Source: Blastococcus sp. TF02A-35
Lineage (GTDB): Bacteria; Actinomycetota; Actinomycetes; Mycobacteriales; Geodermatophilaceae
Length of the DNA: 64,000 nt
Direction of reading: 5' to 3'
NCBI RefSeq assembly: GCF_004571075.1
Contig: NZ_SPQP01000020.1
Span: 1 to 64,000 of the forward strand
Under the pieces are notes generated by a model, which had not been told where the DNA came from, searched no databases, and saw nothing but the letters and a program-made list of their open reading frames with translations. Shown here one piece after another: positions 1-64,000 of this stretch; within the stretch, counting starts at the first letter, position 1; each line of letters opens with the position of its first letter. The translations under genes and the position numbers were made by a program.

Positions 1-100
1 CAGGAGCACAAAGCCCTGGCACGGGGTATTACTTGGCACTGACTTTCGGCACGCTGTTGAGTTCTCAAGGAGCGGACGCGCAGAAACTCGACCCTTCCGG
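1..100 (-). promoter_or_regulatory. rRNA operon leader with antitermination-like motif (16S gene lies beyond left edge)
   Basis: Read on the minus strand this stretch contains CTTGAGAACTCAACAGCGTG (complement of about 53-72), the nut/boxA-type TTGAGAACTC motif found in actinobacterial 16S rRNA leaders, followed by AT-richer leader sequence running off the left edge. Established knowledge: such motifs precede 16S rRNA and recruit antitermination factors. No mature rRNA sequence is inside the window, so the 16S gene itself is inferred to lie just outside it. The order tyrS then rrn, both on the minus strand, is consistent with this. Confidence 0.75.
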
Positions 101-204
101 GCTTCGTCCCTGGCTGGATGTCCAACTCTACGCCGGTTTCCGGTCGGCCCGCTACCCGCAGGCCCCGGTCCGGCGGCCCTCCCGGGCCGCGCGGCGCAGA
201 GAGA

Positions 205-234
205 AAGTTACACGCCCGTTCACTGCGACGTCAA
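205..234 (-). promoter_or_regulatory. rrn promoter (-35 TTGACG, -10 TAACTT)
   Basis: On the minus strand TTGACG (229-234) and TAACTT (205-210) are separated by 18 bases. Transcription would start near 197 and run left through the rRNA leader. This is the best sigma-70-type promoter visible before the antitermination motif; additional rrn promoters further left cannot be excluded. Confidence 0.6.
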
Positions 235-277
235 ACCCGGGCCCGGGTGACGCCGGACACGCCCTGGAGGCCGGCTC

Positions 278-293
278 CGGACCGGTGGGTCCG
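278..293 (-). terminator. short hairpin directly after tyrS
   Basis: A 6-bp stem CGGACC/GGTCCG with a 4-base loop begins five bases past the tyrS stop codon. There is no T-tract, so it is at best a weak terminator; readthrough from the arg-tyrS operon toward the rRNA operon is possible. Confidence 0.3.
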
Positions 294-297
294 CAGG

Positions 298-1590
298 TCA
301 GGCGCCCCGTCGCACCCCGGCGACGGTCCGCCGTCCTCGGCGCAGGACCAGCCACCCGCCGGGCAGCCAGGCCTCCTCCCCCGGCACGACGTCGGCGTCC
401 GTGACGCGCTCGTTGTTGAGGTAGGCGCCGCCCTCCTTGACGGTCCGCCGCGCCTCCGACAGGGAGCCCACGAGGCCCGTCTGCTGCAGCAGCTGCGCGA
501 CGGTGGGCAGCTCGCCCTCGACCGTCACGCTCCCCGCCTCCTGCAGCGCCGCCGTGAGGGTGCCGGCGTCCAGCGACGCCAGGTCCTCCCGCCCGAACAG
601 CGCCCGCCCCGCGGCCTCGGCCTGGCGGAGCTGCTCCTCCCCGTGGACCAGCCTCGTGAGCTCCTCGGCCAGCGCCCGCTGGGCCGTCCGGGCCGCCGGG
701 CGCTCCACGCTCTCCGCGACGAGCGCCTCCACCTCCTCGGCCGGCCGCTCGGAGTACAGCGGGAGCCAGGCGCGGGCGTCGGCGTCGTCGGCGTTGAGCC
801 AGAACTGGAAGAAGGCGTACGGCGACGTGAGCGCCGGGTCCAGCCAGACGGCGCCGCCCTCGCTCTTGCCGAACTTGGTGCCGTCGGACTTCGTGACCAG
901 CGGCGTGGACAGGGCGTGCACCGACGCCCCCTCGGTGCGGCGCACGAGGTCGATGCCGGCGGTCAGGTTCCCCCACTGGTCCGAGCCGCCGGTCTGCAGG
1001 GTGACCCCGTGCCGCAGGTGCAGCTCGCGGTAGTCGTTGGCCTGCAGGATCTGGTAGCTGAACTCGGTGTAGCTGATGCCGGCCTCGCTGTTCAGCCGGG
1101 CCGACACCGCCTCCTTGGCCAGCATCTTGCTCACGCGGAAGTGCTTGCCCAGGCCGCGCAGGAAGTCGATGGCCGACAGCTCACCGGTCCAGTCGAGGTT
1201 GTTCACGTAGACCGGGCTCTTGAGGCCGTCGGCCTCGGCGGGCAGCTCGAGGAAGGGGGCGACCTGACGGCGGATGCTGTCCACCCAGGCGGCCACGACC
1301 GACGGGTCGTTGAGCTGCCGCTCGGAGGAGGGGCGCGGGTCGCCGATCAGCCCGGTGGCGCCGCCGACGAGGACGACCGGCTGGTGCCCGGCCCGCTGCA
1401 GGGCGCGCAGGACCATGAACTGCAGCAGGTGCCCGACGTGCAGGCTCGGCGCCGTCGGGTCGAAGCCGGCGTAGTAGGCGACGGGGCCCGCGGCGAGGTG
1501 CTCACGCAGCTCGGCCTCGTCGGTGCTCTGGGCGATCAGGCCTCGCCGGTGCAGCTCGTCGATCACTCCGGGGGCGGAAGGCGTGGTCAC
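298..1590 (-). CDS. tyrS: tyrosyl-tRNA synthetase
   Basis: Cytoplasmic class I aminoacyl-tRNA synthetase charging tRNA-Tyr with tyrosine (430 aa, usual length). The N-terminal Rossmann domain has the HIGH-type signature as HVGH (in PSLHVGHLLQF, about residues 45-55), the catalytic core contains the ITYTEFSYQILQ-like tract, the KMSKS loop appears as KFGKS, and the C-terminal S4-like RNA-binding domain ends in the GGAYLNNERV stretch. A much longer frame is open upstream, but the GTG at 1588-1590 is chosen because its GTGA overlaps the stop codon of mpg by 4 bases, implying translational coupling. It is the last gene of the arg cluster and sits directly before the rRNA promoter. Confidence 0.97.
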   Translation of the reverse strand: MTTPSAPGVIDELHRRGLIAQSTDEAELREHLAAGPVAYYAGFDPTAPSLHVGHLLQFMVLRALQRAGHQPVVLVGGATGLIGDPRPSSERQLNDPSVVAAWVDSIRRQVAPFLELPAEADGLKSPVYVNNLDWTGELSAIDFLRGLGKHFRVSKMLAKEAVSARLNSEAGISYTEFSYQILQANDYRELHLRHGVTLQTGGSDQWGNLTAGIDLVRRTEGASVHALSTPLVTKSDGTKFGKSEGGAVWLDPALTSPYAFFQFWLNADDADARAWLPLYSERPAEEVEALVAESVERPAARTAQRALAEELTRLVHGEEQLRQAEAAGRALFGREDLASLDAGTLTAALQEAGSVTVEGELPTVAQLLQQTGLVGSLSEARRTVKEGGAYLNNERVTDADVVPGEEAWLPGGWLVLRRGRRTVAGVRRGA

Positions 1591-2249
1591 GGGAGACCAT
1601 CCTGCCCGGCGCCCCGCCGCCGCGGCTTCCCACCCGCCCGGAACGCGCTCACCGAGGGTGCGCCGGTCTCCCAGAACCGCCACGGCAGCTCGGTCGCCAC
1701 GCTGATGCCGACCCGCGGTCCGGCCGAGATGCCGGCCGGCGCCGGCCCCTGGTGCAGGCGCACCGGGGATGCCGGGTCCAGCAGGTCGGTGTCGAGGTCC
1801 GTAGGCCCGATGGCCAGCGCCTGGGTCAGCCGCGCCGGCCCGCCGGCCAGGTCCCGGGCGGTGCGGGCCGCCGGCCGTCGCGACCGGGCGAGCTCCTCCC
1901 CCACCACGACCTCCCCGGCCCGCAGCAGCACCGCCTCGCCGTCGCCCTCCGGGCCGACGACGACGTTGGCGCACCAGTGGACGCCGTAGGAGAAGTAGAC
2001 GTAGAGCCGCCCCGGCGGGCCGAACATGATCGCCGCGCGCGGCGTCGGCCCGCGGTGGGAGTGGGCGGCCGGGTCGATGCCCGAGCCGGAGTACGCCTCG
2101 ACCTCGGTGAGGCGCAGCGCGGCCGTGCCCTCCGGCCGGTCGGTCACCACCCAGCAGCCCAGCAGCGACCGGGCCACGACGTCGACCGGCCCGAGCAGGT
2201 CCTCCTCGCGCACGAGGGGGCCCGGCCCGGGCCGGGAGGGCTCCGCCAT
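1587..2249 (-). CDS. mpg: 3-methyladenine DNA glycosylase (AAG/MPG family)
   Basis: Base-excision repair glycosylase removing alkylated purines such as 3-methyladenine, releasing the base and leaving an abasic site. At 220 aa it has the normal bacterial AAG length. Visible hallmarks are LLGCWVV near the start, the catalytic Glu in LTEVEAYSG, the HSHRGPTPR segment, the YVYFSYGVHWCANVV strand and, toward the C-terminus, PRVGIS. The ATG start (2247-2249) lies 2 bases after the argH stop, and the stop overlaps the tyrS start. The arg-mpg-tyrS order is seen in other actinomycetes, so the placement is probably ancestral rather than functional. Confidence 0.93.
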   Translation of the reverse strand: MAEPSRPGPGPLVREEDLLGPVDVVARSLLGCWVVTDRPEGTAALRLTEVEAYSGSGIDPAAHSHRGPTPRAAIMFGPPGRLYVYFSYGVHWCANVVVGPEGDGEAVLLRAGEVVVGEELARSRRPAARTARDLAGGPARLTQALAIGPTDLDTDLLDPASPVRLHQGPAPAGISAGPRVGISVATELPWRFWETGAPSVSAFRAGGKPRRRGAGQDGLP

Positions 2250-2251
2250 GC

Positions 2252-7349
<5,098 letters not shown>

Positions 7350-7353
<4 letters not shown>

Positions 7354-8501
7354 GTGGAGTAGGCCGAGTTCTCGTGCACGTAGGCGATGGACAGGTCGTT
7401 GGTCCAGACGGTGGCCTGCTCGGCGCCGGCCCGGAGGTCGACGTCGATGGTGATGGCGCGGCCGGTGAGGTCGACGCCCTCGCGCGGGTCGCCGATGGAG
7501 CCCCCGCGGCAGACGGTGACGCCGTTGATGGTCACGTCGACCTGGTCGGCCTCGAAGGCGGCGTCGGTGGTGCCGATCGCGGCCAGCACCCGGCCCCAGT
7601 TCGGGTCGTTGCCGAACAGGGCCGTCTTGAGCAGGTTGTTGCGCGCGCACGCCCGGCCGGCGGTGAGCGCGTCCTCGACGCTGGCGGCGTTGCGGACGGT
7701 GATCGCGATGTCCTTGGTGGAGCCCTCGGCGTCGGCGAGCAGCTGCATGGCCAGGTCGGTGCAGGCCGCGGTGAGCGCCTCGGTGAGCTCCTCCTCGGAC
7801 GGTGTCGCGCCGGTGGCCCCGTTGGCCATGACGAGCACCGTGTCGTTGGTCGACAGGCACCCGTCGGAGTCGACCCGCTCGAAGCTGACCGCCGTCGCCT
7901 GCTTCAGCGCCCGCTGGAGGACGTCGGGGTCGGCGGTCGCGTCGGTGGTGAGGACGACGAGCATCGTCGCCAGGCTCGGCGCGAGCATGCCGGCGCCCTT
8001 GGCCATGCCGCCGACGGTCCAGCCCTCCCGCTCCTGCACGGTGGTCTTCGGGACGCTGTCGGTGGTCATGATCGCGCGGGCGGCGTCGGGCCCGCCGTCC
8101 TCGCCGAGCGCCTCGACCGCGGCGGTGACGCCGGCGGTGAGCTTGTCCATGGGGAGCCGCACGCCGATCAGCCCGGTGCTGGCGACGGCGACGTCGATCG
8201 CGCCGATGCCCAGCCCGGCCGCGGCGTGCTCGGCGGTGGCGTGGGTGTCCTGGAAGCCCTCCGGGCCGGTGCAGGCGTTGGCCCCGCCGGAGTTGAGGAC
8301 GACGGCACGCACCCGCTGACCGGCGAGGACCTGGCGGCTCCACTGCACGGGCGCGGCCGGGAAGCGGTTGGTGGTGAAGACGGCGGCCGCGGCGTCGTCC
8401 GGCCCGGTGTTGAGGACGACGGCGACGTCGGGGTCGCCGGAGGACTTGAGCCCCGCGGCGACGCCGGCGGCGGAGAACCCCTGCGGGGCGGTGACGCTCA
8501 C
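7350..8501 (-). CDS. argJ: glutamate N-acetyltransferase / amino-acid N-acetyltransferase
   Basis: Bifunctional or monofunctional ornithine acetyltransferase that recycles the acetyl group from N-acetylornithine to glutamate. The 383-aa precursor contains the autocleavage site in [13 protein letters not shown], where the Thr after Ala becomes the nucleophile of the beta chain. The acetyl-cycling route is therefore used here. GTG at 8499-8501 overlaps the argC stop (GTGA) and the stop overlaps argB. Confidence 0.96.
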
Positions 8502-9535
8502 GGTGCGACTCCTACGACCGGGAGGCCGGTGGTCTCGGGGAGGCCCAGGGCGATGTTGGCGCACTGGACCGCCGCTCCGCCGGTGCCCTTGGTCAGGTTG
8601 TCGACGGCGGCCACGACGACCAGCCGGTTCGCGTCGGCGTCGACCGCGAGCTGCAGCGCGACGGTGTTGGCGCCGAGCACCTGCGCCGTGGTGGGCCACT
8701 GGCCCTCGGGCAGCAGGTGGACGAACGGCTCGTCGGCGTAGGCCTGCACGTAGGCGGCGCGGGCGGCCGCGGCGTCGACGCCCGGATCCAGGGGCGCCGA
8801 GCAGGTGGCGAGGATGCCGCGGCTCATGGGCACGAGGGTCGGCGTGAAGCTCACACTCACCGGTCCCCCGGCGGCCTGCGACAGCCCCTGGACCATCTCG
8901 GGGGTGTGCCGGTGCACTCCCCCGACGCCGTAGGCGCTGGCCGCGCCCATGACCTCGCTCCCCAGCAGGTGCGGCTTCGGCGACTTGCCGGCCCCGGACG
9001 TGCCGGAGGCGGCGACCACGACGACGTCGGGCCCGACGATGCCCGCCGCCAGGGCCGGCGCCATGGCGAGGGTGACCGAGGTCGGGTAGCAGCCGGGGAC
9101 GGCGACCCGGGTCGCGCCGGCGATCCTCTCCCGCTGGCCGGGCAGCTCCGGCAGGCCGTAGGGCCAGGTGCCGGCGTGCACGCCGCCGTACCAGCGGTTC
9201 CAGGCAGCGGGGTCGTTGAGCCGGTGGTCCGCGCCGCAGTCGATGACCAGCGTCTCGGCCGGGAGCTGGTCGGCGATGGCCGCGGACTCCCCGTGCGGGA
9301 GCGCCAGGACGACGACGTCGTAGCCGGCGAGGCTCGCCGCGTCGCTGGGCTGCACCTCCATGTCGGCGAAGGGCAGCAGGTGGGGCTGCAGCTCGCCCAG
9401 GCGTCGGCCGGCGCTCGAGTTTGCGTGCACCCCGGCCAGCCGGAGGTTCGGGTGCCCGGCCAGCAGCCGGCACACCTCGCCTCCCGCGTACCCGGTGGCG
9501 CCGGTGACCCCGACCGTCCACGTCTGCGCGTCCAC
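8498..9535 (-). CDS. argC: N-acetyl-gamma-glutamyl-phosphate reductase
   Basis: NADPH-dependent reduction of N-acetylglutamyl phosphate to the semialdehyde. The protein (345 aa from GTG 9533-9535) opens with the Rossmann motif [10 protein letters not shown] and has the catalytic cysteine in VPGCYPT. The open frame continues 9 codons to 9562, but those codons fall inside the ARG-box-like repeats, and GTG 9535 gives the usual family length. No Shine-Dalgarno is visible; a TATGGT hexamer just upstream would place the transcript start at or next to the GTG, so leaderless translation is likely. First gene of the operon. Confidence 0.93.
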
Positions 9536-9574
9536 GATGCATGACCATACACGACCATGCATGAACGTTCATAC
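9535..9574 (-). promoter_or_regulatory. two tandem ARG-box-like sites over the argC promoter
   Basis: Two adjoining 20-base sites share ATGCATGA exactly 20 bases apart (9537 and 9557): CGATGCATGACCATACACGA at 9535-9554 and CCATGCATGAACGTTCATAC at 9555-9574. They resemble actinobacterial ARG boxes of the CCATGCATG-type and are spaced by about two helical turns, as expected for hexameric ArgR. They cover the probable -10 (TATGGT on the minus strand) and the start codon, so binding would block transcription of the whole arg operon. Confidence 0.75.
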
Positions 9575-9677
9575 GGGGTTCACAGGTGAGGGACAGTCAC
9601 CGTCCGCGTTTCTGTCAGCACCCAGCGGCACAGTGGTTCGTGTGCGGCGAGGTGCGCCGCGCAGGGAGGAGCCCACC

Positions 9678-9989
9678 GTGACCGTCGAGGCCTTCGGCAC
9701 CATCGAGCTCGTCGACGAGGAGTCTGGGCCGGTCCTCCTGCTGCGCGGCGAGGTCGACTCGACGGTCGTCGCGCTGTGGGACGCCACGGACCACGACCGC
9801 CGGCCGCCGGTCGCCGTCGACGTCTCCGGCACCACGTTCCTCGACTGCCGCGGCCTGCGCATGGTCGTGCGGGCCACCGAGGAGACCCGGCGCTCCGGCC
9901 GGATCCCCGAGCTGCGCCGGCCGTCGAGCTCGGTGCGCCGCCTGGTCGACCTCTCCGGCGCCACCCCGCTGTTCGCGACCGTCGCCTGA
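9678..9989 (+). CDS. small STAS-domain protein (anti-sigma factor antagonist-like)
   Basis: A 103-aa single-domain protein from GTG 9678 with a good Shine-Dalgarno (GGGAGGAG, 8-9 bases upstream). The fold pattern is STAS: VLLLRGEVDSTVV, then VAVDVSGTTFLDCRGLRMVVRA. In SpoIIAA-type antagonists the loop reads D-S-S/T-G-L with a phosphorylated Ser; here it is DCRGL, so the usual phosphoacceptor is absent at that position. It may be a non-switchable or differently regulated partner of an anti-sigma factor; no partner is nearby. Divergent from argC. Confidence 0.7.
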   Translation: MTVEAFGTIELVDEESGPVLLLRGEVDSTVVALWDATDHDRRPPVAVDVSGTTFLDCRGLRMVVRATEETRRSGRIPELRRPSSSVRRLVDLSGATPLFATVA

Positions 9990-10040
9990 CCCGTCCAGCC
10001 GGTGGCGATGAGTTCCGGCCCGGCCGGAGGTCTGAGCCGT

Positions 10041-10451
10041 ATGACCACCTCACAGGCCACGGCCACCACGCTGACCCAGCTCTCCACCGCGATGTTCACC
10101 GTGCGCGACCAGGACGCCGCGCTCGCCTTCTACACCGACGTCCTCGGCTTCGAGGTCCGCGGCGACCAGCGCTACGGGGAGGCGGGCGAGGACCGCTGGC
10201 TGGAGGTCGCTCCCCGCGGCTCGGCCGCCCGCCTCGCCCTGAACCCGCCCATGGGCGGCGACGAGCCGGGTGGCTCGGCGATCGGCGTCGAGAGCACCGA
10301 CGTCCTCGCCGAGCACGCCCGCCTGGCTGCCCGGGGCGACGTGGAGGTCGGCCCCACCCCGACCCGGGCGCCCGGCGCGCCGCTCCTGTTCGGCGTCACC
10401 GACCCCGACGGCAACATCGTCTGGATCGTCGAGGCCGAGCCGGCCGAGTGA
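10041..10451 (+). CDS. glyoxalase/bleomycin-resistance/dioxygenase (VOC) family protein
   Basis: 136-aa vicinal-oxygen-chelate protein with the paired beta-alpha-beta-beta-beta modules: TAMFTVRDQDAALAFYTDVLGF at the N-terminus and LLFGVTDPDGNIVWIVE at the C-terminus. The ATG at 10041 has GGAGG (10026-10030) ten bases upstream; an upstream in-frame ATG at 10002 lacks such a site. Substrate cannot be deduced. It ends close to the convergent SDR gene. Confidence 0.8.
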   Translation: MTTSQATATTLTQLSTAMFTVRDQDAALAFYTDVLGFEVRGDQRYGEAGEDRWLEVAPRGSAARLALNPPMGGDEPGGSAIGVESTDVLAEHARLAARGDVEVGPTPTRAPGAPLLFGVTDPDGNIVWIVEAEPAE

Positions 10452-10453
10452 GC

Positions 10454-10467
10454 TCCCCGTCCGGGGA
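10454..10467. terminator. short hairpin between convergent genes
   Basis: TCCCC, loop GTCC, GGGGA lies between the VOC gene (plus) and the SDR gene (minus). The stem is only 5 bp and has no T-tract, so the call is weak. Confidence 0.3.
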
Positions 10468-10473
10468 CCGGGC

Positions 10474-11269
10474 TCAGGCCAGCGGGTCGGTGTCGCCGTA
10501 GGGGCGCAGGCGGAGCCGGCGGGCGGCGTCCTCGGGCGAGGTCGCCCGCAGCACGTCGAGGTCGTCCTTGCCCGCCCGCACGAAGCGGCCGGTCCACTGG
10601 TCGAGCTCGCCGGCGGCGATCGCGGCGACCAGCTCGACGACGGCCTCCGGCGGCGTCCAGTCCGTGAACCCCTGCCACATGTGCATCGAGCGGGTCATGG
10701 GGGTGTCGACGACGCCCGGCGCCACGTCGAAGGCGCGCACGTCGGAGCCCTCGAGCGCGGTGGCCAGCGACTCGGTGAGCCGCATCAGCCCGGTCTTGGC
10801 GACCGAGTAGGCCGAGTAGTCGGGGTTGGCCCGGGTGCTCATGCCGCTGGCGATGTTCACGACCCGCCCGCGGTTGCGCAGCACCATCCACGGCACCACG
10901 TGGCGGATGGTCAGCTGCGCGCCGCGGACGTGGCTGGCGACGACGTCCCACCACTGGTCGGCGTCGGCCTCCCACACCGGGACCTCGTACTCGTCGATCA
11001 GCCCGGCGTTGTTGACCAGCAGGTCGACCTGGCCCAGCTTCTCCACCACCTCCGCGACCGCGGCCTCGACCGACGCGCGGTCGGTGACGTCGGCGGCCAC
11101 GGCCAGGGTGCGGGCACCGGTGGCCGACGCGACCTCGTCCATCGCTGTGCGCAGCCGGTCGGCGTCCCGGGCGAGCCCGGCCACCGCCATGCCGCGGGCG
11201 GCCAGCCCCTCGACGAGGTGCCGGCCGATCCCGGTGGACGCCCCGGTCACCAGGGCCACGCCGGACAGC

Positions 11270-11277
<8 letters not shown>
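10474..11277 (-). CDS. short-chain dehydrogenase/reductase
   Basis: 267-aa classical SDR, NAD(P)-dependent. Cofactor motif TGASTGIG near the N-terminus, NNAG, catalytic Ser in NIASGMS and the YSAYSVAKTG motif with Tyr and Lys. The GTG start (11275-11277) lies inside the end of pheT, overlapping it by 8 bases, so it is translated from the pheST transcript. The C-terminal tail (TSPEDAARRLRLRPYGDTDP) is longer than in many SDRs. Substrate unknown. Confidence 0.88.
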
Positions 11278-14856
<3,579 letters not shown>

Positions 14857-14907
14857 CTAGAACGACCGCGGGCGCGCACCGGCGCGGACCGGACCCGGGA
14901 GGTGGGC

Positions 14908-15750
14908 GTGGCGGTCGTCCTCGCGCTGGCGTCGGCCGTCGTCTACGGGGCCTCGGACTTCCTCGGCGGGCTGGCCAGCCGCAGGGCGTCGGTGTTCGCC
15001 GTCGTCGCCCTCTCCCAGCTCGCGGGCCTGGCCGCGCTGCTCGTCCTCCTCCCCTGGCTCGGCGGCCCGGTGACCGCCGCCGACGTCGGCTGGGGGGCCG
15101 CCGCCGGCCTGGCGGGCTCCACCGGCCTGCTGGTCTTCTTCCGAGCGCTGGCCACCGGCGTCATGAGCGTGGTCGCCCCGGTCACCGCCGTCACCGCCGC
15201 GGCCGTCCCGGTCCTGGTCGGTCTGCTGGGCGGCGAACGCATCGGGCCGTGGGCCGCCGCCGGCATCCTGCTCGCGCTGGTCGCCGTCGTCCTCGTCTCG
15301 GCCGAGGGCGGTCTGCGCGCGCTGCGGGCCGCGCGGCCGGGCAGCCTCCTCCCGGCCCTGCTCGCCGGCACGGCGTTCGGGTTCTTCTTCGTCCTCCTGG
15401 ACCGGACCTCGGAGGACGCCGGCCTCACACCTCTGGTCGCCGCGCGCGCCGCCTCGGTCGGGCTGGTCCTGCTGGTCGCGCTCGCCGGGCGCCGGTCGGT
15501 CCGCCCGACGAGGGCCGCGCTGCCGCTGGTCGTCGTCTCCGGCGTCGGCGACATGGCGGCCAACGCGCTGTTCCTGCTCGCCACCCAGGCCGGCGGTCCG
15601 CTGGCGATCACCGGGGTGCTCGCCTCGCTGTACCCGGTGAGCACCGTCGTCCTCGCCCAGCTCGTGCTGCGCGAGCGGCTGGTGCCCGCCCAGGTGGCCG
15701 GGCTGACGACGGCGGCCGCGGCGGTCGTGCTGATCACGCTGCCGGCCTGA
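14908..15750 (+). CDS. EamA/DMT-superfamily transporter
   Basis: 280-aa integral membrane protein with ten predicted hydrophobic segments arranged as two EamA repeats of five, beginning VVLALASAVVYGASDFLGG and VLASLYPVSTVVLAQLVLRER, the latter being the typical second-repeat signature. Drug/metabolite transporter superfamily; the substrate is unknown. GTG 14908 is chosen because GGGAGG (14897-14902) lies 5 bases upstream. Confidence 0.85.
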   Translation: MAVVLALASAVVYGASDFLGGLASRRASVFAVVALSQLAGLAALLVLLPWLGGPVTAADVGWGAAAGLAGSTGLLVFFRALATGVMSVVAPVTAVTAAAVPVLVGLLGGERIGPWAAAGILLALVAVVLVSAEGGLRALRAARPGSLLPALLAGTAFGFFFVLLDRTSEDAGLTPLVAARAASVGLVLLVALAGRRSVRPTRAALPLVVVSGVGDMAANALFLLATQAGGPLAITGVLASLYPVSTVVLAQLVLRERLVPAQVAGLTTAAAAVVLITLPA

Positions 15751-15819
15751 CCTCCCCCTTCGGGGTGGGACGCCGCGGCTCGGCTTCGGTCCGGGCACCG
15801 AGCGGCCGATCGACGACCC

Positions 15820-18075
15820 GTGGACCCCGTGCGCCCGATGCCCGACCCTGCCCTGGTCACAGCCCTCGCCGAGGCGCTGGCCCCCGGCGGGGTCCGCAGC
15901 GTCTTCCAGCCCATCGTCGAGCTCGACACCGGCCGGGTCGTCGCGCACGAGGCCCTCGCGCGCGGGCCGCAGGGCCCGCTGGAGCGCCCCGACCAGCTCT
16001 TCGCTGCGGCCCGCGTCGCCGGCCGGCTGGCCGAGCTCGACGGCGCCTGCCGCGTCGCGGCGTTCGACGGCGCGGTGCGGCACGGCGTCCTCGCCCCGCT
16101 CGCCCTGTTCGTGAACGTCGAGCCGGAGGTGCTGGACACCGCACCCCTCGACGAGCTGCTGGCCATCGCCGACTCCGCACCGGGCCGGCTGCGCGTCGTC
16201 CTGGAGATCACCGAGCGGGCGATCGCCGCCCGCCCGGCGGAGCTGCTGCGCACGGTCGCCCGGGTGCGGGAGCTCGGCTGGGGCATCGCGCTGGACGACG
16301 TCGGCGCCGAGCCGATGTCCCTGGCCTTCATGCCCCTGCTGCGGCCCGACGTGGTGAAGCTGGACCTGCGCCTGGTGCAGGAGCGGCCCGGCCCCGCGAT
16401 CGCCCAGATCATGAACGCGGTCAACGCCTACGCCGAGGCCACCGGCGCCGCCGTGCTCGCCGAGGGCATCGAGGACGGCCGGCACCTGGCGATGGCCCGC
16501 GCCCTCGGCGCGACGCTCGGGCAGGGGTGGCTCTTCGGCCGCCCCACCGACACCCCGTCCACCGACCGGCCCGCCGGCGCGCTCCCCGCGCCGGCGCACG
16601 AGGCGCCGGTCGGGGCGTCCGACTCACCGTTCGCCTGCCTCCCCGAGGGCACCCGGCTGCGGCGCGCCCCCAAGACGCTGCTGATCGAGCTGAGCAAGCA
16701 GCTCGAGCGCGAGGCGATGCGGCTGGGCGAGACCTGCGTCGTCGCGGCCGCGTTCCAGGAGGCCCGCCACTTCACGCCCTCGACCACCCAGCGCTACCGC
16801 GACCTCGTCGAGCGGACCGGGTTCGTGTGCGCCCTCGGCGAGGGCCTCCCGGTCGAGCCGCTCCCCGGGCTGCGCGGTGCCGACCTCGCGCCCGCCGACC
16901 CGGTGCGCGGCGAGTGGGACGTCGTCGTCCTGGCCCCGCACTTCAGCGTGGCCCTGCTGGCCCGCGACCTCGGGACGACCGGCCCGGACCTGGAGCGGCA
17001 GTTCGAGTACGCGCTCACCTACGACCGCGACGTGGCGGTGCGCGCCGCGCGCAGCCTGCTCGGGCGGGTGGCACCCGGAGCGCCCGGCAGCGCGCCGGAC
17101 CCCGCGTCCCGGCCGGCGCTGCCGGCAGCCACGGCAGCCACGGCGGCCGCCGCCGGGCTCCTCGGCGGCGACGCGCTCGCCCGGCGCGCGCTCGACGCCA
17201 CGCCGAGCGGCGTCTGCCTGGTCGACGTCCGCCTGCCCGACCAGCCGCTGGTCTACGTCAACGCCGCCTTCGAGCGGCTCGCGGGGCTGCCCCGCGAGGA
17301 GCTGCTCGGGCGCAACTGCCGCTTCCTCCAGGGACCGGACACCGACGCCGCCGCGGTCGCCCGCATCCGGGACGCCGTCGCCGCCGGTGCGGAGTGCCGA
17401 GAGGTGCTGCTCAACGTCCGTGGGCCGGAGCGCTACCCGTGGTTCAACGAGCTCCACCTGTCGCCGGTCACCGACGAGTCGGGTGCGGTCGTGCAGTACA
17501 TCGGCGTGCAGGTCGACGTCACCGAGCGCGTCGAGGCCGAGCGCGCGCTGCAGCGGGAGCGGGACCGCTCCCACAGCTACCTCGCGCAGATCGAGGAGCT
17601 CGCCGTCACCGACCCGCTGACCGGCCTGCCGACGGCGGCGCACCTGCGCCAGCAGGTGGAGACGGCGCTGTGGAACGCGCGCGCCACCGGCGACGCCGTG
17701 GCGCTCATCGTGGTCGTCGTGCAGGGCCACGCGCAGCTGGAGTGCGAGCACGGCCCGGCCGCCGCGGAGGCCGCGATGCGGGCCACCGCCGAGCGGCTGC
17801 GGAGCCGGCTGCGCCGCGGCGACCTGGTCGCCCGGTGGACCCGCGACTCGTTCGCCGTCGTCCTCTCGGGGCTGGCCTCGGCCACCAGCGAGGAGGAGAC
17901 CGAGCGGGTGCTCGACCAGCTGACCGGGGCCGTCGCCGGCCCGGTCGTGGTCGAGGACCTCCCCGTGGTGCTCAGCGTGTCGACCGGCGCGGCCCGGTTC
18001 CCCGCCGACGCCGACGACCTGGCCGGCCTGCTGGCCGCCGCCGAGCACGCGGCCGGGCGGACCGCGGCGCGCTGA
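15820..18075 (+). CDS. multidomain signalling protein: EAL - DICT - LOV/PAS - degenerate GGDEF
   Basis: 751 aa, no membrane segments. EAL domain (about 10-245) keeps the phosphodiesterase residues in context: E44-A45-L46, N99, E129, D159-D160, K180, E215/E218, Q235. A DICT sensory domain follows (about 268-400). A LOV-type PAS domain (about 455-572) has the flavin-cysteinyl motif GRNCRFLQG with Cys500, plus N543 in FNEL and the flavin-contacting Gln564 in YIGVQVDVTE. The C-terminal GGDEF-like domain (about 590-748) keeps TDPLTGLPT but has TRDSF (674-678) in place of GGDEF, so it should not be a cyclase. Inference: blue-light-gated c-di-GMP phosphodiesterase. Start uncertain: ATG at 15838 is an alternative and no clear ribosome binding site is seen. 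Confidence 0.85.
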   Translation: MDPVRPMPDPALVTALAEALAPGGVRSVFQPIVELDTGRVVAHEALARGPQGPLERPDQLFAAARVAGRLAELDGACRVAAFDGAVRHGVLAPLALFVNVEPEVLDTAPLDELLAIADSAPGRLRVVLEITERAIAARPAELLRTVARVRELGWGIALDDVGAEPMSLAFMPLLRPDVVKLDLRLVQERPGPAIAQIMNAVNAYAEATGAAVLAEGIEDGRHLAMARALGATLGQGWLFGRPTDTPSTDRPAGALPAPAHEAPVGASDSPFACLPEGTRLRRAPKTLLIELSKQLEREAMRLGETCVVAAAFQEARHFTPSTTQRYRDLVERTGFVCALGEGLPVEPLPGLRGADLAPADPVRGEWDVVVLAPHFSVALLARDLGTTGPDLERQFEYALTYDRDVAVRAARSLLGRVAPGAPGSAPDPASRPALPAATAATAAAAGLLGGDALARRALDATPSGVCLVDVRLPDQPLVYVNAAFERLAGLPREELLGRNCRFLQGPDTDAAAVARIRDAVAAGAECREVLLNVRGPERYPWFNELHLSPVTDESGAVVQYIGVQVDVTERVEAERALQRERDRSHSYLAQIEELAVTDPLTGLPTAAHLRQQVETALWNARATGDAVALIVVVVQGHAQLECEHGPAAAEAAMRATAERLRSRLRRGDLVARWTRDSFAVVLSGLASATSEEETERVLDQLTGAVAGPVVVEDLPVVLSVSTGAARFPADADDLAGLLAAAEHAAGRTAAR

Positions 18076-18078
18076 CCG

Positions 18079-18375
18079 TCAGCCGCCGACCTCGTCCAGC
18101 AGCTCCACGCGGAACGGCGGCCGGCCCACCCCGGTGACCCGCGTGTTGCCCCAGGGGTCGGTCTCGGTGGCCTCGGCGACGGAGCTGCCCTGCGGCGTGG
18201 TGATCTCCAGCCGCGTGCGCGGAGCCACCCGCGCCGCGACCCGGCCGGACCACACCACGGACCCGGCGAGCGGGTCGAAACGGGCGCCCAGTGCCGCCCG
18301 GGCGGTGCTGGTCACGCCGTCGACGACGACGGTGACCTCGCCCTCGTAGCCCTCTGGCTCCTCGTGCTCGCCCAT
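18079..18375 (-). CDS. DUF4873-like small protein
   Basis: 98-aa soluble protein with the pattern EGYEGEVTVVVDG, a central FDPLAGSVVWSGRVA tract and a C-terminal GVGRPPFRVELL, resembling DUF4873 domains that are often fused to or next to flavin or diiron oxygenases. ATG 18375 is preceded by GGAAGGGG on the minus strand. It follows the TetR gene by 14 bases and is probably co-transcribed with it. Family assignment is from memory of the pattern and needs a profile search. Confidence 0.6.
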   Translation of the reverse strand: MGEHEEPEGYEGEVTVVVDGVTSTARAALGARFDPLAGSVVWSGRVAARVAPRTRLEITTPQGSSVAEATETDPWGNTRVTGVGRPPFRVELLDEVGG

Positions 18376-18389
18376 CGGCCCCCTTCCGG

Positions 18390-19064
18390 TCAGCTCCGCG
18401 GTGGGAGCAGCGTCCCCAGCCCGCCGTCGGCCAGCGCGGTGAGCTGGTCGACCAGGTCCTGCGACGGCACGGTGCGCGCCACCGACCACCAGTGCGCCGC
18501 CAGCTGCACCATGCCGACGACGCCGTACGCCCACGTCATGGCGCCCTCGGTGGGCCGGCCCGCCTTGGCCAGCCGGTCCTCGATCAGCCCGCCGAGCGCC
18601 GTGGCGACGGCGTGCTCGGTGGCGGCGACGAGGTCCGCCCGGCCGGCACGGCCGGTCTGGGCGTAGGCGAAGCGGTAGAGGGCCGGCTCGTCCTCGATGA
18701 GCGCGACGAACGCGGCGATGACCGCCCGCAGCCGGTCGCGGTCGTCCCCCCGGTCGACGACGAGCTCGCCGAGCAGGCGCGGCAGCAGGATCGCCTGGGA
18801 GATGCGGTCCAGGACGGCGTCGATCAGCTCGTCCTTGTCGCTGAAGTAGCGGTAGATGACGGTCTTCGAGACCCCGGCGCTGCGCGCGACGTCGTCGACG
18901 GAGAAGTCCGGTCCGACCAGCCGCACCGCGGCGACGGCGGCGCCGACGAGGTCCTCGCGACGGGCCCTGCGGTGCTCGGTCCAGCGGGACCGCCGCCCGT
19001 CGGTCGCGGGTGGCGGCGGGGTGGCGGCCTGGGACGCACCCGGCGTCTCGGCCACCCGTTGCAT
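18390..19064 (-). CDS. TetR-family transcriptional regulator
   Basis: 224 aa from ATG 19062-19064. N-terminal helix-turn-helix at about residues 40-80 (FSVDDVARSAGVSKTVIYRYFSDKDELIDAVL), followed by an all-helical ligand domain with FAYAQTGRAGRADLV. The open frame extends three codons to a TTG at 19073, but that would overlap the operator. It is divergent from the diiron oxygenase gene, and the inverted repeat between them is the likely operator for both. Confidence 0.9.
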   Translation of the reverse strand: MQRVAETPGASQAATPPPPATDGRRSRWTEHRRARREDLVGAAVAAVRLVGPDFSVDDVARSAGVSKTVIYRYFSDKDELIDAVLDRISQAILLPRLLGELVVDRGDDRDRLRAVIAAFVALIEDEPALYRFAYAQTGRAGRADLVAATEHAVATALGGLIEDRLAKAGRPTEGAMTWAYGVVGMVQLAAHWWSVARTVPSQDLVDQLTALADGGLGTLLPPRS

Positions 19065-19071
19065 GTGTTCC

Positions 19072-19088
19072 AAGGTAACAGCTACCTT
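19072..19088. promoter_or_regulatory. TetR operator: perfect inverted repeat
   Basis: AAGGTA-ACAGC-TACCTT: two perfect 6-base arms with a 5-base centre, 8 bases upstream of the TetR ATG and 39 bases upstream of the diiron oxygenase ATG. A TTGCAT (19059-19064) and TACCTT (19083-19088) spaced 18 bases could be the plus-strand promoter, with the -10 lying inside the operator. Confidence 0.7.
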
Positions 19089-19127
19089 CCGTTCCAGTCG
19101 TACTCGACGTCCTGGGGGAGCCCGCCG

Positions 19128-20054
19128 ATGACCACCATCCTTCCGTCCGCGCCCGACCGCTCGACGAGCAAGGCGCCCGTCGACCGCCAGGCGCTGTCCA
19201 CCCGGCTGCTCGGGTCGGCGGCCAAGAGGTCCTACGACCCGGTGGTGGACATCGACTGGACGGCGCCGATCCCCGAGGACCTCTACGGTCTGTCACCCGA
19301 GTGGTCGACGCTGTACGGCACGCCGCTGTGGCACTCCCTGGACCACTCCCAGCGGGTCACGCTGACCATCCACGAGTACTGCTCGATCTCCGGCATCGGC
19401 ATCTGGTTCGAGCACCTGCTGATGCAGCTCGTGCTGCGCGACATCTACGGCGACGACCCGGCCCAGCCGCACGTGCAGTGGGCGCTCACCGAGATCGCCG
19501 ACGAGTGCCGGCACTCGGTCATGTTCGCCCGGACCGCCCAGACGTTCGGGGCGCCGTCCTACGGGCCGCCGGCGACCCTGCTGAAGCTGGGCAAGGGCTA
19601 CGCCAAGCGGGCGGACGGGCCGGCCGCGTACGCCGCGATCCTGGTGGCCGAGGAGATCCTCGACATCTTCCAGCGCGACCTCATGAAGGACGAGCGCGTC
19701 CAGCCGCTGACCCGGGCGACGAGCCAGATCCACGTCGTCGAGGAGGCGCGGCACATGCGCTTCGCCCGCGAGGAGGTCGCCCGCCGCACCCCGGAGCTGT
19801 CCTTCCTCCAGCTGCGCCGGCACCGGACGATGGTGGCCGCGTGCGCCGCCATCGTCGCCGAGAACCTGGTGCAGCCCCAGGTCTACGCCGCGGTCGGCCT
19901 CGACCCGAAGGTGGCCCGGGCGGCGGCGCGGGGCAACGAGCACTACAACGCGAAGCTCAAGGAGTCCGCGGCCGGGCTGGTCTCGTTCCTCCGCGGCGTC
20001 GGCCTGGTCGGCGGTCCCTCGGAGCGCCTCTGGAAGCGTGCCGGGCTGATCTGA
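19128..20054 (+). CDS. AurF-like diiron oxygenase
   Basis: 308-aa helical protein of the p-aminobenzoate N-oxygenase (AurF) family. Carboxylate/His iron ligands can be read in HEYCSISGIGIWFE, EIADECRHSVMF, AEEILDIFQRD and VVEEARHMRFAREE, i.e. the duplicated E-x(n)-ExxH pattern of a dinuclear iron centre. ATG 19128 has GGGGGAG seven bases upstream. The substrate is unknown; AurF itself oxidises an arylamine to a nitro group, whereas many actinobacterial homologues act on other substrates. Controlled, by position, by the divergent TetR protein. Confidence 0.82.
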   Translation: MTTILPSAPDRSTSKAPVDRQALSTRLLGSAAKRSYDPVVDIDWTAPIPEDLYGLSPEWSTLYGTPLWHSLDHSQRVTLTIHEYCSISGIGIWFEHLLMQLVLRDIYGDDPAQPHVQWALTEIADECRHSVMFARTAQTFGAPSYGPPATLLKLGKGYAKRADGPAAYAAILVAEEILDIFQRDLMKDERVQPLTRATSQIHVVEEARHMRFAREEVARRTPELSFLQLRRHRTMVAACAAIVAENLVQPQVYAAVGLDPKVARAAARGNEHYNAKLKESAAGLVSFLRGVGLVGGPSERLWKRAGLI

Positions 20055-20066
20055 CCCCGCGCCGGC

Positions 20067-20855
20067 TCAGCGCTGGGCGAGCTGGGTGGTGTAGAGGCAG
20101 ATCGCGGCGGCAGCGGCGAGGTTGAGGCTCTCGGCCCGCCCGCGCATCGGGATCCGGACGCGTGCGTCGGCCAGTCCGGCGAGCTCGGTGGGGACCCCAC
20201 GGGCCTCGTTCCCGAAGAGCCACAGCACCGGGCCGGCGAGCTGCGGGCCCAGCTGGTCGAGGGAGTCCTCTCCCCCGCCGTCGGCGGCCAGCACCGTCAC
20301 CCCGGCGGCCCGGAGGGCGGGCAGCAGCGTCCCCAGCGGCGCGCCGCGGACGACGTCGACGTGGAACAGGCTCCCGGCGCTCGACCGCACCGCCTTGCCG
20401 CCGTACGGGTCGGCCGACCCGGCGCCGAAGACGACGGCACCCGCGCCGCACGCGTCGGCGGTCCGCAGCACGGTCCCGGCGTTGCCCGGGTCGGCGAGCT
20501 CGGCCAGCGCCACCGACAGCCGCGGCGGCGCCGTCGTGAGGCTCTCGGCCGGGACGTCGCGGAGCGCGCAGACGGCGACCAGGCCCTGCGGGGTCACGGT
20601 CTCCGAGAGACCGGCCGCGGCCTTCTCCGTCACCAGCCGCACCGGGACGGTGGTGCCGGCGAGCAGGTCGTGGTGGGCGGCCGCCGCGGCCTCGGTGGTG
20701 AAGACCTCGCGGACGCCGTCGGGGTCGGCCAGCGCCTCGACCACGGCCTGGCGGCCCTCGGCGAGGAACAGGCCGGCGGCGTCCCGGCCGGCGCGCCGGG
20801 TGAGCTTGCGCGCGGCGACGATGCGGGCCGACCGCTCGGTCAGCAGCTCGGTCAC
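20067..20855 (-). CDS. TrmH/SpoU-family RNA 2'-O-ribose methyltransferase
   Basis: 262-aa SPOUT methyltransferase. An N-terminal substrate-binding domain (ARKLTRRAGRDAAGLFLAEG) is followed by the knotted SpoU domain with motif 1 ADPGNAGTVLRTADACGA, motif 2 LWLFGNEARGVP and motif 3 IPMRGRAESLNLAAAAAI. Target likely 23S rRNA or tRNA ribose. It lies downstream of infC-rpmI-rplT, a common arrangement in actinomycetes. GTG start. Confidence 0.9.
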   Translation of the reverse strand: MTELLTERSARIVAARKLTRRAGRDAAGLFLAEGRQAVVEALADPDGVREVFTTEAAAAAHHDLLAGTTVPVRLVTEKAAAGLSETVTPQGLVAVCALRDVPAESLTTAPPRLSVALAELADPGNAGTVLRTADACGAGAVVFGAGSADPYGGKAVRSSAGSLFHVDVVRGAPLGTLLPALRAAGVTVLAADGGGEDSLDQLGPQLAGPVLWLFGNEARGVPTELAGLADARVRIPMRGRAESLNLAAAAAICLYTTQLAQR

Positions 20856-20875
20856 GCGGTCCCCTTCCTCGACGG

Positions 20876-20927
20876 GATCTGCACACTCGCCCTCATCGGG
20901 CGGCTGATGCGGGCGAGTGTGCAGATC
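20876..20927. repeat. large intergenic palindrome (22-base arms)
   Basis: Left arm 20876-20897 and right arm 20906-20927 are reverse complements with one mismatch, joined by an 8-base loop; the core arm is GATCTGCACACTCGCCC. It sits between the rplT stop and the methyltransferase start, both minus strand. It has no T-tract. It could be a terminator or attenuator, or a dispersed palindromic element; no second copy is visible in this window. Confidence 0.7.
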
Positions 20928-21005
20928 TCGCCCCGGACAGACGGCGACGCCGCCGGCGCCGACCCGTGGGGGCCGGACGCCGGCGGCGTCGTCAGTGCTC
21001 CAGGC

Positions 21006-21395
21006 TCAGGCGGCCTGGGCGCCGGTCGCCTCAGGGTTCGCGGCGAGCGCGGCCCGGGCGGACTCGACGAGCGCGGCGAAGGTGGCCGGCTCGTTGACGG
21101 CCAGCTCGGCCAGGACACGACGGTCCAGCTCGATGCCGGCCAGCTTGAGGCCCTGCATGAACCGGTTGTAGGTCATGTCGTTCAGGCGGGCCGCGGCGTT
21201 GATGCGGGTGATCCACAGCTTGCGGAAGTCACCCTTGCGCACCTTGCGGTCGCGGTAGTTGTAGGTGGCCGAGTGGAGGATCTGCTCCTTGGCCTTGCGG
21301 TACAGCCGCGAGCGCTGGCCGCGGTAACCGCTGGCCTGCTCGAGGACGCTACGACGCTTCTTCTGGGCGTTGACCGCCCGCTTCACGCGTGCCAC
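21006..21395 (-). CDS. rplT: 50S ribosomal protein L20
   Basis: 129-aa large-subunit protein, first-bound assembly protein on 23S rRNA. Full family pattern: [15 protein letters not shown], then [15 protein letters not shown], and RDFRKLWI-type [14 protein letters not shown] short Ala-rich tail follows residue 115. GTG start with AGGAG upstream. In many bacteria L20 represses its own operon by binding the infC or rpmI leader. Confidence 0.98.
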
Positions 21396-21430
21396 GTGAG
21401 AGCTCCTGTCTTCTCGTCAGTAAAGGGCGG

Positions 21431-21625
21431 TCAGAGACCGAGCAGCTTCTTCATCCGCGGCGCGTCGGCCTTGGACAGGACGCCGATCCCGCTCACGCGG
21501 CGCTTCCGGCCCGAGGACTTGACCTCGAACTTGTGCTGGTTGTTGGTGTGCTCGCGCACCAACTTCCCGGAGCCCGTCACGCGCACGCGCTTGGCCGTGC
21601 CCTTGTGGGTCTTCTGCTTCGGCAT
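21431..21625 (-). CDS. rpmI: 50S ribosomal protein L35
   Basis: 64-aa basic protein beginning MPKQKTHKGTAKR and ending in the typical ADAPRMKKLLGL. The open frame extends eight codons upstream, but ATG at 21623-21625 gives the conserved N-terminus. Lies between infC and rplT in the standard operon order. Confidence 0.97.
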   Translation of the reverse strand: MPKQKTHKGTAKRVRVTGSGKLVREHTNNQHKFEVKSSGRKRRVSGIGVLSKADAPRMKKLLGL

Positions 21626-21719
21626 GTCCCTCGTCCTGTTCGTGTCCATGTCGGTGCCGGCGGCAGCGCTGGGCTGCCGCGGGCACCGCCGTCGTCGTTC
21701 GTGCGGTCCTGCTGGCCGG

Positions 21720-22313
21720 TCAGGCGCTGGGCGCCTGCTCCTCGACCGCTTCGTTCTTCGCCGGACGCGCCTTGGCGGCCTGCGCCTGCTGCTGCAGCGC
21801 CTGCGCGTTCTTGTGCGGCGCGATCACCATGACCATGTTCCGGCCGTCCTGCTTCGGGTTGGACTCGACGACGCCCAGCTCGGACACGTCGGCAGCCAGC
21901 CGCTGCAGCAGGCGGTAGCCCATCTCCGGGCGCGACTGCTCGCGGCCGCGGAACATCACGGTGATCTTGACCTTGTCGCCGCCCCTGAGGAAGCGCTCGA
22001 CGTGGCCCTTCTTGGTCTCGTAGTCGTGCGGGTCGATCTTGAGACGGAGCCGCATCTCCTTGATGACGGTGAGCGCCTGGTTGCGCCGCGACTCACGCGC
22101 CTTCTGGGCGGCCTCGTACTTGAACTTGCCGTAGTCCATGAGCTTGGCGACGGGCGGCCGGGCCATGGGAGCGACCTCGACGAGGTCGAGCTCGGAGTCC
22201 TGGGCCAGGCGCAGCGCTTCGCCGATCGACACGATGCCGACCTGCTCGCCCTCGGGTCCCACGAGGCGGACCTCGGGGACACGGATACGGTCGTTGATGC
22301 GGGGCTCGGTGAT
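21720..22313 (-). CDS. infC: translation initiation factor IF-3, probable ATC start
   Basis: Binds the 30S subunit and checks start-codon pairing. The conserved protein begins [34 protein letters not shown], the linker helix KEMRLRLKI and the C-terminal [12 protein letters not shown] are all present. No ATG, GTG or TTG lies at the conserved start: instead ATC (22311-22313) is preceded by AGGAGAGG at ideal spacing. A GTG-type start at 22445 would add 44 non-conserved residues. Non-canonical infC starts are known to underlie IF-3 autoregulation, so ATC is my choice (197 aa). Rich in Ala/Lys/Glu at the C-terminus. Confidence 0.93.
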
Positions 22314-22600
22314 GGCCTCTCCTCTGCTGCTGCGTGGGAGGAGTCGCTGGCCCACCCGGGCGCCGACAGACGTGAGGCCCCGCGAGCGTCTGCTCACGGG
22401 GCCCACTCGCCGGTGGCGCACGACCCGTGACGGGTGCGTGCGCACGCGATGACCGACCGGTGGCCGGTTCTCGCGATCCGGGACCTGGGCGCCCAGGGGG
22501 CGTCAGGTGGGAGCGGGCTCCTCTTGTTGTTCAGCGGCCCGGGGCGGGGCCGCTGGGTGGTTCGCGCGCCTCGATGTAGCGGGGAGGCACGCCCACTCTA
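22314..22600 (-). promoter_or_regulatory. long structured leader of the infC-rpmI-rplT operon
   Basis: No gene is visible in the 382 bases between infC and the PH-domain gene. A possible -10 TAGAGT (22595-22600, minus) with a poor -35 would give a leader of about 275 bases. It contains several hairpins: AGCGGCCC/GGGCCGCT (22533-22554), the palindrome CCTGGGCGCCCAGG around 22485-22502, and an 11-bp stem with one G-U pair and a 4-base loop (22377-22402). An isolated AAGAGGAG lies near 22520. Such a leader is consistent with L20 or IF-3 control, but no Rfam match could be tested. Confidence 0.45.
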
Positions 22601-22695
22601 CAGCGTGTCCACCCCTCGCGGCATTCCCCCCTCGCGAGGGACCGGAACGGCCCCTGCGCAGGGCCCGCGGAGCGTGGAGGGCACCGGGGCCGTCT

Positions 22696-23184
22696 TCAGT
22701 CGTCGTAGAGCAGCGGCGGCCGGACCGGGTCCTTCGCGCGGGCCGCGGCGTGCAGGGCGCGCAGCGCCTCCACCCCGCGCACCGCGCTCTGCGCGTCGAA
22801 GGACTGCAGCCCCAGCAGGGACACCTCGTCGCCGTTCTCCAGCAGCAGCGAGCCCCAGTAGGACGTCCGGTCGAACCGCACCGCGCGCACCGCCGTCCAC
22901 GGCAGCTGGTGGTGGACCAGGAGGTTGCGGACCCGGACGCCGTCGGCGTCGGCGTCCACCCGCGATCGGCCGAGGAACACCACGCCGAAGGCCAGCACCA
23001 GGCCGAGGCCGGCGATGGCGACCTGGTCGACCGGCCCGTAGTCGACCACCGTGTTGGTCGTGGAAGGCAGCGTGAGGGCCACCAGCACCATCACGACGAC
23101 GACGACCGCCGCCACGACGGCGAGCACCAGGCGCATGAGACGCGGGACGATCGACACCGATGCGGGCGGCTGGGGTCCGGGCAC
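22696..23184 (-). CDS. membrane PH-domain protein
   Basis: 162 aa from GTG 23182-23184. Two hydrophobic segments (about 19-42 LVLAVVAAVVVVVMVLVALT and 58-75) are followed by a bacterial PH-like domain: ADGVRVRNLLVHHQLPWTAV, with the D-G-V-R-V-R-N start and LPWxxV that mark bPH_6-type domains. Function unknown; homologues are abundant in actinomycetes. Located upstream of infC on the same strand. Start is tentative since the frame is open much further. Confidence 0.7.
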   Translation of the reverse strand: MPGPQPPASVSIVPRLMRLVLAVVAAVVVVVMVLVALTLPSTTNTVVDYGPVDQVAIAGLGLVLAFGVVFLGRSRVDADADGVRVRNLLVHHQLPWTAVRAVRFDRTSYWGSLLLENGDEVSLLGLQSFDAQSAVRGVEALRALHAAARAKDPVRPPLLYDD

Positions 23185-23235
23185 ACCCGCATTCTCCCAG
23201 GCACCCCGCGGACGGCGGCTGGCAGAGTGCGTGTC

Positions 23236-24291
23236 GTGGAGATCACCGGCACCGCCCAGCACCAGGCCTGGGAGACCCGCACCCTCCCCCCGGTGGAGCA
23301 GCTGCGGCCCGACCTGTGGTCGATCCCGGTGCCGATCCCGCACAACCCGCTGCGCTACGTCAGCACCTACGCCTTCGCCCTGGAGGGCGGCGGCCTGGGG
23401 CTGCTCGACACCGGCTGGGAGAGCGAGGAGGGGTGGGCCGCCCTCAGCGCGGGGCTGTCCTCGATCGGCGGCGGCATCGAGGACCTCCGCGGCGTCCTGG
23501 TCACCCACCTGCACTTCGACCACCTCGGCCTGGCGGCACGGGTGCGCGAGGCCAGCGGCGCCTGGGTCGCGATGCACCCCGCCGACGTCGACGTCGTCCG
23601 CCGGCTGACCACCACCGAGGCGCAGGCGGCCGTCGACGGCGAGGTGGCCTTCCTGGTCAGCCTCGGCGCGCCCCGCGAGGAGGCGCTGAGCGACGTGGGC
23701 GGAGCGGAGAACCTCGCCGGCTTCTCGCGCATGGCCGTCGCCGACCGGCTGCTCGAGGACGGCGACCGAGCGGCCTTCCCCGGCTGGGACCTGCGCGCGG
23801 TCCACACGCCCGGCCACACCCCCGGGCACCTGTGCTTCGCCGAGGGGCGCACCGGGCTGTTCTTCGCCGGCGACCACGTCCTCCCGAAGATCAGCCCGAA
23901 CATCTCCAGCGGCCCCGGCTCCGGCCGCGACGGCGACCCGCTCGGCGCCTTCCTGACCTCGCTGCAGGCGGTCCGCGACCTGGAGCCGACGGAGGTGCTG
24001 CCGGCCCACGAGTGGCGGTTCCGCGGCCTGGCCGAGCGGGTCGACTCCCTGACCGAGCACCACGAGCGGCGGCTCGCCGAGCTGCTCGCGGCGATCCGGG
24101 CGCACCCGCACTCCACCCCGTGGGACCTCGCCGCCCACCTGACCTGGTCCCGGCCGTGGGAGCAGTACGCCCGCCGGATGAGGATCTTCGCCGTCACCGA
24201 GACCGACGCGCACCTGCGGCTGCTGGCCCGGCGCGGTCTGGTGGTCGGCAGCGGCGACCCCGTGCAGACGTGGACCGCGGCGGTCCGCTGA
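23236..24291 (+). CDS. MBL-fold metallo-hydrolase
   Basis: 351 aa from GTG 23236. The metallo-beta-lactamase motif THLHFDHLG supplies the zinc ligands, with further ligands in HTPGHTPGH, FAGDHVL and the C-terminal PAHEW. A winged-helix-like tail (STPWDLAAHLTWSRPWEQY) follows, as in lactamase B2-type hydrolases acting on thioesters or related esters; the substrate is unknown. The P-loop kinase gene begins inside its last codons, so the two are probably co-expressed. Confidence 0.85.
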   Translation: MEITGTAQHQAWETRTLPPVEQLRPDLWSIPVPIPHNPLRYVSTYAFALEGGGLGLLDTGWESEEGWAALSAGLSSIGGGIEDLRGVLVTHLHFDHLGLAARVREASGAWVAMHPADVDVVRRLTTTEAQAAVDGEVAFLVSLGAPREEALSDVGGAENLAGFSRMAVADRLLEDGDRAAFPGWDLRAVHTPGHTPGHLCFAEGRTGLFFAGDHVLPKISPNISSGPGSGRDGDPLGAFLTSLQAVRDLEPTEVLPAHEWRFRGLAERVDSLTEHHERRLAELLAAIRAHPHSTPWDLAAHLTWSRPWEQYARRMRIFAVTETDAHLRLLARRGLVVGSGDPVQTWTAAVR

Positions 24292-24833
24292 GCGCCGCCG
24301 CCCTGGCCGAGCGGGTGCTGTCCGCTCCCCCGCGGCTGGGCGGCACGCGCCTGGTCTGCATCGACGGGCCGGCCGGGTCGGGGAAGACGACGACGGCCGG
24401 GCGGCTGGCCGCAGCCCTCGGGGACGGCGTGGACGTCGTGCACATGGACGACCTCTACGCCGGCTGGACGCTCACCGGGGCCGCCGCCCGGCTGTCCGCC
24501 GGCGTGCTCCGACCGCTGGCCGAGGGGCGGTCCGGCGCCTACCACCGCTTCGACTGGCCGGCCGGCCGCTTCTCCCCCACCCCCACCCCCGTGCCGGTCG
24601 TGCCGGTGCTCGTCGTCGAGGGCTGCGGCAGCGCCTCCCGCGCCGTCGACCGGTGGGCGACCCTCCGCGTGTGGGTGGAGGCGCCGCCCGCGCTGCGGCT
24701 GGCCCGGGGCGTGGCCCGGGACGGCGCCCACCTGGCCGGCGAGTGGCACCGGTGGCAGCGCACGGAGGCGGCGCACTTCGCCGCCGACGGCACCCGCGAC
24801 CGGGCGGACGTCGTGCTCGACGGCGGGGCGTGA
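24270..24833 (+). CDS. P-loop kinase, uridine kinase-like
   Basis: 187 aa if GTG 24270 is used, overlapping the MBL gene by 22 bases; a CTG at 24288 or a GTG at 24316 are alternatives, and no start has a clear ribosome binding site. Walker A is GPAGSGKTT, followed by VVHMDDLYAGW, typical of uridine/phosphoribulokinase-like small-molecule kinases. The lid and base region is present (WVEAPPALRLARGVARDG). Exact substrate not determinable. Confidence 0.75.
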   Translation: MDRGGPLSAAALAERVLSAPPRLGGTRLVCIDGPAGSGKTTTAGRLAAALGDGVDVVHMDDLYAGWTLTGAAARLSAGVLRPLAEGRSGAYHRFDWPAGRFSPTPTPVPVVPVLVVEGCGSASRAVDRWATLRVWVEAPPALRLARGVARDGAHLAGEWHRWQRTEAAHFAADGTRDRADVVLDGGA

Positions 24834-24926
24834 CTCCGGTCACCCTGGCGGGACGGGTCGGCTGAGGACACACGCCGGTAACCGCGATCGCCCACCATGG
24901 GAGCGAAGCGCTGGCGAGGGGGACAC

Positions 24927-26048
24927 GTGACCGACACCGTCCGGGAACAGACGACCGAGGTGCTGCCGCTGGCCGGCTACACGGTCGCGGTGACCGCCGC
25001 CCGCCGCGCCGAGGAGCTGGGTGCGCTCCTGGACCGGCGGGGTGCCCGCGTCGTCCACGCGCCGGCGATCCGCATCGTGCCGCTGGCCGACGACGCCGAG
25101 CTCGTGGCTGCCACCCGCCGGGTGCTGGAGGCGCCGGTGGACCTGGCGATCGCCACCACCGGTGTCGGCTTCCGCGGGTGGCTGGAGGCCGCGGAGGCGT
25201 GGGACCTCCCGCTGGTCGAGCACCTGTCGGGTGCGCGCGTCCTCGCCCGCGGCCCCAAGGCGCGCGGCGCCATCCGCGGCGGCGGCCTGGTCGACGCCTG
25301 GTCGCCGGAGTCGGAGTCCTCGGCCGAGGTGCTCGAGCACCTGCTGTCGGGCGCCGAGGGGCCGCTGGCCGGCCGGCGGATCGCCGTCCAGCTGCACGGC
25401 GACCCGCTGCCGGACCTGGTCTCCGGGCTGCGGGAGGCCGGTGCCGACGTGCTGACCGTGCCGGTCTACCGGTGGGTGCTGCCCGAGGACGTCGCCCCGG
25501 TGCGCCGGCTGGTCGCCTCGATCGTCGCCGGTGGCGTCGACGCGGTCACCTTCACCAGCGCCCCCGCCGCGGCGAGCCTGCTGCAGGTGGCCGACGGGCT
25601 GGGCCAGCGGGACGCCGTCGTGGCGGCGTTCCAGGAGCGGGTGCTGGCCGTCGCCGTCGGCCCGGTGACCGGCGGCCCGCTGGACGCCGCGGGGATCCCC
25701 CACGTCCGTCCCGAGCGCTCGCGCCTGGGCGCCCTGGCCCGGGAGGTCGTGGCCCGCCTGCCCGAGCGGGACCCGGTGCTGCAGGTGGGACCGCACACGC
25801 TGCAGGTGCGCGGGCACGCCGTCGTCGTCGACGGGTCGCTGGTCGAGCTGCCGCCGGGGTCGCTGGCGGTGCTGCGCGAGCTGGCCCGCCGGCCGGGCCA
25901 CGTCGTCGGACGGCCCGAGCTGGTCGCCGCCCTGCCCGGTGGCGGCGACGGGCACGCGGTGGAGATGGCGGTGACCCGGCTGCGGGCCGCGCTCGGGGCG
26001 CCACTGGTGGAGACCGTCGTGAAGCGCGGCTACCGGCTGAAGGTCTGA
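24927..26048 (+). CDS. nnaR: HemD-like / winged-helix nitrate assimilation regulator (NnaR type)
   Basis: 373-aa two-domain protein. Residues about 15-270 resemble uroporphyrinogen-III synthase (VAVTAARRAEELGALLDRRGA, VTFTSAPAA, AVAVGPVT); residues about 285-373 are an OmpR/PhoB-type winged helix (GSLAVLRELARRPGHVVGR, AVEMAVTRLRAALG, VKRGYRLKV). This architecture matches NnaR of Streptomyces and Mycobacterium, which co-activates nitrate/nitrite assimilation genes with GlnR. The position beside narK and near nirBD-nasA supports that role over tetrapyrrole synthesis. GTG 24927 has AGGGGGA upstream; ATG 24897 lacks one. Confidence 0.85.
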   Translation: MTDTVREQTTEVLPLAGYTVAVTAARRAEELGALLDRRGARVVHAPAIRIVPLADDAELVAATRRVLEAPVDLAIATTGVGFRGWLEAAEAWDLPLVEHLSGARVLARGPKARGAIRGGGLVDAWSPESESSAEVLEHLLSGAEGPLAGRRIAVQLHGDPLPDLVSGLREAGADVLTVPVYRWVLPEDVAPVRRLVASIVAGGVDAVTFTSAPAAASLLQVADGLGQRDAVVAAFQERVLAVAVGPVTGGPLDAAGIPHVRPERSRLGALAREVVARLPERDPVLQVGPHTLQVRGHAVVVDGSLVELPPGSLAVLRELARRPGHVVGRPELVAALPGGGDGHAVEMAVTRLRAALGAPLVETVVKRGYRLKV

Positions 26049-26051
26049 CCC

Positions 26052-26624
26052 CTACCGCAGGTCCAGCCGCATGAGGACGCGGGGGAACCCGTTGAGCACC
26101 GAGCCGGTGTCCGCCACCTTGGCGAAGCCGGCCCGCTCGAACAGCGCCCTGGTCCCGACGTAGGCCATCGTCAGGTCGACCTTCCGGCCCTCGTTGTCCA
26201 CCGGGTACGCCTCGACCGCCGGCGCCCCCTTCGACCGGGCGAACTCCACGGCGCCGGCCACGAGGTGGTGGGAGATGCCCTTCCTGCGGTGCCCGGGGCG
26301 CACGCGGACGCACCACAGCGACCACACGTCCAGGTCGTCGACCCGCGGGATCCTCCGGTTCGTCGCGAAGGAGGTGTCCGCGCGCGGGTGGACCGCCGCC
26401 CAGCCCACGACCTCGTCCCCGTCGTAGGCCAGCACACCGGGCGGCGGGTCCTCCCGCACGAGCTGCCGCACCCGCTCCCCCCGCGCGGGGCCGGCCAGCG
26501 CGAGGTTCTCCTTGGACGGGACCCGGTAGCTCAGGCACCAGCACACGTTGGCGTCCGGCCGCTTCGGGCCGACCATCGTCGCGACGTCGTCGAACTCGGT
26601 CGCCGGGCGCACCTCGATCGCCAT
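26052..26624 (-). CDS. GNAT-family N-acetyltransferase
   Basis: 190 aa. The acetyl-CoA binding motif A is RPGHRRKGISHHLVAGA; upstream strand VWSLWCVRVRPG and the C-terminal YVGTRALFERAGF motif B are typical of GNAT enzymes. N-terminus contains a Cys/Trp-rich tract (ANVCWCLSYRV). Substrate unknown. Convergent with nnaR with only 3 bases between the stop codons. Confidence 0.85.
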   Translation of the reverse strand: MAIEVRPATEFDDVATMVGPKRPDANVCWCLSYRVPSKENLALAGPARGERVRQLVREDPPPGVLAYDGDEVVGWAAVHPRADTSFATNRRIPRVDDLDVWSLWCVRVRPGHRRKGISHHLVAGAVEFARSKGAPAVEAYPVDNEGRKVDLTMAYVGTRALFERAGFAKVADTGSVLNGFPRVLMRLDLR

Positions 26625-26664
26625 GCGCGGATCCTGGCAGGAGGCGCTGACACCCGGCGAGGGG

Positions 26665-28059
26665 TCAGACGCGGCCCAGGGGGCGGCCCGGGCGCAGGTA
26701 CACGAACCAGGTGACCGCCACGCAGACGACGTAGAACGCGATGAACACCAGGTAGGCGGAGTCGCCGGTGCCCGTGGTCAGGAACGACTGCCGGAAGGCG
26801 AGGTTCACCAGCACGCCGCCGAAGGCACCGACCGCGCCGGCGATGCCGATGAGCGCGCCGGACATGCGCAGCGCCCGCCGGTCGGCGACCTCGGCCTCGC
26901 CGCCCTCGGCCACCTGCTGCAGCGCCTGCGACCGGAAGATCGCCGGGATCATCTTGTAGGTCGACCCGTTGCCCAGGCCGCTGAGCACGAACAGCGCCAC
27001 GAAGCCGACGACGAACAGCGGCAGGGACTCCAGCTGGCTCGCCGTCCACACGACCAGCGCGCCGGCGGCCATCGCGACGAAGTTCCAGCAGGTGATGAAC
27101 GCGCCGCCGAACCGGTCGGCGAGCGACCCGCCGAACGGGCGGATGAGCGAGCCGAGCAGCGGGCCGAGCCAGGTCAGCGAGGCAGCGGCCAGCGGCGTCG
27201 CGAAGGACTCGGCGAACTGGTTCTGCAGCACCTGGCCGAAGGCGAACCCGAACCCGATGAACGAGCCGAAGGTCCCGATGTAGAGGAACGACATGATCCA
27301 GGTGTGCGGCTCGCGGGTGGCCTCGCGCATGGCCCGCGGCTGGTTGCGCGCCATCGTGAGGTTGTCCATGACCAGGGCCGCACCGACCGCGGCCGCGACG
27401 ATCAGCGGGATGTAGACCCACAGGACCAGCCGCGGGTGCGCCGCCCCGGCGGTGGCCAGCACCAGGAGCCCGACCAGCTGCACCACCGGGACGCCGAGGT
27501 TGCCCCCGCCGGCGTTGAGGCCCAGCGCCCAGCCCTTGAGCCGGTCGGGGTAGAAGGCGTTGATGTTCGCCATCGAGCTGGCGAAGTTGCCGCCGCCGAC
27601 GCCGGCCAGGCAGGCGACGAACAGCAGGGTGCCGTAGTCGACCCCCGGCTCCAGGACGACGGCCGTGGCGATGGTGGGCACCAGCAGCAGGGCGGCGCTG
27701 ACGATCGTCCAGTTCCGCCCGCCGAACCGGGCGACGGCGAAGGTGTAGGGCAGCCGCACGAAGGCACCGAGGGCGGTGGGCAGCGCGGTCAGCAGGAACT
27801 TGCCGGCGGGGTCGATGCCGAACACCGGCTCGGGCAGGAACAGCACCAGCACCGACCACAGGCTCCAGATCGAGAAGCCCACGTGCTCGGAGAAGACGGA
27901 GAAGAACAGGTTCCGGCGGGCCACCCGCTTGCCGGTCGACTCCCAGAACTCCGGGTCCTCGGGCCGCCAGTCGTCGATCCACCGCCCGGACCGGCCCGGG
28001 GGTGCGGGCGCGGCCGTGGTCGGCGTGCTGGCGGACGGCGGGCGGGTGGGAGCGGCCAT
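26665..28059 (-). CDS. narK: NarK-type nitrate/nitrite transporter (MFS)
   Basis: 464 aa from ATG 28057-28059, with twelve predicted membrane segments. The nitrate signature appears twice: GVGGGNFASSMANINAFYP in the first half and GLGNGSTYKMIPAIF in the second; these Gly-rich helices and Asn residues line the nitrate path in the NNP family. A GTG at 28131 would lengthen the protein by 24 residues, but that codon is part of the 49-base element shared with nasA, and the ATG at 28059 lies at the same distance from it as the nasA start. Imports nitrate for NasA or exports nitrite. Confidence 0.93.
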   Translation of the reverse strand: MAAPTRPPSASTPTTAAPAPPGRSGRWIDDWRPEDPEFWESTGKRVARRNLFFSVFSEHVGFSIWSLWSVLVLFLPEPVFGIDPAGKFLLTALPTALGAFVRLPYTFAVARFGGRNWTIVSAALLLVPTIATAVVLEPGVDYGTLLFVACLAGVGGGNFASSMANINAFYPDRLKGWALGLNAGGGNLGVPVVQLVGLLVLATAGAAHPRLVLWVYIPLIVAAAVGAALVMDNLTMARNQPRAMREATREPHTWIMSFLYIGTFGSFIGFGFAFGQVLQNQFAESFATPLAAASLTWLGPLLGSLIRPFGGSLADRFGGAFITCWNFVAMAAGALVVWTASQLESLPLFVVGFVALFVLSGLGNGSTYKMIPAIFRSQALQQVAEGGEAEVADRRALRMSGALIGIAGAVGAFGGVLVNLAFRQSFLTTGTGDSAYLVFIAFYVVCVAVTWFVYLRPGRPLGRV

Positions 28060-28082
28060 GGCGACGACGGTGACGGCGGACC

Positions 28083-28131
28083 GTTTCCCCGGCGTCGCCC
28101 CGCGGGTGAACTCGTGTTCCGTTTCGCTCAC
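28083..28131 (-). promoter_or_regulatory. nitrate-regulon element upstream of narK
   Basis: On the minus strand: GTGAG-CGAAAC-GGAAC (28131-28116), TTCAC (28110-28106 region) and GAAAC (28087-28083). The same ordered blocks over exactly 49 bases occur before nasA at 37175-37223. GTGAG-N6-GGAAC resembles the GlnR half-site pair GTNAC-N6-GAAAC. The last base lies 24 bases from the narK ATG. Confidence 0.6.
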
Positions 28132-28205
28132 TCCGCCTGCCCCGCTGTGGTGAGGCCCTGGCCTCCGGAGTGCAGCGGAAGCGCCGGAACGGCGAAGATC
28201 ACCGG

Positions 28206-29009
28206 GTGACCGCCGCCGAGGAGCCCGCCGTGGAGACGCCGACCGCCGGCCGTGCGCTCATGGAGGCCGGCAGCCCGGTCGCCGGGTCGATGAGCGCGGC
28301 GGCCGCGGCCGTGGTGTTCGAGCCGGCGACCGCGCGGGTGCAGGTGGACGAGCGCTTCGCGGCCGTGCTGCGCACGGTGGCCGAGGACGCGTCCGGCCTC
28401 ATCGGCCGCGAGCGGGTCCGCGCCGGCGCCGCGCTGTCCTTCGCCGTCGAGTACGCCGCGACCGTCCACCGCAACGGTCGCCCGGTCCGCACCGACCGGT
28501 TCTTCCCGCCCCGGCCCGGCAGCCGGCCGGTGGCCGAGGAGCTGGCCGAGGCCGTGGTGGCCGCCGCCCGCCGGTCGACCGACGAGCGGCGGGTGCGCCA
28601 CCTGGGCTACCTGCTGGCCGAGGTGACGGCCTCCGCCGACATCGACGCCGACCTGGTCACCCGGGCGCTGCGGCTGGCCGAGGGGCTCACCTGGCGCCAG
28701 CTGGCGCTGCTGGCCGCCGTCGGGCGCCGGGACCGCCTGCCGCTGCCCATGGCCCCCCTGGAGGACCACCCGCAGGCATGGACCGCCTGGGGCGCCCGTG
28801 AGGACGTCGCGGACCTGCAGCGCGCGGGCCTGCTCGACCCGCCGCCGGCGCAGCCACGCCCGGGCGGCGCCGCGCTGCCCCGGCTGCGGGCGGCGGACCT
28901 GCGGCTGACCCGCCGGGGGGTGCTGGTGCACCGGCTGATGGTCCTCGAGGTCCTGCGCGACGACGCCGTGGCCGCCGCGCTGGCCGACCTCGGGCTGCCC
29001 CGCTCCTAG
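28206..29009 (+). CDS. hypothetical helical protein
   Basis: 267 aa from GTG 28206; a GTG/ATG-type start at 28170 is possible. I recognise no enzyme motif. The N-terminus is Ala/Val rich and mildly hydrophobic, the centre contains RHLGYLLAEVTASADIDADLVTRALRLAEGLTWRQLALLA in pattern, which resembles a family of helical proteins with an L-T-x-R-Q-L-x-L-L core of unknown function. No signal peptide. Divergent from narK, and its stop codon shares CTAG with the convergent methyltransferase gene. Confidence 0.6.
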   Translation: MTAAEEPAVETPTAGRALMEAGSPVAGSMSAAAAAVVFEPATARVQVDERFAAVLRTVAEDASGLIGRERVRAGAALSFAVEYAATVHRNGRPVRTDRFFPPRPGSRPVAEELAEAVVAAARRSTDERRVRHLGYLLAEVTASADIDADLVTRALRLAEGLTWRQLALLAAVGRRDRLPLPMAPLEDHPQAWTAWGAREDVADLQRAGLLDPPPAQPRPGGAALPRLRAADLRLTRRGVLVHRLMVLEVLRDDAVAAALADLGLPRS

Positions 29010-29680
29010 GCCCGCCGCCGGGCCACGAGCACGGTGTCCGGCGTGGCGTTGCCCGTGCGCTCCACCGCCTTCGGGTCGCGGCTGCGCGTCTCGGTGAGCA
29101 CGCTGTCCCACTCCGCCGGGTCGAGCACCGCGGCGACCTCCTCGGCCGTGTACATCGCCTCGGGGTCGTGCCGGTGGCCCTGCTGCCCGTGGCCGTGACC
29201 ATCCCCGTGCCCGTGCTCGCCGGGCGGCTGGTGGTCGTGGGCAGGGCCGGCGTCCATCAGGTGCCCGACGACCAGCAGCGTCCCGCCGGGTGCGACCGTC
29301 GCGGCCAGGCGCTGGAACAGCTCGGCCCGGGAGGCCCCGCGCGCGTGCAGGTAGTGCGCGGTGACCAGGTCGAAGTGCGTGGCGGGCGTCCACTCGTCCA
29401 GGTCGGCCTGCACCCACTCGACCCGCTCGTCCAGCCCCTGCTCGCGGGCCTGGGCAGCGGCGCGCTCCAGCGCCACGGCCGAGAAGTCCACGCCGGTCAC
29501 CCGCCAGCCGCGCTGGGCCAGCCAGAGCGCGTCGGCGCCCTCGCCGCAGCCGGCGTCCAGCGCCGTCCCCGGCGCCAGGTCGGCCGCCTCGACGACGAGC
29601 TGCCGGTTGGGACGCCCGCTCCACACCGACGGCGCGGACCGGTACAGCTCCTCGTAGGACTCCCGGTCGGTCGCACTCAT
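29006..29680 (-). CDS. class I SAM-dependent methyltransferase with His-rich insert
   Basis: 224 aa. Motif I LDAGCGEGADALWLA (about 41-55), motif post-I VTGVDFS, and VAPGGTLLVVGH are clear. Between the last strands a His/Gly/Asp-rich loop (about residues 148-171) holds about ten histidines, suggesting metal binding. It overlaps the flavin reductase gene by ATGA and must be co-translated with it. Related actinobacterial methyltransferases are often annotated as tellurite or thiopurine type; substrate not known. Confidence 0.85.
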   Translation of the reverse strand: MSATDRESYEELYRSAPSVWSGRPNRQLVVEAADLAPGTALDAGCGEGADALWLAQRGWRVTGVDFSAVALERAAAQAREQGLDERVEWVQADLDEWTPATHFDLVTAHYLHARGASRAELFQRLAATVAPGGTLLVVGHLMDAGPAHDHQPPGEHGHGDGHGHGQQGHRHDPEAMYTAEEVAAVLDPAEWDSVLTETRSRDPKAVERTGNATPDTVLVARRRA

Positions 29681-30624
29681 GCCGCCACGCTCCGCTTCTG
29701 GGCCACCGCTGCCCGGGTGTCCTCGCTGATCAGGTCCGCGTTGATCATCGCCCCTGCGCGCAGGCCCTGGGCGGCCGCCACGACGACCTGCGCGCTCAGG
29801 TCGCCGACGTTGCCGGCCACCCAGACGCCCGGGACGTCGGTGCGCCCGGTGGGGTCGGCCGGCAGGTAGGTACCCATCACCGCCCCGTGCATCTCCTGCG
29901 GGACCGGCTCCGCGCCGAGCGCCTCGAGCAGGCCGGCGTTCGCCGTGAACCGGGGGCTGACGACGACGGCGTCCCGGGCGATGAGCTCACCGGTGGCCAG
30001 GCGGACGTCGGCGCCGCCCTCCAGGCCGGCCACCTCGCCGCGCACGATCCGCACGCCGCGGGCCTCGAGCTGCTCGAGCTCCTCGGTGCTCGGCTCGGCG
30101 ACGGTGTGCACGAAGAGGACCACGTCGGCGGTCCACTGGCGCCACAGCAGGGAGGCGTAGGCGCCGACCACGCCGGTGCTGATGATGCCGACGGCCCGGT
30201 CGCGGACCTCCCAGCCGTGGCAGTACGGGCAGTGCAGCACCGCGCTCCCCCACCGCTCGGCGACGCCGGGCAGGTCCGGCATCTCGTCGGTGAGGCCGGT
30301 CGCCAGCAGCAGCCGGCGCGCCCGCACCGCCGTACCGCCGTCCAGCTCGACCCGGAAGCCCTCGCCCTCCCGGACCGCAGCGGCCACCCGGCCCTCCACC
30401 ACGGTGGCGCCGTAGCTCTCCGCCTCGCCCCGCCCGACCGCGTACAGCTCGGCCGGTGGGGTGCCCTCCCGCCCCAGGTAGTTGTGCACGTGCCCGGCGG
30501 GGGCGTTGCGGGGCTGCCCCGCGTCCACCACCAGCACGCTGCGCCGGGCGCGAGCCAGGGTGAGCGCTCCGCTCAGCCCTGCCGCGCCGCCTCCGATGAC
30601 CACCACGTCGTACCGCTCGTCCAT
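29677..30624 (-). CDS. thioredoxin-reductase-like FAD/NAD(P) oxidoreductase
   Basis: 315 aa from ATG 30622-30624. FAD site VVIGGGAAGLSGALTLARA, central redox dithiol CPYCHGWE (CxxC) in the NAD(P) domain, and C-terminal FAD motif VWVAGNVGD. This is the low-molecular-weight thioredoxin reductase fold, but no thioredoxin gene is adjacent; many such proteins reduce other partners. The downstream methyltransferase is coupled, and the divergent XRE-cupin gene probably regulates both. Confidence 0.88.
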   Translation of the reverse strand: MDERYDVVVIGGGAAGLSGALTLARARRSVLVVDAGQPRNAPAGHVHNYLGREGTPPAELYAVGRGEAESYGATVVEGRVAAAVREGEGFRVELDGGTAVRARRLLLATGLTDEMPDLPGVAERWGSAVLHCPYCHGWEVRDRAVGIISTGVVGAYASLLWRQWTADVVLFVHTVAEPSTEELEQLEARGVRIVRGEVAGLEGGADVRLATGELIARDAVVVSPRFTANAGLLEALGAEPVPQEMHGAVMGTYLPADPTGRTDVPGVWVAGNVGDLSAQVVVAAAQGLRAGAMINADLISEDTRAAVAQKRSVAA

Positions 30625-30654
30625 GCCGCCCACTGTCTGCCGTGCGCCCAGCAC

Positions 30655-30682
30655 CTGGCAAGCATCGTTGCTGGTCTGGCAA
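30655..30682. promoter_or_regulatory. candidate operator: CTGGCAA direct repeats
   Basis: CTGGCAA occurs at 30655-30661 and 30676-30682, start to start 21 bases (two helical turns), within the 68-base gap between the divergent flavin reductase and XRE-cupin genes. A short GCAA/TTGC inverted repeat lies between them. Binding by the XRE protein is inference. Confidence 0.35.
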
Positions 30683-30692
30683 ACTGGTCGAC

Positions 30693-31274
30693 GTGACCGA
30701 CGACGACGTCCTGCAGAGCGTGGGCCCGCGCCTCCGGGGGCTGCGCACCGAGCGCGGGCAGACCCTGGCCGAGGTCTCCGAGGACACCGGCATCTCGGTC
30801 AGCACGCTCTCGCGGCTGGAGTCCGGCGGGCGCCGTCCCACCCTCGAGCTGCTGCTGCCGCTGGCCCGCAGCTACGGCGTGGCGATCGACGACCTGGTCG
30901 GCGCGCAGGCGCCGGCGGACCCCCGCGTGCACGGGCGCCCCATCACCCGGGACGACGGCATGACCATGGTGCCGCTGACCCGCCAGGCGGGCGGCCTGCA
31001 GGCCTACAAGATGGTCCTGCCCGCGCGGTGGCGGGTGGACGACACCGACCAGAAGGTGCACGAGGGCTACGAGTGGCTCTACGTGCTCTCCGGCCGGATC
31101 CGGCTGCTCCTCGGCGCGCGCGACTTCGTGCTGGGGCAGGGCGAGGTCGTCGAGTTCGACACCCGGGTGCCGCACACCTTCTCCAACCCGTTCCCCGAGC
31201 CGGCCGAGGGCCTGGTCCTCTTCGGCCCGCAGGGCGAGCGCATGCACGTCCGCGCCCGCCCGCAGGGCCGCTGA
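30693..31274 (+). CDS. XRE-family regulator with C-terminal cupin
   Basis: 193 aa from GTG 30693. Helix-turn-helix at about residues 12-66 (LRGLRTERGQTLAEVSEDTGISVSTLSRLESG) and cupin_2 domain at about 110-180 (YEWLYVLSGRIRLLLG, then GEVVEFDTRVPHTFSN), which may bind a small ligand. This fusion is a common one-component sensor. Divergent transcription from the reductase/methyltransferase pair suggests that pair as its target. Confidence 0.88.
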   Translation: MTDDDVLQSVGPRLRGLRTERGQTLAEVSEDTGISVSTLSRLESGGRRPTLELLLPLARSYGVAIDDLVGAQAPADPRVHGRPITRDDGMTMVPLTRQAGGLQAYKMVLPARWRVDDTDQKVHEGYEWLYVLSGRIRLLLGARDFVLGQGEVVEFDTRVPHTFSNPFPEPAEGLVLFGPQGERMHVRARPQGR

Positions 31275-31275
31275 C

Positions 31276-31680
31276 GTGCTCGCCCGCGGTGCCGCGACGG
31301 CGCTCACCGCGCTGCTGGCCGGGACCGGCTGCGCGGCCGGAGGGACGGTCTGCTCCGCAGTCGGCTGGCACAACGCGGTCGTCGTCGAGTTCGCGGAGGG
31401 CTGGCCGGCGGTCGAGGGCGGCGTCACCCTCGAGTGCGACCCCGCCTGCTACACCGACGTCCTCGTCGACCCCGAGGCGGCGACGGTGGACCCCACCGGC
31501 GGCGGACCGGCGACCGTGCTGCTCGGCATGTCCACCCCGGGGTCGATCGTCGTGCGCGTCGTCGGGGCCGACGGGGCGCGGCTGACCGAGGTCGACGCCG
31601 ACCTCGACTGGCGCCGCGTCGGTGGCAGCGAGCAGTGCGGCGGGCCGCACGAGGCGACCGTCGTCGTCCCGGCACCCTGA
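31276..31680 (+). CDS. small secreted or lipoprotein, unknown function
   Basis: 134 aa starting at GTG 31276, 1 base after the XRE stop. The N-terminus has a hydrophobic stretch followed by LLAGTGCAAGG, close to but not a perfect lipobox, so it may be lipid-anchored. The mature part contains several cysteines (VCSAVGW, LECDPACY, EQCGG) that may form disulfides. No family recognised. Confidence 0.6.
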   Translation: MLARGAATALTALLAGTGCAAGGTVCSAVGWHNAVVVEFAEGWPAVEGGVTLECDPACYTDVLVDPEAATVDPTGGGPATVLLGMSTPGSIVVRVVGADGARLTEVDADLDWRRVGGSEQCGGPHEATVVVPAP

Positions 31681-31690
31681 GACGGGCAGG

Positions 31691-32017
31691 TCAGACGTCG
31701 ACCACCAGGTCGCCGTCCACCTCCCGCACCGGGAACACGCGGACCGGCGCGGCGCCGCTGGTCGATGCGCCGTCGGACCACCGGTAGGCGTACTGGTGCA
31801 GCGGGCAGACCAGCACGTCGACGTCGGTCTGCCCGTCGGCCAGCGGCCCGCCCGCGTGCGGGCAGGCGGCCTGCGTGGCGTGCAGCGACCCCTCGCGGAG
31901 CCGGAACACCGCGACCTGCTCACCGCCGGCCACGAAGGTGCGCCCCTCCCCCGGCGGCACGTCGTCGACCCGGCCGACGACCACGCCGGTCGCCGTCGCG
32001 ACGTCGGCGACGCTCAT
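31691..32017 (-). CDS. nirD: assimilatory nitrite reductase small subunit
   Basis: 108-aa Rieske-like protein associated with NirB. The [2Fe-2S] ligands are intact: CPHAGG and CPLHQYAY. The N-terminus (VGRVDDVPPGEGRTF) and the closing VFPVREVDGDLVVDV are typical. In NirD of enteric bacteria the cluster ligands are missing, but actinobacterial forms often retain them, as here. ATG overlaps the nirB stop (ATGA). Confidence 0.93.
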   Translation of the reverse strand: MSVADVATATGVVVGRVDDVPPGEGRTFVAGGEQVAVFRLREGSLHATQAACPHAGGPLADGQTDVDVLVCPLHQYAYRWSDGASTSGAAPVRVFPVREVDGDLVVDV

Positions 32018-34542
32018 CGGACCGGCACCTTCGGCAGCGCCACCAGCGGCAGGGCCGGGCGGAACTGGCCCGGCGTGGCCGCCTCCTTCGCGTCCTGCCC
32101 CCAGGGGTCGGTGTACGCGTCGACCGAGCGCTGGATCCCGGCGTCGAGGTCGGCGCAGATGCCCTCGCTGTCCTCCAGCAGGACCGCCTTGATCCTCTCC
32201 AGCCCGATGCGGGGCACGAAGTCGTAGGTGCGCTCCAGCCAGTTGGCGTTCTCGCGGTAGTACTGCATGAACCGCCCGGCCAGCGTCATCACCGCGTCCC
32301 GGCCCTCGACGGTCGCCAGCAGGTCGCCCTTGCGGACGGAGGCGCCGGCCGCGCCCCCGATGTAGACCTCCCACCGGCCGTTGCCGACCGCGACGACGCC
32401 GACGTCCTTCACGTAGGCCTCGGCGCAGTTGCGGGGGCAGCCGACGACGGCGAGCTTCATCTTCGCCGGGCTCTCGATGCCCTGGAAGCGGGTCTCCAGG
32501 TCGATGCCCAGCTGCGTGGAGTCGTCGAGGCCGAAGCGGCAGAAGTCCGACCCGACGCAGGTCTTCACGGTGCGGAAGCTCTTGCCGTAGGCGTAGCCCG
32601 AGGGCATGCCGAGGTCGTTCCACATCGCCGGCAGGTCCTCCTTGCGGACGCCGAGCAGGTCGATGCGCTGGCCGCCGGTCACCTTCACCATCGGGACCTC
32701 GTACTTCTCGGCGACGTCGGCGATCCTCCGCAGCTGCGCCGGCGTCGTCACGCCACCCTTCATCTGGGGGACGACGGAGAACGTGCCGTCGCGCTGGATG
32801 TTGCCGTGGACCCGGTCGTTGATGAACTCGGCGTCCTTCTCCGGGATGTAGTCCGAGCCCCAGACCATCTTCAGCAGCGAGGTCAGGCCCATCTTCGACC
32901 TCGCGTCGTCCTTGCCGCCCGGGGCGAGCGCCGCGAAGACGGCCGAGACGCTGCGCAGGTCGTGCTCGCGGATGGCCCGCATCAGCTCGGGCTTCGGCAT
33001 GGGGATGCCGGGGACGTAGTAGCTGGCAGCCGGGTCCTCGGCGAGGTCGCCGTCGGCGGCCCACTCGACGATCTGCTTGACCAGCGACTTGCAGGAGCCG
33101 CAGCCCTTGCCGGCGCGGGTGCGGTCCATGACCTCGCCGACGCTGCCGCACCCGCCGGCGACCGCGCCGCAGATGTCGCCCTTGGAGACGCCGTTGCAGT
33201 TGCAGACCTGGGAGTCGGCCGGCATGTCGGCGACCCCGACCTCCTCGACGCCGTCGGAGAGGTCGACCAGCAGCCGGATCCGCTCCTCCGGCAGCGGCGC
33301 CCCGCGGTCGAAGGCCTGGGTCAGGAAGGCGACCTTGCGGGTGTCGCCGAGCAACGTGGCGCCGACCAGCTTGTCGTCGCGGATGACGACCGAGAGGTGC
33401 ACGCCGCGCCTGGGCTCGGAAATGACCAGGAACTCGTCGTCGTCCCGCTCGGGGGTGTTGATGCCCATGACCGCGACGTCGACCCCGACCACCTTGAGCT
33501 TGGTCGCGGTGCGGCTGCCGGTGTACTCGGCGCCGGGGTCCGTGCCGGTGAGCACGTCGGCCAGCACCCTGGCGTGCTCCCAGGCGGGGGCGACCAGGCC
33601 GTAGACCGAGCCGCGGTGCTGGGCGCACTCGCCGATCGCGTAGACGTCGGGGTCGTCGGTGCGCAGCTGGTCGTCGACGACGATCGCCCGCTCCACCTCC
33701 AGCCCGGACCGGACGGCGACGTCGGTGTGCGGGCGGACGCCGGCGGCGACGACGAGCAGGTCGCAGTCCAGCCGTCGGCCGTCCTTCAGCAGCACGCCCT
33801 CGACGTGGTCGCTGCCCAGCACCTCCGTGGCGAGGACGTCGAGGTGCACGCCGATGCCGAGCTCCTCGACGCTGCGCTTGAGGATCGCGCCGGCCTCGGC
33901 GTCCAGCTGGGCGTTCATCAGCCACGGCATCGCGTGCACCAGCTCGACCTGCAGCCCGTGGCCCTGCAGCGCGCGGGCCGCCTCCAGGCCGAGCAGCCCG
34001 CCGCCCATCACGACCGCCCGCGTGCAGCGGCCCGTGGCCTCGAGCATCGCGCGGGTCTCGTCGATGGTGCGGAAGCCGTAGACGCCCGGGAGCAGCTCGC
34101 CGTCGTCGCGGCGGACCCCGGCCATCGGCGGGATGAAGGAGTAGCTGCCGGTGGCCAGGACCAGGTGGTCGTAGGGGGTGACGCTGCCGTCGGCGGCGTG
34201 CACCTGCTTCGCGGCGGTGTCCACCCGCTCCACCCGGACGCCGGCCCGCAGGTCGATGCCGTTGTCGCAGTACCAGTCGTGGGAGTTGAGCACGATGTCG
34301 TCCTCGTGCGACTCCCCCGCGAGCACCGGGCTCAGCATGATCCGGTTGTAGTTGCCGTGCGGCTCGTCGCCGAAGACGGTGATGCGGAACTGCTCGCCGC
34401 CGCCGCGCTCGAGCACCTCCTCGACGAAGCGGGCACCGGCCATGCCGTTGCCGACGACGACGAGCCGACCGCGGGGGTCGAGCTCGTCGTCCAGGTGCAG
34501 GGTGCTGGTGCCGGCCAGTCGGGCCCCGAGGACGGCCCGCAT
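32014..34542 (-). CDS. nirB: assimilatory nitrite reductase large subunit
   Basis: 842-aa NAD(P)H-dependent siroheme enzyme reducing nitrite to ammonium in the cytoplasm. N-terminal FAD/NAD domain (VVVGNGMAGARFVEE at about 28-42; VVMGGGLLGLEAARAL at about 177-192), BFD [2Fe-2S] domain with C447, C449, C481 and C484, nitrite/sulfite reductase ferredoxin-like and 4Fe-4S/siroheme domains with C662, C668, C702 and C706 (TCVGSDFC and GCPRNC). ATG 34540-34542 shares one base with the nasA stop (TGATG). Confidence 0.97.
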   Translation of the reverse strand: MRAVLGARLAGTSTLHLDDELDPRGRLVVVGNGMAGARFVEEVLERGGGEQFRITVFGDEPHGNYNRIMLSPVLAGESHEDDIVLNSHDWYCDNGIDLRAGVRVERVDTAAKQVHAADGSVTPYDHLVLATGSYSFIPPMAGVRRDDGELLPGVYGFRTIDETRAMLEATGRCTRAVVMGGGLLGLEAARALQGHGLQVELVHAMPWLMNAQLDAEAGAILKRSVEELGIGVHLDVLATEVLGSDHVEGVLLKDGRRLDCDLLVVAAGVRPHTDVAVRSGLEVERAIVVDDQLRTDDPDVYAIGECAQHRGSVYGLVAPAWEHARVLADVLTGTDPGAEYTGSRTATKLKVVGVDVAVMGINTPERDDDEFLVISEPRRGVHLSVVIRDDKLVGATLLGDTRKVAFLTQAFDRGAPLPEERIRLLVDLSDGVEEVGVADMPADSQVCNCNGVSKGDICGAVAGGCGSVGEVMDRTRAGKGCGSCKSLVKQIVEWAADGDLAEDPAASYYVPGIPMPKPELMRAIREHDLRSVSAVFAALAPGGKDDARSKMGLTSLLKMVWGSDYIPEKDAEFINDRVHGNIQRDGTFSVVPQMKGGVTTPAQLRRIADVAEKYEVPMVKVTGGQRIDLLGVRKEDLPAMWNDLGMPSGYAYGKSFRTVKTCVGSDFCRFGLDDSTQLGIDLETRFQGIESPAKMKLAVVGCPRNCAEAYVKDVGVVAVGNGRWEVYIGGAAGASVRKGDLLATVEGRDAVMTLAGRFMQYYRENANWLERTYDFVPRIGLERIKAVLLEDSEGICADLDAGIQRSVDAYTDPWGQDAKEAATPGQFRPALPLVALPKVPVR

Positions 34543-34889
34543 CAGACCTCCACCAGCCCGAGGTCGACGACGATCTCGCCGGTGGTCCCCTCGGGCGCGG
34601 CCGCGTGCAGCTCGACCACGGAGCCGCCGGGCAGGTCCTCGACCACCCGCAGCGGCACGTGCGTGTCGGCCTTCGCCCCGATCGGGAACCAGCGCATCGG
34701 CTCGCCGTCGCGCACCAGCAGGACGTACACCAGCTCGCCGGTGGCGTTGCCGCCGCGGAAGTACAGCGCCTGCGCGCTGCACCCGGCGGGCACGGTGTAC
34801 CGCAGCGCCGGGTCGACCGGGCCGGGCTTCGCCAGCCCCTCGCCGGTGATCGGGAAGACGCCTTGCAGGAAGCGGGGTGTGCTCTTCAC
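34542..34889 (-). other. candidate internal, in-frame translation start producing a separate nasA C-terminal protein
   Basis: Within nasA, AGGAGA (34896-34901, minus strand) is followed after exactly 6 bases by GTG (34887-34889), in frame with nasA. Translation from here gives a 115-aa protein beginning VKSTPRFLQGVF. The preceding nasA segment is a low-complexity Pro-rich linker, as expected for an ancestral junction between two genes. Both a fused and a free form may be made. Confidence 0.5.
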
Positions 34890-37151
34890 GGGGGTTCTCC
34901 TGGCGGTCGTCGAACGGGGCGTCGGTCGGGACGGCGGGTGCGGCACCGGAGCGGTCGGGGGCCGGTGCCCGGTCGGGCGCGGCTGGGTGGCCGCCGCGGG
35001 CGGCGGGAGGCGTTCCTCCGGCCCGCTGACGCGGGTGACGGAGACGGCGCAGGCCTTGAAGGGGGGCATCTTCGACGTCGGGTCGAGCGCGCCGGCGTCG
35101 GTGAGCGCGTTGGCGCTGGCGCCGCCGCCCCAGTGGAAGGGCACGAACACGACGTCGGGCCGGATGGTGTCGGTGAGCTGGGCGTGGAAGCGGGCGCGCC
35201 CGCGGCGGGTGGCGAGCTCCACCACGTCGTCCTGCTCGATCCCGAGCCGCCGGGCGAGGTCGGGGTGCAGCTCGGCGCGCGGCGTGGGCGCGACGAGCTG
35301 CAGGCTGCGGGTGCGACGGGTCTGGGTGCCCGACTGGTACTGGGCGAGGACCCGGCCGGTGGTGAGCACGAAGGGGTGGTCGGCGTCGGGCCGCTCGTTC
35401 GCCTCGACGTGCTCGACGCGCAGGAACCGCGCCCGCCCGTCGGGGGTGGCGAACCGCTCGGTGAACAGCCGGGGAGTGCCGGGGTGCGTCTCGTCGGGGC
35501 AGGGCCAGAAGACGCCCTGCTCCTCGTCGATGCGCCGGTAGCTGATGCCGGAGTAGTCGGCCGTCCCGCCGGCACTGGCCCGGCGCAGCTCCTCGAACAC
35601 GGTTTCCGGGTCGCCGCTGAACGTCGCGCCTGCGCCGAGCCGGTCGGCGAGCGCGGCCAGCAGCTGGAGGTCGTCGGGAACACCCTGCGGCGGGTCCAGC
35701 GCCCGGCGGCGGCGGATGACCCGGCCCTCGAGGTTGGTCATGGTCCCGGCCTCCTCCGCCCACATCGCGCTGGGCAGGACGACGTCGGCCAGCTCGGCGG
35801 TCTCGGAGAGGAAGAAGTCGCTGACGGCGAGGAAGTCCAGGTCGCGCAGCCGGCTGACCACCCGCCGGGCGTCGGGCGCGCTGACCGCGACGTTGCTGGC
35901 GAGGACCAGCAGGGTCCGGACACCGCCCTCGGTGCCGAGCGCGTCGAGCAGCTCGAAGGCGCTCCTCCCCGGCATCGGCAGGTCGTCGGGGTCGACCCCC
36001 CAGACCGCGGCGACGTGCGCGCGGGCTGCGGGGTCGGCCAGCGACCGGTACCCGGGCAGCTGGTCGGCCTTCTGCCCGTGCTCGCGGCCGCCCTGCCCGT
36101 TGCCCTGGCCGGTGACGGTGCCCCAGCCGCTCCCCCGCCGCCCGGGCAGGCCGAGGGCGAGCGCGAGGTTGATCCACGCCTGGGCGGTGTCGGTGCCGCT
36201 GCGGTGCTGCTCGGCGCCGCGGGCGGTGAGGATCATCGCCTTGTCCGCCCGAGCCGGGGCGTAGACGGTGCGGCGCTGGTCGGCGACCGGCACACCGGTG
36301 AGCCGCTCGACGCGGTCGGGCCAGTAGGCGGCGACCCCGGTCCGGACGTCCTCGAAGCCGGTGGTGCGGCTCTGGACGTACTCGGTGTCGACCAGGCCCT
36401 CGGCGACCGCGATGTGCAGCAGGCCGTTGGCCAGCGCCAGGTCGGTGCCGGGCAGCGGCTGCAGGTGCAGGGCGGCGTTCCGCGCGGTCGCGGTGCGCCG
36501 CGGGTCCACGACGATGTGCTGCGCGCCCCGCTCCCGGCCGGCGTCGAACCACTGCATCGCCGGCGGCATGGTGTCGGCCGGGTTGCTGCCGACCAGGACG
36601 ACGACGTCGGCGTCGGCGATGTCGGCCAGCGGGAAGGGCAGGCCCCGGTCCAGCCCGAACGCGCGGTTGGCGGCGCCCGCGGCCGAGGACATGCAGAACC
36701 GGCCGTTGTAGTCGATGGCGGAGGTGCGCAGCGCGACGCGGGCGAACTTGCCGAACTGGTAGGCCTGCTCGTTGGTCAGCGACCCGCCACCGAAGCAGCC
36801 GACGGCGTCCCGGCCGTGACCGGCCTGCGTGCTGCGGATGGCCGCGACCAGCCGGTCCAGCGCCTCGTCCCAGGTGCTCTCCACCAGCGGGCTGGTGCGG
36901 TCCCCGGGGACGGCGCGGACCAGCGGCCGGGTGAGCCGCTCGGGGTGGTCGAGCAGCTCGGCCGACGACCAGCCCTTGGAGCACAGGCCACCGCGGTTGG
37001 TCGGGAAGTCCAGCGGGACCAGCGTCGCCGGACGGTCCCCGGCGGTCACCGCCATCCCGCACTGGAGGGAGCAGTAGGGGCAGTGCGTGCTCGTCGTCCG
37101 GCTCGTGCGCGCGCCAGGGACGGCGGTGGGCGGCGAGGCGGGAGCGGGCAC
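34542..37151 (-). CDS. nasA: assimilatory nitrate reductase catalytic subunit with C-terminal extension
   Basis: 869-aa molybdopterin (bis-MGD) enzyme reducing nitrate to nitrite. The [4Fe-4S] ligands are C24, C27, C31 (CPYCSLQC) and C57 (CSK); SNPADTMPP, GQGNGQGGREHG and the molydop-binding C-domain (FVLTTGRVLAQYQSGTQTRR) follow. After about residue 708 comes a Pro/Arg/Thr-rich linker (to about 754), then a 115-residue module (755-869) without cofactor motifs that I do not recognise and that has its own internal ribosome binding site. GTG start at 37149-37151 has no strong Shine-Dalgarno. First gene of nasA-nirB-nirD; the shared 49-base element lies upstream. Confidence 0.95.
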   Translation of the reverse strand: MPAPASPPTAVPGARTSRTTSTHCPYCSLQCGMAVTAGDRPATLVPLDFPTNRGGLCSKGWSSAELLDHPERLTRPLVRAVPGDRTSPLVESTWDEALDRLVAAIRSTQAGHGRDAVGCFGGGSLTNEQAYQFGKFARVALRTSAIDYNGRFCMSSAAGAANRAFGLDRGLPFPLADIADADVVVLVGSNPADTMPPAMQWFDAGRERGAQHIVVDPRRTATARNAALHLQPLPGTDLALANGLLHIAVAEGLVDTEYVQSRTTGFEDVRTGVAAYWPDRVERLTGVPVADQRRTVYAPARADKAMILTARGAEQHRSGTDTAQAWINLALALGLPGRRGSGWGTVTGQGNGQGGREHGQKADQLPGYRSLADPAARAHVAAVWGVDPDDLPMPGRSAFELLDALGTEGGVRTLLVLASNVAVSAPDARRVVSRLRDLDFLAVSDFFLSETAELADVVLPSAMWAEEAGTMTNLEGRVIRRRRALDPPQGVPDDLQLLAALADRLGAGATFSGDPETVFEELRRASAGGTADYSGISYRRIDEEQGVFWPCPDETHPGTPRLFTERFATPDGRARFLRVEHVEANERPDADHPFVLTTGRVLAQYQSGTQTRRTRSLQLVAPTPRAELHPDLARRLGIEQDDVVELATRRGRARFHAQLTDTIRPDVVFVPFHWGGGASANALTDAGALDPTSKMPPFKACAVSVTRVSGPEERLPPPAAATQPRPTGHRPPTAPVPHPPSRPTPRSTTARRTPVKSTPRFLQGVFPITGEGLAKPGPVDPALRYTVPAGCSAQALYFRGGNATGELVYVLLVRDGEPMRWFPIGAKADTHVPLRVVEDLPGGSVVELHAAAPEGTTGEIVVDLGLVEV

Positions 37152-37174
37152 GGGGACGAGAGTGCGTCGCCGTC

Positions 37175-37223
37175 GTTTCCCGCCGTCGACCCCGGCGTCA
37201 ACGCTGCGTTCCGTTCACCTCAC
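37175..37223 (-). promoter_or_regulatory. nitrate-regulon element upstream of nasA
   Basis: On the minus strand: GTGAG-GTGAAC-GGAAC (37223-37208), TTGAC (37201-37197) and GAAAC (37179-37175). It matches the narK element in order, total length (49 bases) and distance to the start codon (24 bases). GTGAG-N6-GGAAC resembles a GlnR box; read on the plus strand it also contains one GTTCACC unit of the PHO-box type. Confidence 0.6.
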
Positions 37224-37270
37224 GGTGGCCGCCGGGCGGGTGTGCGGTGCCGCCGTGGTCGAATTCGGGG

Positions 37271-37933
37271 GTGACTCCTCCCGGCCCGACCGTCCGCCGG
37301 ATCGACGACCCCGACGAGCCCGGCCCCGACGTCCGGGTGGCCGAGCAGCGCGACGTCCCGGCGATCGCCGCCACGCTCACCGTCGCGCTGGCCGACTCCC
37401 GCTGGACCCGGTGGGCGCTCCCCGACGACGGGCGCATGCAACGGCTGACCCGCCTCCACGAGCTGGACGCCGCCCACCGCGGGGTGTCCACCGGCACGGC
37501 CTGGGTCACCGAGGACCTCGACGCCGTCGCCGTCTGGGAGCCGCCGGCCGGTGCTGCCGGCACGCGGCCGCTGCCCGACGACGTGCGGCGCGCGCTGGCC
37601 CAGGAGCTGCCCTACCTGGGCGGGTCGCGGGCGCGCGTCGTCGCCGAGACCGAGGCACTGGTCACCGCGGCCCTGCCGGACGAGCCGCACTGGCGGCTGC
37701 GGCACCTCGGCGTCCGGCCGTCCTCCCGCCGCCGGGGGCTCGCCGCCGCCGTCATGGCGCCGGTGCTGGTGCGCTGCGACGCCGAGAGGACCAAGGCCGC
37801 CGTCGCCGTGACCAGCTGGGCGAACGTCCGCTTCCTGCGCGGCTTCGGCTTCCAGCCGACGGAGACGACCCGGACGACGGACGACGAGCTCCCCCTGTGG
37901 GTGCTGGTCCGCGAGCCGCTCTCGCTGCGCTGA
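37271..37933 (+). CDS. GNAT-family N-acetyltransferase
   Basis: 220 aa from GTG 37271 (an upstream GTG at 37247 is possible). Acetyl-CoA binding motif LRHLGVRPSSRRRGLAAAVM and the C-terminal ANVRFLRGFGFQP are the conserved GNAT elements. Divergent from nasA. Substrate unknown. Confidence 0.82.
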   Translation: MTPPGPTVRRIDDPDEPGPDVRVAEQRDVPAIAATLTVALADSRWTRWALPDDGRMQRLTRLHELDAAHRGVSTGTAWVTEDLDAVAVWEPPAGAAGTRPLPDDVRRALAQELPYLGGSRARVVAETEALVTAALPDEPHWRLRHLGVRPSSRRRGLAAAVMAPVLVRCDAERTKAAVAVTSWANVRFLRGFGFQPTETTRTTDDELPLWVLVREPLSLR

Positions 37934-37956
37934 CCCCACCCACCCGAGAGGACCCC

Positions 37957-38856
37957 GTGCCCAGCTCCGTCGCCCGCCTGCTGCCCCCGCTGTTCCGCCT
38001 GCTCGGCTTCCGGCGGGAGTTCGACTCCCCCGAGGCCTTGCTGGCCGGCGTCCAGGAGCGGCTGGTGCGTCCCGTCCCCTACGGGCCGCCGCGCGGGCTT
38101 CGCTCGGTGCGGATCGAGCGGGACGTCGAGCACGAGACGGGCTGGCCGGTCTACCGGGTCCTGCCCCGGGACCGGACGCCGACCGGCGCCGCCGTCTACG
38201 TCCACGGGGGCGCCTGGGTCAATCAGATCCACCCGCTGCACTGGCGGCTCGTCGCCGGGCTCGCCGCCCGCAGCGGGGTCGCGATCACCGTTCCGATCTA
38301 CCCGCTCGCGCCGATGGGGACGGCGGCGGTGGTGGTGCCCGCCGTGGCCGACCTGGTCGCCGGTCTCGTCGAGCGTTCCGGCGCGGAGCGGGTCACCGTG
38401 CTGGGCGACTCGGCGGGCGGCCAGATCGGGCTCTCCGCCGCCCTGCTGCTGCGCGACCGCGGGGTGCCGCCGCTGCACGGGACGGTGCTCATCTCCCCCG
38501 CGCTGGACCTCACGCTGGCCAACCCGGAGATCGAGATCGTCGAGCGCACCGATCCGTGGCTGGCTCGTGCCGGCACCCACGCGGCGATCGACCTGTGGCG
38601 AGGCGACCTGCCGCGCACCGACCCCGTGGTGAGCCCGCTCTTCGGCGACCTGGCCGGGCTCGGCCCGCTCACCGTGTTCAGCGGCACGCGCGACATCACC
38701 AGCCCGGACACCCGGCTGCTGGTCACCCGCGCCCGTGCGGCCGGTGTGCAGGTCGACCACCACGAGGAGGAGGGCCTGGTCCACGTGCACGCGCTGCTAC
38801 CGGTGCCGGAGGGGAAGCGGGCACGTCGGCTCATCGTCGACGTCCTCGGCGCGTGA
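37957..38856 (+). CDS. alpha/beta hydrolase (hormone-sensitive lipase family)
   Basis: 299 aa from GTG 37957 with GAGAGG upstream. HSL-type oxyanion motif VHGGAW, nucleophile elbow GDSAGG, acid and His regions near GTRDITSPD and EEGLVHVHALLP. Carboxylesterase/lipase-like, cytoplasmic. Its stop overlaps the GTG of the next gene (GTGA), so the two are translationally coupled. Confidence 0.88.
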   Translation: MPSSVARLLPPLFRLLGFRREFDSPEALLAGVQERLVRPVPYGPPRGLRSVRIERDVEHETGWPVYRVLPRDRTPTGAAVYVHGGAWVNQIHPLHWRLVAGLAARSGVAITVPIYPLAPMGTAAVVVPAVADLVAGLVERSGAERVTVLGDSAGGQIGLSAALLLRDRGVPPLHGTVLISPALDLTLANPEIEIVERTDPWLARAGTHAAIDLWRGDLPRTDPVVSPLFGDLAGLGPLTVFSGTRDITSPDTRLLVTRARAAGVQVDHHEEEGLVHVHALLPVPEGKRARRLIVDVLGA

Positions 38857-39503
38857 CGCCCTCCGATGCGGGTCAGCCGGAACTGCTCGCGACCCGTGCG
38901 GCCTACGACACGGTGGCCGAGGACTACGCCGATCTGCTCCGGGACGAGCTGGCCGGCAAGCCGCTGGACCGCGCGCTCCTGGGCGCGTTCGCCGAGCTCG
39001 TGGTCGAGGGACCGGTCCTCGACGCGGGCTGCGGTCCAGGGCGGATCGCGGCCCACCTCGCCTCGCTCGGCCTGGACGTGCGCGGGATCGACCTCTCCCC
39101 CGGCATGGTCGCCGTCGCCCGGCGCGACCACCCGGAGCTGCGGTTCGACGTCGGGTCGCTGACCGCCCTGGACCTCCCGGACGCGTCGTTCGGTGGGGTT
39201 CTGGCCTGGTACTCGCTCATCCACCTGCCACCGGACCAGCTCCGGGTCGCCGTCGAGGAGCTGGCGAGGGTCCTCCGGCCCGGTGGTCCGCTGCTGACCG
39301 CCTTCCAGGTCGGTTCGGGGACCGTTCGCGTCGACCGTCCCTACGGGCACGACGTCGAGCTGCACGCCTGCCGGCTGGATCCCGACGAGCTCGCCGAGCT
39401 GCTCGGGCAGGCCGGTGTGCCCGTGGTCGCCCGGACGATCCGCGCACCGCAGGCGTGGGAGCGGACGCCGCAGGCCTACCTGCTGGCGCGCCGCGAGGGC
39501 TGA
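38853..39503 (+). CDS. class I SAM-dependent methyltransferase
   Basis: 216 aa from GTG 38853, overlapping the hydrolase stop. AYDTVAEDYADLL start, motif I VLDAGCGPGRIAAHLA, IDLSPGMV, and the Methyltransf_11 pattern ALDLPDASFGGVLAWYSLIHLP and LARVLRPGG. Small-molecule methylation is likely; substrate unknown. Confidence 0.88.
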   Translation: MTPSDAGQPELLATRAAYDTVAEDYADLLRDELAGKPLDRALLGAFAELVVEGPVLDAGCGPGRIAAHLASLGLDVRGIDLSPGMVAVARRDHPELRFDVGSLTALDLPDASFGGVLAWYSLIHLPPDQLRVAVEELARVLRPGGPLLTAFQVGSGTVRVDRPYGHDVELHACRLDPDELAELLGQAGVPVVARTIRAPQAWERTPQAYLLARREG

Positions 39504-39588
39504 CGCCGGTGGGACGGCGCGGCCCGCCGTCGTCACCGCTGACCGTGCCCACCGATGACTTCCCGGCTCGGCGGCGGTCGTACACGCC

Positions 39589-39870
39589 ATGACCGACGCC
39601 GCGCACCTGGACCTCACGTTCACCGCACCCATCGAGAAGGACGGCGCCTTCCCGACCTACCTCGTGGTGCCCGACTCGGCCGAGGTGCTCGGCACCCGGC
39701 GCGCCGTGAAGGTGACCGGCACCGCCGACGGGCACGCCTTCGCCGCCACCCTGATGCCCTCGGGCAGCGGACCGCACTGGCTGCCGCTGCGTGCCGCGAT
39801 CTGCACCGCCATCGGCAAGGGACGGGCGGGTGACCAGGTCACCGTCCACCTGCAGCAGCGGCTGAGCTAG
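39589..39870 (+). CDS. DUF1905-domain protein
   Basis: 93 aa from ATG 39589. The pattern FTAPIEKDGAFPTYLVVPDSAEVLGTRRAVKVTGTADG, followed by LMPSGSGPHWLPLRAAI and GKGRAGDQVTVHL, matches the small beta-barrel DUF1905 family, sometimes fused to YdeI-like domains. Function unknown. Its TAG stop shares CTAG with the convergent arfB gene. Confidence 0.8.
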   Translation: MTDAAHLDLTFTAPIEKDGAFPTYLVVPDSAEVLGTRRAVKVTGTADGHAFAATLMPSGSGPHWLPLRAAICTAIGKGRAGDQVTVHLQQRLS

Positions 39871-40307
39871 TCCCAGGAGCCCCGCTGCTTCTTCAGCTGG
39901 CTGCGCTGCTTCTTCGCCTGGATCCGGCGCTCCTGGGACCCCTTGGTCGGCTTCGTCCGCCGCCGGGCGGGGGCCGGGGGCGCCAGGGCCGCACGCAGCA
40001 CCGCGGCCAGCCGCTCCCTGGCGGCCTGCCGGTTGCGCAGCTGCTGGCGGTGCTCGCTGGCGGCGATGGTGAGGACGCCGTCGACCAGCCGGGAGCCGAG
40101 CCGCGACGCCAGCCGGGCGCGCTGCGGGTCGCTCAGGCCGGGGACCTCCAGCGGCCGCACCGACAGCTCGACCCGCGAGTCGGCGGTGTTGACACCCTGG
40201 CCGCCCGGCCCCGAGGACCGGGAGAACCGCCAGGACAGGGCGCCCGCGGGCACGACGAGGGAACCGGTGACGGGCAGGTCACCGGAGGCGTCGTCGGTCG
40301 CGGGCAC
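39867..40307 (-). CDS. arfB: ArfB/ICT1-type alternative ribosome-rescue peptidyl-tRNA hydrolase
   Basis: 146 aa from GTG 40305-40307. The release-factor GGQ motif is in SSGPGGQGVNTADSRVEL, and the protein ends in a basic tail (RRRTKPTKGSQERRIQAKKQRSQLKKQ in pattern) that in ArfB/YaeJ enters the empty mRNA channel of stalled ribosomes. The lack of RF-1 codon-recognition domains distinguishes it from prfA/prfB. Rescues non-stop ribosomes alongside tmRNA. Confidence 0.9.
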   Translation of the reverse strand: MPATDDASGDLPVTGSLVVPAGALSWRFSRSSGPGGQGVNTADSRVELSVRPLEVPGLSDPQRARLASRLGSRLVDGVLTIAASEHRQQLRNRQAARERLAAVLRAALAPPAPARRRTKPTKGSQERRIQAKKQRSQLKKQRGSWD

Positions 40308-40330
40308 CCGCCCAGTCTGGCCGACGGTGA

Positions 40331-41344
40331 TCACGCGGCGCCGTGCAACGTCCCGGGAGCGAGGTGCCGCGCGGTCCAGCCCGGCACCTGGGCGGCCCAC
40401 TCGGCCCGCTCCTCGCGGTGCACACCGCGCAGGATCCGTCGCCAGGTGACGGCTCGCTGCAGCGGTGCGACCCGCAGCGCCACGGCGCACAGCTCGCGCA
40501 GCTCGGGCGCCGTCCCGAAGTCCAGCCACTGGTCGAGGTAGGCGTCGCGGAGCCGGAACAGGGCCGGGTCGCCCACGGGCAGCTGCAGGACACGGGCGGC
40601 GAACCGGAGTGTCACCAGCAGGACCAGGAACGGGTGGGAGACAGACGCGTCACCCCAGTCGAAGAAGCGGTGCCGCCCGTCCTCGACGAAGACGTTCGCG
40701 TCATGCAGGTCGTCGTGCTGCACCGACGCCGGCACCCCGGCAGCAGCCAGCTCGCCGCACAGCTGTGCGTACGCGTCCAGATCGGCGAGCACCCGGTCTC
40801 GGTCCTCCACCGACAGCCCGTCCGGCTTGCCGGCCTGCTGCAGCTCGTCGTCGGCCACCAGCTCCGCGACGAGGTCGGGCAACCGCTCGGGCCGGTGGTC
40901 CGGCACGCCGAGGGCCACCAGCTCGTCGGCGTGCGGCGCCACCTCTGTCTGCATGCGGGCGTGGTCGACCAGCATCGACTCCCAGTCCGCTGCAGCGCGC
41001 GACCCGACGTCGCGCATCGTGCGGCCGCCGTCGGGCAGGAGCAGCAGCCGCCGCTCCGGCTCCACCGCCAGGGGGACGAGGACGCGCTCGGGGACCCAGC
41101 GGCCCAGCGCCGTGGCCAGCGCGGGCTCCTGCGCCGACCCCGGCCCCACCGACTTCAGCCAGACCACGCTCCCGTCGCGGAGCGACAGCCGGAAGGCGGT
41201 CGACCATGACCGCACGTGCGGCTGCTCCGGCTCGCCGGCGAGCGCCAAGCCGGTCCGACCCAGCTGCTCGCCCGCCCAGTCCAGGGCTGAGCGCCGCCAG
41301 GCCGGGTCCTGCCACGTTCGCATGCCGGTCGTCTCGGTGGTCAC
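40331..41344 (-). CDS. aminoglycoside phosphotransferase/choline kinase-fold protein
   Basis: 337 aa, GTG start. Brenner motif SVQHDDLHDANVFV holds the catalytic Asp and Asn; FFDWGDASVSHP supplies the Mg-binding Asp. APH-fold proteins phosphorylate many alcohols, so a resistance role cannot be assumed. Upstream of arfB on the same strand with 23 bases between them. Confidence 0.82.
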   Translation of the reverse strand: MTTETTGMRTWQDPAWRRSALDWAGEQLGRTGLALAGEPEQPHVRSWSTAFRLSLRDGSVVWLKSVGPGSAQEPALATALGRWVPERVLVPLAVEPERRLLLLPDGGRTMRDVGSRAAADWESMLVDHARMQTEVAPHADELVALGVPDHRPERLPDLVAELVADDELQQAGKPDGLSVEDRDRVLADLDAYAQLCGELAAAGVPASVQHDDLHDANVFVEDGRHRFFDWGDASVSHPFLVLLVTLRFAARVLQLPVGDPALFRLRDAYLDQWLDFGTAPELRELCAVALRVAPLQRAVTWRRILRGVHREERAEWAAQVPGWTARHLAPGTLHGAA

Positions 41345-41387
41345 CGGACGACGATAGGAGCGGGGTTCCCCTGTCCCGAGCCAGTTC

Positions 41388-41879
41388 TCAGGCCGGCACC
41401 GGGTCCGCTCCGCCGGCCGCGCCGGGGCGGCACCGCACGAGGCGCCGCAGGGTCAGCCACGAGCCGCGCAGGGCGCCGTGGGTCTCCAGCGCCTCGACGG
41501 CGTACGCCGAGCAGGTGGGCGTGTACCGGCAGCACGGTCGGCGCTTCGGGCTGATCTCCCGCTGGTAGTAGCGGACGGCGGCGATCAGCCTCGCGGCGGC
41601 ACCGCTGCCCTCCTGCCCGGCGCGGATGGCCGGGAGGGAGCGCGGCGCGACGAGCATCAGCTCCAGGCCGCAGCCGACGGCGTTGGCCAGGCAGCAGCCG
41701 GTGTTGAGGAAGAGCAGGTCGCGCAGGCACGAGTCGTTGCGCCGGGGCCGGTAGCCGTAGCCGGGCGGCGGGCCGTACCCGCGGCCGTAGTGGCCGGAGT
41801 AGTGGCCGCCGTAGCCGCCGTAGCCGCGGCGCGGACGCCGCCGGCGGGGACCCCAGCCACTGCTCCAGATGAAGACCAT
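41388..41879 (-). CDS. yidD: YidD-family membrane insertion efficiency factor with long N-terminal extension
   Basis: 163 aa. Residues about 95-153 are a complete YidD domain: [29 protein letters not shown] and the closing RLVRCRPG, with the paired cysteines. YidD is normally 70-110 aa and sits between rnpA and yidC; here it stands alone and carries about 90 extra residues: an Arg stretch, a Gly/Tyr-rich tract (about 19-44) and a Cys-containing segment (C51, C62, C63, C70). It may be a second, specialised copy. Confidence 0.82.
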
Positions 41880-42031
41880 GGCTGGCCAGGTACCGCGGGA
41901 GGACGGCGGCCATGCGTGCTCCGCCCGGGTGGTCGCGGATCACTGCACCGCGAGGACGAGCCTCTCCTCCGGCACGCGGACCTCGGTCTGCTGCGCGAGG
42001 CCGGCGTGCCGGAGGTGAGGCCGGTGCCGGC

Positions 42032-42889
42032 TCAGAGGATCGGCTTGCCGCCGGTGACGGCGACGCGGGCGCCGGAGACGTAGGACGCCTCGTCGCTGGC
42101 CAGCAGCACGTACACCGGGGCCAGCTCGGCCGGCTGCCCGGGACGGCCCATCGGCACCTGCTGGCCGAAGCTCTCCACCTTCTCCTCCGGCATGGTCGCC
42201 GGGATCAGCGGCGTCCAGACCGGCCCCGGCGCCACGCTGTTGGCGCGGATGCCCTTCTCGGCCAGCATCTGGGCCAGGGAGGCGGTGAAGTTCGCGATCC
42301 CCGCCTTGGTCATGGCGTAGGCGATCAGGTTCGGGCTCGGGTTGTCGGAGTTGACCGACGACGAGTTGATGATCGAGCCGCCCGGCCCCATGTGCGGTAG
42401 CGCGTCCTTGCACAGGGTGAACATCGCGCTGAGGTTGGTCGCGACGGTGTAGTCCCACTCGTCGTCGGAGATCTCGTCGAGCGAGTCGTGGCTCATCTGG
42501 AACGCGGCGTTGTTGACCAGGATGTCGATCTTGCCGAACTCCTCGACGGCCTTCGGGACGATCGTCTTGCAGTGGGCGCGGTCGGAGATGTCGCCGGGCA
42601 CCAGCACGCACTTGCGGCCGGCCTGCTCGACGTACTTCGCGGTGTCCTTGGCGTCCTCGTGCTCGTTCAGGTACGAGATCAGGACGTCGGCGCCCTCGCG
42701 GGCGAAGGCGATGGCGACGGCCCGGCCGATGCCGCTGTCACCGCCGGTGATCACGGCGGCCTTGCCGGCGAGGCGACCGGAGCCCTGGTAGCTCTCCTCG
42801 CCGTGGTCCGGCTTGGGCGTCATCTCCCCCAGCGTGCCGGGGACGCTCTGCTGCTGGGCGGGCTGGCTCTCAGGGCGGGGTGACGACAT
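42032..42889 (-). CDS. general-stress-type short-chain dehydrogenase
   Basis: 285 aa from ATG 42887-42889 with GAGGAG upstream. SDR with an N-terminal Pro/Gln-rich arm and ESYQGSGRLAGK, cofactor motif ITGGDSGIGRA, NNAAFQ, Ser in IINSSSVN, and YAMTKAG. This N-terminal pattern is that of the YdaD/YhdF/YghA group of bacterial stress-induced SDRs. Lower codon bias than neighbours is not evident. Confidence 0.9.
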   Translation of the reverse strand: MSSPRPESQPAQQQSVPGTLGEMTPKPDHGEESYQGSGRLAGKAAVITGGDSGIGRAVAIAFAREGADVLISYLNEHEDAKDTAKYVEQAGRKCVLVPGDISDRAHCKTIVPKAVEEFGKIDILVNNAAFQMSHDSLDEISDDEWDYTVATNLSAMFTLCKDALPHMGPGGSIINSSSVNSDNPSPNLIAYAMTKAGIANFTASLAQMLAEKGIRANSVAPGPVWTPLIPATMPEEKVESFGQQVPMGRPGQPAELAPVYVLLASDEASYVSGARVAVTGGKPIL

Positions 42890-43030
42890 GGTTCTCCTCG
42901 GGGTGCGCTTCGCGGTGCCCGGGCTGTGCTCACCGGGCCGACGCCTGCGCACCTACCCCGGCGGCAGCCACCCGGAACCCGTCGTACGCCGCCTCGATCG
43001 CCCCGCGCTCGTTCGGGCCCGGACAGCACA

Positions 43031-43088
43031 CGACCCGGGCACTGGGCGGGGCGCACGTCGCTGCGCGCCCCTCCCACTGCCCGGGTCG
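43031..43088. repeat. 24-base imperfect inverted repeat
   Basis: Arms 43031-43054 and 43065-43088 pair with two mismatches around a 10-base loop; the outer part is CGACCCGGGCA/TGCCCGGGTCG. It lies in a divergent intergenic region, where a terminator is not expected. Origin unknown. Confidence 0.65.
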
Positions 43089-43253
43089 GGTGGTGCCTCT
43101 GCTGGCTCAGGCTGCTCGCGCCACGCTCGCGACGGCGGGGATCGCCGTCACCGAGCCGGACAGCTGCCAGCGCATCTCGAGCCGACGCTTGCCGTTGCCG
43201 TCCACGACGGGAACCCACCGGCACTCCGGGCATCCAAGATCACGCATCGTCCA

Positions 43254-43286
43254 TCCACCTTCCGTTCACCTGTTGTTCACCTCACT
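43254..43286 (+). promoter_or_regulatory. PHO-box-like direct repeats
   Basis: GTTCACCTGTT (43265-43275) and GTTCACCTCAC (43276-43286) are consecutive 11-base units sharing GTTCACCT, preceded by a weaker unit ATCCACCTTCC (43254-43264). Streptomyces PhoP sites are built of 11-base direct repeats with GTTCACC. The nearest downstream plus-strand gene is the DUF3516 helicase at 43405; the minus-strand SDR starts 365 bases away. Confidence 0.55.
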
Positions 43287-43321
43287 CTCCGCTATCGGCA
43301 TCGGTGATGCACACCACGAGA

Positions 43322-43340
43322 TTCCGTTACCGTTCCGTTA
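43322..43340 (+). repeat. TTCCGTTA direct repeat, 11-base period
   Basis: TTCCGTTA at 43322-43329 and again at 43333-43340, separated by CCG. The same period as the PHO-box-like units 40 bases upstream suggests another regulator site on one face of the helix. Confidence 0.45.
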
Positions 43341-43404
43341 TGAACACGGCCGGTCCGGGCCGTACGCGGGAAGCACACCGGCATCGGGCACGCTGTCGCT
43401 CACG

Positions 43405-45945
43405 ATGACCGCCACTCCCCTGCTCGCCGACCCGGCCGACCTCACCGCCCTGCGCAAGCTGGGCGACGACGCCGACGAGCTGTTCGCCTCCTTCGCCGCC
43501 TGGGCGGAGTCGAACGGCACGACGCTGTACCCGGCCCAGGAGGAGGCGCTGATCGAGCTGGTCAGCGGCGCCAACGTCGTCCTCGCCACGCCGACCGGGT
43601 CGGGCAAGTCGCTGGTGGCCAACGGCGCCCAGTACGCGGCGCTGGCCGCGGGTCGCCGCAGCTACTACACCGCGCCCATCAAGGCGCTGGTCAGCGAGAA
43701 GTTCTTCGCGCTCTGCGGGGTCTTCGGCGCGGCCAACGTCGGCATGCTCACCGGCGACGCCAGCGTGAACCCCGGCGCGCCGATCATCGCCTGCACGGCC
43801 GAGGTGCTGGCCAACATCGCCCTGCGCGAGGGTGCCGACGCCGACATCGGCCTCGTGGTCATGGACGAGTTCCACTTCTACGGCGACCCCGACCGCGGCT
43901 GGGCCTGGCAGGTGCCGCTGCTCGAGCTGCCGAGGGCGCAGTTCCTCCTGATGAGCGCCACCCTCGGCGACGTCACCTTCCTGCGCGAGGACCTCACCCG
44001 CCGCACCGGCCGGCCCACCGCCTTGGTGGCCAACGCCGAGCGCCCGGTGCCGCTGCACCACTACTACGCGACGACGCCGATGCACGAGACGATCCAGGAG
44101 CTGCTGGACACCCAGCAGGCGCCGGTCTACGTCGTCCACTTCACCCAGGCCTCGGCGCTGGAGCGCGCCCAGGCGCTGATGAGCGTCAACGTCGCCACCA
44201 AGGAGCAGAAGGCCGCGATCGCCGACATGATCGGCGGCTTCCGGTTCTCCTCCGCCTTCGGCACCACGCTGAGCCGGCTGGTCCGCCACGGCATCGGCGT
44301 CCACCACGCCGGGATGCTGCCCAAGTACCGGCGGCTGGTGGAGCAGCTGGCCCAGGCGGGGCTGCTCAAGGTCATCTGCGGCACCGACACCCTCGGCGTC
44401 GGCATCAACGTGCCCATCCGCACCGTCGTCTTCTCGGCGCTGTCCAAGTACGACGGCACCCGCATGCGGCTGCTCCAGGTGCGCGAGTTCCACCAGATCG
44501 CCGGCCGCGCCGGGCGGGCCGGGTACGACACCGCGGGGACCGTCGTCGTCCAGGCGCCGGAGCACGAGGTCGAGAACCTCAAGATGTTCGCGAAGGTCGA
44601 AGGCGACCCGAAGAAGCGCCGCAAGCTCGTCCGCAAGAAGGCGCCCGAGGGCATGGTGCCGTGGAGCGAGGCGACCATGACCCGGCTGATCGAGTCCGAG
44701 CCGGAGAAGCTGACCAGCCACATGCGGGTCTCGACGTCGATGGTCCTCGACGTCGTCGACCGCCCGGGCGACCCGTTCGTGGCGATGCGCCGGCTGCTCA
44801 CGGAGAACCACGAGCCGCGCAAGAAGCAGCTGCGGCTGATCCGCGAGGCGATCGGCATCGCCCGGTCGCTCCTGCAGGCCGGCGTGCTGGAGCGGCTGCC
44901 CGAGCCCGAGCCGGACGGCCGCCGCTACGACCTCACCCTGGACCTGCCGGAGGACTTCGCACTCAACCAGCCGCTGTCGACCTTCGCACTGGCCGCGATC
45001 GACCTGCTGGACGCCGGGTCCGACTCCTACGCGCTCGACGTCGTCAGCGTCATCGAGGCCACCCTCGACGACCCGCGGCAGATCCTGTCCGCCCAGCTGA
45101 ACAAGGCCAAGGGCGAGGCCGTCGCGCAGATGAAGGCCGAGGGCATCGAGTACGACGAGCGCATGGAGCTGCTCGAGGAGGTCAGCTACCCGAAGCCGCT
45201 GGAGGAGCTCCTCTCCCACGCCTTCGACGTCTACCGGCAGACCAACCCGTGGGCGGCCGACGCGCAGCTCTCGCCGAAGTCGGTCGTGCGGGAGATGTGG
45301 GAGCGGGCGTTCACCTTCCGGGAGTTCGTGAACACCTACGGGCTGACCCGGTCCGAGGGCGCGGTGCTGCGCTATCTCTCCGACGCGTTCAAGGCGCTCC
45401 GCTCCGGCGTCCCGGCGTCCGCCCGGACCGAGGAGGTCACCGACCTGGTCGAGTGGCTGGGCGAGCTGGTGCGCCAGGTGGACTCCTCGCTGCTGGACGA
45501 GTGGGAGGCGCTGACCAACCCCGAGGAGGACGCCGTCGCGGAGGTCGCCGTCCCGGCCCGACCGCGGCCGCTCACCGGTAACGAGCGGGCGTTCACCGCG
45601 ATGGTGCGCAACGCGCTCTTCCGCCGGGTCGAGCTGTGGGCGCGGCGGCGCTGGTACGACCTCGGCGAGCTGGACTCCGGCTCCGGCTGGGACGCCGACC
45701 GCTGGGGCGAGGTCGTGCAGGCCTACTTCGCCGAGCACGCCGAGGTGAACACCGGCGGCGACGCCCGCGGGCCGGCACTGCTCATCTGGGACAGGTCCGG
45801 TCCCGGGGTGTGGAAGGTGCGCCAGATCGTCGACGACCCGGCCGGCGACCACGACTGGGGCTTCGACGTCGAGGTGGACCTGGAGGCCTCCGACGAGGAG
45901 GGCGCCGCCGTGCTCCGCCTGGTCGACGCCGGCCGCAGGGACTAG
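43405..45945 (+). CDS. Ski2-like DEAD/DEAH-box helicase with DUF3516 domain
   Basis: 846 aa from ATG 43405 (no clear ribosome binding site). Motif I ATPTGSGKS, motif II as DEFH, motif III SAT, motif IV-V region GTDTLGVGINVP and motif VI QIAGRAGRAG. After the helicase core (to about residue 430) comes a long C-terminal DUF3516 region found with these actinobacterial helicases. Likely RNA or DNA helicase in RNA metabolism or repair; precise role unknown. Confidence 0.9.
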   Translation: MTATPLLADPADLTALRKLGDDADELFASFAAWAESNGTTLYPAQEEALIELVSGANVVLATPTGSGKSLVANGAQYAALAAGRRSYYTAPIKALVSEKFFALCGVFGAANVGMLTGDASVNPGAPIIACTAEVLANIALREGADADIGLVVMDEFHFYGDPDRGWAWQVPLLELPRAQFLLMSATLGDVTFLREDLTRRTGRPTALVANAERPVPLHHYYATTPMHETIQELLDTQQAPVYVVHFTQASALERAQALMSVNVATKEQKAAIADMIGGFRFSSAFGTTLSRLVRHGIGVHHAGMLPKYRRLVEQLAQAGLLKVICGTDTLGVGINVPIRTVVFSALSKYDGTRMRLLQVREFHQIAGRAGRAGYDTAGTVVVQAPEHEVENLKMFAKVEGDPKKRRKLVRKKAPEGMVPWSEATMTRLIESEPEKLTSHMRVSTSMVLDVVDRPGDPFVAMRRLLTENHEPRKKQLRLIREAIGIARSLLQAGVLERLPEPEPDGRRYDLTLDLPEDFALNQPLSTFALAAIDLLDAGSDSYALDVVSVIEATLDDPRQILSAQLNKAKGEAVAQMKAEGIEYDERMELLEEVSYPKPLEELLSHAFDVYRQTNPWAADAQLSPKSVVREMWERAFTFREFVNTYGLTRSEGAVLRYLSDAFKALRSGVPASARTEEVTDLVEWLGELVRQVDSSLLDEWEALTNPEEDAVAEVAVPARPRPLTGNERAFTAMVRNALFRRVELWARRRWYDLGELDSGSGWDADRWGEVVQAYFAEHAEVNTGGDARGPALLIWDRSGPGVWKVRQIVDDPAGDHDWGFDVEVDLEASDEEGAAVLRLVDAGRRD

Positions 45946-46088
45946 CCCCGACGGGTGGGGTGCGGACCGGCAGGCGGTGCGGCGGGAACGACTGCCCCGG
46001 CCGCGCAGTTGTCATGGGTGCGCTGGTCTCCAGGACGGGCCGGCCGCTGCCGATGTGTCAGACATCGACCGAGACCCGAGGAGGGGCG

Positions 46089-46286
46089 ATGAACTACCTG
46101 CGCCAACTGCAGGCCGAGCGACCCGTGCTCTTCTGGATCGTCGTGCTGGTCGGCTTCTACGTCGCGTTCCAGCTCCTCCTGTTCGTCGCCGCGCTGATCC
46201 TCGGCCCGTTCGGCCTCCCGGGCTGGGCCCCGCTCGCCCTGGTCCTGGTCATCGCCGTGGTCGTCGCACGCCGGCAGCAGCGCTAG
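46089..46286 (+). CDS. small two-helix membrane protein
   Basis: 65 aa from ATG 46089 with AGGAGGGGCG just upstream. Two hydrophobic helices (about 14-38 and 43-60) flank a Gly-Pro turn, with a basic RRQQR end. No family recognised; small size and good ribosome binding site support it as a real gene. Confidence 0.7.
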   Translation: MNYLRQLQAERPVLFWIVVLVGFYVAFQLLLFVAALILGPFGLPGWAPLALVLVIAVVVARRQQR

Positions 46287-46346
46287 GCACCTCCCCGGGC
46301 GGAGCCGCGCCGCGCGGCCCGTGACACCCTCGACGGCGATGCGCGC

Positions 46347-47126
46347 ATGACCGGCTGGGAGATGGTGGCGGTCCTGGCCGCGGGGCTCGCCGCGGGTGGG
46401 ATCAACGCCGTCGTGGGCTCCGGGACCCTCGTCTCCTTCCCCGTCCTCCTGGGCGTGGGGCTGCCGCCGGTCCCGGCGACCATCAGCAACTCCCTCGGCC
46501 TCGTCGCCGGCAACCTGACCAGCTCGATCGGCTACCGCGAGGAGCTGCGCGGCCAGCGGCGCCTGCTGCTGAGCCTGGTCCCCGCCTCCGTCCTGGGCGG
46601 GCTGACCGGCGCCTTCCTCCTCCTGCACCTGCCCGCCTCGACCTTCGAGGCGGTGGTGCCGGTGCTGGTCGCGGTCGCCGTCGTCCTGGTCGCGGTGCAC
46701 CCGCTGCTCCGCCGGGGGCTCGCCCGTCGCCGGGCGGACGACGCGCCGGCGACCCGCCTGGGCCCCGGACGCATGGCCGGCCTCTTCGGCAGCGCCTACC
46801 TGACCGGCACCTACGGCGGCTACTTCGCCGCCAGCCAGGGCGTGCTGCAGATCGGTCTGTTCGGCCTGTTCCTGCAGGAGTCGCTGCAGCGGCTGAACGC
46901 GATCAAGAACGTGCTCACCCTGACCGTCAACACCGTCGCGGCCGGCGCCTACGTCGTCGTCGCCACCGACCGGGTGGACTGGACGGCGGCGGGCCTGCTG
47001 GCCGCCGGCTCGCTCGTCGGCGGCTACGTCAGCTCCCGGTACGGCCGCCGGCTGCCCGAGCCGGTGCTCCGGACCGCCATCGTGGTGCTCGGCGTCGTCG
47101 CGATCGGGGTGCTGCTGAGCCGATGA
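46347..47126 (+). CDS. TauE/SafE-family sulfite/organic anion exporter (first copy)
   Basis: 259 aa, about eight membrane segments. The family pattern is visible: AAGGINAVVGSGTLVSFPVLL near the start and, in the second half, YGGYFAASQGVLQ and RLNAIKNVL. Substrate unknown (sulfite, sulfoacetate, or other organic anions in studied members). The stop overlaps the ATG of the second copy (ATGA), suggesting a heteromeric or jointly regulated pair. Confidence 0.87.
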   Translation: MTGWEMVAVLAAGLAAGGINAVVGSGTLVSFPVLLGVGLPPVPATISNSLGLVAGNLTSSIGYREELRGQRRLLLSLVPASVLGGLTGAFLLLHLPASTFEAVVPVLVAVAVVLVAVHPLLRRGLARRRADDAPATRLGPGRMAGLFGSAYLTGTYGGYFAASQGVLQIGLFGLFLQESLQRLNAIKNVLTLTVNTVAAGAYVVVATDRVDWTAAGLLAAGSLVGGYVSSRYGRRLPEPVLRTAIVVLGVVAIGVLLSR

Positions 47127-47887
47127 GCGTGCTGGAGTTCCTCTTCCTCGTGGCCGCCGGCGTCGGCGCCGGTCTCACCGGCAGCATCGCCGGCCTGGCG
47201 TCCCTGGTCAGCTACCCCGCGCTGCTGGCCACCGGCCTGCCGCCGGTCACCGCGAACGTCACCAACACGGTGGCGCTCGTGCTCAACGCGGTCGGTTCGG
47301 TGAGCGCCTCGCGACCGGAGCTGCGCGGTCAGGGCCGACGGCTGCGGCCGCTGCTGGCCGCCGCCGTCCTCGGCGGGACGACCGGCGCGGTCCTGCTCCT
47401 CCTGACGCCGTCGGACGCCTTCGAGCGGATCGTCCCCTGGCTGATCGCCGGGGCCTCGGCCGCGATCCTGGTGCAGCGGCCGCCCCGGGAGCTCGCGGCC
47501 GACGGCGTTGCGCACGCTCCGCCCCGGGACCCGCGCTGGCTGCCGCTGGGCACCTTCGCCGTCACCATCTACGGCGGCTACTTCGGCGCGGCGGCCGGTG
47601 TGCTGCTGCTGGCGATGTACCTGCTCACCACCGGGGAGGGCCTGCCCCGCGGCAACGCGATGAAGAACGTGGTGCTCGGCGTGGCCAACGGCGTCGCCGC
47701 CCTCGGCTTCGTCGTGCTGGCCGACGTCGCGTGGTCGGCCGCGCTCCCGCTGGCCCTGGGCTTCTTCGTGGGCGGGCGGATCGGGCCCCGCGTGGTGCGC
47801 CGCGCCCCGCAGGCCGCGCTGCGCACGGTCATCGCCGTGGCGGGCCTGGGCCTGGCGGTCCACCTCGGGATCCAGGCCTACACGTGA
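47123..47887 (+). CDS. TauE/SafE-family exporter (second copy)
   Basis: 254 aa, about eight membrane segments, with GLTGSIAGLASLVSYPALL and YGGYFGAAAGVLLLA, GNAMKNVVLG matching the first copy. The two proteins clearly arose by duplication but differ at many positions. Followed by a strong hairpin before the convergent membrane protein gene. Confidence 0.87.
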   Translation: MSVLEFLFLVAAGVGAGLTGSIAGLASLVSYPALLATGLPPVTANVTNTVALVLNAVGSVSASRPELRGQGRRLRPLLAAAVLGGTTGAVLLLLTPSDAFERIVPWLIAGASAAILVQRPPRELAADGVAHAPPRDPRWLPLGTFAVTIYGGYFGAAAGVLLLAMYLLTTGEGLPRGNAMKNVVLGVANGVAALGFVVLADVAWSAALPLALGFFVGGRIGPRVVRRAPQAALRTVIAVAGLGLAVHLGIQAYT

Positions 47888-47891
47888 CCCG

Positions 47892-47929
47892 GTGCGCCCG
47901 TCCTGGCCAGGTGGCCGGGACGGGCGCAC
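47892..47929. terminator. bidirectional hairpin between convergent genes
   Basis: Arms 47892-47908 and 47913-47929 form a 17-bp stem with one G-U pair and the loop AGGT. It begins 5 bases after the TauE copy stop and ends before the stop of the minus-strand gene. No T-tract, as is common in high-GC actinomycetes. Confidence 0.7.
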
Positions 47930-47935
47930 GAGCGG

Positions 47936-48475
47936 TCAGCCGCGGCCCACGTACCCGGCGAGCACCAGGACGGCGACGCCGACCAGCAGCAGCAGCCGGG
48001 CGGGGGTCAGCCCGTTCACCAGGTCGGCCGTGGCCTCCACCCACTGCGGGCGGACGCCGGCGTCGCGGGACCGCTGCCGCACGATGCGCACCTCGTCGGC
48101 CAGCAGGGTCCCGGCCGTGCCCAGCACGCCGAGCCCGAGCACGACGAAGACCAGCGCCAGCCGCTGCTCGAAGCTCTCGGCGACACCGCCCAGGACGGCG
48201 GCCACGATGCCGCCGACCACCAGGCCGAGCAGGCCGCCCGCCACGGGCGCCCAGGGGCCCATCACCGTCAGCGGCCCGCGACGCGGCATCCGGGGTGCCG
48301 GGCGCACGGTGACCGGGGAGGTGCCGTGCACCTCGGGCGGCAGGTCACCGCCCGCGGCCGGGGTCGGCGCGGCCGGGGTCTCCGCGGTGGGCGGGGGCGG
48401 CGTGCCCACCGGCCGGACCACCGGGATCTCGGCGGTCCCGGGACCGGTCGACGTGCTTCCGTTGCGTTCACTCAT
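47936..48475 (-). CDS. membrane protein with Pro/Thr-rich N-terminus
   Basis: 179 aa. A disordered Pro/Thr/Ala-rich cytoplasmic part (about 1-70) precedes three hydrophobic segments (about 72-95, 103-127, 156-175), with a charged loop DEVRIVRQRSRDAG between the second and third. No recognised family; function unknown. Confidence 0.7.
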   Translation of the reverse strand: MSERNGSTSTGPGTAEIPVVRPVGTPPPPTAETPAAPTPAAGGDLPPEVHGTSPVTVRPAPRMPRRGPLTVMGPWAPVAGGLLGLVVGGIVAAVLGGVAESFEQRLALVFVVLGLGVLGTAGTLLADEVRIVRQRSRDAGVRPQWVEATADLVNGLTPARLLLLVGVAVLVLAGYVGRG

Positions 48476-48584
48476 GACTCGATCACCTCGCCCGCCACGC
48501 TAGGCGCAGGTCGACCCGCGGTCCGGGACGCCGCCCCGGCGGGGTGCGCACGCTGCGTGATGCCGCGCCGGGGGCGGCGCGAGG

Positions 48585-50255
48585 TCACACCAGCCGGCGG
48601 CTGTCCTGGGCCACGACCCGCAGCCACCGGTAGCCGTAGCCCCCGAGCGCGACCTCCGCGACGCCGCCGTCGGAGACGGGGACCTCGCCGGGCTGGAGCA
48701 GGTCCACGAGCCGGTGGGAGGAGTCGCAGCCCTCGAGGGTCAGCGGCACGGTGCGCGGCTCCGGACCGAGGTTGTGCGCGGCCACCAGCGCGCCGTCGTC
48801 CCAGGTGCACAGGTGCGCCAGGACCTCCGGGCACGGCTGCTCCAGCACCTCGAACCCGCCCCACCCCAGCTCGGGCGACTCCCGGTACCGGCGGATCAGC
48901 AGCTTCATGAACGACAGCAGCGAGTCCGGGTCGTTGCGCTGGTCGGCGACGTTCACGTACTCGGGGGCGAACCCGCCGGTGACCACGGGTCCCGGCAGCT
49001 TCCGCGGCTCGGCGGGCGAGAACCCGCCGTTGCGGCCCGAGGTCCACTGCATCGGCGTCCGGACGGCGAGCCGCCCCTCGGCGTCGAGGTCCTCCCCCAT
49101 GCCGATCTCCTCGCCGTAGAAGAGCACCGGGGTGCCCGGCAGCGAGAACAGCAGGCTGTAGACCATCCGCACCCGGCGCGGGTCGCCGTCCAGCATCGGC
49201 GGGAGCCTGCGCCGCAGCCCCCGGCCGTAGACCTGCATGCGCTCCTCGGGACCGAAGGCGGCGAACACCTCGGCCCGCTCCTCGTCGGACAGCTTGTCGA
49301 GGGTGAGCTCGTCGTGGTTGCGCACGAACGTCGCCCACTGCGCGTCGGGGCTCAGGCCCGGCCGCTCCTCCAGCGCGGCGGCGAGCGGACCGGCGTCCCC
49401 GCGGGCCAGCGACAGGTAGAGCGCCTGCATGCCCATGAAGTCGAACTGCATGGTGAGCTCGTCGCCGTCGGTGCCGCCGAAGAACTCCAGCTGCTGCTCG
49501 TAGGGCAGGTTCACCTCGCCCAGCAGGATCCCGCTCCCCGACCGGCGGCCGACCAGCGCCCGCAGGTCGCGCAGGTAGTGGTGCGGGTCCGGCAGCGCCC
49601 CGCCGTCGGCCCCCTGGGTCTCCAGGAAGAACGGGACGGCGTCCACGCGGAAGCCCGACAGCCCCAGCTGCAGCCAGAACCCCATGATCTTGGCGACCTC
49701 GTCGCGGACGAGCGGGTTCGTGATGTTCAGGTCGGGCTGCTCCTTGTAGAACTTGTGCAGGTACCACTCCCCCGTCTTCTCCGACAGCGTCCAGACGCTG
49801 TCCTCCTGGTCGGGGAAGACGACCTGGTCGGAGGTGTCCGGCGGCGGGTCGGAGCGCCACACGTAGAAGTCGCGGTACGGCGAGTCCTTCGAGGACTCGG
49901 CGGAGCGGAACCACGGGTGCTTGCGCGAGGTGTGGTTGACCACGAGGTCGGCGATCACCCGCATGCCGCGGTCGTTGGCCGTGCGGATCACCTCGACCAG
50001 GTCGCCGTGGGTCCCCAGCCGGGGGTCGACGCCGTAGAAGTCGGTGATGTCGTAGCCGTCGTCGCGCTCGGCGGTCGGGTAGAAGGGCATCAGCCACAGG
50101 CAGGTGACGCCGAGGTCGGCCAGGTGGTCGATGCGCTGCGCGAGCCCGGCGAAGTCGCCGGTGCCGTCACCGTCCCAGTCCATGAAGGTCTCGACGTCGA
50201 GGCAGTAGACGACGGCGTTCTTCCACCACAGGTCGCTGGTGTCGGTGATCCTCAC
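48585..50255 (-). CDS. alpha-amylase-family glycosyl hydrolase, trehalose-synthase-like (GH13)
   Basis: 556 aa. Begins WWKNAVVYCLDVETFMDWDGDGTGDF, then ADLVVNHTS, the catalytic nucleophile Asp in GFRVDAVPFF, the acid/base Glu in LGEVN, and the transition-state Asp in VRNHDEL; EEIGMGED and RTPMQW are typical of TreS-like GH13 enzymes. Missing the C-terminal maltokinase region found in some TreS fusions. Probably acts in trehalose or alpha-glucan metabolism. GTG 50253-50255 overlaps the stop of the LLM oxidoreductase gene. Confidence 0.87.
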   Translation of the reverse strand: MRITDTSDLWWKNAVVYCLDVETFMDWDGDGTGDFAGLAQRIDHLADLGVTCLWLMPFYPTAERDDGYDITDFYGVDPRLGTHGDLVEVIRTANDRGMRVIADLVVNHTSRKHPWFRSAESSKDSPYRDFYVWRSDPPPDTSDQVVFPDQEDSVWTLSEKTGEWYLHKFYKEQPDLNITNPLVRDEVAKIMGFWLQLGLSGFRVDAVPFFLETQGADGGALPDPHHYLRDLRALVGRRSGSGILLGEVNLPYEQQLEFFGGTDGDELTMQFDFMGMQALYLSLARGDAGPLAAALEERPGLSPDAQWATFVRNHDELTLDKLSDEERAEVFAAFGPEERMQVYGRGLRRRLPPMLDGDPRRVRMVYSLLFSLPGTPVLFYGEEIGMGEDLDAEGRLAVRTPMQWTSGRNGGFSPAEPRKLPGPVVTGGFAPEYVNVADQRNDPDSLLSFMKLLIRRYRESPELGWGGFEVLEQPCPEVLAHLCTWDDGALVAAHNLGPEPRTVPLTLEGCDSSHRLVDLLQPGEVPVSDGGVAEVALGGYGYRWLRVVAQDSRRLV

Positions 50256-51244
50256 CGGGGCACCGCCACGGCGGGGGCCGGCGCGGTGACGCCGAGCTGC
50301 GGCAGGACGTGCTCGCCGAAGGCGTCGAGAAACGCGCGCTGCTCGACGCCGACGTGGTGCAGGTAGATCTCCTCGAAGCCGAGGTCGACGTACTCCTGCA
50401 GCCACGCGGCGTGCTGCTGCAGGTCGGCCGACACCCGGACCGCGCCGGTGACGTCCTCGGGGGTGACATGCGCGCTGGCCTGTTCGAAGGCCTCCGGGCT
50501 GTCGAGGTCCCAGCACAGCGGCGGGGGGAAGACGTTGCTGCGCCACTGGTCGTGGGCCATGCCCAGCGCCCGGTCGGCGTCGGGGTCCCACGAGACGTGT
50601 ACCTGCAGCGCCAGCTTGCCCCGTCCGCCGGCGTCCCGGTACGCGGCGACCATCTCGCGCAGCTTGTCGTGCGGCTGGTTGATGGTGACCAGCCCGTCGG
50701 CCCAGTCCGCGCCGTTGCGGGCGGTGGCCACGCTGACCGCGGGGGCGATGAGCGCCGGGGACTGCTCGGGCAGCGTGTAGACCTTGGCGCGGTCGACGGT
50801 GACCAGCCCCTCGTGGCTGACCTCCTCCCCCGCCAGCAGCGCGCGGATGATGGCCACGCACTCCCGCAGCCGGGCGTCCCGCACCTCCTTGCGAGGCCAC
50901 TTGTCCCCGGTGACGTGCTCGTTCATCGCCTCGCCGCTGCCCAGGGCCACCCAGAAGCGGCCCGGGAACATCGCGCCCAGCGTCGCGATGGCCTGCGCCA
51001 CGATCACCGGGTGGTAGCGCTGGCCGGGCGCGTTCACCGCGCCGAACGGCAGCGCCGTCGTCGCCATCGCGGCGCCGAGCCAGGACCAGGCGAACCCCGA
51101 CTCCCCCTGCCGCGGGTTCCACGGCGTCAGGTGGTCCGAGCACATGGCCGCGGTGAACCCCACCTCCTCGGCGTGCCGGACCGCGTCCAGCAGGGCGGCG
51201 GGGTGGACCTGCTCGTGGGAGTTGTGGAACCCGATCACCGGCAT
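50252..51244 (-). CDS. LLM-class flavin oxidoreductase (TIGR03885-like, probably non-F420)
   Basis: 330-aa luciferase-like monooxygenase fold. Matches from memory the pattern GFHNSHEQ, AAMCSDHLTPW, GESGFAWSWLGAA, NAPGQRYHPVIVAQ and GRFWVALGSGEAMNEHVTG of a subfamily considered FMN- rather than F420-dependent. Its 4-base overlap with the GH13 gene implies a functional link, a pairing also seen in other actinomycetes as far as I recall; the reaction is unknown. Confidence 0.82.
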   Translation of the reverse strand: MPVIGFHNSHEQVHPAALLDAVRHAEEVGFTAAMCSDHLTPWNPRQGESGFAWSWLGAAMATTALPFGAVNAPGQRYHPVIVAQAIATLGAMFPGRFWVALGSGEAMNEHVTGDKWPRKEVRDARLRECVAIIRALLAGEEVSHEGLVTVDRAKVYTLPEQSPALIAPAVSVATARNGADWADGLVTINQPHDKLREMVAAYRDAGGRGKLALQVHVSWDPDADRALGMAHDQWRSNVFPPPLCWDLDSPEAFEQASAHVTPEDVTGAVRVSADLQQHAAWLQEYVDLGFEEIYLHHVGVEQRAFLDAFGEHVLPQLGVTAPAPAVAVPR

Positions 51245-51253
51245 GGGCCATGC

Positions 51254-52402
51254 CTACCGAGGTCGGCTGCCGGCGTCCACCGCAGACCAGCGGGCCCGCC
51301 ACCTGGGCCGGCCGGGTGGCGACGTCGAGGTGACCGCCGCTGCCGCTCCCGGCACCGGCGCGCGGGAGCGGTGCACGGCGCCGCCGAGGACCACCGCCAG
51401 GACGACGACCCAGCCGGTCCTCGCCGCCAGCCAGCCCGGCGTGGCGGTGCCCTCGTGCAGGCCGGGCAGCGGTCCGACCCGCAGGGTGGCGAGCCAGACG
51501 GCGGCGAAGACGGCCTGGTGCAGCAGGAAGACGGGGTAGGCGCGCCGCCCGAGGGCCGCGAGCGCCCTGGCCGCACGGCCGTCGCGCGCCAGCCCCGGTA
51601 GCAGGAGCGCCGCTGCGCCACCCTGCCCGAGGACGAGTGCGAGCGTCGCCACCGACGGCGGGTCGAGGTTGGACCGGTCCGCGCCCGGGACACCCACCGC
51701 GGTCGGCGGCACCGCACCGGACAGGACCAGGACGACGACCGCCAGCACGCCGCCCGCCAGCAGCGCCGCTGCCACCTGGGGTCGCAGCGGCCGACGTGCC
51801 ATCGCGATGCCCAGCTGCCACGGCACGCACCACACCGCGAGCACGGCGACCGGAGCCAGGGCCGTCCCGGGCGCGACGGCGGCCAGGACGCCCGCCGTGG
51901 CGACCCCGGCGACGACCGCGGAACCGCCGAACCTCGCGTCCAGGCGCACCAGCACCGGCGTCGCCGCCGACAGCAGGAGGTGGACGGCGAGGAACCACGA
52001 CGGCGTCACGACGATCCTGACGGTCCGGACGACCAGGCTCTGCGGTGCGCCGGCCAGGGCCATGACGACCACGACCAGGGCCACCGCTGCGGCGACCGCG
52101 CCGGCCGGTCCGGCGAGACGACGCACCCTGGCCCACCACCACCGGCCGGCGGGCCGGGTCGAGGCGCCCCAGCTGCGAGCGGCGGCGAACCCGGCCACGA
52201 GGCAGAAGAGGCCCAGCGTCTGCAGGAGCCAGCTCACCGGTGCCAGCTCCGGCATCGTGCGCAGCGGGCTGTCCAGCCCGACCGCGCCGGTGACCTCGTC
52301 CGGCGCGAGCGGCGCCGTCACCAGCCAGTGCCCGAGGACGACCCCGAGCATGGCTGCCCCCCGGAGCACGTCCACCCCCCGCTCGCGGCCGGGCGCCGTC
52401 AC
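51254..52402 (-). CDS. acyltransferase-3-like membrane protein
   Basis: 382 aa from GTG 52400-52402, about ten membrane segments. The first segment RGVDVLRGAAMLGVVLGHW carries the Arg and His pattern of the acyltransferase-3 family, which O-acylates sugars or wall polymers. The C-terminus is Arg/Pro-rich. The start overlaps the stop of the upstream secreted hydrolase gene (GTGA). Confidence 0.75.
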   Translation of the reverse strand: MTAPGRERGVDVLRGAAMLGVVLGHWLVTAPLAPDEVTGAVGLDSPLRTMPELAPVSWLLQTLGLFCLVAGFAAARSWGASTRPAGRWWWARVRRLAGPAGAVAAAVALVVVVMALAGAPQSLVVRTVRIVVTPSWFLAVHLLLSAATPVLVRLDARFGGSAVVAGVATAGVLAAVAPGTALAPVAVLAVWCVPWQLGIAMARRPLRPQVAAALLAGGVLAVVVLVLSGAVPPTAVGVPGADRSNLDPPSVATLALVLGQGGAAALLLPGLARDGRAARALAALGRRAYPVFLLHQAVFAAVWLATLRVGPLPGLHEGTATPGWLAARTGWVVVLAVVLGGAVHRSRAPVPGAAAAVTSTSPPGRPRWRARWSAVDAGSRPR

Positions 52403-53226
52403 CGCTGCACCGCCGGGCTGCGGCCGAGCACGACGTCCGCGAGTCCGGTGAGGGCGGCGGAGCCGGGCCGGAAGTAGCCGTCGTGGCCCTCGGTCCCGCC
52501 GACCGGCAGCGCGCGGGCGCCGAACGCCGGCGAGGTGGGGTCGGTCCCGTGGCCGAGGTCCCCGACCCGGAGCGCCGGGACCCGGGCGATCCAGTCCCCC
52601 GTCGTGCGGGCCGACCAGACCACGGCGGACGTGCCCAGGTCCGCGACCGAGGAGGCCCGGGCCCCGGGGCTGCCGAGCAGGACCAGGCCGTCGGCGGCGA
52701 GCTCGTCGGCGGCGAGCGCCACGACCACCGCCCCGTAGCTGTGCCCGATGACGGTGAGCCCGCCGCGGCGGGGGAGGTCGTCGACGAACCGGACCAGGGC
52801 CGCGGCGCCGGCGCGGGCCAGGCGGCCGGTCGCGGCGTCGAGGGAGAGCCCTCCGGGTGTCACGTAGCCGACCCAGACGACGACCGCCACGTCGTCCCCG
52901 GCCGCGTCCGCGAGGGCCTGGGCCCAGCCCATCGGTCGGCGTCCCGGATCCCTGTGGTCGGCGATCCGGGCCAGGTCGATCTCGGCACCCGGCACCAGGA
53001 CGGCGACGTGGTCCGCGGTGGCCGGGTCCCCGAGGGCGACGACGGCCAGACCACGACCGGCCGGGTCGCATCCGAGCACCCGGGCCGGCGCCACCCGTGC
53101 GGCGAGCCCGGCGGCGCAGGTGGGATCGAGCCCGACGGGCGGCGGCACCGCCGCCTCGGCGGGGCCGACGACCAGCAGGGAGGCGAGACAGAGCACGGCG
53201 GACCGGGCCGCCCAGCGCATGATCAC
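52399..53226 (-). CDS. secreted alpha/beta hydrolase (DUF1023-like)
   Basis: 275 aa. Signal peptide (WAARSAVLCLASLLVVGPAEA), then an alpha/beta hydrolase core with nucleophile elbow TVIGHSYGAVV and HDGYFRPGS near the C-terminus containing the likely catalytic His. DUF1023 members of actinomycetes have this GHSYG motif. Start: GTG 53226, or ATG 53220. Coupled to the acyltransferase gene, suggesting joint action on cell-envelope acyl groups (inference). Confidence 0.78.
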   Translation of the reverse strand: MIMRWAARSAVLCLASLLVVGPAEAAVPPPVGLDPTCAAGLAARVAPARVLGCDPAGRGLAVVALGDPATADHVAVLVPGAEIDLARIADHRDPGRRPMGWAQALADAAGDDVAVVVWVGYVTPGGLSLDAATGRLARAGAAALVRFVDDLPRRGGLTVIGHSYGAVVVALAADELAADGLVLLGSPGARASSVADLGTSAVVWSARTTGDWIARVPALRVGDLGHGTDPTSPAFGARALPVGGTEGHDGYFRPGSAALTGLADVVLGRSPAVQR

Positions 53227-53300
53227 GACACCTGACGCTAGGCACGCCGCGCGCTCGCGGCGTCACACCGGGGAGCCGTTCCGCCGGCATACCCCGGTAC

Positions 53301-53984
53301 TCAGCTGCCGGGCCTGACCAGCCCGCTCTCGTACGCCAGGACGACGGCCTGGGCGCGGTCGCGCAGCCCCAGCTTCGTGAAGATGCGGCTCACGTGGGTC
53401 TTCACCGTCTGCTCGGCCAGGTACAGGCTCGCCGCTATCTCGGCGTTGCTCTCCCCTCGGGCGACGTGGCCCAGGACCTCCACCTCCCGCTCGGTCAGCG
53501 CGTCCAGGCGCACCGTCCCGGCGGGGGCCTCCGGCACCGCCCGCGCCGCGACGAAGTCCGCGATGAGCCGCCGGGTGACCGCCGGGGCCAGCAGGGCGTC
53601 CCCGGCCGCCACCACCCGCACCGCGTGCAGCAGCTCCGCCGCCGTCGCGTGCTTGAGGAGAAATCCGCTCGCTCCCGCCCGCAGCGCGTCGTACACGTAG
53701 TCGTCGAGGTCGAACGTGGTCAGGACGATCACCCGCGGCGCATCGTCCGACGGAGGGTCGAGCAGCGCTCGCGTCGCCTCGAGCCCGTCCAGCACCGGCA
53801 TCCGGACGTCCATGAGGACCACGTCGGGCGCCTCGCCGGTCCCGCGCAGCTCGGCGTGCAGCCGCAGGGCCGCCGCGCCGTCGCCGGCGGTGCCGACCAC
53901 CTCCATGTCGGGCTGGGCGGCGAGGAGGGCCGCGAAGCCCTCCCGGACCATCTGCTGGTCGTCCACCAGCAGGACGCGGATCAC
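53301..53984 (-). CDS. NarL/LuxR-family response regulator
   Basis: 227 aa from GTG 53982-53984. Receiver domain with acidic pair in LLVDDQQMV, phosphoacceptor Asp in VVLMDVRMP and Lys in GFLLKHA; C-terminal LuxR helix-turn-helix LTEREVEVLGHVARGESNAEIA. Output partner of the adjacent histidine kinase, whose stop overlaps its start (GTGA). Confidence 0.93.
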   Translation of the reverse strand: MIRVLLVDDQQMVREGFAALLAAQPDMEVVGTAGDGAAALRLHAELRGTGEAPDVVLMDVRMPVLDGLEATRALLDPPSDDAPRVIVLTTFDLDDYVYDALRAGASGFLLKHATAAELLHAVRVVAAGDALLAPAVTRRLIADFVAARAVPEAPAGTVRLDALTEREVEVLGHVARGESNAEIAASLYLAEQTVKTHVSRIFTKLGLRDRAQAVVLAYESGLVRPGS

Positions 53985-55246
53985 CGGTCCACCCCGGCTC
54001 CGAGCGGCAGCCGGGCGGCGACGCGGAAGCCCCCGTCGGGCAGCGGTCCGGCCTCCAGCCGGCCGGCGTGCACCTCGACGCGCTCGCGCATGCCCTGCAG
54101 GCCCAGCCCCGCACCGGACCGGCCGGGGGCGGCGCCGGGGCCGTTGGTGACCTCCAAGAGCAGGTCGTCGGACTCCCGGACGACGCGCACCCGCACCGCC
54201 GAGCCGGGGGCGTGCTGGGCGGCGTTCGCCACCGCCTGCTGCACGACCCGGTAGGCGGTCAGCCCCACGAGGTCCGGGACGACGAGCGGCTCGACGTCCC
54301 AGGTGACGTCGGTGCCCGCAGCCCGCACGTCGGCGAGCAGCCCGGGCAGGGTGCCCAGGCCCGGTTGCGGTGCCCGCTCGGCCGACTGGTCGTCGGAGCG
54401 CAGCACCCCGAGCAGGCGCTGGAGCTCGGTGAGGGCCTCGCGCGCCGTTCCGGCGATCTCGGTCAGCTCGCCGACCGCGGGCTCCTGCAGGGGTGCCAGC
54501 CGGTAGGGCGCCGTCTCGCAGCGCACGGCGATCAGGGACAGGTGGTGGGCGACGACGTCGTGCATCTCCCGGGCGATGCGGGCCCGCTCGGCGAGCGCCC
54601 CGCGCGCGGCCTGCGTCTCGGCGGCCCGGACCTGCTCCTCGACCAGGTTCCGGCTGGCCCGCTGGCGGGCACCGAGGCTGGCTCCGACCACGAGGGGGAC
54701 GCCGACGCCGAGGAGGGCGGGCATGAAGGTGAGCGGCGGCGTCCAGGGCGACCACCCCGGCAGCGTCAGCACGACGAGGAAGGACAGGGCGCCGACGACG
54801 ACCGTGTCACGTGGCGGGACCGCCCAGGCCGCGGCGAGCAGCACCGGGCACCAGAAGCACCACTGCCAGGGCTCGAGCAGCGCCGCGTCCCCGCCGTCGC
54901 CCTGGACCAGGAACGGCGTCGCGACGAGCCACACGGTGGACAGCCGCCAGCCGTCCAGCGGGCGGTACAGGGCCAGGACCACGGCGACCGGCAGGGGCAG
55001 GAGCAGCAGGAACGCCACTCCGCCGTTCGCCCGGCCGCTGTCGTTGAGCACCCCGCCGGCGGTGGCGACCGCGACGACGAGCGCGTACCCGCCGACGACC
55101 ACCAGCAGCCACCGGTCCAGCCGCCGCACGTGGGTCCGCCACGGCGGGTCGGTGGGGCCGGGGGACGTCCAGAGGACCTCGGCGACGGCCCGCCCGGCTG
55201 CGGCGACGGGACCCGGACCTGCGGCTTCCGGATTCGCGGTCAGCAC
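53981..55246 (-). CDS. sensor histidine kinase (HisKA_3 family)
   Basis: 421 aa. Several membrane segments between about 45 and 195, then the dimerisation/phosphoacceptor helix ERARIAREMHDVVAHHLSLI with the His of the H-box, and an ATPase domain with VVQQAVANAAQHA (N-box) and GLGLQGMRERV (G-box). Typical of NarL-type actinobacterial systems that often sense envelope stress. Ligand unknown. Confidence 0.93.
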   Translation of the reverse strand: MLTANPEAAGPGPVAAAGRAVAEVLWTSPGPTDPPWRTHVRRLDRWLLVVVGGYALVVAVATAGGVLNDSGRANGGVAFLLLLPLPVAVVLALYRPLDGWRLSTVWLVATPFLVQGDGGDAALLEPWQWCFWCPVLLAAAWAVPPRDTVVVGALSFLVVLTLPGWSPWTPPLTFMPALLGVGVPLVVGASLGARQRASRNLVEEQVRAAETQAARGALAERARIAREMHDVVAHHLSLIAVRCETAPYRLAPLQEPAVGELTEIAGTAREALTELQRLLGVLRSDDQSAERAPQPGLGTLPGLLADVRAAGTDVTWDVEPLVVPDLVGLTAYRVVQQAVANAAQHAPGSAVRVRVVRESDDLLLEVTNGPGAAPGRSGAGLGLQGMRERVEVHAGRLEAGPLPDGGFRVAARLPLGAGVDR

Positions 55247-55323
55247 CCGACGAGCCTAGGAGGCGGCACGACGCCCCGGCGTCACCCTGGGGTAGCACTC
55301 CGGGCGGGCACCCCCTACCCGGG

Positions 55324-55956
55324 TCAGCGTGCCGAGAGAGCCAGTCGCACCCCGAAGCCGATCAGCGTTCCCCCCGTGACCCCGTCGACGACGCGGACCG
55401 AGCGGGGGCGCCGGAGCCACCGGCTGAACGCCGACGCCAGCCCGATCAGCAGCGCGAACCACGCGAGGGAGAGCACCGCGTGGACGCCGGCGAGCAGGAG
55501 CCCCACGAGCAGCGGGTCGCTGCCCGCAGGCAGGAACTGCGGCAGCAGCGCCGCGTAGAACACACCGACCTTCGGGTTGAGCAGGTTCGTCGTCAGCCCT
55601 TCCCGGGCCGCGCGCCAGCCCGAGCCGGCGCCCGCGCCGGGCGCCCCGGCCACCTCGGGGCGGCCCCGCAGCGCCCGCACCAGCAGGCGGACGCCGAACC
55701 ACACCAGGTAGGCCGCACCCACCCAGCGCAGCACGTCGTAGGCCAGCTCCGACGCCGTCAGCAGCGCCGAGACGCCGACCGCCGCCGCGGCTCCCCACAC
55801 GAAGAGGCCGGCGACGATCCCGGCCGCCGTGGCGGCCGCCTCCCCGCGGCCGCGGGTGAGGGCGGCGCGCAGGACCAGCGCGGTGTCCAGCCCCGGCGTC
55901 ACGGTGAGAGCCGCGGCGACGACGGCGAAGGTGAGCACGGCGGAACCCAGGGTCAC
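55324..55956 (-). CDS. LysE-family amino acid/homoserine lactone exporter
   Basis: 210 aa from GTG 55954-55956, about six membrane segments. The LysE/RhtB signature appears as VTPGLDTALVLRAALTRGRGEAAATAAGI and, centrally, GLTTNLLNPKVGVFYAALLPQF. Exports an amino acid or similar small molecule. Confidence 0.9.
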   Translation of the reverse strand: MTLGSAVLTFAVVAAALTVTPGLDTALVLRAALTRGRGEAAATAAGIVAGLFVWGAAAAVGVSALLTASELAYDVLRWVGAAYLVWFGVRLLVRALRGRPEVAGAPGAGAGSGWRAAREGLTTNLLNPKVGVFYAALLPQFLPAGSDPLLVGLLLAGVHAVLSLAWFALLIGLASAFSRWLRRPRSVRVVDGVTGGTLIGFGVRLALSAR

Positions 55957-55986
55957 CGGTCCATCGTCGCCCACCAGACTGGTCCC

Positions 55987-58479
55987 GTGCTGCCACCGCC
56001 CGGGACGCCGGGGACCGACCTGCCGGTGCGGGCCGCGCTGCCCGCGCTGGCCGGCGCCCTGGCGGCCCGGGGCACGGCCGTGCTCGTGGCCCCGCCGGGA
56101 ACCGGGAAGACGACGCTCGTCCCGCTCGCGCTGGCCGGCGCCGTGGCGGGCCGGGTCCTCGTCGCCGAGCCCCGCAGGGTCGCCGCCCGTGCGGCTGCCC
56201 GCCGGATGGCGGCGCTGCTGGGCGAGGAGGTCGGCGGCCGGGTCGGCTACAGCGTCCGCGGGGACAGCCGGCGCAGCGCCGGCACCCGGGTCGAGGTGGT
56301 CACCACGGGGCTGCTCGTCCGCCGGCTGCAGGCCGACCCCGAGCTGCCCGGCGTCGACGCCGTCGTCCTCGACGAGTGCCACGAGCGGCACCTGGACACC
56401 GACCTCGCCCTGGCCTTCTGCCTGGACGCCCGGGCCACGCTCCGCCCGGAGCTGCAGCTGCTCGCCATGTCGGCCACCGCCCAGGCGCAGCGGCTGGCCG
56501 GGCTCCTCGGCGGGGACGGCGGGCCCGCCCCGGTCGTGGAGGCGTCCGGCGCGCTGTTCGAGGTCGAGACCCGGTGGGCGCCCCCGACAGGTCCGGTCGA
56601 CCCGCCGCACGGCCTCCGGGTGGACCCGCGGCTGCTCGGGCACGTCGCCGCGACCGTCCGCCGGGCGCTCGACGAGCAGGACGGCGACCTGCTGGTCTTC
56701 CTCCCCGGAGCAGGCGAGATCGGGACCGTCGCCGGGCGGCTGGGCGGCCTCGACGCCGACGTGCTGCCGCTGCACGGCCGGCTCCCGACCGCGGCGCAGG
56801 ACGCCGCCCTCCGGGCCGGGGGCCGCCGCCGGGTGGTCCTCGCCACCTCCCTGGCGGAGAGCAGCCTGACCGTCCCGGGCGTCCGGGTCGTCGTCGACGC
56901 CGGGCTGGCCCGCGTCCCGCGCGCCGACCTCGCCCGGGGCCTCGGGTCGCTGGTCACCGTCCGGGCCTCCCGGGCGGCCGTCACCCAGCGCGCCGGGCGG
57001 GCGGGCCGCGAGGGCCCGGGCACGGTCTACCGCTGCTGGACCGCCGCCGAGCAGGACCGGCTCCCCGCGCACGACGAGCCGGAGGTGAGCACCGCCGACC
57101 TCACCGCCTTCGCCCTCGAGCTGTCCTGCTGGGGCGCGCCGGGCGGTCAGGGCCTGCCCCTGCTCGACGCCCCGCCGCCGGCCGCCCTGCTGGTGGCCGA
57201 GCAGACGCTGCGCAGCCTCGGGGCGGTGGACGGGGACGGCCGGGTGACCCCGCGGGGGCGGGCGCTGACCGCGGTCGGCGTCCACCCGCGGCTGGCCCGC
57301 GCGCTGCTCGACGGCGCCCCGCTGGTCGGCCGCCGGCGTGCGGCGGAGGTCGTCGCGCTGCTGTCGGCGGACCTGCCCCTGCGCGGCGACGACCTCACCG
57401 CGACCTGGCGCGGCCTGCGCGCCGGCACCGACCGCGGCGCCACCGCCCGCTGGCGGGAGGAGGTGGCGCGGCTGGAGCGCGCCACCGGCGACGCACCCGT
57501 GCCCCGGCTGCCCGACGACGCCCTCCCCCTCGACACCGCGGCCGGCCTCGTCGTCGGGCTCGCCCATCCCGAACGCCTCGCCCGGCGCCGCCCCGGCGGC
57601 AGCGGCACCTACCTCATGGCGGCCGGCACGGGTGCGGAGCTCACGCCGGGGACGGCGCTCACGGGGGCCCCGTGGCTGGCGATCGCCGTGGCCGACCGCT
57701 CGCCGGGACGCCGGGACGCACGGGTGCGGTCGGCGGTGGTGATCGACGAGGCGACCGCGCTCGACGCCGGGGCGGCCCTGCGCACCAGCGGCGACGAGGT
57801 GGCCTGGCGCGACGGCGACGTCTCCAGCGCCCGGGTCGAGCGGCTCGGCGCGGTCGTGCTGGGCGAACGGCCGCTGCCCGACCCCCAGCCGGCCGCCGTG
57901 GCCGCGGCCGTCGCCGAGGGCCTGCGCCAGGAGGGGCTGGGGCTGCTGCGCTGGACACCGGCCGCCGTCGCGCTCCGGGCCCGCCTGGCCGCCGCCCACG
58001 CCGGGCTCGGCGACCCATGGCCCGCCGTCGACGACGACGTGCTGCTCGGCGCCATCGACGTCTCCGGGGCCCGCAGCCGCGCGGACCTCGCCCGGCTCGA
58101 CGTCGTGGCGGCGCTGCGCGCGCTCGTCCCGTGGCAGGTCGCCGGGCAGCTCGACGACGTCGTCCCCGAGCGGGTCACGGTCCCCACCGGCTCCCGGATC
58201 GCCGTCGACTACACCGACCCCGAGGTCCCGACCCTGTCGGTGCGGGTGCAGGAGGTGTTCGGATGGGCCCGGGCGCCCCTGGTCGCCGGCCGGCCCCTGC
58301 GGCTGCAGCTGCTCTCCCCCGCCCAGCGCGTCGTCGCCACCACCGCCGACCTCGCCGGGTTCTGGGTCACCGGCTACCCCGCCGTCCGCAGCGAGCTCCG
58401 TGGCCGCTACCCGCGGCACCCCTGGCCGGAGGACCCGGCAGTGGCACCGGCCACGAAGCGGGCCCGACCGCGCGCTTGA
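55987..58479 (+). CDS. hrpB: ATP-dependent helicase HrpB
   Basis: 830 aa from GTG 55987; normal HrpB length. DEAH-type motifs: APPGTGKTT (I), DECHERH (II, DEAH variant), SAT (III), ATSLAESSLTVPGVRVVVDAG (V) and QRAGRAGREGPG (VI). The HA2 and HrpB C-terminal domains follow (QEVFGWARAP, LRGRYPRHPWPEDP). RNA helicase of uncertain biological role. Ends 37 bases before malQ. Confidence 0.93.
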   Translation: MLPPPGTPGTDLPVRAALPALAGALAARGTAVLVAPPGTGKTTLVPLALAGAVAGRVLVAEPRRVAARAAARRMAALLGEEVGGRVGYSVRGDSRRSAGTRVEVVTTGLLVRRLQADPELPGVDAVVLDECHERHLDTDLALAFCLDARATLRPELQLLAMSATAQAQRLAGLLGGDGGPAPVVEASGALFEVETRWAPPTGPVDPPHGLRVDPRLLGHVAATVRRALDEQDGDLLVFLPGAGEIGTVAGRLGGLDADVLPLHGRLPTAAQDAALRAGGRRRVVLATSLAESSLTVPGVRVVVDAGLARVPRADLARGLGSLVTVRASRAAVTQRAGRAGREGPGTVYRCWTAAEQDRLPAHDEPEVSTADLTAFALELSCWGAPGGQGLPLLDAPPPAALLVAEQTLRSLGAVDGDGRVTPRGRALTAVGVHPRLARALLDGAPLVGRRRAAEVVALLSADLPLRGDDLTATWRGLRAGTDRGATARWREEVARLERATGDAPVPRLPDDALPLDTAAGLVVGLAHPERLARRRPGGSGTYLMAAGTGAELTPGTALTGAPWLAIAVADRSPGRRDARVRSAVVIDEATALDAGAALRTSGDEVAWRDGDVSSARVERLGAVVLGERPLPDPQPAAVAAAVAEGLRQEGLGLLRWTPAAVALRARLAAAHAGLGDPWPAVDDDVLLGAIDVSGARSRADLARLDVVAALRALVPWQVAGQLDDVVPERVTVPTGSRIAVDYTDPEVPTLSVRVQEVFGWARAPLVAGRPLRLQLLSPAQRVVATTADLAGFWVTGYPAVRSELRGRYPRHPWPEDPAVAPATKRARPRA

Positions 58480-58516
58480 GGCTGCGGGCTGCCCCCGCCC
58501 CGGCGAGGATCGTCGG

Positions 58517-60355
58517 GTGACAGCGAAGCCGACGACAGACGACTGGGGTATCGATGCGAGCTGGCTGGACGCGCTCGACGAGGAGCACCAGGTAGCCCAG
58601 GGAACCATCGACACGCTGCGGAAGATCATCGGCGAGCCGCCGGCCGACCTCGAGGACCGCGCGCCGATCGTGGCCCGCCCCGGCGACGCGCTGGAGGTCG
58701 ACGAGGCCGACGTCGTGTGCGAGGACGGCGAGGTCCGCCGGATCGACGGGCACCTGCCCGCCGACTTCCCGCTGGGCTACCACTGGCTGCAGTCCCCGGA
58801 GGGGCGCCGCCGCCGGCTCATCGTCTCCCCCGGCCGCTGCTGGCTGCCGGAGGACCGCGCCTGGGGGTGGGCCGTGCAGCTCTACGCCGCCCGCAGCCGG
58901 GAGAGCTGGGGCATCGGCGACCTGGCCGACCTGCGCAGCATCCGCCGCATGGGCGAGGACCAGGGCGCGGGCTTCGTGCTGATCAACCCGCTGCACGCCG
59001 TCGCGCCCATCGAGCAGCAGGAGGCCAGCCCCTACCTGCCGGCCACCCGGCGCTTCCGCAACCCCATCTACCTGCGGGTCGCCGAGGTGCCCGGCGCGGA
59101 CAAGGTGGACGTCGAGGAGGACGCCGGCCGCGCGCTGTCGGACGGGCCGCTCATCGACCGCGACGCGATCTGGGCCCGCAAGCGCGAGGTGCTCATGCGG
59201 ATCTTCTTCGCCCACGGCGGCGGGGAGGCCTTCGCCCGCTGGCGCGAGGAGCAGGGCCAGACCCTGCAGGACTGGGCGACCTGGGCGGCGATCACCGAGG
59301 AGCACGGCGCGGACTGGCACACCTGGCCCGAGGAGCTGCGCCGGCCCGGTTCGCCGGCGCTGGCGGCCTACCAGGAGCAGCACGGCGCCGTCGTGGCCTT
59401 CCACGCCTGGCTGCAGTGGGCGCTGGACCTGCAGTTCACCGCGGCGACCGGCGACATGACGGTCATCCAGGACCTGCCGATCGGCTTCGCCGGCGGCGGC
59501 GCCGACGCCTGGGCGTGGCAGGACGTGCTCGCCGACGGCGTGAGCGTCGGCGCCCCGCCGGACGCGTTCAACTCCCAGGGCCAGGACTGGGGCTCCCCGC
59601 CGCTGATCCCCTGGCGGCTGCGCGACGCCGACTACGAGCCGTTCATCCAGTCCATCCGCGCGACCATGGCCGGCGCCGGTGGCCTGCGGATCGACCACGT
59701 GATGGGCCTGTTCCGGCTGTGGTGGGTGCCGGCCGACGGCAGCGCCGCCGACGGGGCCTACGTCCGCTACCCCGCCGAGGACCTGCTCGACATCGTCGCG
59801 CTGGAGAGCCACCGGGCGCAGGCGCTCGTGGTCGGCGAGGACCTCGGGACCGTCGAGGAGGGCGTGCGCGAGGCGATGGCCGAGCACGGGGTGCTCTCCT
59901 ACCGGCTGCTGTGGTTCGAGGACGACGACCCGTCGGAGTGGCCGTCCGAGGCGATGGCCGCGATCACCACGCACGACCTGCCGACGGTGGCGGGGCTGTG
60001 GGCCGAGGCCGACGTCGACGAGCAGCGCGAGCACGGCACGGGCACCGACGAGGAGCTCGAGCGCGGCCGACGGTCGCTGCTGGAGCACCTGCCCGGGCTC
60101 TCCGACGACGCCACGGTGGAGCAGGCCGTGCGGCGGGCGCACGAGCTGCTCGGCACGGCGCCGTCGCTGCTGCTCTCGGCCACCCTGGACGACGCCGTGG
60201 GTGAGCAGCGCCGGCCGAACATGCCGGGTGCGAACGACCGCCCGAACTGGTCGCTGCCGCTGCCGGTCCTGGTCGAGGACCTGCCCGGGCACCCGCTGCT
60301 GCAGACGGTGGCCACGACCTTGTCCCAGGGGGTCTCGGGCGGCACCACCGGCTGA
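58517..60355 (+). CDS. malQ: 4-alpha-glucanotransferase
   Basis: 612-aa GH77 disproportionating enzyme transferring alpha-1,4-glucan segments between maltodextrins. RSRESWGIGDLADL, catalytic Asp in LRIDHVMGLFRLWWVP, acid/base Glu in VGEDLGTVEEGV and TTHDLPTVAG. Shorter at the N-terminus than the E. coli enzyme but complete across the barrel. GTG 58517 has GAGGAT upstream. With the GH13 enzyme at 48585 it indicates active glycogen/maltodextrin turnover. Confidence 0.93.
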   Translation: MTAKPTTDDWGIDASWLDALDEEHQVAQGTIDTLRKIIGEPPADLEDRAPIVARPGDALEVDEADVVCEDGEVRRIDGHLPADFPLGYHWLQSPEGRRRRLIVSPGRCWLPEDRAWGWAVQLYAARSRESWGIGDLADLRSIRRMGEDQGAGFVLINPLHAVAPIEQQEASPYLPATRRFRNPIYLRVAEVPGADKVDVEEDAGRALSDGPLIDRDAIWARKREVLMRIFFAHGGGEAFARWREEQGQTLQDWATWAAITEEHGADWHTWPEELRRPGSPALAAYQEQHGAVVAFHAWLQWALDLQFTAATGDMTVIQDLPIGFAGGGADAWAWQDVLADGVSVGAPPDAFNSQGQDWGSPPLIPWRLRDADYEPFIQSIRATMAGAGGLRIDHVMGLFRLWWVPADGSAADGAYVRYPAEDLLDIVALESHRAQALVVGEDLGTVEEGVREAMAEHGVLSYRLLWFEDDDPSEWPSEAMAAITTHDLPTVAGLWAEADVDEQREHGTGTDEELERGRRSLLEHLPGLSDDATVEQAVRRAHELLGTAPSLLLSATLDDAVGEQRRPNMPGANDRPNWSLPLPVLVEDLPGHPLLQTVATTLSQGVSGGTTG

Positions 60356-60410
60356 CCCGCCGGCCGGCCGTCGGGGCCGTCGAGGCCGCCGAGGCCGTCG
60401 TGCAGGACGA

Positions 60411-60447
60411 CCGGAGGCCGGCTCCCACGCGGGGAGCCGGCCTCCGG
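60411..60447. terminator. perfect 16-bp hairpin between malQ and the nuclease gene
   Basis: Arms 60411-60426 and 60432-60447 (CCGGAGGCCGGCTCCC and its complement) with loop ACGCG, between convergent genes. No T-tract; likely bidirectional terminator. Confidence 0.75.
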
Positions 60448-60476
60448 CCGTCAGTGCTGCGGTGCGGTCGGGCGCG

Positions 60477-63400
60477 TCAGCCGGCGGTCCGCCGACGACG
60501 GCCGACCACCAGGGAGACGGCGCCGGCAGCGGTGAGCAGGCCGGCGAGGCCGATCAGGCCGCCGATCTCGGTACCGGTGTACGCCAGCTGCTCGTCACCG
60601 GTCGCCCACACGCCCTTGCCGCCGATGGGGGTGTAGCCGGCAGGGGACGTGCCACCGTCGCCCGGCGGCGTGCCACCGGTGCCCGGGAGGGCGCCGCCGT
60701 CGCCGTCGGTACCGCCACCGCCGGTGCCGGACCCGTTGCCGTCGCCGGACCCGTTGCCGTCGCCGGAGCCATCGCCGTCGCCGGACCCGTTGCCGTCGCC
60801 GGAGCCATCGCCGTCGCCGGAGCCATCGCCGTCGCCGGTGCCGCCGCCGGAGCCATCGCCGTCACCGGACCCGTCACCGTCACCGTCACCGTCACCAGGA
60901 CCGTCACCGTCGCCGTCCCCGTCACCCGGGGGCGGGCAGACGCCCGCCGGGCCCTGGGTGCCGTGGTCGGCGGCCGGCGGGCTGACCGGCGAGTGCTCCT
61001 GGAAGTAGCCGACCAGCACGTCGACGTCGAGCGGGCCGGTGACGTCCTCGCCCGGGGCGAAGGTGGTGAACGTGTCGCCACCGCCCGCGAGGAAGGAGTT
61101 GGCCGCCACGCGGTACTCCGCCGCCGGGTCGATCATCTCGCCGTCCAGCATGATCGAACAGGCGTCGACGCGGTCGCCGTAGGCCCGGCTCAGGTCGTAG
61201 GAGTACGTGAAGCCCTCCGACGTACCGAGGATCAGCTGGCTCTTCCGGGGACCGTCGAGCTGGAACTGCTCCTCGAGCAGGGCGTCGATCTCGGCCCCGG
61301 TCAGCGTCGTGGCGTTGATCGTGTTGCCGAACGGCTGGACGGCGAACAGCTCCCCGTAGGTCACCTCACCGGCCTCGATGCTCGCCCGGGTGCCGCCCGG
61401 GTTGTGGAACGCGATGACCGGGTTCCCGAACTGCTCCTCCTGGAGGGCCTCCAGAGCCGCCTGCGCGAGCAGGTTGTTGATCGGCTGCTCGGCGTTGCGC
61501 ACCGCGGAGGCGTTGCTGCCGATGAACGCGCTCGCCGAGCCGACGACCGCGTTGCGGGCCTCGGCCGACCGGCCGACCCAGTAGTCGACGATCGCCTGGA
61601 TACCGGCGTCCGGGGCGTCGCGCAGGACCGGCACGTTCGCCGCCCCGTAGCTGGTGGCGTCCCGGATCACGTCGCCGGTGAGCGGGTCGATGCTGAACCG
61701 GATGTCGGTCAGCAGCCGGCCGTAGTAGCCGGCCTGCGTCACCATGCGCGGCTGCCCGAGGGCGTCGTCCAGCCGGCAGTTGTACGCCCCGTGGGTGTGG
61801 GCGCTGATCACCATGTCGACGGCGGGGACGAGGTCCTCGTTGATGTCGACGATCGGGCCGGTGAGGTTCGTGCACCCGTTGAAGTCGGTGCCCGTGGTCG
61901 AGCCGCCCTCGTGCACCAGGGCGCCGATCGCCTGGATGCCCATGGCCTGCAGCTCCAGGACGTACCGGTTCACGGTCTCGGCCTCGTCGAGGAACTCGAC
62001 GTCGGCGACACCGGACGGGGTGACGATGCCCGGGGTCGTGTCGGTGACGACGCCGATCAGCGCCATCTCGTGGCCGCCGCCCACGTCGAACACCTGGTAC
62101 GGCGGGAACATCGGCTCCCCGGTCTCCCGGTCGACGACGTTCGCGGCCAGGTAGGGAAAGCCGGCGCCGGCGAAGGGGTTGCCCTCGCTGTCGGTGTAGC
62201 AGCCGGTCCGGTCCGGCGTCACGCCCTCGCAGGCGGTGACGTCGTCGCCGTTCTCCCCGTCGGTCGCCGCGGAGATCCGCCGCAGCTCCTCGGTGCCCCG
62301 GTCGTACTCGTGGTTGCCGACGACGGAGTTGGCCAGGCCGAGCGCGTTCGCGACCTCGATGGTCGGCTCGTCCTCGAACACGGCCGACTCGAACGGCGAG
62401 GCGCCGACGAGGTCACCGGCGCTGATCAGCAGCGAGTTCGCCGCGGCTCCACCGGCGGCGGTGAAGGCGGTCCGCTGCTCGTCGGCGGTGGAGGCCAGGT
62501 TGGCCGCACCGCCGACCAGGACGTTGCCGTCGTCGGCGTTGCCGGCGACCCCGTCGGGCCCCGGGCCCTGCCCGGTGAACAGCAGCCCGTCGTTGCCGGT
62601 GGGGGGCGCGATCCGACCGTGGAAGTCGTTGAACGCCATGATCTGCACCGGGATGGGCACGGGCAGCGCGGCACCGCCGAGGTCCACGCCGAGCACCAGC
62701 GGGTCGTGGTCGCTGGAGCGGTAGGGGTCGGCCGCGTAGAGCGCCGGGTTGCCCGTGTACTGGTAGGCGAAGGACTCGACGGCGTTGATGTTCCAGTGCG
62801 TCAGGTCGGTGACCTTGCCGGCGAAGGCCCCGGTGGCGAGCGCGTGGTCCAGCGAGCCCGACATGTCGTCGAACACGTAGCTGTACCGGCCCGGGTCCAG
62901 GTCCTCGCCGAGGTCGGTGAAGCCGGCGTCGCGCAGCGCCTCGATCGGGTCCTCCTGCGTGTAGGCGTTGAAGTCGCCCAGCAGGATCACGTCGTCGTCA
63001 CCGGTGGACTCGCGCAGGTCCTCGGTGAACGCGGCCAGCGACTGCGCCTGGCGGACGCGGTCACCGTTCCACTGCCCCTGGCCGTCGGCGGCGTCGACGT
63101 TGTCGCCGGTCGCGTCGCCGGGGCTCTTGGACTTGAAGTGGTTCGCCACGACCGTGAACGTGTCGTCCTGCGCCTCGAAGGTCTGCGCGATCGGCTCGCG
63201 GGCGTTGTCCCAGACCGTCTCGTCCACCAGGCCGACGGGGTCGCCGACCGGGGTGACGGCGGCGGGCTGGTAGATGATCGCGCTGCGGATCACGTCCCGG
63301 TCGACCGCGTACAGCTCCTCGGGAAGCGGCACGAAGGCCCACGTGTCCGCGTCGCCGGCGAACTCGTTGAGCCGACCGACGAGGTCTGCCAGCGCCGTGT

Positions 63401-64000
63401 CGGCGTTGCCCGGCGTGAGACCCGACGAGTCGGTGTCCTCGATCTCCATGAGCGTGACCACCTCGGCGCCCAGGGCGTCGATGGCCGGCACGATCTTGTC
63501 CGCCTGCTTCTCGAACTGCTCCGCGCTGCGGGCCCCGCGGGCGTTGCCCCCGGTCCAGGTGAGGAAGTAGTTCAGCACGTTGAACGCGCCGATCCGGATG
63601 TCACCGCCCACGGCCTGCGGGGCGTCCGGACGGGTGTCCTGCGGCGTGAAGACGCCGGCGGCGGAACCGTCGGCGGGCTGGAGCCGCCACTGGCCGAAGC
63701 CGAAGCCGAGCACGAGCGGCTCGTCGAGGTCGAGCACGTCGCCGACCCGCACCGGGGTGGACGGCGACAGGTAGGGGGCGCTGGCTGCCGTGACCCGAGC
63801 GTTGACCGCGTCGTCCAGCACGATCCGGCGCGCCGTGTTCTGCGCCGCGACCTCCTGGGCCTGCGGGGTGCCGGGCCGGGCGACCTCCGTGGGCTGCACG
63901 AGCAGGCCGCCCGCGGAGAGGGTCAGCTCGCCGAAGCTCGTGAGGTCGAAGACCTCGCTGACCGTGAGCGCGTCGACCGGCGCCACGAGCATGCCCTCGA
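60477..64000 (-). CDS. cell-wall-anchored extracellular nuclease / 5'-nucleotidase (5' end beyond window)
   Basis: The C-terminal ~1174 residues are present; the start lies right of 64000. Order: ExeM/NucH-like nuclease domain (GDIRIGAFNVLNYF, VTLMEIEDTDSS, VVANHFKSKSPGD, LLGDFNAY, SSDHDPLVLGV), metallophosphatase domain (IMAFNDFHGRIAP, SAGDLVGASPF, VVGNHEYDRG, VISAHTHGAYNC), 5'-nucleotidase C-terminal domain, a low-complexity Gly/Asp/Ser linker (DNA about 60720-60935) and a sorting signal LAYTG (codons at 60573-60587) with a membrane helix and RRRR tail. LAXTG fits class E sortases. Scavenges phosphate and nucleosides from extracellular DNA/nucleotides. Confidence 0.92.
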   Translation of the reverse strand, partial: EGMLVAPVDALTVSEVFDLTSFGELTLSAGGLLVQPTEVARPGTPQAQEVAAQNTARRIVLDDAVNARVTAASAPYLSPSTPVRVGDVLDLDEPLVLGFGFGQWRLQPADGSAAGVFTPQDTRPDAPQAVGGDIRIGAFNVLNYFLTWTGGNARGARSAEQFEKQADKIVPAIDALGAEVVTLMEIEDTDSSGLTPGNADTALADLVGRLNEFAGDADTWAFVPLPEELYAVDRDVIRSAIIYQPAAVTPVGDPVGLVDETVWDNAREPIAQTFEAQDDTFTVVANHFKSKSPGDATGDNVDAADGQGQWNGDRVRQAQSLAAFTEDLRESTGDDDVILLGDFNAYTQEDPIEALRDAGFTDLGEDLDPGRYSYVFDDMSGSLDHALATGAFAGKVTDLTHWNINAVESFAYQYTGNPALYAADPYRSSDHDPLVLGVDLGGAALPVPIPVQIMAFNDFHGRIAPPTGNDGLLFTGQGPGPDGVAGNADDGNVLVGGAANLASTADEQRTAFTAAGGAAANSLLISAGDLVGASPFESAVFEDEPTIEVANALGLANSVVGNHEYDRGTEELRRISAATDGENGDDVTACEGVTPDRTGCYTDSEGNPFAGAGFPYLAANVVDRETGEPMFPPYQVFDVGGGHEMALIGVVTDTTPGIVTPSGVADVEFLDEAETVNRYVLELQAMGIQAIGALVHEGGSTTGTDFNGCTNLTGPIVDINEDLVPAVDMVISAHTHGAYNCRLDDALGQPRMVTQAGYYGRLLTDIRFSIDPLTGDVIRDATSYGAANVPVLRDAPDAGIQAIVDYWVGRSAEARNAVVGSASAFIGSNASAVRNAEQPINNLLAQAALEALQEEQFGNPVIAFHNPGGTRASIEAGEVTYGELFAVQPFGNTINATTLTGAEIDALLEEQFQLDGPRKSQLILGTSEGFTYSYDLSRAYGDRVDACSIMLDGEMIDPAAEYRVAANSFLAGGGDTFTTFAPGEDVTGPLDVDVLVGYFQEHSPVSPPAADHGTQGPAGVCPPPGDGDGDGDGPGDGDGDGDGSGDGDGSGGGTGDGDGSGDGDGSGDGNGSGDGDGSGDGNGSGDGNGSGTGGGGTDGDGGALPGTGGTPPGDGGTSPAGYTPIGGKGVWATGDEQLAYTGTEIGGLIGLAGLLTAAGAVSLVVGRRRRTAG
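60720..60935 (-). repeat. tandem 18-base repeats coding a Gly-Asp-Ser linker
   Basis: Imperfect 18-base units encode GDGDGS/GDGNGS hexapeptides between the 5'-nucleotidase C-domain and the LAXTG signal. Likely a flexible wall spanner; repeat number is expected to vary between strains. Confidence 0.8.

Follow-up and report, generated by a model that had tools for sequence, protein, structure and literature searches.

A Blastococcus protein of EAL-DICT-LOV order with a degenerate GGDEF domain is a candidate blue-light receptor of c-di-GMP turnover

The window, a stretch of 64,000 nucleotides of DNA from Blastococcus sp. TF02A-35 that was analysed as a whole, contains a gene for a 751-residue protein in which Pfam recognises, from the N- to the C-terminus, an EAL domain (residues 15-242, 132.7 bits), a DICT domain (PF10069; residues 282-383, 42.7 bits against a cut-off of 23.8), a PAS_9/LOV domain (residues 471-569, 58.9 bits) and a GGDEF domain (residues 595-745, 72.7 bits), all above their gathering cut-offs (Table 1). 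These four identities had been proposed in a sequence-only reading of the locus and are borne out by the profiles, those of DICT and LOV included. The GTG start codon is unsure, since no clear ribosome-binding site was seen upstream of it. In an AlphaFold2 model of the full chain, built from 39 sequences (mean pLDDT 86.9, pTM 0.58), the EAL and DICT domains are followed by a disordered stretch (423-446), the LOV domain, one long helix (568-596) and a GGDEF fold; the placement of the domains relative to each other was left unused because of the pTM. Foldseek matched this model to the LOV-GGDEF structure 8c05, to the LOV structure 9vf7 (TMt up to 0.93) and to EAL enzymes. The same genome holds 24 EAL matches, 23 of them over the cut-off, together with three flagellin and two PilZ matches.

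Table 1. Features of the EAL-DICT-LOV-pseudoGGDEF gene, in positions of the window.
Feature	Position	Strand	Remarks
EAL-DICT-LOV-pseudoGGDEF gene	15820..18075	+	ORF of 751 aa plus stop
EAL domain	15862..16545	+	residues 15-242; E44, N99, E129, E132, D159, D160, K180, E215, Q235 present; loop 6 DDVGAEPMSL
DICT domain (PF10069)	16663..16968	+	residues 282-383; structural unit about 281-414; predicted PLD-like fold
Disordered joint between DICT and LOV	17086..17157	+	residues 423-446, pLDDT < 50
LOV domain	17179..17514	+	residues 454-565
Cys500, putative flavin-adduct cysteine within GRNCRFLQG	17317..17319	+	sequence motif
Signalling-helix linker	17515..17619	+	35 residues, D of DVT (566) to L of DPLT (600)
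Degenerate GGDEF domain	17611..18051	+	residues 598-744; without the residues of the cyclase and GTP sites
Retained RxxD (RRGD) inhibitory-site motif	17812..17823	+	residues 665-668
TRDSF replacing GGDEF	17839..17853	+	residues 674-678

The EAL domain retains the residue set of a phosphodiesterase (EAL, N, E, DD, K, E and Q), as the sequence-only reading had stated, and ten EAL residues, the catalytic ones among them, are identical in all 124 rows of the family tree, the query included. We take these residues to serve metal binding, the catalytic base and substrate binding, and Glu132 to stabilise loop 6. Eight of 132 rows are left out of the tree and of the 124-row counts: L201, L109, L097, L125 and L127, which are partial, frame-broken or oddly ordered, and L162, L179 and L184, which are EAL-DICT proteins without LOV whose DD motif, contrary to this invariance, is changed. 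Loop 6 departs from the conserved DDFGTGYSS type: the window protein's loop belongs to a family-wide DDVGA[DE]xxSL-like variant, whereas seven other EALs of the same genome have DDFGTGYSSL-like loops. Loop 6 is held to be required for EAL activity in the accessible part of PMC5845226, and its non-canonical form might lower or abolish that activity; excerpts of PMC12900916 list EALs that are functional although some of their signature residues deviate. On its residues, the EAL domain would be an active phosphodiesterase.

The DICT domain is the only DICT match in the genome. Modelled alone from 65 sequences, it reached a pLDDT of 95.2, and its top Foldseek match was the sugar-binding domain of the archaeal regulator TrmB (E 2.9e-4, TMq 0.47). 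In VIA comparisons the model aligned with TrmB (2f5t) at Z 10.7 (rmsd 4.5, 128 aligned) and with TrmBL2 (5bqt) at Z 10.6 (rmsd 4.0, 128 aligned), and 61 of 998 chains lay at Z >= 8; the best value is above, and not far above, the best Z of 7 to 8 that is typical of models without a clear match. All of the 50 VIA matches listed are PLD-fold proteins, judging by their titles and by what we take their fold to be. The domain is accordingly predicted to resemble PLD-fold domains, most closely the TrmB sugar-binding domain, a shared fold that by itself shows no function. The PLD enzyme motif HxKxxxxD occurs in the DICT part of none of the 124 rows, and DICT may be a non-enzymatic sensor through which a ligand acts as input. 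Against PDB sequences the domain had no credible relative, the matches being one designed protein, in which no single stretch passed by itself, and one match at E 1.5. The available text of PMC8846402 counted DICT, as of 2022, with the domains that have no discernible physiological purpose, and a light role for it had been predicted (PMC8612252, in part); since light has its own domain, LOV, in the present family, DICT more likely senses something else. The predicted PLD-like fold provides a testable idea of the sensor's role. MerR-DICT regulators, in which DICT is the presumed sensor of a transcription factor, also occur in the class (L137, L138, L139 and L142).

The best matches among PDB sequences were LOV proteins, namely the LOV-GGDEF cyclase 8c05 (2.1e-30), which is entitled 'LOV-activated diguanylate cyclase, dark-state structure' and is the first match to the C-terminal half, and 9vf7 (4.3e-30), which is also a structure match to the window LOV at 42% identity. 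The domain has the residues of a canonical Cys-adduct LOV (GxNCRxLQ with its Cys, two Asn, a last-strand Gln and an Arg). The complete motif with Cys500 had been placed correctly before; the Asn and Gln named with it correspond to Asn543 and Gln564, and another conserved Asn stands at position 532. We presume the usual roles, with an adduct-forming Cys, two Asn, a Gln on the last strand and an Arg at the phosphate site, and by these residues the domain would bind FMN. The adduct Cys is present in 96 of the 98 rows with a LOV region, and N532, N543, Q564, R501 and Q504 in all 96 Cys-bearing rows; the LOV class was defined by the Asn-Cys of the motif, which makes the conservation of those two columns circular. 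One exact match to the DNA pattern of the adduct motif was found in the genome, inside this LOV, by a search that would miss LOV domains spelled with other letters. Given one DICT match and one exact LOV-motif match in the genome, a knock-out should be clean to interpret. Two Kineococcus members (L106, L112) have lost the adduct Cys and other flavin residues (GRSARHLDG) with their EAL residues kept, and are natural light-blind members of the family.

The replacement of GGDEF by TRDSF, noticed earlier, is confirmed, and the damage is wider: the DLDGFKxVND stretch has become VVQGHAQLEC, the C-terminal ADxxMYxxK is absent, and the metal and GTP residues of an intact cyclase site are lost. Judged by these residues, the window GGDEF is catalytically dead, while its RxxD survives. 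This degeneracy is, on the alignment, confined to some branches. An intact rule, consisting of a GGDEF/AGDEF-type motif and the first Asp, is passed by 78 of the 93 rows with both LOV and GGDEF. In eight of these 78 (L052, L053, L064, L067, L069, L074, L111 and L187) the second Asp of DxD is changed with the GGDEF motif kept, and cyclase decay may be starting in these further branches. RxxD was considered as proof of c-di-GMP sensing and rejected: it is kept in 24 of 25 degenerate and 76 of 78 intact rows, but the inhibitory site is tied to the LOV-GGDEF inhibitory interface (PMC12805367, in excerpt), so that its retention is not decisive.

The linker between LOV and GGDEF, counted as in PMC10396304 (with L098, L121 and L164, which the motif search missed or misread, taken from the alignment), is 35 residues long in 85 of the 93 rows and 21 in the other eight. 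In the accessible text of that paper, the distance from the D of D(I/V)(T/S) to the L of DxLT, either 35 or 21 residues, separates two classes of LadC, with a fold change of >10,000 in the long-linker systems and of about 15-fold with 21 residues. As the lengths are those of LadC, the prediction for the intact family members is a light-activated cyclase and a phosphodiesterase in one protein. The ancestor of the family was probably of this kind, an EAL-DICT phosphodiesterase fused to a cyclase that light activates; its light output was most likely c-di-GMP synthesis, and the linker length points to the cyclase, and not the EAL domain, as the direct partner that LOV had originally. The reuse of both exact lengths supports the linker rule in another architecture.

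The window protein is a real, conserved and well-defined photoreceptor candidate. Its pattern of domains is, by the evidence of relatives at 54-86% identity in dozens of named genomes and MAGs, not due to chance. Near full-length relatives at >= 57% identity occur in 27 of 60 genomes, its own included; 113 relatives from named genomes were confirmed, of whose loci the best 80 of 113 were kept, and the closest named locus, L040 of Blastococcus sp. TF02-8, is 86% identical. In the sequences gathered, the family is seen mainly in Geodermatophilaceae and Kineococcus-like actinobacteria, where family names beyond the record titles are ones we assume. Of 394 genomes sampled from the class, 47 have DICT and 11 have DICT and LOV in the same ORF at E <= 1e-20 (G350 by two separate pieces of a single 828-aa ORF); among 396 genomes sampled from the phylum, one outside the class (G494) also has both in one ORF. 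The EAL-first order with DICT is therefore unusual by frequency, as had been supposed, but it marks a conserved family and not a one-off. No description of the EAL-DICT-LOV-GGDEF order was found in openly licensed PMC papers.

Among 153 distinct DICT ORFs, a set chosen for resemblance to the query or to DICT, whose shares are not population frequencies, 98 are EAL-DICT-LOV-GGDEF, 24 EAL-DICT (three cut by a locus edge, 21 uncut at the C-terminus), six EAL-DICT-GGDEF, three EAL-DICT-LOV and three others, and 19 lack EAL, LOV and GGDEF, the four of these that were scanned being MerR-DICT. From these architectures EAL-DICT appears to be the core, behind which a LOV-GGDEF cassette was added or lost. 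EAL-DICT-GGDEF paralogues without LOV stand as a second ORF (~8-11 kb) in tandem with the LOV form in L083, L105, L062 and L072, and in L116 and L119 such a protein occupies the syntenic place of the LOV form, its GGDEF degenerate as in the four tandem paralogues. Overall, the GGDEF is degenerate in 8 of 8 EAL-DICT-GGDEF rows without LOV.

The query and 11 relatives form a clade, here called the window clade, whose GGDEF domains have lost the GGDEF motif, the C-terminal motif and the residues for metal and GTP but still have RxxD. Mean identity in these 12 rows is 90.0% for EAL, 91.7% for DICT, 87.0% for LOV and 66.4% for GGDEF, compared with 91.4, 90.6, 83.1 and 81.7%, respectively, in 13 intact Blastococcus rows; in this comparison and that of dN/dS, L022 was kept out of the intact group. 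The median dN/dS of GGDEF is 0.48 in the window clade against 0.21-0.39 in four intact groups, and that of LOV 0.18 against 0.18-0.24, the tested LOV residues being kept in all 12 members. The linker has retained its length and relaxed in sequence (0.38 against 0.05-0.18). A Pseudokineococcus-type group (n=5), compared separately from the four intact groups, has 0.25 for GGDEF and 0.17 for LOV. In the intact group Geo_c, where GGDEF dN/dS is 0.39 and the second Asp is changed in five of six rows, cyclase decay may have begun too.

Several members depart from this division. L022 (G007:C1:2336493-2338706), from a single-contig genome, is a natural chimera of a dead-clade EAL-DICT and a live-clade LOV-GGDEF: it is 89.8, 90.5, 67.0 and 45.1% identical to the window clade in EAL, DICT, LOV and GGDEF, whereas its LOV and GGDEF share 83.7 and 82.8% identity with those of the intact Blastococcus clade, which indicates that the LOV-GGDEF cassette is exchangeable. 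Two sister rows from Modestobacter (L104:6001-7845 and L113:6001-7788) are EAL-DICT-LOV proteins that end shortly after LOV, L104 also by Pfam, and downstream of LOV neither has a GGDEF match better than E 0.2. GGDEF is likewise missing from L107, which has a GGDEF match nearby on the opposite strand, and the absence may be a draft artefact. None of the ten rows with LOV absent or dead passes the intact-GGDEF rule, and 18 of the 96 rows with LOV fail it or are without the domain. A link between LOV loss and GGDEF loss is not claimed as statistically significant, with three independent pairs (median p 0.25) and the borderline L106, which fails the rule by the first Asp only and keeps the letters GGDEF; the failure of all ten rows, few events as they represent, is in line with a cyclase dependent on LOV. 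The family is a natural experiment, with members that have a live cyclase, a dead cyclase, no GGDEF, a dead LOV or no LOV, whose comparison opens the question of how the output of a light signal shifts in the course of evolution.

LOV-coupled c-di-GMP enzymes are already known, and the window protein is a variant of these. LadC (MsLadC, 8c05), as far as described in the consulted part of PMC10396304, shares with it the LOV domain, the 35-residue signalling helix and GGDEF, and is the best chain match both by sequence and by Foldseek. The window protein has the LadC succession of LOV and GGDEF through a linker of 35 or 21 residues (here 35), but it carries EAL-DICT before LOV and has lost the cyclase site, whose motif is intact in most family relatives; with EAL and DICT present, it also falls outside the filter of exactly one LOV and one GGDEF given in that source. 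SL2 of Synechococcus elongatus, a LOV-GGDEF-EAL blue-light phosphodiesterase in the available text of PMC8846402 and PMC10396304, likewise unites LOV, GGDEF and EAL in one chain. Its light-dependent c-di-GMP hydrolysis, described in excerpts of PMC8846402, is a precedent for the activity proposed for the window protein. The window protein differs in having EAL at the opposite end, an added DICT and a linker of 35 residues, as against 21 in earlier LOV-GGDEF-EAL constructs (PMC10396304, in part). BlrP1 and other BLUF-EAL light phosphodiesterases resemble it in bringing blue light to EAL but use BLUF instead of LOV, and the accessible parts of PMC4844311 and PMC8846402 name no DICT or GGDEF for them. 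In Microcystis DICT-HD-GYP (PMC7063779, in excerpt), DICT lies beside a c-di-GMP enzyme and is a presumed sensor, as in the MerR-DICT proteins, whereas the DICT of the window protein has EAL before it and LOV after it.

We read the window protein as a cytoplasmic blue-light photoreceptor of c-di-GMP turnover in which light, through LOV, would control hydrolysis by EAL beside a dead GGDEF, with a probability of roughly 0.55. Under blue light, FMN in the LOV domain would form an adduct with Cys500; the resulting change in the LOV dimer would no longer drive a cyclase, since the attached GGDEF is predicted to be dead, and would rearrange the N-terminal EAL or modulate its activity, giving light-dependent c-di-GMP hydrolysis. 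The dead GGDEF would survive as a folded dimerisation or caging part, perhaps also as a c-di-GMP sensor through RxxD, and DICT, adjoining EAL, would be a second input. A LOV domain serving the cyclase only should have decayed with it, and it has not; most simply, LOV reports to EAL as well, and its constraint beside a dead cyclase, together with the Modestobacter proteins that have LOV without GGDEF, makes the phosphodiesterase the most likely target of light. The coupling of LOV to EAL is suggested by comparison of sequences; light might raise or lower the hydrolysis, and the physiological role may lie in the control of lifestyle, motility or pigment in a flagellin-bearing soil actinobacterium. 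The earlier proposal that blue light controls c-di-GMP hydrolysis accordingly stands as the best reading for the window clade; it does not extend to the whole family, whose members are mostly predicted light-activated cyclases and phosphodiesterases in one. More tentatively, and with doubt prevailing, a cyclase-activating light switch may have been kept after the death of its cyclase and re-wired backwards to an N-terminal phosphodiesterase that carries the PLD-fold (TrmB-like) ligand sensor DICT. If true, one orthologous locus would encode blue-light makers of c-di-GMP and sisters that destroy it.

Several points speak against a coupling of LOV to EAL. The partner of LOV expected from the linker length is GGDEF and not EAL; a disordered joint is predicted between DICT and LOV, with no evident signal path towards the N-terminus; the linker sequence is relaxed in the window clade; the estimated GGDEF dN/dS of Geo_c is not far below that of the dead clade; the family-wide loop 6 departs from the DDFGTGYSSL type expected of EAL; and the conservation of LOV could serve a partner protein instead of EAL. 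In line with the last point, LOV might signal through the pseudo-GGDEF to another protein, such as a cyclase or effector, with EAL governed by DICT alone, so that one chain would hold two independent units. DICT follows EAL directly, the pair occurs without LOV and GGDEF in the 24 ORFs counted above, and the chimera L022 (about 90% like the degenerate clade in EAL-DICT, about 83% like the intact clade in LOV-GGDEF) presents LOV-GGDEF as a swappable cassette; yet Modestobacter keeps LOV without GGDEF, and in the window clade GGDEF and linker have relaxed where LOV has not, and we consider this arrangement unlikely.

The loop 6 variant would also fit an EAL that binds c-di-GMP or signals without hydrolysing it, which would make the protein a light-gated receptor. 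The presumed metal, base and substrate residues and Glu132 are nevertheless invariant in all 124 rows, and with deviating EALs on record as functional, as cited above, we give this explanation a rather small chance. That LOV binds flavin mainly as a redox or stress sensor is very improbable: flavin PAS domains can sense redox, as is discussed for RmcA PASd in excerpts of PMC8846402, but the adduct Cys, which redox sensing does not require, is kept in nearly all LOV-bearing rows. Equally hard to credit is a decay of the whole C-terminal half that leaves only EAL-DICT at work in the window clade; the elevated dN/dS of GGDEF and the LOV-less paralogues with their degenerate GGDEF would agree with it, and the low dN/dS and retained residues of LOV in the 12 clade members contradict it.

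Outside the main family, a second set of proteins, 40-46% identical and from the same bacterial family (L120-L124 and the frame-broken L125), has an identical domain order (L122 also by Pfam). A 750-aa frame in L134 (G035:C8:501600-504300) combines EAL (loop DDLGSGWSSL), LOV and GGDEF with no recognised DICT and may have reached the EAL-first order by a second route. As in the window, the gene is flanked by pheS and trmH in 47 of 80 loci, among them L119 with its LOV-less form; 31 of 80, some of them short, have neither. An EamA transporter gene upstream was rejected as an operon partner, with a relative in only 33 of 80 loci, some of which are too short. Downstream, an AurF-type oxygenase has relatives in 21 and TetR in 31 of 80 loci, some again too short; in the window, a divergent TetR regulator and an AurF-type diiron oxygenase occupy 18393-20051, an arrangement conserved in part of the syntenic loci.
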